This document shows positions 1 to 64,000 of a DNA stretch of 64,000 nt, piece by piece. This stretch comes from Boletus sp. NGJ (lineage: Eukaryota > Basidiomycota > Agaricomycetes > Boletales > Boletaceae): the NCBI GenBank assembly GCA_019096195.1, contig JAGTXK010000227.1:1-64000 (forward strand). Reading direction: 5' to 3'. How positions within the stretch are numbered: position 1 is the stretch's first letter; the number at the start of each line of letters is the position of its first letter. The notes under the pieces are model-generated. The model had not been told where the DNA came from. It saw nothing but the letters and a program-made list of their open reading frames with translations, and ran no database searches. Position numbers and translations under genes: made by a program.

Positions 1-355
1 CACATGGCGCATGTGCGCGCTGTCTATAGTACGACACACCTATCAACTGAGCAGATGCTCTCATGGCGCATCGGCGTGTTTGTCGTATAAATGTGAAACA
101 TGTGTCTTGTTGTTGTTGCTTATTTCACACGCACATGCGCCATGCGCGCATGTGCGCGCTGTATAACTACACTCAACATATTCCTCGTTTTCATCTGTTC
201 ATCGTTTATGCCGCAGTCGTCGTTATCAACACTCGATTGTTCATGTTTTATTGCGATGTTGTTGTGGACGCGCACATGCGCCATTGGCGCATGTGCGTGG
301 TTTGCTATGTTGATGTTACCTGTACCCTATGGTAGCCCTTACCCAATTAGATTAG
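1..355. repeat. Subtelomeric repeat, distal copy
   Basis: This block closely resembles 7203-7590, sharing the stretch from the CTCAACATATTCCTC region through CCCTTACCCAATTAGATTAG. It contains palindromes: a perfect 12-bp inverted repeat with a 3-nt spacer at 271-297 (arm CGCACATGCGCC) and an imperfect relative at 130-156. Small frames through it look incidental. It is cut at the window edge on the left and joins a 5'-truncated element A copy on the right at about 356-360. I see no coding function. Confidence 0.75.
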
Positions 356-427
356 ATCTAAAATTTCCGCTGCGTCTATCTCCGCTCTCCCACGTTATAT
401 TAATGGTCCGTGCGCGACTCTTTCTTG

Positions 428-435
428 TATAAATA
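428..435 (+). promoter_or_regulatory. TATA box of element A end repeat (copy 1)
   Basis: TATAAATA lies 41 nt upstream of the ribozyme start. The same octamer recurs 42-43 nt upstream of the ribozyme in the other three A end repeats. Start sites about 30 nt downstream would place the RNA 5' end just before the ribozyme. That start is inferred. Confidence 0.6.
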
Positions 436-468
436 CAGGTAAGAGTTATGAAATACTTTTCTCTATTC

Positions 469-545
469 GCCAGAGGTCTGATGAGTCCCCGGACGAAATA
501 GGTGGCAATGGAAGCGGTCGCCCCATCGCCTATTACCTATCTGGC
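469..545 (+). ncRNA. Type I hammerhead ribozyme (element A, copy 1)
   Basis: The conserved core CTGATGA and GAAA flank stem II (GTCC/GGAC, loop CC). Stem I is open and formed by GCCAG/CTGGC plus AGGT/ACCT with a 2-nt bulge. Stem III starts with ATAGG/CCTAT and continues as ATGG/CCAT. A15.1-U16.1 and H17 (U, at 534) are in place, so cleavage is predicted between 534 and 535. Hammerheads of this kind are known in Penelope-like elements. Confidence 0.88.
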
Positions 546-600
546 ACCATCCCACTCCTATCCCCCTCGCACAGCTCGCTTCGCTCGCTGTGCTCGGCCC

Positions 601-612
601 CCCTAACCCTAA
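601..612 (+). repeat. Telomeric CCCTAA tract between element copies
   Basis: Two CCCTAA units sit between the 3' end of the first A copy and the start of the B copy. The C-rich strand is on the plus strand, as expected at a left chromosome end. Confidence 0.85.
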
Positions 613-1079
613 GTGCTAGCTACGGCTAGACACCGCACGGCGAAGGCGATCACGTGACTTGGCACGTGACCTGCTATTGGCGCACATCCCCTAGCCTAAC
701 ACTGCGTATCCTTGTGCGGCGTTAACCCACTGTAGTAATTCCTAACGCCACTGCCTTGACTGGTACGCGTTATGTGGCCACCCGGCCCTACTACTAGTGT
801 AGCGATCGTGGTCAATTTCCAATGTCACGTGACCAGTTAACTAACGAGCCGCGGGGGTTGCGGCTGACTAAGCGTTCACCGGGTATAACGCGGTCGGTTA
901 ATAGCCGACACGGCACACCAATGACACGTGATTGTGGGGTCTGAAAGCGACTGCGTGGGAGAAATTCCTTAGTATGGCGGTCATAAGTCCTGAAAAGGAA
1001 ATTTCATGAGCCAGTCTGCCCAGGACAATACAAAATCATGGTGAGGTGTACATAAGCCGGTTAGTATGTCCTAAGGTGG

Positions 1080-1134
1080 TGTGGGTTTAGGGGTGTGCGC
1101 CCCTACTGATGAGACCAAAAGGTCGAAACCCATG
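1080..1134 (+). ncRNA. Type III hammerhead ribozyme (element B)
   Basis: Stem III (1080-1086 with 1128-1134, 7 bp including wobbles) is the open stem. Stem I is a closed hairpin, TAGGGG/CCCCTA with loop TGTGCG (1088-1105). The core CTGATGA is at 1106-1112. Stem II is GACC/GGTC with loop AAAA (1113-1124), then GAAA at 1125-1128. A15.1 pairs with U16.1 (1086) and H17 is U (1087), so cleavage is predicted between 1087 and 1088. Every core position fits the consensus. The topology differs from the type I ribozymes of family A. Confidence 0.85.
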
Positions 1135-1286
1135 ATCGGGCCTTTAGTGTAGATAAGCACTAGGGTGGTAGCTAAGGCTATACACCGCCGGCGTTTGGTT
1201 AACGACCGGTAGACAATATCTCTAGTGTGACCCAAAAAGGTAATCCCTTGCCGAGGCAACAGCGTTATCGCCTTACCGCCGGTAAC

Positions 1287-1319
1287 GCCTCGCCTCGCCG
1301 CTTCGCGGCTCGGCTCGGC
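1287..1319 (+). other. 3'-terminal hairpin of element B
   Basis: The arms 1287-1301 and 1305-1319 pair as GCCGC/GCGGC at the apex, then two further GCC/GGC helices separated by symmetric TC/TC internal loops. CCCTAA begins two bases later. An identical hairpin sits at 1642-1674 in the B fragment, again directly before CCCTAA. Confidence 0.7.
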
Positions 1320-1320
1320 T

Positions 1321-1328
1321 CCCTAACC
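1321..1328 (+). repeat. Single telomeric unit between B and the next A copy
   Basis: CCCTAACC joins the end of B to an A copy that starts inside its end repeat. Only about one unit remains. Confidence 0.7.
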
Positions 1329-1606
1329 GGAAAGATCCGAGTGTCACCGGCAAGATCCGGCTTTAATCTCCGCTGCGTCTATCTCCGCTCTTCTCACGTT
1401 ATCACTGATGGTCCGTGCGCGTACTCTTTCCCTGTATAAATACAGGTAAGAATCAAGAAATTCTTTTCTACTATTCGCCAGAGGTCTGATGAGTCCCCGG
1501 ACGAAATAGGTGGTGTTGGAAGCGGAGGCTCCAACGCCTATTACCTATCTGGCCCCCCATCCTACACATATCCCCCTCGCTGCTCGCTTCGCTCGCAGCT
1601 CGGCCC
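1329..1606 (+). mobile_element. 5'-truncated copy of Penelope-like element A (copy 2)
   Basis: The sequence matches the A end repeat from GGAAAGATCCGAGTG to its 3' terminus. It is diverged from copies 3 and 4 and holds its own TATA box (1435-1442), hammerhead (1477-1553) and terminal hairpin (arms 1579-1583 and 1595-1599). It is followed by CCCTAA repeats. Confidence 0.8.
1477..1553 (+). ncRNA. Type I hammerhead ribozyme (element A, copy 2)
   Basis: The core, stem I and stem II match copy 1. The inner part of stem III is GTTGGA/TCCAAC, replacing ATGG/CCAT of copy 1 and TGAG/CTCA of copies 3 and 4. These paired changes keep the helix. Predicted cleavage is between 1542 and 1543. Confidence 0.88.
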
Positions 1607-1620
1607 CCCTAACCCTAACC
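1607..1620 (+). repeat. Telomeric CCCTAA tract
   Basis: Two and a third CCCTAA units lie between the end of A copy 2 and a 55-bp fragment of B. Confidence 0.85.
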
Positions 1621-1675
1621 TATCGCCTTACCGCCGGTAACGCCTCGCCTCGCCGCTTCGCGGCTCGGCTCGGCT
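1621..1675 (+). mobile_element. Terminal 55-bp microcopy of element B
   Basis: This fragment repeats 1266-1320 exactly or almost so, ends in the same terminal hairpin, and has CCCTAA repeats on both sides. It reads as an extreme 5' truncation: only the 3' hairpin end was added before telomere repeats resumed. Confidence 0.7.
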
Positions 1676-1689
1676 CCCTAACCCTAACC
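1676..1689 (+). repeat. Telomeric CCCTAA tract at the 5' end of the full-length A element
   Basis: Two CCCTAA units plus CC directly precede the GGTTAACTTAGG start of the first long end repeat. Confidence 0.85.
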
Positions 1690-2170
1690 GGTTAACTTAG
1701 GAACCTAACGGTGGCACACCCCCGGCAAGGGGTGAGAATAAATTACGTAAGTGGTCTAGACCGATCCCGGAGATAACCGAAAGAAAGCATCGGACCGATA
1801 CCCGACCGGCCCGACTCGGCTACTGCGCCACCCGGCTTCGGCAAATTTAATTACCGCGAGCCGTGAGAGAATTCTCACGCAGAAGCGCAACCGGAAAGAT
1901 CCGAGTGACAACCGGCAAGATCCGGTTTAATTTCCGCTGCGTCTATCTCCGCTATTCACACGTTTCACTGATGGTCCGTGCGCGGTACTCTCCCTATAAA
2001 TACAGCGTGAGTACCAAGAAATTCTTTTCACTATTCCGCCAGAGGTCTGATGAGTCCCCGGACGAAATAGGTGGTTGAGAGCTGGTCGCCCTCAGCCTAT
2101 TACCTATCTGGCCCCCCATCCCACACTATCCCCGCTCGCACTCTCGCTTCGCTCGAGTGCTCGCGCCCCC
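1690..2170 (+). repeat. 5' end repeat (pseudo-LTR) of element A
   Basis: It matches 6695-7170 almost base for base. From left to right it holds GGTTAACTTAGG, tandem GATCCG-containing motifs, a TATA box (1995-2002), the hammerhead (2038-2112) and the terminal hairpin (arms 2138-2143 and 2155-2160, loop 2144-2154). Confidence 0.85.
2038..2112 (+). ncRNA. Type I hammerhead ribozyme (element A, copy 3)
   Basis: The core and stems are as in the other A copies, with inner stem III TGAG/CTCA. Predicted cleavage between 2101 and 2102 would leave an RNA whose new 5' end lies 327 nt before the first in-frame ATG of the reverse transcriptase. Confidence 0.88.
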
Positions 2171-2428
2171 CTAACCATACTTGTGAGTACCTCTCCATCG
2201 CATCTTCGCCTCCACCAATGTCTCAGTCCGCCACGCAACGCCGCTGGTACCTCCACGGCCAATCTCCTCCGCGCCTCTGTCGCCCCTCCACCAGGCCCCT
2301 GTCTTCGGCGTCAGGACGCGTTTGAACGTGGTCCAGGAGGATCAAGGACCAGTACGTCGTCTCTGACGCGGCTCACCGCTCGTCACTCCGCTTTACAGGC
2401 GGCCAATTCGGTGGGCGAGGTGATCGCT

Positions 2429-5400
2429 ATGGTCCCCGCCCAGTTCCGCGCTGTCCTCCGCCCGCTCCTTGAGCAGATCGCCTCGCGGCTTACCCACAGC
2501 TCGAGGCGGCGCGGTCCCACCTTAGCCAAGTGGGAGGCCCACTCTCGCGGCCGGGACCTTCCCCACCCTGGTGCTCGCATCCAGGCGCCCTGCGGTCGTT
2601 CTGACCAAAGGCTGGGAGGACAGCGAGGAAGGGTCGCACCTTTCGGTCCACCCTCTGCTTCTGGTCACCTTGCGTACCAGAAGCAACTCCTTGCCGCTTA
2701 TGTGGATGCTAAGCGCAAGGAGGTCGCCGCCCTCGAGCGCGCCTCACAACCAGCGCAGCTGCTGGACATCGTCCACCCCGTCGTCCAAGAGCACTACAAG
2801 AGGCTCAAGGGAACTCTCCGTATCCCTGAAACGGTAGAGGATGCGGATGGTAACATTCACATCAGACGGTGGGTCCAGTCGACCATCCCGTTCACCATCT
2901 GTCGCCAGGTGCTACAGGACTGGGTCGTGTACGCTGACCGGATTAAGGCGATCATCGTATCGTCTACGGTAGCCGCGGAAGTGAAACGAGCCGCGAAGAA
3001 GCGTACTCAGGAGGCCGCTGACGTTGATATGCAGGATGCGACCGGTCCAACCGGACCGTCCATTCAATCGGCAGTGGACCGTGCAGTCAACGCGGCGGTC
3101 AAGCGGCTTACGCCGAAAGTCGGTGGTGTAAGTGTCTGTCGTTTCTGTACCGGTAAACAGACACTAACTGCTGTTGAAGCCACTTCGTCCCTCCGGCCCT
3201 GGTCCCCAGGGTCATCAACAGCATCCCCCCCGCAAAAGCGCGCACAAGTCAGCGCGTATTTCAACCGGAGGTCGTATCCCGCGTCGTCCTCAAGCAACGG
3301 GAAGAGGAGGGAAGAGCAACCGCGGAGGAGCGCCTCGATCTCAGGCGCAGGCCCGCACCCCCTCCGGCCCCTCATCGAAAGGCCAAGCACATGGGGCCAA
3401 GGGAAAGGCTGCTCGCAGAGGGTAGAGCGCTCATCCGGGAGCAAAAGAAGGAGCTTAGGAAAGGACTCCGTAGAAAATAGTGTAGATGACTTTATGGACA
3501 TTCCTACACTCAATGCGATTTGTGATTCGTGTTTGGACTCTTTAATGAGTGACTATGAGTACCCCAAGTACTGGACATTACCGGATGAGATTATAGACTT
3601 CGCCTCACCTTTGCAGGCCATAAGTTGCGTGATTCGACATATCCCTCTTAAGTTTGTAGAGGCTGGCCGATTCAAATCACGTATACATACAGGCCCAGGA
3701 GTTTCTATACCGCGGGAGTTAGAACTCGACCTTGGTATCGGTATGAAACATATGTTTCACCAACCGCGTCAGACGCAATTGATCACTGACGCGTATCTAG
3801 ACTTCGTAAGACGCTTTAGATGGAAGGTCAAATTTATATTAGAGGGAGAAACTAATACTACCTATGATCCCGATTACGATGTGTCTCCGCCCAGTAAGGC
3901 GGACCCACCCGTATTACCGTTTTATTGCGAACTCGCTCTCAAGCGAGGGCGTGCATACGTCCACAACGTCACTGCCAATGCCCCGCTTGATGGCCTTGTC
4001 GACGGCACATTCAAACCGCTCGGTCCCAAGGTAAACGAGTTACGCAAGTTCATGTTGGATCACGACTATGTGATCACTCCTACCGACAAGAACCTCGGCT
4101 TAGCGGTGTCAGAGCGGACCTGGATTATAGAAAATACCCTCGCATGTTTGTCAAACGAGCGCGAATACAAACGCCTCGACAACGCTGCTGCGAAACAGAT
4201 CCTCGATAAAAAATGTAACGAGATGATCTTACTCTCTCAGCGGTCGGACATATATTGCTGGAAATATGGTTCCATAGATGAATACTTAAAGCATCTTGTT
4301 ACCGCCCCTACGGCAGATCACCATATACCGCGCTTTTATGGAATCCCAAAGATCCATAAACAACCAGTCAAATTCAGGCCCATCCTACCCTGTCATAGCG
4401 CGATCCAGAATCCGGCCGCCAAATTCTGTAGTAAATTGCTCAAACCTCTAGTTGATGAGGCGCTAACTGTCATCCATGGCAGCAAAGATTTAGCGATAAA
4501 ATTGAGCCAGCTCCACCTGATTCCGGGTGCCAAATTCTACATCGTCACCGGCGATGTAGTTGCTTATTACCCCAACATTCCTTTGGAATTGTGCTTGGAT
4601 AGAGTCTTCGGCATGTTTGTCGAATGGGTCTACCAGAATGAAGGGGACGAAAATGAGCATTGGAACGGATTGTCGGTGCATAACTTTGTTATGTTCTTTA
4701 ACGACTGTTTACGGGTTGGTAACACGGAGCTGCTGACACAATTCAATGGGGAGATATTCCAACAACTAAACGGCCTAGCAATGGGCGTCGCAGACTCGCC
4801 AGACCTCGCTAATTTGTATGGCTGGTTCTGCGAAAAACGTGATGGAATTCTCAATCACCCAAGGATTGCCTATTACGGTAGGTATATCGACGATTGTCTC
4901 GGCATAGTGTACGCAAGTAGCCCTCAGGAAGCGCTTGCCATTATGACCGACAATGTAAAAATCGATCATTGTGTCATAACGTGGGACGTCGGCAATGCCC
5001 AGCCTTTCCTGGATATGCTGCTCTATAAGGATAATAGAGGTAAATTGCAGCATAGACCATACCAGAAGGCCAAGTCGCTCCACCAGAGAATTCCTTATGT
5101 CTCAGGTCACCCGATAGATGTCAAACGAGGTACATTCTACGGTGAAATGAGTCGTCTCGCCACGCTGAGTAGTACGTTCGAAAACTATCTCGATGCGCTA
5201 GATTGGTTGGTTTCCATCTATGTGATGCGTGGATATGACGAGGCGCTGTTGTTGTCTTGGAGACGCAATAAACTCCAGGAGCGATGGAACAATCGCTTAA
5301 CGACCAAATCCGATGTCGCAGCGGCAAGCGCGGCCCTGGTGCTCAAAACCGAGTACAACACAGCATGGGAGTTATTCTCCGTCACTAAACTAGGAGACAC

Positions 5401-5902
5401 GATCCTAGGATATATGCGATCTTGGCTGTATAAAGCCGAGCGTATGGAATTCAACATAGAATTCCCCCCGGAGCCAGTTGGCTATACGGATGACGTGGAC
5501 CGGAAGCCCCGGCTCTGTATAGAGTCTGTGCGTGCTGATGGTACACCGACTGAGGTCCCTGACCTCCGGCGTACGGATATCCTAGACCGTCGAGTAATCG
5601 TGTCGCGGAAACGCACCACGCAACTATTCGACCTAACAAATCTTTGGAAAAAGATCGTGTTGGAACGTTTAGCAGATAAGGGTACCGGTGAACTGGATTC
5701 CATCCATCCAGATGACCAACCAGGTCATGCCGGCCCGCCTGAACCCGCTCTACCAGCAAAATGGCGTCGTCTGCAATCAGGAAAAGTGATTGATCTAGAA
5801 GACGACGTCATCAATGTACAGCGGAGATCTGCTTCCCCGGTTTTTGCTGGGGACACTGCTGACCTAATGGCAGAAACACTCTTACGAGTCTCAAAGCCAT
5901 GA
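2429..5902 (+). CDS. Penelope-like reverse transcriptase, no GIY-YIG domain
   Basis: The frame is open from 2075, inside the ribozyme, but the first in-frame ATG is at 2429, giving about 1,157 residues. Upstream the frame has only a TTG start. An ATG at 2218 in another frame opens a 35-codon frame that may be an upstream ORF or a spliced leader exon. Reverse transcriptase landmarks in order: TDKNLGLAV near residue 552, IPKIHK with FRPI near 640-650, GDVVAYYPNIP near 709, GLAMGVADSPDLANL near 782, YIDD at 819-822 and a later FLD motif. These are the Penelope-type motifs rather than LINE or LTR ones. The C-terminal third after the palm and thumb has no GIY-YIG endonuclease pattern. This fits elements that prime at existing telomeric 3' ends. 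The protein would copy its own RNA onto the chromosome end. Confidence 0.9.
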   Translation: MVPAQFRAVLRPLLEQIASRLTHSSRRRGPTLAKWEAHSRGRDLPHPGARIQAPCGRSDQRLGGQRGRVAPFGPPSASGHLAYQKQLLAAYVDAKRKEVAALERASQPAQLLDIVHPVVQEHYKRLKGTLRIPETVEDADGNIHIRRWVQSTIPFTICRQVLQDWVVYADRIKAIIVSSTVAAEVKRAAKKRTQEAADVDMQDATGPTGPSIQSAVDRAVNAAVKRLTPKVGGVSVCRFCTGKQTLTAVEATSSLRPWSPGSSTASPPQKRAQVSAYFNRRSYPASSSSNGKRREEQPRRSASISGAGPHPLRPLIERPSTWGQGKGCSQRVERSSGSKRRSLGKDSVENSVDDFMDIPTLNAICDSCLDSLMSDYEYPKYWTLPDEIIDFASPLQAISCVIRHIPLKFVEAGRFKSRIHTGPGVSIPRELELDLGIGMKHMFHQPRQTQLITDAYLDFVRRFRWKVKFILEGETNTTYDPDYDVSPPSKADPPVLPFYCELALKRGRAYVHNVTANAPLDGLVDGTFKPLGPKVNELRKFMLDHDYVITPTDKNLGLAVSERTWIIENTLACLSNEREYKRLDNAAAKQILDKKCNEMILLSQRSDIYCWKYGSIDEYLKHLVTAPTADHHIPRFYGIPKIHKQPVKFRPILPCHSAIQNPAAKFCSKLLKPLVDEALTVIHGSKDLAIKLSQLHLIPGAKFYIVTGDVVAYYPNIPLELCLDRVFGMFVEWVYQNEGDENEHWNGLSVHNFVMFFNDCLRVGNTELLTQFNGEIFQQLNGLAMGVADSPDLANLYGWFCEKRDGILNHPRIAYYGRYIDDCLGIVYASSPQEALAIMTDNVKIDHCVITWDVGNAQPFLDMLLYKDNRGKLQHRPYQKAKSLHQRIPYVSGHPIDVKRGTFYGEMSRLATLSSTFENYLDALDWLVSIYVMRGYDEALLLSWRRNKLQERWNNRLTTKSDVAAASAALVLKTEYNTAWELFSVTKLGDTILGYMRSWLYKAERMEFNIEFPPEPVGYTDDVDRKPRLCIESVRADGTPTEVPDLRRTDILDRRVIVSRKRTTQLFDLTNLWKKIVLERLADKGTGELDSIHPDDQPGHAGPPEPALPAKWRRLQSGKVIDLEDDVINVQRRSASPVFAGDTADLMAETLLRVSKP

Positions 5903-6651
5903 TACAAGGTAGTATCACCCGAGAAGGGGCGATGATACCGAGGAGTCCCTCTACCGTAGGACCTCAACTCACAGCTGGGTCGCTTCGGCCACCTGGCGAG
6001 CCTGACCTGTAATGGGGAAGGTACCCGTCCGCTCCGGCGGCGGGCTAAGTTTGTGCGGGAGAACCGGTCCGTAAGCGGTAAGAAACTACCGCTGAGGTTG
6101 AGCCTCATTATCACCGATGCCATCGCGTACTCTGGTGAATAGGAAAACCGGAGAGACATTCTTGTCCGGCAGGTCGGCCTAGTAGAGAATGAAAGGGTTG
6201 TTTGAGAGCCTCAACGAAGCCTCTCCATACAGCGCCTGGCTGGAATCCTGGGCAACCAGGGGGTCCGAACAGTGCAATACTCAGTAGGAATCCAACGTCC
6301 ACCCTCGGGGGGATGACGGACGAAGAGTCCGGCCACAGACGGCGTGTAACGTATGTGCAAGCTTACGATAGCTTTAGACCTGAGTATACTCGAAACGCTT
6401 TGCAGTGTTTTATTCGTTTTAGTGACGTTAATCGTACCACCAGTATGGTAAGGTGGGAAGCACTCCCTCGAATCGAAAGTGCGAACGCAGGCAGTGCGAG
6501 ATCTTCGGCCCGACAGGTTCTAGATAGGACCGAAGACTGGCTCAATACTATGCCAGATCGCCTGAATAACCTTACCCTAACGTAAGGATCGGTGCTATAG
6601 CCTAGCCCATACGCGTAACTCATTGGGTCTTTAGGGACTAACCTAACTTTT
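5903..6651 (+). other. 3' region of element A, non-coding
   Basis: About 750 bp follow the stop codon. I see only short incidental frames. The last 60 bp contain degenerate CCTAAC motifs before the regular CCCTAA tract begins. No ribozyme core is visible here. Confidence 0.55.
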
Positions 6652-6694
6652 AACCCCTAACCCTAACGTGCTAACCCTAACCCTAACCCTAACC
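6652..6694 (+). repeat. Telomeric CCCTAA tract, longest in the window
   Basis: Roughly six CCCTAA units, with one interruption by GTG, separate the element A body from its downstream end repeat. Confidence 0.85.
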
Positions 6695-7170
6695 GGTTAA
6701 CTTAGGAACCTAACGGTGGCACACCCCCGGCAAGGGGTGAGAATAAATTACGTAAGTGGTCTAGACCGATCCCGGAGATAACCGAAAGAAGCATCGGACC
6801 GATACCCGACCGGCCCGACTCGGCTACTGCGCCACCCGGCTTCGGCAATTTAATTACCGCGAGCCGTGAGAGAATTCTCACGCAGAAGCGCAACCGGAAA
6901 GATCCGAGTGACAACCGGCAAGATCCGGTTTAATTTCCGCTGCGTCTATCTCCGCTATTCACACGTTTCACTGATGGTCCGTGCGCGGTACTCTCCCTAT
7001 AAATACAGCGTGAGTACCAAGAAATTCTTTTCACTATTCCGCCAGAGGTCTGATGAGTCCCCGGACGAAATAGGTGGTTGAGAGCTGGTCGCCCTCAGCC
7101 TATTACCTATCTGGCCCCCCATCCCACACTATCCCCGCTCGCACTCTCGCTTCGCTCGAGTGCTCGCTCC
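6695..7170 (+). repeat. Downstream end repeat (pseudo-LTR) of element A
   Basis: This is nearly identical to 1690-2170, including the TATA box (6998-7005), ribozyme and hairpin (arms 7141-7146 and 7158-7163). It is followed directly by CCCTAA repeats. It could be the remainder of an earlier, truncated A insertion onto which the full element was added. Confidence 0.8.
7041..7115 (+). ncRNA. Type I hammerhead ribozyme (element A, copy 4)
   Basis: It has the same sequence as copy 3. Predicted cleavage is between 7104 and 7105. Confidence 0.88.
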
Positions 7171-7171
7171 C

Positions 7172-7202
7172 CCCTAACCCTAACCCTAAACTAAACCCTA
7201 AC
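7172..7202 (+). repeat. Innermost telomere-like tract
   Basis: CCCTAACCCTAACCCTAAA then CTAAACCCTAAC forms a slightly degenerate tract. It is the boundary between the retroelement stack and the older subtelomeric repeat. Confidence 0.8.
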
Positions 7203-7590
7203 ACATGTTCAGCGTTTATGCCACATGTGCGTCGTGAAATATGCAACAACATCAAGATCGTTCATGTTTCATTGCGATGTTGTTGTGGACGACAAACACG
7301 CCGATGCGCCAATGAGCGCATGTGCGTCGGTTTGCTATGGTTGATGTTACCTGTACCCTATGGTAGCGCGCATGTGCGCGCAATGTAGATTAGACTCCCT
7401 CAACATATTCCTCGTTTTCATCTGTTCATCGTTTATGCCACAGTCGTCGTTATCAACACTCGATCGTTCATGTTTTATTGAGATGTTGTTGTGGATGCGC
7501 ACATGCGCCAATGGCGCATGTGCGTGGTTTGCTATGTTGATGTTACCTGTACCCTATGGTAGCCCTTACCCAATTAGATTAGATCCCTTA
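7203..7590. repeat. Subtelomeric repeat, proximal copy with internal duplication
   Basis: It matches 1-355. A roughly 105-bp module (GTTCATGTTT... to ...ACCCTATGGTAGC) occurs twice, at about 7259-7367 and 7465-7565. The second module holds a perfect 12-bp inverted repeat, 7498-7509 and 7513-7524. Unique sequence starts at about 7590. Confidence 0.75.
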
Positions 7591-7870
7591 AAATATGTAC
7601 ATGTCAGATGGGCCCAGCCATGTTTTACGCATCTCATATATCTTGGGCCTGTCACGGTATCATCAGGTGTTTTGCAAGCAGGCTCTCCGTATGCTCCAGG
7701 CGAATGTGACCACATGGGCTTGTTGTCCCTGACACTGATTTTTACTAGCAAAAATGATAAATCAATGTCGTTCACCAACACTGATCCTAATTGACTGTCA
7801 GTGATTCGTAGTCACATCGGCACTGATAACCTGATTTTTTTGCACTGCAAACAAGGTCCCCTACTTCCCA
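7591..7870. other. Junction region without a recognised gene
   Basis: This is the first non-repeated sequence inside the subtelomere. I see nothing beyond short frames. A 17-nt string in it (TTGGGCCTGTCACGGTA, about 7643) recurs near 50090 without longer similarity. Confidence 0.4.
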
Positions 7871-7879
7871 TAGTGTTAA

Positions 7880-9378
7880 GCTACCTACATGGGCTGTGGT
7901 CACTCCCCTTGCGTGGTCAAACAGTGGTCAGCAACTTTTTGCTCTCTCCCGCGACCAGAAAGTCGGCGCGTTTGATGCGTCCATTGGGAGCCAACTCGCC
8001 GAATCACAACCCCATGACGGCAAAGACAGCAGCCGCTCTATTGCCTTAGCCACCAATGGCAAGTTCATTGCTACCTTTGCAGGTACTTCCATCTTGTTCC
8101 TGGACACATTGACTCTGACTCGAATTGGCCTTGTCGAAGCCAGTGAAAAAACCCATTCAGTTTCCATTTCACCCGATAGTACCCGCCTTGTGACTGGACG
8201 ATTCGATGGTAAAATCGTCATTGGAGATCTTGGAAAGATTCTCCCGGAGTCTTATGGACCATTCAATGTAAGTATTTGTGCTTATATGCATGTCGAATAA
8301 GCCCCATTCCATCCCCCACATTGACAAACTACATAGCTATCTACTCGCGAACCAGTAGAACAAGACGAGCAGCCTTTGACATCGGGCGACCACAACGGCA
8401 AAATGTCTAGCTCCACCCCAGTAGGATTTTGTCATTCCGTCACCAAAATGTTTGTGCTGACTCCGTCGTTGTGCACGTACAACAGGAAGTTCCTGGGGAA
8501 CCCGATGGAGTTGAGTCCAAGGGACACAGTGAAGACGACAATGATCTTCTTGAGGTATCACTTCGTTTACTTCCCCTTTCAACCGAGTTCTCACAATAAC
8601 ATAGCGCGAGGTGTCGTCGAGCACGCCAGCCCAATTTGACTACGACGAAGTGGTGGGTGATTGCTTTCGTCTCCTCTTGCTTCCGTGTTGACACTGCTCG
8701 AGTCATTGTCCCCGGAATCTTCTGCTGATGCCCAAGCAGATGAGACACCACCAGTTGGCTCATCTAATCCCATGTCGCAATCACCGGATTTGCCACAAGT
8801 GACCATCCTCCCAAAGGCACATTCAGAGAAAGATATGGACACTGTCAAGTCACCGCGAGGCCGCTCCATATTTACAAAGTGGCTACAGAGGAAAAGTAAC
8901 AGGGCCCCCACTTCACCTAAGCCTGGCCGACTTTCCAGAAAGTCGCGCGGGCCTGCCGATCCTCAATCACATTCCCACTCGCTCGCAGGAGTCAATACAA
9001 CAAAGGGACCTTCGTGGATGGCTGCGGCTCAACCTACGCCAGTGAGTGCTCTTCCTGATACACGATTAAATGCAGTGTACTAACATATCATTCCAGAGTG
9101 GCCGCGAGATCGTTTAGAAGACAAAAGGTATGTTGCGCTACGACTTTGTATGCAAGTACTCGTCACACGTTACAGAATAAATTATCTGCCAAGGCTGTTG
9201 TTCCGAAACAACCGAAGAAAGATACGTCCCATAGTGGACAATGCTCTGCGGGCGTAAGCAAAGCCGGCCCAGTGCGTTTTTTTTTTTTTTGTGGTAGAAC
9301 TCGTCACGACAGCTCACGTTCTGTTAGGTGCAGCAAGAGAATAATCCGTCTCAACCCTCGGCCGCGAGGGTCCACATA
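7880..9378 (+). pseudogene. WD40-repeat protein fragment (C-terminal half)
   Basis: An exon at about 7896-8268 encodes at least two WD40-like blades (VTPLAWSNSGQQLFALSRD; FDGKIVIGDL) and ends at a good GTAAGT donor. Later pieces, at 8661-9060 and 9098-9378, are Ser/Pro/Arg-rich and end with a VAARSF-type motif resembling the tails of agaricomycete NACHT-WD40 proteins. No P-loop or NACHT part is visible upstream, because the repeat boundary lies only 300 bp away. It may be the end of a gene cut by subtelomeric turnover, or a short WD40 gene. Exon joins between 8270 and 8660 are unresolved. Confidence 0.45.
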
Positions 9379-9379
9379 A

Positions 9380-9735
9380 CGGTGCACATCACTTCCTTTG
9401 GTTTATATTCTGTTACTCACAGTCCCACATCAGCGAGGGTCAGGCGATGCTATCATTGCGCTCAGAGTACCATCATGGATGGTCTGTGGTAGCTCGGGTA
9501 CGGAAGATGGGACCCATGGATCCAGGTGACTCGATGTGATACATGTAGATAGCATACTGGATCGTGAGTATCTGGACATTTTTTGAGTTTGTATTACCTC
9601 GTAGCATTCGTCATAGCATTAGTATGAGCCCCGATAGCTGGTCCATGACGAGGATGTCGTGTAAGTCAGCTTTTGGTGAGCGTGATGTCCGGTCGAATTA
9701 GAGCCTGGTAACAGGGCATGGGTTTAGATTATTAT
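9380..9735. other. Short intergenic stretch
   Basis: About 350 bp between the two WD40-like remnants. I see no gene or repeat here. Confidence 0.4.
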
Positions 9736-9737
9736 CA

Positions 9738-10960
9738 TCAAAACGTACGAGAGCTTCCAACATTGTCCTGTTGATTGGAACTAAAGCAGCACTGCACGCG
9801 AGAAAGGTACACGATATATCTACAACTTTCCAATGCTGGCGTGGAGTCCAATGAGCGTCGCTTGACCACAAGCGGAGTGGCCTCCCCGTTGGGTATGACA
9901 GTATCGATGGTGGCGAGCTTGTCACTGGTGTGACTGTCGAAAATGCGGATGGACATTTCCAAGCAGGCAGTGGCGATCATGTCCTGAGTTATCGTTGTCA
10001 GATCCCTTGGCGGGCACGTCATTGTTAGATCTCAATGATGCACAGTAGATGCGAACTTGCACCAGCAACAGAACAAGTGACGTTGGTTAGTGTCTAATGC
10101 GTTCTGGACGGCGGTGGAGGAGGCGAGGGAGGAGGTGGGGGAGATGTGGCGTTCTAAGTGGGGAGACTCAAATTTGGATTGGGGGACCGAAGACAAAGAC
10201 GCACATGGGGAAGGCGAAGATGAAGGGGATGAGATGTGGTGGATGCAGTGTCGGAGGGAGGGAGGTTGACCCAGATCTGGAGATGGACGTGAACACAATG
10301 CAGAGAGTATGAATCTGGAAGGGTCCCGATTCGTGAACATGGATGATATCGCTGAGAATGAGGCACGGGTGCGGGTGGGCAAAATCGCTTCCAAGGTTTC
10401 TCGGCGAGGGGCCTATTCAAGATAGCTGGCGATATGCACTGCTGTTGCCCGTCGCAGAAGGGACAAAATCAAACAGCTTGCCGAGGCAAGCCACCTGTGG
10501 CCACTAGACATCATCGCTCGGCCAACAACATACGGTTTCGTATGAAGGGTCCTGATATTCATTCCTATTCGCAAGAAACTACGTGCCTTAGTCCATACAG
10601 TGTGGAATCCTAGGAAGTTGCTCCGAGAACCGCACATCATGATGAATTGGAGAACCGCAGACACAAGTTTGTTGCCCCTAAAGAGGAACTGTTTGAAAGC
10701 GGGTTTTCCTCAGAATCACCTTGTATTTTTACTTACGAGCTCGCAGTTTTTTTTCGGGCCGTGATCATCTGGTCGAATTGATGGAGCACATTTTGGCTTC
10801 GTGGGGGAGGCGAAAGATGATGTGTTCGACAGGCTCGAAAATTTTTACTTCGTGACCAAGAGAGCACACGTTTGTCTGACTTCAGATGGCTGCCAGGCGC
10901 CTTCACTGTCAAAACATGGTATTTCCTGACTCTCGACTTGTTGCATCCAATACCCACACA
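9738..10960 (-). pseudogene. WD40-like remnant on the minus strand
   Basis: The frame at 9738-10022 reads like WD40 blades (MIATACLEMSIRIFD, SDKLATIDTVIPNG). Upstream on the same strand, 10032-10394 is Ser/Pro-rich and 10413-10664 has a GHRWLASAS string reminiscent of a blade end. No clean gene model joins the pieces, and they face the plus-strand WD40 fragment tail to tail. Probably a decayed relative of it. Confidence 0.35.
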
Positions 10961-11283
10961 AAGGATACACTTTAGGTGAAACTGAGATCAGTGCGCTTCG
11001 ATATGGACTCACCGTGGAATCTTTGTGACAACGGACGTGTAGTCAGAGCAACGCATATGGATCACGTGTTAGTGTCTGCTACGATTCACCATGATCCCGA
11101 AATCCTACGAACGCATTAAAGAATCTCGTACACCGCCATTCAGTCGGTCGGAATCAAGTACTGTGTGGGAGCGCAAAGAGGTGTTGATCCAAGTCATATG
11201 ACCCACTGTGAGCAAATGTTTTGAAAAAGGTTGCACGCATTGGATTATTCAAGAAACCATTAATTGGCACCCGAGTTCCGGAC

Positions 11284-11891
11284 ATGATCTCGTCCCGTAT
11301 ATATCGCTCTCTCTTTTTTACCCTCAGGACCCCTCCTCGCGCCTACTTTTCGTCTTCTTCTGCCGCTACGTCCGAGTCCCAGCGACAACTCAGCATGACG
11401 TCTGTCGAAACATTTGTCGACGTGAGTGTGTCAAAACGTTGTCATTCTCAAGGACAAGTCCCGAACGCTAACATCGAATCCTTATCAGTCCAAGATCGCA
11501 GACAACAAGATTGTCGTTTTCTCCAAGTCATACTGTCCTCATAGCAATGCGACCAAACAATACTTTGCGAGCAAATACCCCAAGGAAACCGTCGAGATCG
11601 TCGAGTGCGTCACACGTCTCATTCACCTCGTTGTTGTTGTTGGAAATGCTCATCCTCTCGAGTAGACTGGACGAACGAGAGGACGGGAATGCTATTCAAA
11701 ACTACCTGTTGAAGAAGACCGGCGCACGTTCCGTCCCTCGGACCTTCATCAGTCGGCGTCCTTTTTTTCGTTCGTCATCGTCCCCCGCTGACCGGTTTTG
11801 CATCCCAGGTGGTGACTCCGTGGGCGGCAACGACGCTTTGCAAGCAAAGTCAAAGAGCGAGGTCGACGCGTTGATCGCAAAACGCAGTTAG
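11284..11891 (+). CDS. Glutaredoxin, probably mitochondrial, CPHS active site
   Basis: Four exons (11284-11421, 11489-11604, 11666-11751, 11809-11891) join in frame to 140 residues. The core shows KIVVFSKSYCPHSNATKQYF, then a SVPRTFIS cis-Pro loop, then the glutathione-binding GG pair in GDSVGGNDAL. Glutaredoxins reduce protein disulfides or carry Fe-S clusters using glutathione. The active site reads CPHS where dithiol forms have CPYC, so the second cysteine is absent. The ATG at 11284 adds a basic, Ser-rich leader (SSRIYRSLFF) that looks like a mitochondrial presequence. The ATG at 11395 would give a cytosolic form of about 103 residues. The family call is firm; localisation is inferred. 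Confidence 0.93.
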
Positions 11892-13547
11892 TTCCTTACT
11901 ACGTTATGACTCATCCAAACGAGCTCTCCATTGTGTATATACTTCAGATAGAGATGCATTCCAAGTTATGGACGCACGTTTCAAAGGACAGATCTTGGAG
12001 GGATGACTGACACTATGCATGAATACAAAAACAGAACAACAGCTGGCGCCGGATCCGTCTTCGTGACGCCGGGTGGTCGCCAGGAACGCCAATGCTGACG
12101 GCTGCCAGCGGTTCAACCTTTCCTCCCCGAGGGATTACGGACAAGTTTAGCATTCCGTCAACTCCCCTGATCCTGACCCGACGATTTACCTGCGACACCC
12201 GCGGGTGGCCATTCGTTCCTGACAGTCCAGGCCCGAGCCATGGGAACGTAGCTTACATTTGGATCACAGATAGGTAACAGAGCCTGAGGATCAAAAGGCA
12301 AAGTCCAGAGTCGGGACGTTTCTCAACCATGGACACGAATCGATCCAGGCGGATCATTGAACCCCGTCGCAATTTTCGACATGTGTGCATTTGCTTAGTG
12401 ACAGCAGGTGCGACGGGGGAAATACGGGGACCGAGGATCTCGTCCTCCACGTCCTAGAGTGTATCGATAAGTGAGTAAATCCCCACACAAGTCCATCACC
12501 TGTACCCAAAAGTGTTCATAGTGACCGCAGTGCATCCTGCCGAGTTCACGGAAAAAAAAGGAAGAGGGGTATACGGAGACGGCCGGATTCACCCCGGGCT
12601 GAGAACGACCGGTTTTGTGTGAGAAATGAGTGATATCGACTGCGATGCGTGATGATACGCAGACATAACCCCACGGGGATCGTCCAGACGTTAACATCGT
12701 TCTTGATGACGGAAACGGACGGGGAGGTCGACCACCGCATCACGGTTGCACCCGTTCCGTACGTCTTCTGCGAGAGGCTAAACCCCACAGGGCAAATACG
12801 AACACTTGTCCCAAGTCACTGACGTTACCTATTTTATGGCGATCTCGTTTGCACTGGAATTCCCCGCTGACAGGCCAAACACGTTTACGTGAGGATGTTT
12901 GCATTTACCCCAGACGCTGAGACTTCATCTGGAGAAGAACCGATACGTTGCGACATCAGGACGTCAACATAACGACACACGTTTAGCCGCGGGTTCGGAG
13001 GTCCTCGGGAGCGAGTGAAAACGATGTCTGATTCCAACGCCAGAGCTTGAAAAAACAGCTCTCCAAACTGCCAGCGTCGCAGCAGCAGGAGGAAAAGAGT
13101 TTCAAAAGTACGTACAGGATTGGAACGATTTCTCCGCGAATTGAATTCACTGCCGCTGACATGTAGCCTGGTTCCTGATCGAATAGAACCGTCTAACCTA
13201 TCTGTCAAGCGACGAAGAACTGTGGACCACGCGGACAGTGACATGTGTGCAATCATCTCCGCGCGAAGTCCACGCCTCAGGCAACCCTGGGTGGGGAAAT
13301 AATGAGATAGAACCCAATTCAAATCACATCTGTGAAGGTAGCCCTAATGTCGTACGCTAAGGGAAGCGGGTCGCGGAAGAAGGCGGGAGATACAGGGTGG
13401 TAGAAACGTGGGGAAAGATAAGACCCAGGTTTCGGTCGGGGAGGTCGCGAAGCGGTGGAAGGACGGAGAGTGACGGGGATCAGTGTCAAGCGGAAATGAC
13501 AACGATGGAAGCCACGGAAGTAGACGTGTCTTATTGAGCAGGGAATC
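11892..13547. other. 1.65 kb without a recognised gene
   Basis: Several minus-strand frames of 60-145 codons exist (for example 12885-13322 and 12395-12697), but I could not join them into a convincing model or relate them to a family. A minus-strand gene of unknown type is possible. Confidence 0.3.
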
Positions 13548-14424
13548 CTAAGAAACAGTATGCCAACTCACAAGTTGAATGATACCAGCCCGTTCGGGTG
13601 GGGGTAGCATGTTGATCTGTTCTGGAGTCATGGCGATGACACGCATTATCATGGCCTGAGTGGGATTGATGAGAACAGTGTGACATAGAAAAGATCGCGA
13701 CAGGACAGCCCAGGACTGGTAAGCTGGATTTGCAATTACGCAGATCGCAGGAAAATGTATTAGCAATGTATATCAACATTACCTTTTGGTCTTCCGGTAT
13801 TGACGCGAGTGCGTCTGGCAACCCGACATTATTCATCTGTGGCGCCGCAGGAGGCGGCGTTCCAAATCCGCTAGGACCAGTATATTGACCTTGTGCCATG
13901 TATGATGCTTGATTTGGTGGTTGAGGCGTGTGACCGTGACCGTTGAAGTGAGGTGGTGTATGTGTCTGTGGTGTCGGCGTACGATACTGCGACAAGTGTG
14001 GCGGTACGGCGGAGGCTGGTGGGACTTGAGAGGAAGGTTGCGTAGGCGGCGGAGCTGGGGGTGGTGGCATATTTGCTGAATACGTAGTGAGGGTTTTCTG
14101 CGAGCAATTTCATTAGGAATACGCGACGCGTCCGGAGTCGGCCAAGCCCAATAATAATGAGACAAGACACACGATGTCCGGGAATTGAATATATGAACGT
14201 CCATACCTGGAGGACCTGCACATCTATAGCATTCATCTTGACCATGAGGGCTACTAATGCGTATGCTATTTGTGGGGTTGAAGTGAGAATGGACCGCGCT
14301 TGCTGCGGCGTTGTTTTCTGTTGCGCCGACACGGTCGAACGTGCGACGGAGGTAGATGAAGTGGAGATATACACACCTTTAGCTCGAGCATGAGCTCTAT
14401 GAGCTGTTCTTCTTGAGTGGACAT
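13548..14424 (-). CDS. CstF2 (CstF-64/Rna15) hinge and C-terminal domain protein
   Basis: The ATG at 14424 starts MSTQEEQLIELMLEL. Introns follow, then ILTSTPQIAYALVALMVKM, a KTLTTYSANMPPPPAPP junction, a Pro-rich linker, LPDALASIPEDQK and finally VIAMTPEQINMLPPPERAGI. The first part is the CstF2 hinge that binds the CstF-77 scaffold. The last is the C-terminal three-helix domain that contacts Pcf11 in mRNA 3'-end formation. There is no N-terminal RRM, so this is either a shortened paralogue or a fungal form lacking the RNA-binding domain. The end is set at the TAG at 13548; an alternative last exon would reach 13531. Confidence 0.82.
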
Positions 14425-16950
14425 GATGGTTTGATGGTGTACGAGTGCGAGTGGCAATGGCTTACTAAGCAACGTTACCCCTGCAATCCGACAAGTCGGT
14501 TAGGACTTGTATTTCTTCATTAACCCCATGAATGCCAACCAGCCTGTTTGTCGCAGGCTACGGTGAGTCATCAGAACGTTTCTCATCCAATTTTCGGAAC
14601 AGAACATCTTTTGCAAGAAACTAAATTTACGTGGGTTGCACGCAGTATTTTCATTTTCATTATCCCAACAGGCAGGATGATGGTTATGTAGAGACCGAAG
14701 CCACGCATTCTTCCTTGCGGGTATCATTTCTTGATGCACATCCACGCTCATCAAGCCCCTGTGCCGCAGCAAAACGTCAAACCCGGGATTACCTGACGAT
14801 CCGACTCTGCGGGAATCTCCTTTACCATGGCAGGTCATCGCGCTGTGGTTATTAATTATTCCATGATTATGGGGGGTTCTCGACCGGCTCCCAGGATGTG
14901 GAACGCTGGGTTTGCGGTTATCACCTCGATGATCTTCTCGGCCATGCTCGTCCTTCATTTCGCCTCAACTCGCTTCGGCAACTTGCAGACACAGGCGTGT
15001 TGCAGTACGCATTTACACACAGTTCCTGAAATCGCATTTTCAATTGCCATTAGTTGACCGGAGCGACACACGAGTGGTTGCATGTTGCGCCGGGAACGCC
15101 GGGATGATTGGACGTTCCCTATCAACGTGTCGCTTCTGAGTCTCAACGCCCTTGTCTATCTTTGCGCGCATCCCCTTCCAGGCTAGACTTTTACTCAAAG
15201 GACGCACGACGCAAGTCTGTTGCCATATCCGTGCACCAAGGCACCCTCCACCCGATCGGCCGTAGAATGTATCAATCGCGACAGCTACGGGATCAGCACG
15301 TCATGACTACTGCTTCCTCAAGCTCAAGGTTCAATGTGGGCACGTGCTCTTCCTACCACCAAAGCGTCTTCACGTTCAGACATTCGGCGCACATTTGCTT
15401 GCTGAGTGCGTCTATTGCCGGATACACGCTGTAACAAAGAGGGTCTTGGAAGTATCGCTGGCCATCTTTATGCCCCCCCTTCTCTCCTCCCCGGAGCCGT
15501 CCACGCGGCTCTTCCTTGCCCCATGTTTCGCATTCGGCATCTTCCACTCGGAAGGCCGGTCCTGTGATATGACAGAGTACCGGACCTTGTCTGGTTGATA
15601 CGCAACCCCCCTATCCCCTCGCGGCCCTTCGGTTTAATTTCGCTCCGGTTCCACAAAACCAAAACGCGCGCCCAACACCCCTCGAGGCCCCTTTTTTTAA
15701 TCCTTACGTGACTGTCGAGATCGCTATTATCGTCGGTGCTTGTTGCCGGCAAGCACGAGATCCGAAACGTCCTCTGAGTTTACTATATGGACACGTCGTA
15801 AGCACGATTTAGCAAACCCAGTGCCTGTCAACGCCGAGCAGAACTTGGCTACGACGGACCAGTGCTGCAAGCTCGAAGCAACCCTGCACGAAGAACCTCA
15901 ATCTTGCCAAACTGCGCCTACGGTATATTGCGAAGATGAGCACCGCCGCCGCTGCGACCCGCCATGGGTTCGTGTTACATGTCGCCGACATCACGCGGCG
16001 ATAAAGCAAACGCGTCATGATCTCGAGATTTATACCACCGTACTTTTCGTGGACGGTAGACGATCCCTCGGATTGCCAGATGGTGTCACTCGTCATCAAG
16101 GCCCCATACGTACGTACGTACCCGACGGGATCACGCCCGTACGTCAATCGATCGTCTCTTTGTTTGGTCAGCATGCCTGGATGCTCGGAGGTGAAGGGCG
16201 TATCTATATGCCGGGCGACGAGATGATCAAGGGTGTTCGAGGTCGATCGTGTCGTCAAGACGATACGAGTTGCCCCCCTTGTTCACCCAACGGAAAAACT
16301 CGATTCACATGACCGCTCCACCCGGTTAAAATGTACAAGCGCGGTCGTTGGAGAGAGCGAACAAGCAAAACGCCCGAATGAGCAGCGTCTTTGTTGGTAT
16401 TCGGATCCCCGAGGAGAAAAGCACCGGCGTTATTGACCCGAGTACGATCGAGACGTGCAATGACGCGATGAAAAAGGACCGGTCAATGTTTACGCCATGT
16501 GCATGAGGCTTTCGGGCCATCCTGTATTGTTTAATGTGGACGAACTCAGTATACGGACTCGTATCTCGAACGCGAAGCGAGTGGCAGCCTCGCAACGCAC
16601 CATGATTCATGAATGCCTCGACTTTTGTGATCCCTTCGAGGTGACCCATCACATGATCACATCCCCATGGCATCATAGTTCTAATGATATACCACAGTAC
16701 TGCCTCAAGGCAAATACCAGCCAACGATGACATCAAATGAACGATGTGAAATAAACACTAATGTGACAATGTGACAGCAGAAAATGGCCCGGCGAGGTCA
16801 AACGCATCCCACTCACTCCAACCCCTCCGCCTTTGAACCCGAGATCGCGTTCGTTCGACAAATGGTTTATCCTTATCTGAGGGCCACGAGCGGTGATATC
16901 GGAGAGAGGCAGAGTCCAAATTTGGATGGAGTGAAACCACCAAGGGCCGA
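14425..16950. other. 2.5 kb without a recognised gene
   Basis: Frames such as 15740-16312 plus (190 codons) and 14500-14958 minus (152 codons) are open, but their composition is not convincingly coding and no family is apparent. The region may hold untranslated sequence and promoters for the flanking minus-strand genes. Confidence 0.3.
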
Positions 16951-18560
16951 TCAGAGTTTAGATGGGTTCGTCCATCTCGGGGGACGCCTCTGTCCACAGC
17001 AACCAAAGGAATCGGGCAGAACCGGAAGAAGAGACGGGTCACGGAAAGCACAATATAGAATGACGTTGTGGATGATGCATACCTCCGCGAACGCAGCAAG
17101 ACCCTCCTGGAAGAAAGGGCGATGAGTCAGAAATATGATTTTACCTAGGGAAGAGGAAAACTCTGTTTGACATCACTCAAATTGACCGGTGCCTTGTGGT
17201 GGTGGGATGTGGCACACCACATTCGGGCACAGCATACAAGGGGGGAGGAGGGGAAGGTCGAATATGGGACCACTCACTTTGATATTTTCCCCATTGTATA
17301 ACCGCTTACTCACGGCACTTAGCGAATGGGTCTGGACCGCTTGTTCAAAGTGATGCTTTTGTGCGAGAACAAGTCCCTCTTTCGAGCTTTGCACGGCATC
17401 CGGCGAATTCAACGTGATTTGGCGTGCGACCTCGAGTGCGGTAGACAGGACGATCGATTTTTCAACGACGGTGTTCACGCTGCACATGAACGTGAGCCAT
17501 GATCATCAAGAAAGAAGCGCCCCTTTGAAGACCGTCATACGCGATGGTAGCGTGTGAAAGCGAGGACTCACAATCGAAACTTGTCCCTGGCTTGGACGGC
17601 GCTGACGGTGTTTCCCAAGAGGAGCAACTCAGAAGCGAGCTACATGTCAAACGGATAGACGCCGTTTTCGTTTTCTCAGCATCCGGAGATCATAGCGGGT
17701 GAATCACCCATGAAAGCGCATCACACCTGATGACCTGCCGTCTTGGCCAACCTGGGAATTACTGCGGAAGAAAGATGTGTCGTCAACGGTGTTCATGCGT
17801 TTCTATTCATACACCCCAGCCTCGGAGAAATCAGAGATGGAAGACGGATTAGAAAGCCAGCATTCGCAGCGCACCGTCAGCGTCAATCGTGTCGCAACGG
17901 AGATGTATCCGAAACACGGACGTGAGATGGATGCCGAACAGAACAAAGACCGAACAAAGAGAACGAGACTTACCGCCTTGTGCGGCCATGACGCCACGCT
18001 TCACTTCAGGAAGCGCAAACACGGCGTCCTCGCTTGCGATGACGATGTCGCAGTTGAGAATGAGTTCCACGCCACCACCGTAGGCTGATCCGTTCACCGC
18101 AGCAATGATCGGTTTTGCATGAGGTGTGCCGGCGCGAGATGGCTGCGAATCCATGGAGGGACGAGGCGACGGCTTCTTGTTCGGTGACATGACCATCCAT
18201 CTGGGCCCGATGCCATCTGGGAAACAAGTTTGGTAGAGAAAATGGACGGTATGGTGGCGCTTACGCTTTCAGGTCGGCGCCGGCGCAAAAGACCCGACCT
18301 TGGCCGGTGACGATGACGACCCTTTGTAACACACGTGGGCGATCGGTGAGACGGCGTTGACACGGGGACGTACCAGAGACTCGGTTCCTCGTCGAACCAA
18401 TGCAAGGCGGACTGCAGGTCGTGGGTGAGCTGAGGGGAGACCGCATTGAGGAACCTAGGGCGATTCAGGGACAAGAGGAGGACGTCTCCTGGGGGAAAGA
18501 GACGCTGAGCTCGTCGGAATGAGAAGGGAGCCGTGAAGAGAGATCAACACTCGAGGTCAT
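16951..18560 (-). CDS. Enoyl-CoA hydratase/isomerase family (crotonase) protein
   Basis: In order: [53 protein letters not shown] with [63 protein letters not shown] and a spliced tail [11 protein letters not shown] ending at 16951. The CAGADLK and AYGGGVE segments form the oxyanion hole that stabilises the CoA thioester. Crotonases hydrate, isomerise or cleave acyl-CoAs, typically in mitochondrial or peroxisomal fatty or amino acid breakdown. The first exon is not certain: an ATG near 18560 begins a suitable leader ([20 protein letters not shown]), but it is one base out of phase with the LLLSLNRP exon, so an unseen intron, a one-base indel or another start is needed. Confidence 0.85.
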
Positions 18561-21500
18561 CGATGGTCGGTTCGAGGTACGAGTCAGAATAGGAAACTCG
18601 CGGCAGTCGGAGCAAGAGCTGGCAGCGCTGGCAGTAAATGACTCGACAGTTGAAAAGGATGATCCGGATGTCTTGACCCCCCTCTTGCTGAACGTATTTT
18701 CGTGAAACATCCCGAGACTCACATTCAAAGTCCGCTCTCAAAGACACACGCATGTACAATCTCACCACCATGGCCTCGTGAATGTAACCCGACCTGCCAC
18801 ACGCCAAAACACCGTCCACAGGATTGGAAGGTAGGACGATCCGCGCTCGGTTAACCGTTCTGGCAATTTGTTGCTTGCTGCAAATGTGTAAACGCTTCCA
18901 TGACGCATAAGCCGTTGTAAACGAGGTCTCATGCATGATCAGAGTCCGAAATGAGATGAGAGGCGATAACAAATATTGGGTGTGGGTGGCGGAGGTTCAA
19001 AAAAGACACGTCCCTATGAAGTCATCGGCCCGGGACGTGATAATGAGTTTCGAATATATGTATATTTGAGATTTGGATATGTGCTGGGGGGTGATATACG
19101 ATGATGCAGGTCTTCTCGGCATATGTGTGAGTCTAAGTACACCCGACCCTTCCGCTCCGACAACCTGCATGACAACAATACCCCGCAGTGCTCCACACAA
19201 AAGAAGACGAAACAACAATAAGAGGTGTGACGAACTGGTGCTTGATCGTACAGCTGCAGAATGTCCATGGATTGAGAACTCTTTTGTAAACAAAAAAGCC
19301 CCTCGAACTAGCGTGCGCATATGCACGTGGTGTATGCGTATGGTGATACAGTTTGAGACAACAGATTGCGATCGACGGATAAATTGGATGACAACATGGG
19401 CGAAAGAACATCTGCGACGATGCGCGCGTTAGGGAGGTGGCATACGTGGCGGAGGACAATACTCACGAGCGATGGGGGAATAAATAGGTATGATGATCGT
19501 GATAAAGAGATGCTCAGCGGAAGGGGCAGCTGGGTGAATGAGAGCCGCGCCAGCCGCAGTGGCAGCACTGGGGTGCGTTGGCGTTCACAAAGGCGGTCGA
19601 GTCATCATGGCCGTGGCGCATTGAGACGAGGATGGAAGACGCGTGCCGGGTGCAGTGGCGAGCAGAGGCCATCGATTCGGATGAAGCGCAGGCACAGGAA
19701 GCAGCAGTGGAATGCATTTGTGTAGTTGAGTGATGACTGAGTAAGGATGAGGATAGTGGGGGATGGGGGAGGAGGAGGACGCTTTTATGTGTTTCCAAAG
19801 AGGCAACTGGCCGGGGGAGAAGTTCCGTTATCGGACTTGTGGACAGAAAGCATGAAAATTCCGACGGGGAGGAAAAAAGTCAGGATGCGTGTTGTGGCGT
19901 CAGTGATGGCGGGCGAAAAGGCACCTGACCCAAAGTTGATGCAAGACCGAAAAAAGGCAAGAAAAAGAAGAGGACCCTTGGCGGTCACATCGCTCGAAGG
20001 TGGTCTGTAAAGAAACAGCCTCAATCAGGTCTCTTCTTGGGCGCTATTTCCACTCCCCTGCTTGGCCACGACCCACGATAGCCTTTTGAGGTCACATCGG
20101 CCCACTTTTATGGAACCAACCTCATCCCCGGCTCACCTTGCTCTTTTTCGTCCAGATAACGTACGGCACCATCTGTATCTAACTCAACAAGGCAATGTTG
20201 CCTGTCCAACTGACACACCTCTCTCTCTCAGCGATCGGCACGCCGGGCTGTGTTGCTGTTCAACTCAGATTTGGTGCTGATTCAGCCCGAATCCACGGAC
20301 TCAATGCCGTGCGACACTCCACTTCGCCCACATTCCCCCCCTCCCCCCCTCCACACTCTCCACAACGTGTTCGGCAACCCGTCCTCCTTTGTCCTCCTTT
20401 GTCCGCAGCGGCACCGCATTCTCACCACCAAGCTCATCTTTACGTCTAGTTCTCCCTCTAACAAATCACCGCTACAAGAATAACCCCGAGTAAAAAAAGA
20501 AAGGGAAAAAAAGACAATGCAATTCCCTTTCATTCATCATTCCTTCTCACCCCCCCACAAAATACATCATCCGTTCCTTCTTCTCCCGTCATTATTATTT
20601 ACGCTTCTTGTTCGCTCATCATCAGGTCAGATTAGATTCAAACGTGAAGGGGGGACGGCAGAACAATGTCCAGGAACCCAAGCCCGGCCAAGCCAACTTG
20701 TCCACGTCAAAACAAGATTCAAACGCCATGGGGCATCCTGGACCGCCCTCGCCGACGCCAAGCTAAAAACAGCCATCACCCTCGGCCACGCCAACTGCCA
20801 ACCTGTATCAGCTGGTGGCGAGGCGCTGAACCAACGTCACAAATAATGACCAGCTTCATCGGCGTTAGAGTTGGGGACGGGAGGCGATGCCGATGCAAAA
20901 CGGGGTCGTCACGTACGCTCTCCTGTTTAGACACCTTTTGCTAGATCGACCACTTGATCAATTGGTTCGATGATTCATGCAAAAACACGCTCTGTAACAC
21001 CGGTCCGACTTGGTCCACATGAGTGAAAGTTGGACAAAAAGTCTTAATAGTATGCCAGATCCCATGTGAGCGCCACTGGGCGACGTGGATAAAACTTGAG
21101 AAAAAAAAAAGGATGAATTGATGGATGAAAAGATCTCGTTCCTAAATCTCGTCCTCTGCTGCGAAAAAAAAAGGACTTGCACTGCAATCACACCACGCAC
21201 ATTTAGATCGACGCGGATGAACTGCCAGCTTGCACTAAACCCCCGACCGAAGCACGGATATGGTACTGCGCACGGTTATTATCGCACCAGGGATCGGGAT
21301 ATCATTTCCTTTTCGTGTAGAGCAAAAAACAAGGTTCCGACTCGGTCGGGGTGCCTGCGCTTCTCCCAGGTCATGCAACGGCCGTAATGCGTCTAAACCG
21401 TTCCTCTTCCCATTCCCCTTGTTCATTAATCCTAGAATAAACATCCTTGTGTCACAATGCGCAGAATAGGAAAAACTGCGTTCACTCAAGCCATCCCGGA

Positions 21501-21655
21501 GCGAGAAATGATGTAAAAGAACATGCGGCAGAGATAAAGATACAAACGAACGAACGCGGAAAGAAATCAAGGAAGAAAGGAAAAACAGTTCGACACCGTG
21601 GCCAACTCACATCGTATCACCTCGTTCATCACGCCATGATCAATTCACCGTGCCA
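18561..21655. other. 3.1 kb without a recognised gene
   Basis: Short frames occur on both strands (for example 18544-18972 minus and 20517-20846 plus), with C-rich and A-rich low-complexity runs near 20330 and 20490. No family resemblance was found. It separates two minus-strand genes and may include long untranslated regions or a small unknown gene. Confidence 0.3.
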
Positions 21656-24321
21656 TCAATTTCGCACACCCGTCCCCTTTCTCTTTGGCATGCCAGCGTA
21701 CCATTCCGGGATCTCGTTTGCCTTTGGTATCGCTTTCCGGCGTAACTCCTTGATCGCCCTTTCTTCCTCCTCCGCCTCGCGTCGCTGTTGCTCTTCTTGC
21801 AGCCTCTGTATCTCCTCGTCTTTACGTCTCATCATCTCATCAAACTTCTCTCTCTCCTTGGCGCGTTGTTCCGTGCAGAAGAAGAACGGCACAACGGGCA
21901 CACTCGGAACGACTCCTTCCCTGTGAAATATCATCTTGGTTTCATGCGATGCCCGGAGTGCCTTGGTATCAGGCACAGGAAGCAAATGCGTCTTCCCCGG
22001 CTCGCTCACTGCCAACCTCCCTTCCGCCTTGCGCGCTTCCAGTCTTGCCTCTACTCGGAACGTAAATCCAACCGGCTTCGTCAGCGGTGCCACAGACAAC
22101 GTGGCATTCTGTTGGATTCATTAGTGAAAAAAAAAAAGGCACAGCATGGCAAGAGAAGGCAATGAGCGTCAACAATCAATCGTAAAAACTCACAGTCAGC
22201 GCACTTAGGACGATTATTCCGTTAATGGACCTCACGTACCTGCTTCTCTATCAAGGGTAAATCAGCGGTCGAGATCGGGCCAGAACGCTGGCATTTATGA
22301 GTGTACTCTCCAGCGTCTCTCTGTCTTCTCTGCTTATCCTGTCGGAGGCGAGAGTTTGCCGAAAACCTACTTAGTGATGACTCAGACCGAACATTCGCGG
22401 CCTTGCATTGCCCTTCATCGCGTTTGCCTTTATCCTTGTCAATCGTCCTATGCACCTGACGCGAAATCGACAAGTATGGAAAGGCGTCCAGCGTTGGCCC
22501 TTTGCATCCAGTGGAAGAATTGAGTTTGGGCCTGTACTTGGTGCGCGCGGTCGGTAACGTCGACTGGGAAGTGCCCGGTTGCCAAGTATTGTCACAAGTT
22601 TCAGCGCACATGACCCGTTGATCCTCATGGCCCGCCTTCTTGTCTGGGATGGGTGGGGCTTGGGAAACTGCCTCATCCGAGGATCTGCGCTCCAAATCGG
22701 CATTCGCAGGCATTCCCCTCCCCTTTTTTTGCCGGTGGTATTCTTGTGGTAGATCGGCGTCCATGCTAACGCGCTTCTTGGACGGCCGCATGGGAGACAT
22801 GTCATGCTGTCTGCCGTCCTGTGGAGTTCCAGTGTGGGTGGCGGAACTTGGCTGGGGGGCATTGGGCGGCGGTTTGTGCGGCGAAATTTCAGATAGCCTG
22901 AATGGCACGCTGCGCCCACCGGGAATATCGTCAATACGTTGGGGTGGAGACGAGGGTTGTAGTGCAGCGGCTGGAAGCCGAGTTTCGACCTGTGCGTTTG
23001 CAATTCTAACAGCATTGTTGGAAGCTTCTGTGGAAGAATTTCCTGGCCAGGGTTTGGAAAGTCTGAGTAGCGACCGTTTCACGTAGGTTAACAAGGTTTG
23101 AGTGACATTCACGGCAGCACCGAATTTCGAGAAGGCACCATATGAACAGCAAACCATCCGCAAGGCACAGCAATCAGTACCGAATGACCTCTTGAAACGC
23201 ATCAGCAGACGTACCCAATCGAGGCTATCACATTTTGACTGTATGACACGAGGCGTTGAGCCACTCCACCGGTGCTAGGGCGCGTAATTTGAGTATTTTC
23301 GGACTTGAAGTCGATATCGCCACTTATGCAAGCGGGCGGAACTAATGCCTCCTCGGTATCAATGGCAATGGATTGCGGCGGGGCAATTTGGCAAGCTGCG
23401 GATGGAGGTATCTGATGTGCTTCCCGAACGCAGGATGGCTTGCTCTTCGTCTTCTTCGACACGTGTGTTGCCGGAAATGCAGGGCGCTTGGAGATACCTC
23501 CAGCCGCAACGGTCTTTGAGTCACCTCATTAGTACATAGATGGGGGGAAGCTGATACAAGTGCTGACTCACAGGCTTTGCGCTCGTCCTCGGATTTCGCT
23601 TTGACTTTGGGCGAGGCCTAGACGCAGGAATAGTCGTCGCTTCAACTGGACAGTCATCACCCGTGGCCATGACTATGTCCTGACGAGTATCTTTCTCCTC
23701 TGGAAGCGGATCGAGACGGTGCTTGGATGGTGGGGGGCTGTCGAGTGCGTTATTCCTCAATTTCGAAGTGGCGCGCGACGGACTCTTGCATTCTGAAGAG
23801 CTCTCCTCCGCAGGCTCCACCACATGTGTTTCCACGTGGGATGCTGTCTCATCGGCCTGAGCTAGCGTCTCCACCTCCGCACGTAGCTGATCGAAGCGCT
23901 CCTCGGACACCATAGGGCTCTCCAACTGCCGTTGTATAGACTTGGCACGTGATGATGGCTTTCTGCGTTTGTCAGGACTGCGGTGTCCGAGGGTGGGCGG
24001 ACGTTGGATGACGGATGGCTTAGCTGATGAAGACGCCACTGGCGTAGGTGTAGGCGATCGTGAGGTTGTACGTGAGGTCGCCTTGGCCCTTGGGGTTAGC
24101 TCGCCGAGCGTGAGGGGTGGTCCGCGGAGATGCTTGAGCGCTACGGGTGCAAAACTCGCGTCATCGTCAACTGCGTTGTACAGCAAGTCGAACCCGTCGG
24201 TATGGTCAGCGAGGAGCAAGTCCGCGGAGGCGTTGTTCGTCGGGATTTGGAAAGATACGCTCGCCTCGGAGAGATCTGGTAGGTGGTCAAGCGTGATGTC
24301 TGTGATCATCTCTTGATCCAT
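21656..24321 (-). CDS. TPX2 C-terminal domain protein (spindle assembly factor-like)
   Basis: Exons at about 24321-23572, 23516-23220, 23150-22238 and 22110-21656 join to a protein of about 750-800 residues. The ATG at 24321 begins MDQEMITDITLDHLPDLSEA; an upstream in-frame ATG at 24387 is possible. Most of the protein is disordered and rich in Ser, Pro and basic residues. The last exon holds KPVGFTFRVEARLEARKAE, PVVPFFFCTEQRAKEREKF, a long charged coiled coil and KELRRKAIPKANEIPEWY. This matches the TPX2 C-terminal microtubule-binding type: an F-T-F-R entry, basic helices and a K-A-x-P-x-A segment. Such proteins bind spindle microtubules and activate Aurora kinase. Function in this fungus is inferred. 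Confidence 0.75.
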
Positions 24322-24387
24322 TTTTTTTTCCTCTGGTCGTCTCGTCGTGGTGCATGCAACCCCGCGGTGGACTGTCGCGCGCGCCAT

Positions 24388-27300
24388 GTTCGAGTTGGCG
24401 GACCGTGGGAACAACCCTGACGCGTCCCACTCACGTGATCGTTTCCACTCGTTTGCAGGCCTGAGAGCGACTCACGACCGATGAGAGGACATATTGGATT
24501 ATCATCTCTCCAATTATTCCAAATACATTCTCCAAGACTTGCTTGTTGAGTTCCTCCTCGCTATTGCGTTCCTCACCATGTCACCAGCCAAGGTTAAGAA
24601 TCCTGGTCGTGAATTGCCCACTCTAGGCGGCCAATGTATCCTGCGAGGGCTTAGTGCCACATCGTGGAGTTGCAATCCAACATCCCGCCATGTACCCTTA
24701 TGTGATGTGCTATCTAAACCGCGCCCAACAGCCGTTGTCGCCAGATCTTCCCCAGCTGTATCCTCTACCTCAGTGCCATGACTGGTTGCGTTGTAACTCG
24801 TAACTCGCTCGCTCAAGCGCTCACGCACGATCAACAACAAAGGTAGGGCCTCCCATCCAGAAATGCACGCACGTTTTTCATGGGGGGGATGTCTTGTCAG
24901 TTAAGCTCAACGTTTCGATTGAGGTGCCATACACGCCAAGCAAGATCATCTGCTTTGGACAACCCCACATCCGCAGCTTAATCTTTTTTTCTTATGATAT
25001 GTCATGGGACCGTTGAGGTAAATCTGACACCTCCGTCTTAACGTTCAATATCACTTTTGACAGTTTTTTCCCGCTCCAAGAGCTATTAACGTCCAACCCT
25101 CTTTCACGCCCTTGCACCCCCTCATCGACCCTTCCCATCGCCGATCGAATTCTGTGATTGCTTGCGTCTCTGATCAATAATCTTGGGTCGCCGCGAATGC
25201 TGATGGCTCAGCGACGGCGCCCGTGCAATTTCAGTCCATCGCGTGAACACTCACTCGCCCTTGAAGTTTGACCTTCCAAACCACATCCCCCGCATCCCAT
25301 CCCACACGTTCCAATACATCCACCTATCGGCCCTTGTCCTGCTTCTCATTAGTCCTTTCTCGAGCATTTCATGCATCAGTAACACCAAATTTAACCTGCC
25401 TTCTTCTGATCATCTGTCATACCCCCCACCTTTTTCCCCCGCTTCCCCGCAGCTTCTGGATACACGCCTGTATGTACACGCTGGCACTTATCGTTGATGT
25501 TCTCTCCGCCGACTGGACGATACACGGTCATATACCGTGTTCTTCTCTCCCTCCCTCGATCAACTCGCGTCTTCCTCCCACAACGCTTCTATCAACTGCC
25601 ATAATCATGCGATATCGCCGCTGCATGCTCCGAGACTCGACTATCTCGGCGGGAGCTATGGCCTTGTGGAAGTTTCGAACCACCCTCTGTCAGGGGTCAT
25701 CGATAAGCACGATATGCATATTCCACCCCATATTCACGCATGCAATACGAACCACTGACACCTGTCCCGGTCGCCGTTCAAACTTCACATTTCAATCTGT
25801 CCGGGACAACGTTGATCCTCTCGCATTCGAAACGTTTCTGAATAAAACCCCCCTCCTCCCAAAGAGAAGCATTGACAGGTTAGTAGCACGACAGGACCAC
25901 GACCAATGATCATCGTTGGACCTCCCTTTCCCTCTTTTCTTCCGTCTTCTTCTTTCTCCGCCTAAATCGTCCTTGTCCGACCCCGTTTTTATCCACCCCG
26001 AATTGAACCCGTCGACAGTTCCTCGCGGGTTTTGCTTCTTTCCTCTCACTCTTCTCATTCTTCCTCCGAATTTACTCGTGTTTCTGCTCTCCAGGCACCG
26101 AGACGAGATCCAGGCCGGGTTCTCGGACACTTCCCAGGCGTACAGTGTGTACGTGTGTATGTGACTGTGGGGGTACCTATCCACCACTTTTGCTATCACT
26201 GCCCCCTCTATCCGCGTTTAGAACAACCCCAGGCCATCCGACACTGCATTCGAAACTCGACGCCATCGACGAGCCCACCCTCGTTTGCCTGAGAACACCC
26301 CCAAACGACCAACTCAAACATGCTTCGCGTTCGTCAACTGAGTTCGCGGGGGGAACGTGTCCGCGTTCCGACACGCGAGATCATGACATCTGAAGCGGCA
26401 TGCGTACAAGTTCTCTTCCATTTCCCAAATGGAACTTCACTGCGTGGCGATGGGCTTCCCTGTTCATTTGCCAGCAATATCATCTTCCCCCCTCTCCCCC
26501 GTTTCGTGCGCCGGGGACCGCAGATGCGTGCCCTGAGAACTTTATGGCGCTTGTCAGAGTTAACCGTGTTGACTTGCGTCCGTTCGAAGCGGAGAGGGTG
26601 TTTGGCACGATCACGTCAATGCTGTCCCCTCAGGTTGTTGAGCCGCCAGGTTCATCAACTTCCTAATCATCGATCCGAAACACACACAAAGCGAAGAGAA
26701 CGTCGGTAAGCTTTTGCGATCTTGCGGCCCAGGTTAGGTAGGAACATCGGTTAGGGGGTCGTCAAGACATCCCGACGGCGTGTCCCTACCGTTTTGTGCG
26801 TTTCTGCGCCACGCTGAGGTGTGTGCATGCATGCGCTTTCGCCACCGTACGCATGCATGCACTGCTTTTGCGATGGAGTGTTCGGCCGAAAACGAGCAAA
26901 GCACCTCGGACTCTAACCCTCGCCGCGCGGTCGTGTTACCGAGCCAACCTCTCGGTCTTCCCTCCTCACATCTCAACGCGTTCATATGGCGTCCCTCGTC
27001 ACCGGCATACCAACGTTACCGAAATGGAAAGCACCCATCCCCCCCTTTTTTCATGAAGTTACGTAGTACATGTACTTACGCCCATCTTCCCAAGGGGATG
27101 ATCGAGCACACGATAACGTTCCCCAAGCGACGGGACGCCAAGTTGGATGCGATGCGCTGCGGAACCTTGGCGCTTGAGAAGTGGTATCAAATTTGGGACG
27201 TGGGTCCCGAGGGACTAGGAGAGAGTTCGGTCAAACGCCGAAACCCACGCACGAATTCCTCTCTCTCCCCCTTTTTCCTCCCCGAACGTCATGGATCAAC

Positions 27301-27987
27301 TGATACATGTCCGTTTAGCACTCACGTTCGTGAACCTAGACCAATTTGATGTCGACGGCGAGCGTCCGTTGACGGTTGTTGTTGCGCGACGTGTCGTACG
27401 TACCAAGGTCCTTGAAATCGGTGCACTTTGTCCGAATGCGTGTCGTGTCGTTTTTTATGTCTGGGGTGTTCATTGAGGGGGGTGTATAGGAAGTTGTGTA
27501 CGTGAGAGGTGATGGCACGGTCAATGATGGCGACGCAGCCTCGAGGAAGGTCATTTGATCGATGGCGAGGGGGAAATTTATTTCGTCGTTTCACGCGAAG
27601 CAATTTTTTTTTTTCTCCTTGCGTTAACCTTGTCCGTTTCGAAGCCCATTCCATGCGTCACCTGATGGCGGCAAGAAAAAAAACGACACACACACCCTTC
27701 CCCCTCCACACGTACACACACAAAATCAAATCCCAAAATCTTCTCTCGATACGAGGGTCGTGAGAGCGTGTGAGACGAGTCGACACGAAAAGCGTGCTAG
27801 TACGAGTGTATTTGAAAGGGGGGTTGCACAAACGCGGCCGAGCATCCGAAATAAAATGTCGACCGCAAGCATGACATGAAAAACGCCGCTCCAATACTAA
27901 TCTCACTCCCAACACCCTCCTTCCATATCTTCGCACCGATGATCATGAACGTGTGGCGCCAGGAGATGAGAAGGTGGGGAAACGGAG
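24388..27987. other. 3.6 kb with possible exons of an unrecognised plus-strand gene
   Basis: The region is C/T-rich. Plausible plus-strand exons are 25790-25880 (FQSVRDNVDPLAFETFLNKT), 26095-26150 (HRDEIQAGFSDTSQAYSVYV) and about 26221-26393 (TTPGHPTLHSKLDAIDEPTL), each flanked by reasonable splice signals. A further segment at about 26524-26665 (NFMALVRVNRVDLRPFEAER) could follow. I do not recognise the family. A dyad with GTACGCATGCATGC near 26850 and a CA-rich run near 27690 are also present. Confidence 0.3.
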
Positions 27988-29572
27988 TCACATGCGTTCC
28001 AGCGGATGCGTGTCTGCGGCACTGACAAATACTGTAATGTTCCTCAGTGCCCGTGTTTCCTCTTCTGTCATGGTGGCTGGTAAAGTAGATCCAGGTGGGC
28101 CATGTGATGCCAACGACGTCGGTGGGAATGTCTGGCAGCAAGGTGTGGTTCCATTTGCAAATTCAGCGAGCGTCGAACTTAGTCTAGATGCCAGGATGGG
28201 GAGATATCCGCGTTCGGTGTTCGTATGCCCACCTGAGGGTGGGAGAAACATCATAGCCGGTACCGCGAGCGACAGCGACAGCGTGTCACAGAAGCAAGGG
28301 ACGAGTGTAAGTGAGAGAGCTTGCATGTGTAACCCCGGGAAAGTGGAGACACTCACAAAGGACAACGTATTTCCTTGCTGCGACCGCTGCCAAGACCTCA
28401 TGCTACAATTAAAGTTGGATCAGCAAAGACATGTTTGCGTGATTGTATTGTCAAAATGACATAGAAAGGGGGGACAGAGGGCACCGACGAACGCCAAGGC
28501 CACATGCATGAAGCAGGGACGGTAGGGGAATCCAAAAGGACGTACATGGTTCATTTCACCAGTAAAATAAACGTCCGCATCGACACCGACAAGCACCGAA
28601 CCGCCAGACCCCGCACAGATCGCAACCGTGCGCACCTCACGCGGTACCATCGGCCGTCCGACGTCAACTTTTCGTGCACAAATACGGTAAGCGACATGCA
28701 GCCCAAGAATAACGGGAGGGAATGGAAACAAAGAACGCGCAGGTAGATCGTCATCCGGGATCAAAGGGCGGAACCAAAGGCAGGTGACGAACAATAAATA
28801 GGTCGTTCATGCATCATGTCCGCCCACGTCATTCAAGTTTAAAGGATTAGGTTTGCCTGCTCACCGTACGCGAGACGGAGATGCTTCTTGATCCTCCCGA
28901 CAAGGTCTTCGATCGATACCGGATCTTGGAGCGTGAGTAGCCTGCCATGTCCGCCTTCGTCGCCCTTGGGTTCGCCGAGAAGCGAGACGTTCACGGAACC
29001 TAGCGTGCTGACATGTTCGGGATTTCCAACGCAACGCGCGAGCCAGTCGTTGATGCCGCCGTGTACATAATCGAGGGCCGTGTGCGGGGAGTAAACCGAC
29101 ACGCCTGCTGCGGCAAGGTTGAGAAGGGAGGCTTGAAGCGAGTTCGAGAGCGTGAGAGACGGAAGCGGTTTGAAAATCGTGGGGTGGTACGACACGACGA
29201 GTGCTACCGAAGGTTCCAACGCTTCTTGCAGAACAGCGGAGGTCAGGCTGGACGAAGAAGAGAATCATGAGAACATTCTCGGACGCTGACGAACGTAGAT
29301 GTGGTCTCACTCGATCGTTAACAGAACCCGGTTGGCGTTCGGGCGCAGAACAGGCGACTCTGATATACGTGCGCATCAAAAAGAATGTTGGCAAAGAAGT
29401 CAATCATTCTGTACCTAACAAGAGGCCTACCTGTTACAGTTGGTGTCGGAGCCACGCATCAGCTGAGGGTACAGAAATGACCTACGTTATCCCATTTTTC
29501 TGCAAGTCGGAGCGGTGCAATCCGCTCCATAGCCTTGAGCACATACTTGACTATTAGCTGCGAGTGTGCCAT
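27988..29572 (-). CDS. NIF3 family protein (YqfO/YbgI-like)
   Basis: The start ATG at 29572 gives MAHSQLIVKYVLKAMERIAP, followed by LRLAEKWDNVGLLL (split by an intron), SPVLRPNANRVLLTIE, LVVSYHPTIFKPLPSLTL, GVSVYSPHTALDYVHGGIND, VRTVAICAGSGGSVLVGVDA, DVYFTGEM, HEVLAAVAARKYVVLC, GGHTNTERGYLPILAS and a tail ending ADTHPLERM. These are the NIF3 motifs, including the His and Glu residues that bind two metals in this toroidal family. The molecular role is not settled; the family interacts with transcription co-regulators and related proteins bind GTP cyclohydrolase-like substrates. At least six introns are present. It lies back to back with delta-COP, 136 bp away. Confidence 0.92.
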
Positions 29573-29708
29573 GAGATGAGACTCGGATGAGATGAGATTG
29601 CGAATGCCATGGGTTTAAGGAGGAAAGCAGAGTCACGTGATAATATGAGGGACACGTTTGCGTGTAACTGCAGTCATCGAGGACAAGGACACTCGAAAAT
29701 CAGACAAG
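29573..29708. promoter_or_regulatory. Divergent promoter between NIF3 and delta-COP
   Basis: Only 136 bp separate the two start codons, so both promoters must share this interval or overlap the opposing 5' exons. It contains repeated GATGAGA motifs near 29573-29600. No TATA box is clear. Confidence 0.6.
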
Positions 29709-31651
29709 ATGGTCAGTCCTGCATATCCTCCTCGTTCCAATCTTCATGACGATGTGTACAGGTCGTGCTGGCAGCCTCGATATGCACCAAAGGCGGCAAA
29801 GGTGCGATCCGAGACTTTTTTTGTGTGCGACGATGGCTTCATGCCATTCCATACAGCCGTCCTCTCGCGTCAATTCCACCCGATGACGCGAACAAGAATT
29901 GAATCTCTCCTCGCCTCTTTCCCGAAACTCATACCCGCCAACAGCCAACACACCTCCGTCGAAACCGCCCAAGTTCGTTATGTCTACCAACCGCTCGAAG
30001 AGCTCTACATCCTCCTCATCACCAACAAAGCGTCAAACATCCTCCAGGACATCGATACGTTGCATCTCTTTGCTCGCGTGGTCTCGGATATGTGTAAGAG
30101 CGTGGAGGAGCGCGAAATCCAGAGACAGTCGTTCGAGTTATTGGGGGCTTTCGACGAGATCGTGAGCTTGGGATATCGGGAGCACGTCAATCTGATGCAA
30201 GTACGGAACGTGCTGGAGATGGAGTCGCACGAGGAGAAAATACAGGAGATTATTGCACGGGTAAGCACCGTCCATGCATCGTCCACCAGAAGGGAAGGAG
30301 AAGCGCTCAACACGCCACACCTGACCCACAGAACAAGGAAGCCGAAGCAAAAGAGGAACTCAAACGCCGTGCCCGTCAACTCGAGATGCAACGCCGAGAA
30401 CAACAGAAACGTGCCGCCGCCCTGGGGGGTGGTGTCGGCGGTGGTTCCTACCTTGGCGGTGGTGTGTCTGGTTATGCGCCCGTCCCGCGATACGAGACTC
30501 CCGATGCCCCGGCTGCGCGCACGGCGTCGCCTGCACCCGCTGCAGCGTCACGCCCGCCTCATTTCAAGACCTCTGGTATGAAGCTCGGGAGCAAGAAAAC
30601 GAGACAAGCAGAGTTATTGGATGCGCTCGGGGGTGAAGTCCTCACCATCGAGGACATGTCCACCCCTCCTACCCCCGTTCCCGTCGAACCACCCACCCAG
30701 ACTCAGAAAGATGCCCGGGGCAGTCTTCCATCTGTAACCCCGGAAAGGCAAGTCCATCGCAACACTCCCACTTTCGTCAGACTTTGATCTGATCATCTTC
30801 GTGCATCTCTGCAGCGTACACGTCGTCATTAAGGAAACCGTCTCGGTCTCGCTCCTCCGCGAAGGCGGCATCAAATCCATGGAGCTCAAAGGCGATATGA
30901 ACCTCCAAGTTGCCGACCCCGCCAATGCACACATCAAACTCGCCCTCGCGCCGTTTTCGACCGACTTTGGGTCCGACCTCCAATTCAAGCAACATCCCAA
31001 CGTCGCCAAGTTCGTCCCGAACCAAGAGAAAATCATCGCGCTCAAGGATCCCTCGAGGGCGTTCCCAGTTGGACAGGCGCTCGCCGTGCTCAAGTGGCGC
31101 TATGCAGGCCACGACGAAAGCTACGTCCCCCTCTCGAGTAAGCAATCCACTCTGTCCACTCTGTTCGAGCAACCGCAGCAGCATTGTTACTGACACGGAT
31201 CGTTTCTCTCTTTGTTCCTTGTTATTTTCCCCGCATACAAACAGTCAACTGCTGGCCGTCCCCCTCCAACGACGGCACCTGCGATGTCAATATCGAATAC
31301 GAACTCGAACACGACCACATCACCCTCTACGACGTCATCATCTCCGTGCCCCTTCCGACAGGTTCCTACCCGACCGTCTCCGACCCCGCTTCCAACTGGT
31401 CGCTCAACCCCTCCACGCATGCACTCGACTGGTCGATCCCCCGCATCTCCGCCGACGAAAGTTCGGGTACGCTCGAGTTTAGTGTGGGCGGGGACGACGT
31501 TGGGGCGTTCTTCCCCGTCAAGGTCACCTTTGTTGCGCAGGGGAGTTTGGCCGGGATTGAGGTGGCGAAGGTAACGAGGGTGAGTGGGGGGGAGGAAGTA
31601 GTGTTTTCGTCGGATGCGATGGTGAACGCGGAGGAGTATGTCATGGTGTGA
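29709..31651 (+). CDS. RET2: Coatomer subunit delta (delta-COP)
   Basis: Six exons (29709-29711, 29762-29801, 29857-30260, 30332-30747, 30815-31137, 31245-31651) join in frame to 530 residues, a normal length. The N-terminus MVVLAASICTKGGKAVLSRQ is the longin-like domain of delta-COP. A charged helix and Gly-rich linker follow, and the C-terminal half (from VHVVIKETVSVSLLREGGIK) is the mu-homology domain. Delta-COP is part of the COPI coat that returns cargo from Golgi to ER and binds Dsl1. Two features stand out: the first exon is only the ATG, and the intron at 30748-30814 uses a GC donor (AG|GCAAGT). It starts 136 bp from NIF3 on the other strand. Confidence 0.96.
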
Positions 31652-31659
31652 TTCTTGAG

Positions 31660-31690
31660 CGGTCACCACGTCGTCGTCGTCGTCGTCGTT
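31660..31690 (+). repeat. GTC trinucleotide microsatellite
   Basis: A run of about eight CGT/GTC units follows the delta-COP stop codon, within the likely 3' untranslated region. Confidence 0.7.
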
Positions 31691-31959
31691 GTAGTATCAA
31701 TAGATCCTTAGAGGAAACTGGGTCTGGACGACCGGAAGCCTTCTGAATGAGGGTGATACGTTGGCAAAGACTTCCTTGTTACAGTGTGTGTAATCTACCT
31801 GGATCCCGTCCTGTTTACAAGTTCTCCGAGATGGCTGACCATCGAAAGAGCAATAAAAAAAAAGATCTCGAGTGTCAACCAAAATATAGATGAAAGCAAA
31901 GCATGCACGAGAGAGCGCGAAAATGAGAAAAGTATGGCACCCGCCTCCCCACCACCATC

Positions 31960-34171
31960 TCACCGCCCCTTCTCAAGGACAGTACTGTGCCGTCTGTGAG
32001 AGGACGCGAGCGTCGGCGGCGACAACCATCCCCCCCCACTCGCCCGTTTCTTTTGCTTGTCAGTGGGCACCAACAGCGGCGACGTCAACGCGCTAAACAT
32101 GGACGCCCGCTTCATGTTCACGTTCATCCCCATCTCGTCTGCTCCGCCCCCACCACGGCTTTCGACGCCCGTGTGCGGGGATCCCTGCTTCCCGTTCGTA
32201 CTCGGGTCAGGATGTGTACTTCCGAGAGGGCGGAACAACCGCGCAGCGACCGTCGCTGCACGCTTGACATGCCCATTCCCATTCGGTACTGCCCCCTTGT
32301 CCGTCCCATTCCTCATCCCTATCCCTATCCCCATCCCCATCCCCATCCCCACACCTCTCGGCAACACCTTTACCGTCCCCCTCGGATCCATCATCCACTG
32401 AAACGCCACCAGCGTCATGAATGCGTCATTCCCCGCGTTATGCAACACGCATGGCGGGTCAATCGCAAGCGAGTGCAAGAGCCCGCTGAGGCCGAGTAAC
32501 GACTCTGGTAAACGGGCTCTGCCCGTCTTGCGATCGTGCATCGGGCCACGTTCACCAGTGATGAAGAGCGCGCGCTCGAGGTAGGCGACGTCAAGGATGA
32601 GGATGTTGTTTGGGAGTTCTGGACGTCCCGTTCATATCGGGTTTGCGTTCGGAATGTTAGATGTCCATGACGTACGGAGGTGGAAGATACAATCAGAGGA
32701 GATAGATCCCATCATGTGAGTTGGACAGAGCTACGTGGGGACAAGATCGGTGGACATACTGATCTTCATCTCTTCGAGGCGCTGCATAATCACCTGAATG
32801 CCATGTCCGACAAGCACGACATTATTGGCAACCGTCTCCGAGTCTGGGCTGACGAGACTACTGTCCAGGGGCATCAATACAACACAACACAAAGGCAGAC
32901 ATGCTTGAACGTGCGTTCAAGGCTCACCTGAGGACAGATTGGATGATACGTGGCATTTTCGTTTTAGGTACCACTTGGCTTTCTCCAAACTTTTTTTTTT
33001 TTCATTTTGGTCATGTTCCAATGGGAACATAGATGAATGTTTGTAATGTCAATAGAAGCACGGTTAGCTGGTCTAGAACGTTACGCACGGCATACTACCG
33101 TTCTCAATCCGACAACCATAGCCCAAAAGAAAACATGAAGACGTGAGTTGCGCATCAATAAAGCCCTCTTTGGGCGTAACAAGATCAAAACGGCGCAGAT
33201 AAAACGCACCTGCCACGACACAGTTGGCGACGCCTTTTTGAATACGTCTGCGTATTCGGAGATGATGTAGTGACCCTTGCTGTGGTGACTCAGCGACCAA
33301 TGCCTTGCCATAAAACCGCCACCCAAGAAAACGCGCACCGGTAATTCGTGTCGGGTACAGGCGGCCACGCGCCCGCTCTAAAGTCACCTTGTCAGCATCA
33401 CGTGCATGGAACGAGTTCAAGGACATACGCCTCGAGATAGCTACACCGGATAGTTGCATATCCCCATTCGATGCACGACCGATCGTTCCTTTCGAATGAT
33501 TCAAAATCGATGGCTAAAAATGTCTTCTCCCGCGTGGCCCAGAGTTCTCGGATGGCGTTCGGGTCACCAGCCCGCACGCGGACTTTGAGCGCCGCCAGGG
33601 TGACGGCAGGGAGCGCCGTGTGGAGTTTCTTGTAGGATGCCCAGTCGTTGATGTGCCGAAGGTGTCGTTGGGAGGTCTCGAAAGGCGTGACGAGGAGTAT
33701 ATTGTCCACTTGGGGAAGCGTCTCTCCGAATCTGCAGGCGAATGGACATAGGAGGGGTGGAGGGGGGTGAGCAGGATAAAGAAAGGACATACCGTGTCTT
33801 GATCATCTTGACGAAGGCGGCAATGGAGGTCATGCGCGTCACGATGTGTGCACGCCCGGTACGTGCATCTGTGACGGTGATCACGGGCCAGGAGAAGGCG
33901 AGGAACTGTTCAAATGTCTCAAAGAACTGACCCCACGTCCGATCGTGCCTAGGACGATAGAAAGAGGAATCAGCGGAACGTTGGCGTCAGTGTGGGACGC
34001 ATGCGGTACCATGCTACAGCGTATAGTTGGAAATACCCCATGTAGGCTGAGTAGACCTGGGAGGTCGGGGATCGTTAGCGTTATGTATGCATCCTGAAAG
34101 TCTGGAAAAGGACGCACAGACTGAAGGTCATACTCCCAGCCCTGAGGATCAACCAAGTAAAAGTCAGACAT
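31960..34171 (-). CDS. Gfd2/YDR514C-like protein with RNase H-type 3'-5' exonuclease fold
   Basis: The ATG at 34171 gives MSDFYLVDPQGWEYDLQSV. Later exons give FLAFSWPVITVTDARTGRAH, then FLAIDFESFERND, RITGARFLGWRF, GHYIISEYADV, TVANNVVLVGHGIQVIMQRL, NILILDVAYLERALFI and CVLHNAGNDAFMTLVAFQWM. The DFE, GHG, LDV and NAGND strings supply the acidic residues of the DEDD exonuclease fold as seen in the Gfd2/YDR514C group. The tail is low complexity and includes a Gly-Met/Ile run encoded by a CCCATC-type hexanucleotide repeat. In yeast Gfd2 has been linked to mRNA export. Activity here is inferred from conserved residues. Exon borders are approximate. Confidence 0.8.
32308..32352 (-). repeat. In-frame hexanucleotide repeat inside the Gfd2-like gene
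   Basis: Tandem CCATCC/CTATCC hexamers read on the minus strand as alternating Gly-Met and Gly-Ile. The repeat length is a multiple of three and keeps the frame. Confidence 0.7.
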
Positions 34172-35947
<1,776 letters not shown>

Positions 35948-37569
35948 TCCACTCGCCGTGGTGCCGACGATGTATGTGCGTGCACGCTACGTGGATATGG
36001 AGTACATACGAACGACCAAAGCACGAGGATGCCAGCCTCCTCTTTTCCAGGCAACGTTTAGCCATGTACTTTTTTGTATCACACCTGTCCTGCATATACA
36101 ACTCATGATTTTTTATCTGCTTCCGCGTATTGGCAAGATGCTCTGCAGACCATCCACTCGTCCATCGTTATCGGGGGTTCAAATGGTCATTTTGCTAGCG
36201 AGCAAGCCCAGCCGCGCGAGGAGGAACCTGCAGGGCTCCGTACCAGGTGCCTCTCAGACACGCATTTGCCATCCCCACCCGTAAGCCTTATACAGTAACG
36301 CAACTTCCATCAACGTGACTCATTGATTGCAAAAACTACCTTGCATCGCCGACCTGATCATCATCGTTACGAGACAAAACCATTGGCAGCAAAGTACTCT
36401 GACAAACGCCAAGTGGTTGCTCCCTGGCACGTCCCGTCTCTTTATCTTCGAGTTATGACCGCATGGACGCGAATCGAGCGTCGCCCAAACGATAGTCATT
36501 TCCGGTTGCCGTCCGCGTCAAGTATTAGCGTCGATGGGTTTAAAATGGACTTTTTGCCTAGATGACACGTTTCGGGTGTGCACATGTAATAGCGCCCGGT
36601 GATCGACCATCCCCCCTCTCTCGCCCAAGCGAAAAAACCTCGACTTCTCCCGCTTCCGTTGATGCGCTGATCGTCCGCCGTCCGCGTATCGACAGGTCCG
36701 TCAGGATGCTGAGTTCATCCACGGTCCATTCTCACCGTCAACGCCAGTCTCACCCTCGAGCTTGCTACACCCACATCCACATCCACGCACGACCCGTTCG
36801 CTCTCGGAACGCACGTCCTTCCGACGTTGCTACTTGGATACCATATCTAATGCATACGAGCGTAACCCCCCGCAATCGGCACCATGAATGTGAGCACGCC
36901 GTCTATTTCCCAAAATCTTCGCTCGGATACTATTATACATACCCCTACGCCGCTCGAACGGGTTCACACCACCTTGGCACTATTCGAAACCGCGTTGACG
37001 GCTCGACCACTTTCACGTGTACAAGCGGGGGCTGGCTCTCCTGTTGCCTCGCCCTCCCCTCGCGTCACCACTTCATGCATGACCGGCCCAGCCGTCACCC
37101 CTTCTCCCATCTGCAGAGGGTGACACCAACTTGCATGTTCATCGAGGTTCCTGTGGATATAATACCGTCCAGTTCACGTACCGCACAACATCATCTTATC
37201 ACTATAACCGGAATAACGCCATCCATACACACAAATTAATCCAACATTTGTCCAAGTTCAAGCATAGCAGCATCAGCTCACACCAAATGAATGACATTTT
37301 AGATACCCCAACTTGTGTGCCGGGATCACAATCCCATACCACAACCCTCCATTACCAAGTAAAGAACAGGGTCAATGATATGAAATAGAGCGGAAATGAC
37401 GTTTTTGTCCAAGCGTCCAGGGAGAACTAGGTCCAATCACAAAGTACGTGCAATGATAGGTAATCAGCCTAATGTAAAGTGTCACCAAACACTGCAACCA
37501 AGTAAGAAAATGGTATATGGTATGAAACCCTAGCACAACCGAGCCAAAACGGGGTTTTTGGACAGACGC
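35948..37569. other. 1.6 kb without a recognised gene
   Basis: The plus frame 36562-37239 (225 codons) and overlapping 36884-37123 are open but look compositionally biased (His/Ser/Arg or Thr/Pro-rich). No family was recognised. It lies between the 3' ends of two converging genes, so some of it is untranslated sequence. Confidence 0.3.
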
Positions 37570-38377
37570 TTAGAAGACCATAGCGGCACCAGCAACCGCC
37601 GAAAGAACAAGAGCGGCAGCGGGAGCCACACCAATCAACTTGAAGGAAGCAGCACCGGACGAGTTCAAGGCCGAGGGGGTAGAGGATGCGGAAGAACTTG
37701 TTCCCGAGGCCACGGACGCGGACGACAAAACTGGACTCGCGGAAGTCGCAGTGGGAGCAGTAACGGAACCCGATGAGCTAAAATGACAATCATCAACCCA
37801 GTCGCTTTGTCAACAAACAATCACCCACATGGACGAGGCAGTGGAGGTCGTGGATGCTCCACTGGTCGTGGTTGTTGAGGCGGCACCAATGGCGAAGTCG
37901 CCACTCGTAGAGTAAACAGTGTTGATGTTACTACGAGATGACATGACATCAACACCGACCAAGAACCAAATACGGGAAGCCATACTTGTTAGCAACGGCC
38001 TCAAGGGTGTAACCATCTCTGCAGGAAGAGCCGTCAGTCAGTCACTGCAAATACAACGCGTCGGAAGAAATACAACGTACCCAGCTGGAACCTGAGGAAG
38101 TGTGATGGTGATTGACCCAAGAGCGGTCTGTATGTTGTTCGCAATGGCGAAGGAGTTGTGGAAAGCGCTATTGAGCAATTCGATGGAGAAGGAGCTAGGA
38201 TCCGTGGTGGAGGCCGTCCACGAGATCGTCGCTACACCTCCAGTCGTCCCACCCGTAATGGCGTTGATGGCCAAAGCCGAGACAAGGGGAAGCGCGAGCG
38301 CGAGCGTGCTTGACAACCGAACTGTGGGTGACGACGAGAAACCAAAGTGAGAGCACATACCTGAGCTTAGCGAACAT
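37570..38377 (-). CDS. KRE9/KNH-like GPI-anchored cell wall protein
   Basis: The ATG at 38377 opens a 17-nt exon. Splicing to an acceptor at TGTCAAG gives MFAKLSTLALALPLVSALA, a clear signal peptide. The mature part has ITGGTTGGVATISWTAS, SFSIELLNSAFHNSFAIANN and TALGSITITLPQVPAGDGYT, the Ig-like N-terminal domain of Kre9/Knh1 proteins. A Ser/Thr/Ala-rich stalk follows. The C-terminus ends in small residues and a hydrophobic tail (APAAALVLSAVAGAAMVF), a GPI-attachment signal. Such proteins sit at the plasma membrane or wall, with a role in beta-1,6-glucan in yeast. Length about 210-220 residues. An unspliced start at 38358 is a weaker alternative. Confidence 0.85.
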
Positions 38378-38759
38378 GTTGAATCGTAAGAGGGAGGCGA
38401 GCACGACGTGCAAGAGAGAGGAGAGAGATGGACGTGAAGGGAACTATGAAAGTTGAGGGAAGAGAAATGGAGCGGACGGCTTTTTATTCTCGGATGGTCT
38501 GAATGCCAACTTAAAATTCCCACGCCGCTTCTGATGCGATGCCAGCAGGCGTGCTTCGCGAATTTTTTTTCAGACTAGCGAGTCCCTTTCCAAGCGTGTC
38601 TACCCGAAGTTCATTGCAACCCTACTAACGTATTCTAATGGCCATTACGAACGAGACTCGTCTGCGTCATATCTCCATTTGAGATGGGAATGCATGTCGT
38701 GTTGTAAACACGCCCAGACGTTGACCAATCTCCCTCGAGAACAATTATAGTAAAACGGC

Positions 38760-39755
38760 CTAATAGATCTGCGTGGGAAAAGACGTCAGCGCACAATACG
38801 TATGAGACCAGACCAATGTACCTCGTCAAACGGCCGGGTGTCGTTAAAACAGCTCTCCCAAGCCTCGTTCACCGCACGCGCCGCTGTCGCTTCGTCCGGA
38901 CATTTTGGGTTCGCTCGAACTGACAAAATTGCCCTCCGACGAACACAAGCCTGTGTGCCCACCCAAAAATGTAACGGTTCGAGGGTTCACCAATCAATGG
39001 GTAGAAAAGGAGACGTCAAAGACGGATATAGCGAGCATGGGAGACACTACCTGGTGTTGTTTGGTGAATGACACGTGCCCCCGGCCGAGTTCACGCATGT
39101 ACCTGCAGTCCCCACTCAGACTGTTCGCGCGGATCTTTGCAGAGCACCGTCGGGTCAACGACGGAATGGGGCTCGACAATGAAATTTAGTTCTACGGACT
39201 CACCTCACTACAAGCGTGATGTCGCAAGTTGTGCCAGTCGACGTTAAACTTGCAGTGATCATACATGTGTATGAGCTCGTGTGTCAGGGTATCCTCCATG
39301 TGTCGCTTGCTGCCAGGATTGTTTTGGCATAGTATGATCGCGCCGGCTGGATGAAAACCACCGGAACGCGTAAGATCGCACGGGGCACACACAATATTCT
39401 CAGGTGGAACGGCGCAGCCAGAAAGACGAAGATGCTTGAGCATAAATACCACGGACGGACCTGGGTGGAGTGAGTCGCATTGAGTCATATCCACGAGCGA
39501 AGTGAACGCCGATTCGCAAGTACAAACTATAAGCACATCAGCATGAGGAAACAATGAGAAAGACGGACTGTAATTCATCAGCTCGGTCTTCCATTTTTCG
39601 CAACGAACGTGTTGCTGGTCCTCAAAGGCACGTTGGCGTTCTTTGGGAGTGATGCCAATGCCAGTCAGTACAGCAGCCTTCTTGAGCCACCTCTGAAATG
39701 CGGCCGAGTTGTCCGGCTCCGCGGGTGTGGATGAGGAGGAGCTGCGTTCAACCAT
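38760..39755 (-). CDS. ATP23: Mitochondrial inner membrane protease/chaperone Atp23
   Basis: The ATG at 39755 starts [20 protein letters not shown]. Exons give [20 protein letters not shown] (joined across an intron at about 39462-39569), [20 protein letters not shown], the zinc motif [59 protein letters not shown] and [14 protein letters not shown] ending at 38760. HExxH and the paired Cys are those of Atp23, which sits in the intermembrane space, matures Atp6 and helps assemble the F0 sector. The last exon codes only two residues and the stop. All expected blocks are present. Confidence 0.95.
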
Positions 39756-39938
39756 CGGAGGACTTTGTAGTGGACAAGCCCTTTAATGGTAAGTTACCTG
39801 TTGCTAACTTACTAACTTGCAACGTTAACGCTGTTCATGCATGACACCGACATTAATTGTAGCCGTTCTTAGTGCACGGAGCTGCTTCTATTCAATAGGT
39901 GTACAAAACGACAATACGCCGAAAAGCAGCGCAACCAC

Positions 39939-41744
39939 TCATCCCCTCTCCACAATCCCCCAACCATGCGACACCCTCCACAACACGTCTCCCACATATC
40001 GACTAAACGTGCTCCCCTCCGTCCCCACCACCGCCCACGCCCTACCCATCACCAGCGCATCCACAATCGGGGTTAGATGTCCCGCCAATTGCACCCCATC
40101 ATACCCGTTCCGCAACCCCTCAAGATGTGCCGTCTCTGTTGCGAATGACCCCAGAATAAACGTGCACGGAAACGCAAGTATCAAAGGCGCAAGTAGTGGA
40201 TCGTTGAGGCCATCTGGAGCATCGGTCGCAATGAACAGGGGCACGTTGAGGCGGCGGAGGCTGGGTGTTGTATGGAGCCGGCTGCGGCAGGGGAGCTTTG
40301 GGGAGAAGTTGTCAGGGAGGGGAGGCAGTCCTGGATGGGGTACTCGCAGACTGGGCATGTCTGGGGGTATCTCTGGTGGATCCACCATATCGTCGTCGTC
40401 GTCGCCATCGCCGTTACCTTGGTCGTTGCCATCCGTCGCCATCATCCGGCCCATCCTCGACAAAACGCTCTTCTCGAGCCCTAACGCCGTCTGCATATCC
40501 AGTTCCAGAACGTCCCGAATCAGTTTCCACCAAACGAGCCTCACATTCGCCCGTGCCCCCTTTTGAAAACGACCATCCCCCACACGCACATGCGCACCCA
40601 CATACGTCCCCCCAAGCACCTCCCCAATCCTCTCCGCAGCCAACGTCAACACAGCATTCGCAAACACCATGTGCCGCCTCACCTCTCCCCGTATCCGCCT
40701 GTTCTCCTCCTTCCGCAGTCGGAGTCGTGAGGAGCCAAAGAGCGTCCCGAGTTGGATGAGACGCTGCGGCGCCGCGGCGAGCGTGTCTATGGGAATGGTA
40801 TGGAGGTACTTGTCGCCCTCCCGCGCGGGTGCAGGTGTATCCACGAACTGGTACTCGTATGGCTCTGTATCAGGGAGGTGGAGCGTCTCGTTGTGTCGCA
40901 CGCCCAACCATTCTGTTCTCCATGCCGCGGTCCCGTTCGACGCGCGTACGAGCGCCTGCTGGGCCGCGATTGGTCCCAAATCCACCAGCCACGCCCACGG
41001 GACGAGCGTATATGTCATGTGATCTGCACATTCATCCGGCCGTGGTACGTCCACTGGGATGCGCGCACAGTGGACACGCCCTTGCCGTTTATCACTGAGC
41101 CGGAGCATCCGGGCGAGTGTGCTCGAGCGGACGTAGCGCAGGGTTTTGGGGCCAAGGCGAGCGGGTGGGACGAGGAGGGTGCGGTTGAGGAGACGTGCAA
41201 GTGTAAAAGCGTTTTCTAGGGCGATACGTTGGTTGTGGAGGCCGCTGTGAGGGAGGTAGGCGAGGTAGGTGGTGGTGACGTCGGCGCGGAGGGTGTGGAG
41301 ACGTGTGTCGGGTTCGTCGAGAATGTCGAGGGTAATGTCGAGTTGGTGTGAAGTAGTCAGATCCTGGTATGGCACGTGCAGCACAGCGAGAGGCGCGTCA
41401 GGCTCTTCCAAAGTGGTGCGCTGGGATGCGTCGACTATATAAGACCGAATCAGCGAGACCAAGAGAATACGCACAGACGGGGAGAGATGACTGTACCTCG
41501 TCTTGAATAGCCAATAGGCGCACGCGAAGCAGACGAGCACACCGCACGCCAGGAGCGCCAGGAGCATCGCCAAACGACGCGGGCGGCGGTGCGGTACATG
41601 AAGGTACACGCGCGAGGATGGATCTGAGGAATGGCGCAGGTTGGACCCGGGACGGGAACTACGCGGTGGACGCATGCGGTAGGCGCCTTTCTCGTCCGAC
41701 ACCGAGGGCGACTGGAAGGCATACCTCGCTGTGATGGACATCAT
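39939..41744 (-). CDS. O-fucosyltransferase-like type II membrane protein
   Basis: A single exon of 601 residues starts at the ATG at 41744. The cytosolic tail is basic, then a transmembrane segment (LAMLLALLACGVLVCFACAY) anchors a lumenal domain. GDP-fucose O-fucosyltransferase features are HSGLHNQRIALENAFTLARL near residue 170, VGAHVRVGDGRF in the middle (donor-binding HxRxGD) and TEGSTFSRYVGDVLWRV near the C-terminus. An acidic Asp-rich insertion (GNGDGDDDDDMVDPPEI) lies between the last two. The enzyme would act in the Golgi or ER. The family is widespread in agaricomycetes but acceptors are unknown. Codon use is more GC-rich than in neighbouring genes and there are no introns. Confidence 0.82.
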   Translation of the reverse strand: MMSITARYAFQSPSVSDEKGAYRMRPPRSSRPGSNLRHSSDPSSRVYLHVPHRRPRRLAMLLALLACGVLVCFACAYWLFKTRYSHLSPSVRILLVSLIRSYIVDASQRTTLEEPDAPLAVLHVPYQDLTTSHQLDITLDILDEPDTRLHTLRADVTTTYLAYLPHSGLHNQRIALENAFTLARLLNRTLLVPPARLGPKTLRYVRSSTLARMLRLSDKRQGRVHCARIPVDVPRPDECADHMTYTLVPWAWLVDLGPIAAQQALVRASNGTAAWRTEWLGVRHNETLHLPDTEPYEYQFVDTPAPAREGDKYLHTIPIDTLAAAPQRLIQLGTLFGSSRLRLRKEENRRIRGEVRRHMVFANAVLTLAAERIGEVLGGTYVGAHVRVGDGRFQKGARANVRLVWWKLIRDVLELDMQTALGLEKSVLSRMGRMMATDGNDQGNGDGDDDDDMVDPPEIPPDMPSLRVPHPGLPPLPDNFSPKLPCRSRLHTTPSLRRLNVPLFIATDAPDGLNDPLLAPLILAFPCTFILGSFATETAHLEGLRNGYDGVQLAGHLTPIVDALVMGRAWAVVGTEGSTFSRYVGDVLWRVSHGWGIVERG

Positions 41745-42187
41745 AGTCAACTTTGCTTGTTCTGGACGCGGTCAAGTAATTGTTTGCAGCTGTACTTGAA
41801 TTCCAAAGGCTTTGGACCAAATATGGTAATACCTGCAAAGGAAGGAAGAGTAATATGTCCACGAAGAGTGCGCTTTCTCGAGTTGGAGGCATCTCAGCAT
41901 GCTCCGAGAGGTGCAATTTCAGCCAAATTTTAGACCCTCCTCAATGCCAGGCCGTAGAGTGATAACTTTCACTGGATCGCGTTGCTACCCGTGGATGCTC
42001 GAATAAGTAAGACAACCCTCTTACTGTCCAACGAGACAACGTAGTGGACAACCAATGGAGTCCCACGAACCAACGACAAGTATATATACAAGGGGGATAC
42101 GAGGGAAGAGAAGGAGAAAAATGCATGCGTAACGGATCACATCCGTGGGGCGTGTCTAACCACACCCGCGTCCGAAACCCGTCCCTC

Positions 42188-46653
<4,466 letters not shown>

Positions 46654-47106
46654 GTCGTCCACGGTCGTGGTCAAACAGGATGTTGGCTGTGACAACGTGA
46701 CTGTGACAGGCGCGAAGTGTTCGCCACTCTGGCAGGCGTCGCAGCTTGAAGTATTCACTTACATGGAGGAACGAGTCTTCCAACTTGTCTTGGCTTACCT
46801 TGGGGAGACTAGGTAATAGCGACACAAGCAAGATCCACTGAATAAATGGAAATCGGGTACACGGGTCATTTCCTGGAATCTTCGTACTTGCACTGTTACA
46901 CGGCTTTTTGTCAATTTGCCCGGACAGCATCGTTGGCAGCTTGTGTCATTCGCTGTCAGCATGTTCATCCGAACTATAAGGTAGGACACGGTGGCCTGAT
47001 CGCACTGAGTCTCAGGACTCGAATTCCGAAGAGCATGTGACCGTGCCAGAGCATACCAAAATATTGCATCCTTAGTACCAACTTCACAACCGTCGCACTA
47101 GATATC

Positions 47107-47458
47107 ATGGCCGTTTCAATCAACGCACTCCCGGTGAGTGGTTAGATCGATCTCAGACGATCCAGACGCTGTCGTCATTCCTTGTATCTGACTCGGACAC
47201 CAGGGTTTATTTTCATATTTGTTAACCATTTCTCCTAACGTCAACTCCAATGGCACGGTCACGATGGGACTCGCGGCCATGCGGATTGGCATGCAGGGAT
47301 CGTTAACTGACACACCAATAACCCTGAGTGACCCGTGTTGTAATCGCACTCGAATTCCCGATCCTGGATGTCTGTGGTACAACCCATCCTTACGTCTCAG
47401 CCAGACTGCAGATCGGGATTTGGTCAGGAATAAGCAAAGCACGCTCAATTCCCCATAA
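47107..47458 (+). CDS. Small hypothetical protein
   Basis: An ATG at 47107 (MAVSINALP) with a good GTGAGT donor can splice to an exon from about 47204 (GLFSYLLTISPNVNSNGTVT), giving about 92 residues with no stop until 47458. I recognise no family. It lies 120 bp upstream of the first DUF6534-type gene and on the same strand, so it may instead belong to a leader of that gene or be chance. Confidence 0.25.
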
Positions 47459-47581
47459 GACGTTGGCATTGCCTCTCTCATTCATCTTCCCCCCACCCCT
47501 CTGTCCTCCATTTTCATCCCGCCTGGCGTCCCTTCCTTTCTCTCTTATCACATAACCGCTGTTGAAACGTTGACCGCTGAT

Positions 47582-49669
47582 ATGACATTCCTCATCGATG
47601 CAACATTCGGTGCCCTCCTGGTTGGTGGGTTCTGCGCTGCAACGTGAGTACCCGTTCTCGCCATGTCGATTCATGTCCAACCTTGCTCCAACTGTAGCTT
47701 GTCGGGGGTTGTGGTCGTGCAGACTTTCCTCTACATCAAGATGTTCCCGCAAGATTCCGCGAAGGTCAAAGCCATTGTAAGTCGTCCTGTATGGTCCCGC
47801 CCAACGTCCTGAGCTCACATTGTGATTAGGTTGGTTCTGTATGGTAAGTACCCGTCGCTGCGTACTCGCTCCGTCTGTCAGCGTTCTATTTCCCTCCCTT
47901 AGGGCGCTCGACACTACGCACAGCCTATTGGTCTATACATCCATCTGGATTTATTTAATCACGAATTATGGTAACGAGATACAGATAGACACAATCCCAA
48001 TGTACGTATGCGATTTTGCCGTTCTATCATTGACTGGCATGAAATGGTCATCTAGTCCACTGGCAGTATGTGCATTCTGATCTTCCTTCCTTTCCTCTCT
48101 AACCTTCATATTGCAGTTGACGGTTATAAATACCGTGAGTGTAATCCCTTATAGTCTTAGTGCAATAGCCCCACTACTGTGGTCCAGGCAATCCTGACGT
48201 TCATCGTACATTGGTATTATGTTTTCCCAGATGCCGTCCGCCTAGTTTGCTGACCCCGTTGCCAGTTTTTTCTCACATCGCATCCACAAATGTGAGTAAT
48301 ATATCACCATCCTGAACAGCAAAGTTTACACTTTCCTAGTGAGTCGACGGAAATGGCGATTCACGGCGTTAATTGTAAGCACCACCTTCACTTGAAAGCG
48401 GGACCTGGGACACAGCTGACCGACAGCGTAATCAAAGTTGGTGTTGGCGTTCTTCCGTCTGTGTACGTGCCCGCGTATCCTTTCCATCAACACATCAATG
48501 ACCCAAATGAATAAGGTTGTGCATCAGGTAAAGGAGATCGAATCACGAACCACTAACTGTCCATTAAACTCGTTGATCCCCAACTTTCAGTCACAACAGC
48601 CGAAATGTAAGACATGTCCTTCCCTGGCAGACCATAGCCCTGAATCCGATATGATAGGATACACATGAAAACGTTTACGGCGTTCAAGGCGAAATTCCGA
48701 GTGAGCTCGGCTAGCACTTATCGAGTGTTCGAGTCTCACCGTCTTGTTCTTGCAACAGTGGATCTTCACCCTCGGTCTAGCCATGTCATGCCTCGTAGAT
48801 GTTTTGGTCACGGGATTCTTGACTCATTCGTTGCAAAATCTGCAGAGCGACAAGAGGGCATCAACGAGGTAAGCGTTCAGTATCTCCGAGACCTTGAGTA
48901 CTAACGCTAATGCCCCACAGCTTGGACCGCATTATTAGCGCCGTGGTCCTGTATACCTTTGAGACAAATCTATTGACGAGGTGAGTTACTTCATGTAGTG
49001 CTCCTTCTCGCTAAAACACTTTCCAAGTGCTGCAACGATTGTGTCGATGATTTGCGTAAGCACCAACACGTGGATCTTCTGAACGTTCTGACTGTCGTCC
49101 AAGTGGCTCACAATGCCGAACAATCTTGTTTTCATGGGACTTCATTTCTTTATCAGCAAGTGTGCGTGGATAGTTTCCTTATATCAATACTTGTTCCTTT
49201 TCTGATGAGGGCTCTGCAGTATATGCAAACTCGTTGCTTGCCACGTGAGTTTTCAAATTTGAGCCTGTTTGTCACGTCATGGCGCGTCACCGGTCACCAA
49301 TCGCCTAGGTTGAACACACGTAAACAACTTCAACACCAACGACAACGTGCCGCCTCTACGGAGTTCCCTGCAGGGTTCCCCCGAATCTCTACTATACCAC
49401 GGAAAACAACGGGGAAACTTTCGGTGAGTCGATTCCCCATTGCCCCCATGCGATCGATGCCGACCATTAGTTTAGCCGCGCAATGAGACCCCTACACCTA
49501 CCAAGGTATGTTGTGATGTTCAGCGCTTTCTTGATCAGAGTGCACTCATCCCCGATCGGTAAACAAGCTCGAAATCACCGTTGAGAAAACGGTCGAGATT
49601 GGAGGCGATGAGTCCTCGCCATCACAGTGTTTCAAGCACGTGTCGATTATTGAACCCCAGCTTGAATGA
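47582..49669 (+). CDS. DUF6534-type multi-pass membrane protein, copy 1
   Basis: Many short exons. MTFLIDATFGALLVGGFCAA leads to SGVVVVQTFLYIKMFPQDSA, ALDTTHSLLVYTSIWIYLIT, AILTFIVHW, WIFTLGLAMSCLVDVLVTGF, LDRIISAVVLYTFETNLLTS and AATIVSMIC. This is the layout of the agaricomycete DUF6534 family: about seven membrane helices followed by a short cytosolic tail, with expansions in many species and unknown function. The C-terminal exon ends EIGGDESSPSQCFKH with the stop at 49669. The introns match those of copy 2. I cannot exclude a disabling change in the small middle exons. Confidence 0.75.
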
Positions 49670-51262
49670 TTCGTGTGTGCGGACCGTCCCGACTCCATGT
49701 TTCGCATCATATTTTGTCCTATTCACGTGGTCTATTTTAAGAATGCCATCTATCTTCGTATTGTCTCATGTATCGCATTTTCTTGCATCCTGCATCTTTT
49801 ACCTTTATATCACACGTATCACATACGGTATGCCTTTCGTGATATCTTACTTCGTCTCGTCGCATCTGTTTTTGACCTCCAAATGGTCATCGTCCGCTCC
49901 TTCATGTCTTTTCGTACCTTTTTCACTATTCTTGATTATATCGATCGACTGGCATGTAGCCCTTTTCTCTTGGCCCCTTGTTGCCTGGCCATGCTGCAAG
50001 CACAAGCGTAACATTCATTGTGCCTCGGGGGCTGGAAGACAACTGGTGATGAACTGTATGACATCAGCATCTACATCTACTGTACATCTTTGGGCCTGTC
50101 ACGGTAGTGTAATTGGTCGCAAAGCATTCGAGTCTCAATGTACACCTCCCTTTTGTGCTAGGCGTCCTCCAATCATAGTAGCATACGGCCTGTGGTATAC
50201 GTAGAGTCGTCAAGCGGTGATAAGTATGTTTGAAGCTATGGCACAGTCACTCTCCAGGCACTAAGTATAAGGTTCGTATGTGGACGTGATTAGGCCCGAA
50301 TTCTTCGCAGCTTTTTCAGCAGGCGAGGTCGCCTCCCTCGTCCCGCTCTGTCGGAGTCCCTCTCACTGTTACCAGCCTCATCGTACTCCCAGGTACGATT
50401 GTGTCAGCCACCGCCTCTAATGATGGCATGCATGACGATAGAGCCAGCGACGTGAAACGCGCCCGAGGCTCTCCGAAGAGGATGTGAAACTGTGGATGAT
50501 TTCGCGGACGCCACTCCGAACAGCGGACTATCCAAATCGGTACGTTATAGTAAACCTCCCCCTAGTAGCACAGCCCTTTTTTCAATAGTTAACAGTACGT
50601 TTCGCCCTTGGTTTCACCTGAGACAGTCACTGGCCTAGGATATGCAATTTGATCCAGGTGCATATATTGAAAAACCTACTGACTTCGTGTTACTGTAAAA
50701 TATGCTTTTAGTGCAAATTTGCACAAATAGAGTACAAGCGTAAGTTACGGGAATGTAAGTTAACAATAGTCGTTCGAAACCCCATGGCAGGGCACGAACA
50801 AAAAGGCTTGACAACTTTTTTTTTGTAAACTCAGGTACAAATTGTTGATTTGAACAGTTTTCATTGTGCTATGATCTTTCTTAGTGACCATGTTGAAGGT
50901 GTTTGCCGCATCAGCTGGAGGGCTTGGATTCCTTGTTCACACGGTCACCGGACAGATAGAAAAGTCTTTCACCGCATACACCATGTATGGCCAATTGACA
51001 CTGACAGACCGAAGTTCAATACTACTAATGTATTACATCCGTGACCCTCAGGGTCAGCCCGTCTCATCGCATGTCATTGAAGATGGAATAAGCTTCTCGT
51101 CTAGGTTAGGTGTCTGGAGCATTGAATGGAATATACACCGGACACTCTTCCCCATAAAATGCTGACATTCCCTCTTCATCCTCGTCGTCGTCCTCCCCTC
51201 GTTCTCTATCACCATTTCCGCGTGGAGTTCCTTTCCCTTCCGCTCGTCACGTAGGCGTTCAT
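49670..51262. other. 1.6 kb spacer between the DUF6534 copies
   Basis: The part up to about 50210 has weak similarity to the flank after copy 2. A frame at 50890-51165 (MLKVFAASAGGLGFLVHTVT) is open but unrecognised. Nothing else is evident. Confidence 0.3.
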
Positions 51263-53306
51263 ATGACAACCCCCATCGAGACAACATACGGTGCCATCCT
51301 ACTCGGCGGGTTCTGTGCCGCAGTGTACGTATCCATTCTCCCCATGTCAATCCACGTCCGACTTTACTCCGACTGTAGTCTGTCCGGGGTTGTGGCCGCG
51401 CAGACTGTCCTTTACATTAAGCTGTTCCCGCAAGATTCTGCGAAGGTCAAAGCCATAGTAGGTTGCGCTCGATAGTTCCGCCCAACGCTGTGAGCTCACG
51501 TCGTGATTAGGTTGGTGTGGTGTGGTAGGTTCCTGTCGTCACGAAATTGCTTCATCTATTTGATCGATTTCTCAAAGGACCCTTGATATAATGCACACTG
51601 TATTGGTTGATATAACCATCTGGATTTATTTAATCACGAATTTTGGTAACGCGATGAAGATAGACACAATCCCAACGTATGTTTACAACTCTGCTATTCC
51701 ACTCCGTTATTCATGAGACGGAAATGGACATCGTTTAGCCCACTAGCGGTGCGTACACATTTTGATCTTTATCGCTTGTCCGTCTAATCTTCATGCTGCA
51801 GTTGGCAGGCCTAATTACTGTGAGTGTGACCCTTTATACTCTTGCGTAGTGGTCTCACTGCTGCGCTCCAGGCAATCCTGACGTTCATCGTACACTGGTA
51901 TTATGTTTCCCTAGATGCAGCCTGGTTAGTTTGTTGACCCCGTTGTGCAGTTCATTTTCCTATCGCATCCACAAATGTGAGTGGCATATCACCATTTCGA
52001 ACAAAATTCATTATATCCTCCAAGTGAGTCGACAGAAATGGGGATTCACGGCGTTAATCGTAAGCATCTGTTTCACTTGAAATTACCTGGGGCCCAGCTG
52101 ACCGAAAACCTAATCAAAGTTGGTGTTGGCGTTATTCCGTTTGTGTACGTGTCCGCGATTCCTTTCCATCAACACATCAATGACTCGAATGAATTAGGTT
52201 GCGCATCAGGTAAAGGAGACTGAATCACTAAACGCCACATGCTCACTAAACTCGTTCGTTGCCAAATTTCAGTCACATCAGCCGAAATGTAAGACATCAT
52301 TGCCTGGCAGACTATAACCCTGAATCCGATGTGCTAGGATGCATCTAAAAACGTTTACGGCATTCAAGGCGAAATTCCGAGTGAGCTTGGCTGGCATCTA
52401 TCAAGTAGTTCAAGTCTTATCATCTTGTTCTTGTAACAGTGGATCCTCACCCTCGGTCTAGCCATGTCATGCCTCGTAGATGTTTTGGTCACGGGGTTCT
52501 TGATTCATACGCTGCGCAGTCTGCAGAGCAAAAACGGGCCGTGGGCCCGAGTGTCGACCACGTGAGCATCCAGTATCTCTGAGACCCGGGGTACCGACGC
52601 TAACGTACCACAGCTTGGACCGTGTCATTGCCACAGTGATCCTGTATACCTTTGAGACAAATGTATTGACGAGGTGAGTCACTTTATGTAGTATTCCTTC
52701 TCGCTAAGATGCCTTGCAAGTACTGTGACGATTCTATCAATGATCTGCGTAAGTACCAACGCGTGGAATTTTCTGAACGTTCTGACCGTCGTCCAAGTGG
52801 CTCACAATGCCGAACAATATGGTTTTCCTAGGACTCCATTTCTTTATTAGCAAGTGTGCGTAGATATCTCTCTCGTTTTAATACTTGTCCCTTTCCTAAT
52901 GAGGGCTCTGCAGTGTATGCAAACTCATTGCTTGTTACGTGAGTTTTGAGTCTGTTTGTCACCTTATGACGCGTCAATGGTCACGGATTGCCTCCAGGTT
53001 GAATGCACGTAAACAATTTCAAGACCAACGGCAACGTGCCGCCTCTATAGACTTCGGCAGTATACCACGGAGAATGATGGATAAAGTCTTGGTGAGTTGA
53101 TTTATTGTTGTTGCCCATACGATCGATGCCGACCGTTCGTTTAGTCGCGCAATGAGCCCCCTACCAAGGTATGTATCGGATCGGTCGAATTTTGATCAAG
53201 GTATACTCATCTCTGATTGGTGAACTAGCTCGACATCAGTGGTGTGAAAATGGTGGAGTTTGGGGTCAATACGCCCTCGCCATCACAGAGCATCATGCAG
53301 GCGTAG
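51263..53306 (+). CDS. DUF6534-type multi-pass membrane protein, copy 2
   Basis: MTTPIETTYGAILLGGFCAA begins the protein; then SGVVAAQTVLYIKLFPQDSA, TLDIMHTVLVDITIWIYLIT, AILTFIVHW and SCLVDVLVTGFLIHTLRS align with copy 1, and the last exon reads VEFGVNTPSPSQSIMQA with the stop at 53306. Copy 1 and copy 2 are 3,681 bp apart, in the same orientation, and match in introns as well as exons. This points to a tandem duplication rather than retroposition. Function is unknown. Confidence 0.75.
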
Positions 53307-53676
53307 ATTGTTCAACCCCGGCTCGAATGATTCATATGCATCTTCTTGCACCTGCTGCCGATAGGTTGTAACCACATGTATATTGCAAATCTCTTGCACT
53401 TGGTACTGTACATACTTATCAACCTGCGTCGCTGGTACAACTGGCCCTTTTTTTTCCCTGGCACTTGAGATCCTAGATGCCCGTGCATGGATTGTGATGC
53501 GGTGAATTGTATCATGCAGAGAGGCTTTTCGGGGGGTACAAAAACATTACTGTAAGGTATTAATCGACGTGTACAAATCCGCGGCCGGCGCCGAGCGGTG
53601 TCCCAAACTCGATCGTGCATTGACGGCCTGGTGACCCCTTTTAGAAAGACCATCCCAGCCTACAGGCTCTGTAACA

Positions 53677-56600
53677 ATGGATCCACCCTATAGTAAGTCT
53701 CCCGGAAGGTGTGTCCCAGCGTGCTAATTTAGCCGTCACAGAAATTCAGACTGAGGTGGCGCATTTCAATAGAGCCTTTGGGCGAGGAGATCGTCTCCCG
53801 CAACCGAAATTCTTATCACGTCCACCCTCACGATCAAGATGTCCGAGTCTCCTCTTTGGACTCGGACATGGACTTTGAGTTCGAGTCTTATTATGAGTTA
53901 ATGCCTTTGTCCTCTGTTGATATCTATTGAAGCACACCTTACTAAAGATGGTCCTGGCTCCGATGGAAACGAAAGTCTCTACCAATCAGTCGACGAAGGC
54001 AACTCACCGGGTAATCAGGTGTGTTCATTCAACTCAACCCACCTGGTATCTCAATGCGATCTTGGACTGGTAGATGGATATAGACGCTCCGCTTCAGGCT
54101 TTCCAATGTGATGAATTGGACTTGGCCCATTCTATCAAAGGCATGTATCGCATCCTCGATATTATTGCAGAGCAGGGTAGTGGTGGTCTCGGTGAGCATC
54201 CCAATTAGACCAGCGCGCTTGTCCTCATTGATCTGGGATTAGTCGATAAAATCATCATATCCCAAAACTCCCTCGAGGCATTTGTAAATAATGTTTGCCC
54301 GGGTGCATACATATCAATGACCAGAGTCGACTTCAAGGCCCTTGATAAGTATGCTATCAAACCTGTCGGTGTCTACGGTAGCAAAGAGGAACTTGTCCGA
54401 TTCCTATTGCAGTTCGGCGCCGTTGACGAAACCATGTATGTCTTGTTCATTCTACGTAATAAATATTGACACTATTTTCACAGTGCGACACAGCTTCGCA
54501 TCGATACTGATGCACATGGACGCACACGACCGGCCCTCCGCTCAGGCTTGTACATCATCACAACACCAGAGCAAACCGGGGATTCTCATCAGATATTTGT
54601 TCTATACTGGCCGGAGCAAACAACTTGGGACGACTTTGCGGCGAGTTCCGTTCGTCGCAATCGCGTCACATTTATGAGGTCCGTTCATATTGATCCGAGA
54701 CGACCGACGACCGAATCCATGTCACACAGGTACTTGACAAAAATGTGCGATCAAGTCGTGTCTCTGATCTCACCCGAACACGCACAAACCATCCTTTGGA
54801 GTGAGGAATATGGCAATGACGACGGCGGCGAATATATGCTCGAAAATGATCAGGACGAGTCGGACAGAATGTTCACCTTCGTAGTCTCACAAACCAGCGA
54901 ACAGGAAGAGTCCGTGACCGTCCGCGAGGGCTTCAAGGTCAGTTCATCTGGATTTTGCGCACTGGCGTCACTGACAAATTTGGCATTTCTAAGGCGATTT
55001 CGCCGGCTATTGTACTTCCAGAAGTGCCTGCCGAAGATCTGGATCTGCCGAAACCTACGCCGATCACACCGTTTTTGCTCTTTGGTGAGACGACGCAGGG
55101 ATTCATGACAGTGGAACATCAGGAGGCGAGAGTTGTGCAGGAGACTTTCAAAAGAACTTCTATCTCGGCAATGCAACTCGAAGCATTTTTGTGAGTGCAC
55201 TCCTTTTTCATGGGGATCGGGCTCTCACCACTTGTCTTCATGGGGTCGATAGGACATCCGACCGCCTCCGCCTGAATGAAAAGTTGGACGACAAGGCCAT
55301 AAAAGTCTTGGTTCGCTCCGGACTCGAGAAGCGATTTCAAGAGCCTTGCAGGAAATGGAAACATGAATCCAACGCCGTTCGGAACGTGTTTGAAACAAGC
55401 GTCAAGCAGGAGAGAGTGAATATGTCAACGAGATTGCAAACGGAGTTACCCGCGCTCCGGCGTTCATTATTCGAGGCGATGCTAGACGAAGTGTTGCGAT
55501 TGTATCCGTGAGTACGGTGCATTCTAGTTTGCATTGCTCGTCTACTTATTCTGGGAAACGTTAGATGTTTTGATCGAGGGGCGTTCGCTTATCATGGAGA
55601 TCGAGGAGAGAAGTCTATCGATGATCCAGGTGTGTACTAATTCACTTCGACGATTGTAATCAATATATATTGATCCATGTCGCTTCAGAACCCCTCTTCA
55701 AGATCCTGACACTCTATCCGAAAGCAAACGATAGAGCCACGCAGTCACTGAGCAACGACTTTGAGAATATCTCCGACCAAGATTTTCGAACTGCCAAGAA
55801 TCATATCTGCCTGTTCAAGGAACTGAATCCGCTCTTGGAGATGCAGGATGAGCAGACACGTCTGCGGATCTTGAACACCGTATTAGAGGGGGACATGGAA
55901 CAGGTCAATACAAATGTGAAAGGGAAAAACGGGCGTGGTGGTGGTGGCAACAAGCAGAACAACATGGGATCGCGTTGGAACCCGTTCTTGTGGCTATTGA
56001 AGCCATGGTGGGGGGGGGACTCGGGGGAGCGAAGTGGATGGCGGGGTGGACGAACTCGTTCGCCGCGCGACAGAGACAGCAAAGCAGATCTCTGACAGTC
56101 AATTTTTGAGCCAGTTGGGACAGGACGAGGACGAGGAGCGGCATGCGCAACACTTTCCGCAATTCAAGCTGTTAGTGGATAGGGTAAAAAACAAGGCATT
56201 TGTGTTCTTGGAGGTTAACCTCAAGAGGACGTTAAAGAAGCTCGTGCAGGCAGTGCACAGGATTCAAATTGAGGAGTGTGCGGAAGGGATCAAGCACGAA
56301 CATGCGAAGAGGGCAGAAGAAGAACAGGACAAGTTAAGAATGAAGTTGATCAAACATGTGAACGATTTGTCTGCACAGATCGCGTATTCGTGCGTCTCTA
56401 GCCGTTCTTGATAGTTGAGCTTGATCCAAAAGCTAACATTGTTGTTCGTAGACATACGTTGTCAATCGATGACGCGGAAGAGAGAAAGGGATATTATAGT
56501 GAGTGGTGGCGTTGTTTCCTTGTGCTGCACACAGTATCCACCTGTATGTAGGTTTCGCTTCAACATCGTATCAAATATCGGGTTCACGAACGACGCAACT

Positions 56601-59600
56601 AGACCCAATGGCGTTATACACAGTGCATCTGATGAACCTCACGACACAAGATCAGCATGAGTTGCAACTGAATCCAAGTACAATCCCTTCACCGCGGTTT
56701 AGATTTAGGCATACGTTCAGCTTGCCGTTGGGCCATTCCGTAGTGTACGTCCGGTTGCCTTGTTCGACTCGTGCGAATTGAGCTGAAGCCTGTCTTTGAT
56801 TCGAGCAGACGAGCCCAGTTGCTTGAAGGAGAAAAACTCTTGTTGGTTGTCGCTGATCGTGTGGGGAACATGATCGTCTACCTCGATCAACTCGTGAATA
56901 TGGACGGTGCGATTGCGCGAAGCCGCGGGAAGTCACTCAACCGTGAAAAGATTGGCCAGGGTTTCCTGTTGGCGTACGACGAGTCGAAGAAGATGCTAGC
57001 GGTCGTGTCATCGGACAAGGTACGTATTTTCTTACGTTACTACGGTCAGAGCGTTGATGTCCTGCTCGTTGACAGCTCCTACTGAACATTTTCGTTTTCG
57101 ACGATGCGCGCGGATTCCAGGCGTTGGGAAGTGCAATTGACTTGCGTCAATGGTACAGCGAGGTGGTGTCTATTCGTCATGCATGCTTTGTGAGCGGGAG
57201 CGAAGAATTAGCGCTTGTCGATTCACACTCACGGGCAAGGGTGTTCTCTTTGGTGACGCTTCAGTTTCGGTACGTCTGATCTTGTTTACTCTATTCCACG
57301 AGATTATTGGTGATGAGGAATGGGGATGACTAGGCCTGCCACACTCCAGCTTTCCCAGGTGCCTTTTGGTGTGAGCTCCACGCCTGATGGTGCTTGTCTG
57401 TTGGTCGAACATGCCCACGGGAGCGACGTACCAGTGACGGCCTATCACTGGAGTACCTTGGGCTCCACGGAGGGAATCCCGCTCGACTTAGCCCCGCTCA
57501 CGGTCGAGAACGGTCTCGTCGTCACGTCGCTGATCAGCCGAACGGCAGTGCATGTCGTCGTGTTGGACTTCGAGGGGCGTGCATGTCGATCGCATGTGTT
57601 GGACATTACCCAAAAAGCTACCGAGTATACCTTCAAGGAAAATGGTTTGTGGGGTTCTTCTGCACGACACAGGACGGGGGGAGGGGCAGGCGGACGTACA
57701 CCCGCTCACAATTGTCTCATCGATTGTCACGCCGAAGTTTGGACCCGCTTCCCGGTCTTGCCCGCAGTGCAACGCGAAACAATCTCCTCGTCAAGTCTCC
57801 GGAGCGCGCGGTCGCTTGTGTTCGTGACGGATCGTGATTATCAGCGCTATGCGCCGCATTTTGCAGAGGTGATCCTCATGTTCGAGAGGACGACTAAGAA
57901 GCCAACCGGGGATGTTCTCAAGTCCATCCGAGTCTCGGCTGCGTCGTTTACCGTCTTTGCTGCTGAATTGTGTGGTGGTGGGAAGCGCCAGAACTCGACC
58001 CGGAATCGTATTTGGAACGTCTCAGCTTACCGTGCAGGCGAATGGCTGGTTGATTTCTTATGCTTGATCCCGATTCACCTCGCGCTGGCGAAAGAGAACC
58101 GGTTCGTGCCGCTCAAAGATGGGGTATATTCTCCAGAGCTGGAGAGGTCGCTGTTGGGCGTGGACGTGAATCACATCGTGGATAGTCTCTCGTTTGGGTG
58201 GTATGAGTCGCTGTTTCAGTCCTATATGGCGTCCAAGGTGTGTATTGTCGCTCTCGTTGGTGTAAGATTCTGCTTGCTCATGATGTCGATGATAGCCCGT
58301 TAAGGTGGTATCCTCGATGGGAGAACAATCGGTCGGAAAGAGTTTTGCGCTGAACCATCTCGTCGATACATCCTTTGCTGGTTCGGCTATGCGGACGACA
58401 GAGGGGGTGTGGATGTCGGTCACGCCGACGAAGGATGCCTTGATTGTTGCGCTCGATTTTGAAGGTCAGTCCTGTGTACTTTCTTGCATGGTTCGCTCCA
58501 CATTATTTCGGCACACGTCACTTTTCGTCGCTAGGTGTACACAGTATTGAAAGGTCCGCTCAAGAGGACATGTTGCTCGTTCTGTTCAACACTGCTATTT
58601 CCAACTTAGTAAGACGAATTAGCGTAGAGTGGGAGTGGGCATGGACGCTGACTGATCACAATTCATGCTGCAGGTACTGTTCCGCAATAACTTTGCGCTC
58701 AGTCGAGATATTACTGGACTCTTTCAGTCGTTCCAGTCGAGTTCAACAGTGTTGGATCCTAAGGCGAATCCATCATTATTCCAGTCAACATTGGTCATCA
58801 TCATTAAGGTATGTCTGGCACTGCATCAGCTACATTGACAGGATTTGTCTGAGCTGTGTTTTCTTCTGACCTAGGACGTCGTCGACTCGGACAAGGCCGA
58901 GATCGCCAAAGAGTGGGTGATCGTTGCTTGTCATATTTTCGTACAGAGTCGCTCATCATAGGTGTTCTTTACCAGGTTTTCCCTCAAGTTCCAACGGATC
59001 GTGCAGGACGAGCAAGAGGCGAATTTCATTTCTCGGCTGCATGCCGGGAAGCTGAATATCGTTCCATGGTAAGGACTGGAGGGCTTATCTAAATAATTCA
59101 GGAATTTAGCGCCTCATGTGTCCCTCACACAGGCCAGTCATTGAGTCCAAGGAATTTTACACATTATTTCCTGCATTGAAGCGACGGTTGGATCAGCAGG
59201 TGGTCACACATCGGTCGGCGGGGGAGTTTTTGCATTTGATGAAGACGTTAATGGCCAAGTTGAAGGTGAGAACAGTTTTCCAGAGGCAAACGACATCATG
59301 TGTCTTACTGACTCGTGGACGTTCTCAAGGCCAATGACTGGGGTGCAATGTCTCGTAAGAATATACATAAATTTGGGTGGACTATGTGACGAATTTCGGA
59401 TTTAGAAATCATGGCGGCTCATCGTGCACAACTGATTTCGACGCTCCTTGCTAATGCGCTTGCCTTTGGATATGCTGAGATCGACCCAGAGCGAGAGCCC
59501 CTAAAAGTGAACTTGCCCTTATGACCTCCCGAAGCCGGCTATGACGCTGACTCCGTTGGCGTAGAATCTGGATACAGAAATCCCAATCGACCTGCCAGAT

Positions 59601-62600
59601 ACACCCTACCAACTTTCCATTGGCGGTGGCGGCGATCAATCTGTGTCCCGCGAACGCTTGTTGATGGTTCTTCGGACGGCTTGGGCGGGCTACGCATCCC
59701 GCCACTACACTCCCGAAGATGAATGGATTGCGGGTCTGACTAAACATCTCGAAGCGATCGTGAACTTGCGGATCGACCATGTACGCGAATGGCTCGACCA
59801 GAACCTCTCGCGCTTCCAGGCGGTTGGCGGCGGCGGTGGGAGCCACGCGCGCATCGACGAGTTGAAACGTCAATTTGAGAGTTCCATTGTGGACTTGCGG
59901 GGTAGTGTCCAGCTGTGTGGGTTTGCATGTACGTCGTGTCAGCTGCGCTGTGTACAGAGTCGGGCACACGAGGGTGTGCATGACTGTCAGTCCGACCATT
60001 CGTGCGTGCACGAGTGTGATTTCTGTTTGGCACTCGAGCCAGGGGAGCATCGGCTGTGTACAATGAGGTGAGTGACGTTTGGATTGTGATGTCGTAGGTC
60101 TTGTGCTGAGTACGTTGCGATAGTGCGGGCCACGCGGGGAAGCATACGTACGTGTTCGTTGCTTTGACTGGGCTAGCAGGTGTACACGTTCCTTTGTAGA
60201 TGCGTTGCAAACCAGCATTTGTGCGGGAAGAAATGCAGGTGTTCTGGAAGGCAGGGATGTTTGGACGTATGCGCAAAGGTATGCTCTCATTTGAGGTATT
60301 GACTTGGTTCTGACAACAAAAAAGGTCATTGATCACGCTGGTGAGGAGCATCTCTGCGCGGCTCCCGTCCACGCATGCGGGAAGGTGAGTCACTGCTGAC
60401 TACTTCGAACCTTTGTGCTGTTCATTCAGAAACCCTACACTCTTTCTAGCCATGTGATCTCTCTGACATTCGACAAGTCGACGGAAGGTCATATTCGTGT
60501 CCCGGGACGTGCCGAATCCCAAGGTATTTTCTCATTTGTGGTGATATTACGGATCTTGAGCGCACTCATGCACTTTTGAAGCGACATCAATCATTCCCTC
60601 CACCAATGCGATGCTCGATTGTGTTCCATCAAGTGCCAGTTGTGCAAGCGGCTGTGTGCAGACCAAGACCATGTGCATGGTCTTGACTCTAGCGCGATCC
60701 ATCTATGCGGGTATGTATAGAGATGAAGCGGCGGCAACATTTATCTCTGATTGGTGAATCACAGACAAGAACATTTGTGTGCTGCCCTTTGTGTTGCCCC
60801 GGGTATATGTGAGATCGAAACGTCACCGCACTCTATCGAGGCGACGTTTACGGGTAGAAACGAAACATTCCACTATACTAAAGTATGTTGTCTGGTTTCG
60901 AACGTCTGTTCTTACACTGATCATTTTTGCAGTATTCTCAGGGTTCGGTTGAGTTCTTGTGTGCATCTCCACATTGATCTGACGATGTTCTGGAATGACA
61001 GTTGCGAAACGCTTGAACTGCATCAAACCGATCCCGCCAGGCGCTATGAATCACGAGGGACCCCACAACCACAGTTTGGACATAAAAACCGTTCATTTTT
61101 GTGAAGCGAGGTATGGTGACTGAATGCTCTGTACATACTTATTTCTCTCACAGTCTTCTAGATGTGCAAACTGCGATTATTTCTGCACTTTACCTCTTGG
61201 TAAGTTGCAAGCGCAGACCGGGTTATATTGCATCCTAACGGCTCACTCAAAGGTCACCCGCAACAAGAGCACGAAACGCGCCACGGGTCCATGTCGCGCA
61301 CCCGCTGGATTGTGGATGGACCGGACGACCTACCCCTGGAAATTGAAGGGCGCAAATTCTCTACCAATGACGAAGGTGCACCGATGATGTGTAACCTCGT
61401 TTGCTCGGCAATGGGGCGGCACGTCCACATTGACCATTGTCGCGCAGACGACGAGGCGGCATGTACTGGCAATGATGAACTGCAGCACCTGACGAAGAAG
61501 ATACAGCCTGATCCCAATCGAGCAAAGGACGTGCTTACGCACGGTCTGTTCTGGAAGCGGAGCGGTGAGTGAGGTTTGAGCACATTCACGTTGGCTGATC
61601 GTCCGTCTCGGGACAGGTTTTAAAGACCCGTATTCAAGAGAAGAGCAAACCAACTTTGGAAAATGGTTCGTTCTCATTCGGGTTTTGCGTTTGCCAGTGA
61701 CCGACGGTTCACACACGTCGACAGTGATGCCATGTGTGGAGGTACGCGAATCTCCGAGGTCATTTTACAACCCAGGGGCCATCTCACAAGCGCGCTCGTC
61801 GGATAGGTCCCGAACACACGGCTGCTGGCGGCGGAGCAGCTATACCCTCTTACTGTGTCTTGCCCCTTTTCCATGCACCGTCGAATCCCAACGCTGCACT
61901 GGCGGTGGGTTACATCTCACGGGACGGGCATCAATTTGCATGCAGGAATCCGGTCGTAATGCAACAAGCATTCCATGTGTGAGTCCATCCATCGGTATGC
62001 ATGCGTGCGTAGCTTGAGAAATCGATTCAATTTGACAGGATCTTTGTCGCTGACTGGTAGGTTCCATTCGGGATCGCCAAAGGGAGATTTACCCATCATA
62101 CTCATATGAACAGTTCCAGCTCGATGGGGTCGCGTGATTTAAAACCGCTCTCCAATACCCCAGCGACTGCTCGAATCAGTGCTCGCGCAAACAATCGATA
62201 TGGCGCTGTACTTTCGTCGTTGCACAGTTTCTGGACAGCGCTTGCAGCGGCAATTGCAGGCTCAAATGCTGCGCGACGGGACGCATACAGTATAGTTTTG
62301 TTTGCTGAAGGTTTCGCAACCCCAATTGTGAACGATTTTACGAGCACACCAGATCAATTGTTGAACGCTCTCCTCGGTTCTGATACGAGTCTCGGCACCA
62401 ACTTTACTCTCGCGATTCAACAAGCGCAAGCAATCATGGAGCAAAACTGGAGCACGGAAAGGTATACATCTTGTCTCTGTTCAGTCCCTTTTGATACCAG
62501 GATCCCCGTTGGAACAGATCCCCCGTCATCATTTTCCTTTCTGATGGTGAATGTGGAATCAGAGATGACGTCACGCAGGATCTGTGCCGTACGGCCATTC

Positions 62601-63016
62601 GACTTGGGTAAACGTTGTCATTTGCATACTATATATTATCTGAGCTGACGTTCGTTCTCTTTTGCCAACGCAGAAAAGCGGTGTCATTTCATTCTGTGTT
62701 GTTCGGACCGGAGGGTTCTTCGTGGTACCTGCGTCGCATGGTCGACATTGCGCGCGATGCGCAGAACAATGCGCCGAGGGATCCACTCGCGCCGGCTACC
62801 GCGACTGTCCTCTCGTCGTATACACAGGCGCTCGATACGGTGCGCGCGCATTCATGCGGTTCCTAGGCTACATTATGTGCACTGACCGATTTTCGGTTCT
62901 CATCACGCTAGGTTCAACTCGCGCAGACGTTCCTGGGGATTGCAGACTCGTTGCGAAAGCCGAGAGGCGCGCCCACAAGCATTCATCATGCAGGAAACGA
63001 CAAGACGACGACGTAG
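53677..63016 (+). CDS. Giant GBP/VLIG-like GTPase with Cys-rich array and vWA domain
   Basis: About 35 exons, roughly 2,400 residues. The N-terminal half is unlike known domains (KGMYRILDIIAEQGSG; YWPEQTTWDD; long charged helices near 55000-56400; a beta-rich segment to 58250). The G domain at 58310-58900 has GEQSVGKS (P-loop), RTTEGVWM, DFEG and IIIKDVVDSD, the signature of dynamin-like guanylate-binding and very large interferon-inducible GTPases. From 59930 to 61560 come C-x2/3-C and His clusters (CGFACTSCQLRC; HLCGKKCRCSGRQGC; CSIKCQLCKRLC; CNLVCSAMGRHVHIDHC). A von Willebrand A domain ends the protein: IFVADCSSSMGSRD (MIDAS DxSxS formed across an intron), TNFTLAIQQAQAIMEQ and VIIFLSDGE. 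The family is known from agaricomycete genomes but I know of no assigned function. The first exons and the join near 56000 are uncertain. Confidence 0.85.
58310..58900 (+). other. GBP/VLIG-like G domain within the giant gene
   Basis: GEQSVGKS at about 58320 is a GxxxxGKS P-loop. RTTEGVWM is the switch I-like segment, and DFEG at about 58460 takes the DxxG place, written DTEG in GBPs. ALSRDITGLF and IIIKD follow. The order and spacing fit large GTPases that assemble as dimers or polymers. Confidence 0.8.
62020..63016 (+). other. von Willebrand A domain within the giant gene
   Basis: After splicing a short exon, the MIDAS reads DCSSS. A conserved Thr in TNFT and the Asp of FLSDGE complete a metal-binding site. 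The final exon ends RKPRGAPTSIHH and the stop TAG at 63014-63016. Confidence 0.82.
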
Positions 63017-63020
63017 TTCA

Positions 63021-64000
63021 TTAATGCAACACTTTGCTCAATCGTTGTATGGAATTGAGGAGAACATCACCCTGCTTTACAACTTTGTCGTATTGAGCGT
63101 TCTTGAGTGACGGTCGGGTCGTTTCCACAATTCCATGTACCTTGTCAATCGTGCAGTGCAATCGTCCATTGGCAATAAACCGTGACAGCTCGCTGAATCC
63201 CTCGTTGAGTCGTTGTATTCGCCAGAAGTGAACTTCAACTTGCCTGTCAATGAACTCGACACTGACTCCAAATGCCCCACTGAGACTCTCCAGCGTGACG
63301 CTGCGGTATGATTCCAACAGCTGACTATATGCGAGGATTCGCATCTCTCGGATGTAGTAACGGGTATGCGGAGATAATAACCGCGAGGGCAGGAGGTAAG
63401 TCTGCTCGAGGGTAGCTGTGGATGTGATCAAGGTGTGCCAGTGGAGGGCGACCGTTCAGGCAAAGGTAAATGGTGATCGATCAGTCATTGCACTAAGCCA
63501 ACCTATCGTAGGCACAGAAAATGCGTACCTAGTGCGACGAAAAACTTGGCGTAATGGCAGTCGTATAAGCTATTTACGAGGTCACCGAGGATAGGGAGTT
63601 CGGGCAAGACAGAGATAACATCTGGGGAAATGATGAGCTGAAACAAGAATCAGCCCTCCCAGCTCGTGTACGAAGCATGGTAGAAGACAATAACCTTTTT
63701 CTTCAGGTCTGGCCGCTTGAGGGTCAACGAGTTGACTATGATCGTGAGAGCGACAAAGTCGGTATAGGAGATTAATTCTGTAGCTGTGAAGGTGGACAAC
63801 GCGTCAAGCAAGAGCTCGCCGCCGGTCTTGAATTGACGAATAGAGACGGCGTGCAGTCCACGGTAAACCTTGAGGCGATTTCGTCTGTCCCAGTCACCGC
63901 CCTCTTCGATGAATCTGCAGGGTGCAATTAGGTGGTACGTGTATGCGTCAGAGAGGTGGCCAACTTTTCCGCCTTTTCAAGGTTCTCGGTAATGAGAACG
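63021..64000 (-). CDS. RPN7: 26S proteasome regulatory subunit Rpn7 (PSMD6), partial
   Basis: The gene runs off the right edge, so the N-terminal part is missing. Visible exons give [127 protein letters not shown] and [19 protein letters not shown] to the stop at 63021. This is the end of the Rpn7 helical repeat and its PCI domain, which joins the proteasome lid. The intron at 63193-63243 uses a GC donor and is 51 nt, a multiple of three with no stop. Its 3' end lies 4 bp from the end of the giant GTPase gene. Confidence 0.95.

Follow-up and report, generated by a model that had tools for sequence, protein, structure and literature searches.

The left part of a Boletus sp. NGJ contig (GenBank assembly GCA_019096195.1, contig JAGTXK010000227.1, positions 1–64,000, together termed the window) carries pieces of two elements, A and B, with short CCCTAA tracts at most of their joints. 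This raises the question of how such an array was assembled. We consider it likely that the locus is a pile of endonuclease-lacking Penelope-like elements (PLEs, element A) and a non-coding companion (element B) near a fungal chromosome end, built up by the cycle proposed below.

Organisation of the locus

Within the 64-kb window, 18 of the 22 plus-strand CCCTAA occurrences fall in positions 1–7700. The sequence CCCTAACCCTAA is present in eight copies, all on the plus strand and spanning 601–7189, compared to a shuffling expectation of 0.00. Self-comparison revealed four A ends and two B ends in uniform orientation within 1–7594, so that the stack of A and B pieces in the original prediction is real and comprises six attached pieces, arranged head to tail:

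1–361 (no strand): subtelomeric satellite repeat, abutting A1 without CCCTAA; 144–364 is 92.6% identical to 7366–7594
362–600 (+): A1, 5′-truncated A end; TATAAATA at 428, hammerhead core at 478, stem-loop at 565–597
613–1320 (+): element B, 708 bp, non-coding with 12–19 stops per plus-strand frame; type III hammerhead and terminal stem-loop
1325–1606 (+): A2, 5′-truncated A end; TATAAATA at 1435, hammerhead core at 1486, stem-loop at 1575–1603
1621–1675 (+): second B copy, last 55 bp only; stem-loop at 1642–1674
1690–2168 (+): left A repeat (pLTR-like); TATAAATA at 1995, hammerhead core at 2047, stem-loop at 2133–2165
2177–6654 (+): body of element A, single copy in the window
6693–7171 (+): right A repeat; TATAAATA at 6998, hammerhead core at 7050, stem-loop at 7137–7167
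7202–7594 (no strand): two units of the subtelomeric satellite repeat; 7206–7408 and 7423–7596 are 78.8% identical

Self-comparison yielded no further A or B copies in the remaining 56 kb, and a comparison of 1–7700 with the rest of the window gave a single 17-bp match, aside from the 100 bases by which query and target overlap. The DNA beyond the inner satellite has no second copy in the window. The left window edge consists of satellite and lacks a terminal CCCTAA array. The locus probably lies near a chromosome end, whose existence we infer.

Element A and its repeats

The two 504-bp A repeats (1676–2179 and 6681–7182) are 99.2% identical, with 4 differences, and share 82.8–86.9% identity with A1 and A2. 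In self-comparison, the matches of A1 and A2 extend over 362–612 and 1325–1618, respectively. A1 is 87.2% identical to A2 and 82.8% to the right repeat, while A2 shows 86.8–87.2% identity to the other A copies. The array thus holds three A lineages that are 13–17% apart and truncated at different points, which argues against a simple tandem duplication.

An interrupted CCCTAA tract at 6655–6694 (+), inside or at the end of A, is the sole tract with at least two adjacent CCCTAA units that is not preceded by a stem-loop. Since it lacks a stem-loop and near-identical repeats flank the body, the boundary drawn earlier between a full A and a separate A end repeat was probably misplaced. Judged from the sequence, the body and the right repeat probably form one unit; the A unit measures about 5 kb. 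The count of six pieces is unchanged by this.

A TATA box and a hammerhead core are present in every A end (4/4), with TATAAATA located 50–52 bp upstream of the core in all four; elsewhere in the 64 kb, TATAAATA occurs once more on the plus strand and never on the minus strand. The core reads CTGATGAG..CGAAA in all four A ends. A canonical type I hammerhead can be drawn for A, yet the best computed fold is more stable by 8.5–9.4 kcal/mol. The Rfam hammerhead matched the two A ends compared with it at E values of 0.084 and 0.058 in a restricted search, in a type III register and not in the drawn type I form.

Two further features belong to the A unit:

2054–5902 (+): open frame of 1282 codons, first in-frame ATG at 2429; PLE-like reverse transcriptase motifs at 4337–5131
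5903–6654 (+): long 3′ region of the A body, without Rfam match

An Rfam scan of 1–9000 up to an E value of 1 recovered only the hammerhead of B, and no group I or II intron or other RNA in 5903–6654. Predicted RNA structure of the 3′ region (z −3.0) was rejected as a sign of function, as the coding control 4100–4780 gives a z of −3.5 (20 shuffles each).

The frame is the only plus-strand frame above 200 codons in the A body. It contains the motifs YGIPKIHK, DVVAYYPNIP, GLAMGVADSP, RYIDD and FLDMLL, which we take to be those of a PLE-type reverse transcriptase. Comparison with Pfam and PDB sequences gave no reverse transcriptase match. Pfam reached its cut-off for no family on the frame or its pieces, and no accessory genes were recognised. 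The NCBIfam Drt3a reverse transcriptase matched weakly (E 0.0023, 17 bits, cut-off 200). A possible reading of A as a terminon, a giant unit with accessory genes, was dismissed on the basis of the single frame and the Pfam result. For the GIY-YIG endonuclease, Pfam gave nothing up to an E value of 10 in the final 263 codons, and the whole frame showed no GIY-YIG-like pattern; this negative carries little weight, as Pfam overlooks the reverse transcriptase too and might miss a divergent endonuclease. A structure predicted for 486 codons, with no relatives supplied, had a mean pLDDT of 34.4 and was unusable.

In a search for relatives, the A reverse transcriptase region gave 18 pattern matches in prokaryote contigs, none of them confirmed, and none in viral contigs. 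Exact-match patterns for the A-type stem-loop (viral contigs) and the hammerhead (viral and prokaryote contigs) had no matches. As these collections hold prokaryotes and viruses, the misses are uninformative on fungi. An endonuclease-lacking PLE is the most fitting reading of A, with the family assigned from sequence motifs. The original prediction had named a Coprina-type element of this kind, primed on the telomeric G-rich overhang. Order, orientation, 3′ ends and the missing GIY-YIG match fit this proposal; its family assignment is not backed by Pfam or PDB.

A stem-loop shared by A and B

A single stem-loop design, marked by UC/UC internal loops, recurs at all six A and B ends on the plus strand, 1–4 nt ahead of CCCTAA (6/6). 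The predicted common orientation, with 3′ ends against CCCTAA, is hence borne out at every end. The design was found nowhere else on either strand of the 64 kb, nor on either strand of second-order Markov surrogates (30 of the whole window and 200 of the local region 1–7700). The pattern was drawn up after the folds had been inspected and four distinct sequences stand behind the six ends, so the 6/6 adjacency is not an independent result. Of 200 shuffled sequences each, 0 equalled or bettered the stability of the stem-loop for A1, 12 for A2, 2 for A3, 1 for A4 and 14 for B; an individual stem-loop thus does not always stand out.

Pairs of the middle stem were aligned by hand and numbered from the inner end. 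Pair 1 is invariant. Pair 3 is A-T in A1, T-A in A2, C-G in A3 and A4, and G-C in B. Two-sided changes were also observed at pair 2 across the four sequences, and at pairs 4 and 5 among the three A sequences only. When the B end was compared with the A1 end, 0 of 200 surrogates scored as high; for the A4 end the number was 9 of 200.

In an Anolis PLE, reverse transcription starts at a stem-loop downstream of the hammerhead (PMC11167929). A literature search by titles and the first parts of abstracts, in a set without the primary 2007 PNAS, 2014 and 2017 MBE papers, returned no description of the stem-loop found here. The ending common to A and B looks like a useful new detail.

Element B

Apart from the stop codons, element B is characterised by two features:

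1080–1134 (+): type III hammerhead ribozyme (Rfam RF00008, 43 bits at a gathering score of 48.5, E 6.8e-7)
1287–1319 (+): terminal stem-loop with UC/UC internal loops

The best computed fold surpasses the drawn hammerhead in stability by 2.5 kcal/mol. The second copy was previously described as a 55-bp B end; this length is correct for the copy itself, whereas the identity to the first copy (1266–1328 and 1621–1683, 100%) spans 63 bp and includes an 8-nt tail. Predicted RNA structure of B was rejected as a sign of function, with z values of −2.7 (plus) and −3.8 (minus) against −3.5 for the coding control 4100–4780 (20 shuffles each). Kinship of the B body to the A repeat, the A 3′ region or the satellite was likewise discarded, as 97, 195 and 197 of 200 surrogates scored as high.

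For the origin of B, descent from another autonomous PLE family that has its own enzyme, with B as its truncated 3′ end, comes close to an even chance. Repeat-only truncated copies are common at the locus, as A1 and A2 show, and B begins directly after CCCTAA like both A repeats. Against this origin, B lacks a TATA[AT]A motif and has no detectable likeness to A beyond its end, the B body/A repeat score being equalled in 97 of the 200 surrogates mentioned above.

As B is non-coding, bears a hammerhead and has only the terminal stem-loop in common with A, it may instead be a SINE-like rider on the enzyme of A. We tentatively put forward that B could be a telomere-specific parasite of this type, a 'telomeric retrozyme', which would use the A reverse transcriptase through the stem-loop and CCCUAACC. 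The stem-loop would then be a portable tag, and template jumping via the 8-nt tail would extend the arrays. A plant (LTR) type retrozyme was also considered in view of the non-coding sequence and the single type III hammerhead; it was rejected since no direct repeats were found flanking the long B copy.

Junctions and assembly of the array

The tracts at the joints are as follows:

601–612 (+): CCCTAA tract, 12 nt, between A1 and B
1321–1328 (+): CCCTAACC tract, 8 nt, whose last 4 nt also match A (overlap with A2)
1607–1620 (+): CCCTAA tract, 14 nt, between A2 and the second B copy
1676–1689 (+): CCCTAA tract, 14 nt, between the second B copy and the left A repeat
2169–2176 (+): CCCTAACC, 8 nt, between the left A repeat and the body
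7172–7201 (+): 30-nt CCCTAA tract that includes a variant stretch, between the right A repeat and the subtelomere

The original prediction held that telomere repeats are restored after each attachment. Inter-copy tracts of 12, 8, 14, 14 and 8 nt do not agree with this, as hundreds of bp are expected of a telomere; at such lengths, template jumping or a capping of ends that were almost bare is no less plausible than capping with restored telomeres. For comparison, the Ustilago maydis telomere measures about 500 bp by one assay and 300–400 bp by earlier estimates (PMC6167521, in part). Telomere attachment at the junctions agrees with the CCCTAA-facing 3′ ends, with the exception of the outermost junction, which is free of CCCTAA.

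It is possible, at clearly less than an even chance, that a single event produced the array, or much of it, as a concatemer. On reaching the truncated 5′ end of a template, the reverse transcriptase would have switched to the CCCUAACC tail of a further RNA, and the tracts would be RNA-encoded tails instead of former telomeres. The short tracts favour this account, also when set against the average of about 500 bp in the basidiomycete U. maydis (PMC6167521, in part). CCCTAACC after a stem-loop also separates the left repeat from the body, indicating that an RNA can encode this 8-nt tail. Four of the five inter-copy tracts end in one register (..TAACC), but the AACC of A itself, where A2 is broken off, accounts for part of this agreement, and not every junction is an independent case. 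Moreover, interstitial telomere tracts may lose length by shrinkage or trimming, and short telomere-repeat stretches are also described as truncating rotifer terminons (PMC6431247, in part). Among the titles returned for template jumping, none named a PLE.

Recombination between chromosome ends (break-induced replication or end-to-end exchange) is an unlikely source of the array as a whole. By this account, pieces attached elsewhere were brought together, and telomere priming took place in the past at other ends. The joint of the outer satellite and A1 (340–385) points in this direction: it lacks CCCTAA, shows a short AT-rich overlap and involves a satellite 92.6% like the inner one, and is thus unlike telomere addition. 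However, in five of the six A/B joints the distal piece ends in the stem-loop and CCCTAA, which recombination alone does not predict; the exception is the joint of body and right repeat.

Comparison with known systems

Gladyshev and Arkhipova reportedly described endonuclease-lacking fungal PLEs, Coprina, in 2007. For all sources cited in this section, the statements refer to the parts consulted. Telomere attachment is published for endonuclease-lacking PLEs of fungi and rotifers (PMC3846280, PMC6431247, PMC12477314), and PLEs adjoin telomeres in the basidiomycete Agaricus bisporus (PMC7473861). A is a further case of this published behaviour of fungal PLEs. It resembles Coprina-type elements in that it gave no GIY-YIG match, is truncated at the 5′ side, has 3′ ends facing telomere repeats and lies beside a subtelomere-like repeat (PMC3846280). 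It differs from them in that its body lies between direct 504-bp repeats, whereas protist and fungal PLEs are said not to have the terminal-repeat organisation of other PLEs (PMC3846280), and in a stem-loop common with a non-coding companion, which the consulted part of PMC3846280 does not describe.

Bdelloid rotifer terminons share with A a hammerhead, putative in A, near the 3′ end followed by reverse-complement telomere repeats, head-to-tail chains and short telomere stretches at truncations (PMC6431247). Terminons reach up to 40 kb (PMC6431247) and A about 5 kb without recognised accessory genes; at the present locus, a separate stem-loop and not the hammerhead directly precedes CCCTAA. 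Drosophila HeT-A, TART and TAHRE also form one-way head-to-tail telomere arrays with a 3′ promoter reading into the downstream neighbour, a property suggested for A by its TATA boxes. In contrast to A, with its CCCTAA-facing ends and PLE-like motifs, they are non-LTR elements with a poly(A) tail and are the sole components of their telomeres (PMC5537684). Retrozymes are, like B, non-coding and hammerhead-bearing, and need the enzyme of another element, as B may. B differs in its one type III hammerhead (type I in animal retrozymes), in that no flanking repeats were found, and in its telomere-complementary end (PMC9695139, PMC7229834).

Proposed cycle and implications

The preferred reading, a pile of A with B as companion, takes from this one locus the order, orientation and junctions of the copies, the stem-loop, the positions of TATA box and hammerhead core, and the open frame. 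Transcription, recognition, priming, trans-mobilisation and the chromosome end would complete the cycle as follows. From the TATA box of the 3′ repeat in each A copy, transcription would run toward the centromere and into the next copy, as in HeT-A. The A RNA would end with the hammerhead, then the stem-loop and then CCCUAACC. The A reverse transcriptase would recognise the stem-loop, and the 3′ end of the telomeric G strand, or that of an earlier cDNA, would pair with CCCUAACC and prime copying. Copying would usually stop early, so that the 5′ end facing the tip would be truncated. At the free cDNA end, a few telomere units would be added as a cap, or the next RNA would be joined on immediately. 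B, with the same stem-loop and CCCUAACC, may be copied by the enzyme of A.

PLEs are related to telomerase. In the portion of the literature covered, RNA choice and priming of endonuclease-lacking PLEs at chromosome ends are inferred, not shown. A compact, covarying stem-loop on the coding element A and on the otherwise unrelated non-coding element B is a concrete candidate for what the enzyme recognises; together with CCCUAACC it offers a short substrate for a test-tube assay.

Organisation of the array

The window opens with 7.6 kb of repeats in a one-way series, made up of a Penelope-like (PLE-like) retroelement (A), a non-coding element (B) and a subtelomeric satellite.

Pieces of the array, from left to right
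1-361: satellite, left
362-600: A1, 5'-truncated end of A, then CCCTAA
613-1320: B, then CCCTAACC
1325-1606: A2, 5'-truncated end of A, then CCCTAA
1621-1675: last 55 bp of B, then CCCTAA
1690-2168: left A repeat (A3), then CCCTAACC
2177-6654: body of A, 4.5 kb, then an interrupted CCCTAA tract
ending at 7171: right (second) A repeat (A4), then CCCTAA
7202-7594: satellite, right, followed by DNA that bears host genes at a distance

The motif CCCTAACCCTAA occurs eight times in the 64 kb (expected 0.00), always on the forward strand and inside the array, which bears out the one-way A/B/CCCTAA series originally predicted for positions 1-7590. Neither element nor the satellite turned up again when the array was compared with the other 56 kb of the window. 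The satellite has a unit of about 217 bp with self-complementary GCGCATGTGCGC-like stretches, and is present as two units on the right and a partial set on the left. The host genes (39939-41768 and 44891-45583, both on the reverse strand) encode a GDP-fucose O-fucosyltransferase-like protein and an SNF2-family helicase. A fungal host, as predicted, is plausible, judged from the element type only.

Shared terminal stem-loop

Computed folds feature a stem-loop ahead of CCCTAA in all four ends of A and both ends of B, built from three helices separated by two UC/UC internal loops and closed by a UUC loop. A scan of the window for this design returned exactly these six places and none in surrogates, a count that is descriptive because the pattern was composed after inspection of the folds. 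Taken alone, the A2 and B stem-loops are not exceptionally stable (equalled by 12 and 14 of 200 shuffles). The middle helix has between 3 and 7 pairs; in a manual alignment that starts at the inner end, its third pair is A-T in A1, T-A in A2, C-G in A3/A4 and G-C in B. Pairing is kept despite the changed letters, and this evidence is independent of the choice of pattern. With the stem-loop excluded, B showed no similarity to the repeat or the 3' region of A. A recognition signal common to an enzyme-coding element and a non-coding rider would look like this, and LINE/SINE pairs with common tails are a precedent. Alternatively, B may be the remnant, cut short, of another autonomous family.

Limits and coding capacity of element A

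Four positions distinguish the two 504-bp stretches, 1676-2179 and 6681-7182. Among tracts with at least two adjacent CCCTAA units, the stem-loop is absent only before 6655-6694, between body and right repeat; two single-unit matches also lack it (one at 6575, the other at 7196, in the proximal tract's variant end). In the simplest reading, body and right repeat form one unit, to whose 5' end a 5'-truncated copy, the left repeat, is attached. Element A then has the partial-tandem layout that PMC11167929 describes for PLEs, although according to PMC3846280 this layout is not shared by protist and fungal PLEs. The original prediction instead took left repeat and body as the unit and the right repeat as separate, which likewise gives six pieces and may be correct.

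Coding capacity is seen in a 1282-codon open frame of the body (2054-5902; the first ATG in frame is at 2429), whose correctly ordered motifs we take to be typical of Penelope-like reverse transcriptases. Comparison of the frame with Pfam and PDB sequences gave no reverse transcriptase match; part of the reverse transcriptase region (4730-4927) matched the bacterial antiviral reverse transcriptase Drt3a of NCBIfam weakly (E 0.0023, far below the cut-off), and structure prediction without relatives yielded no usable model. No GIY-YIG match was found in A, a weak negative, given that the reverse transcriptase also escapes detection with that library. Because profile searches gave no confirmation, A is named PLE-like, the family being assigned from motifs plus behaviour. 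The predicted endonuclease-lacking PLE agrees with A in behaviour and in the missing GIY-YIG match.

A candidate 52-bp intron (GTAAGT...CTAAC...AAG) lies within the frame at 3128-3179. If spliced, the frame stops at 3425 with an Arg/Gly/Lys-rich tail; unspliced, it continues into the reverse transcriptase. The long 3' region (5903-6654) has no Rfam match and contains a 130-codon open frame at 6193-6585.

TATA box and candidate hammerheads

In all four A ends, the TATA box TATAAATA (428, 1435, 1995 and 6998, forward strand) sits 50-52 bp ahead of the hammerhead core CTGATGAG...CGAAA; elsewhere in the window it occurs once more on the forward strand and never on the reverse. Each of these ends can be arranged as a canonical type I hammerhead, but the best computed fold differs from it, being 8.5-9.4 kcal/mol more stable. 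Rfam hammerhead matches in the two A ends tried were weak (E 0.084 and 0.058) and in type III register. In element B, Rfam places a type III hammerhead at 1080-1134 (E 6.8e-7; 43 bits, under the curated 48.5). Its canonical fold lies 2.5 kcal/mol above the best fold, and all 200 shuffles of this stretch folded less well. The hammerheads of A and B are predicted ribozymes.

In all four copies of the A hammerhead region (469-545, 1477-1553, 2038-2112 and 7041-7115), a computed alternative fold pairing UAGGU with ACCUA beats the canonical hammerhead. This fold is a possible switch.

Under either reading of the unit, the TATA box of each A repeat faces the next piece centromere-ward and would be promoter-like. 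HeT-A is described as having a promoter that likewise points at its neighbour (PMC5537684).

Origin of the stack

For endonuclease-lacking PLEs, priming from the telomeric G-overhang is published (PMC6431247), and Penelope-like elements near telomeres are reported for Agaricus bisporus (PMC7473861). Tracts between copies measure 12, 8, 14, 14 and 8 nt; in U. maydis, one assay gave a mean telomere length of about 500 bp (PMC6167521). With tracts of 8-14 nt, the junctions do not show the predicted restoring of telomere repeats after attachment. Either the enzyme jumped from RNA to RNA through CCCUAACC, or the ends were nearly bare at capping, or interstitial tracts shrank. An 8-nt tract also lies between left repeat and body, so that RNA can encode such a tract, in favour of jumping. 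Plain tandem duplication does not account for the series, since the A copies fall into three lineages 13-17% apart.

Within 601-2176, four of the five tracts between copies end in one register (..TAACC), which a fixed register of telomerase or of the template would produce, although some of these junctions are not independent of one another. The outer satellite adjoins A1 without CCCTAA, and this absence points to at least one putative recombination or end-joining event there.

Taken together, the array is a real, well-ordered case of a known phenomenon, and the part worth following is the covarying stem-loop common to A and the non-coding hammerhead element B.
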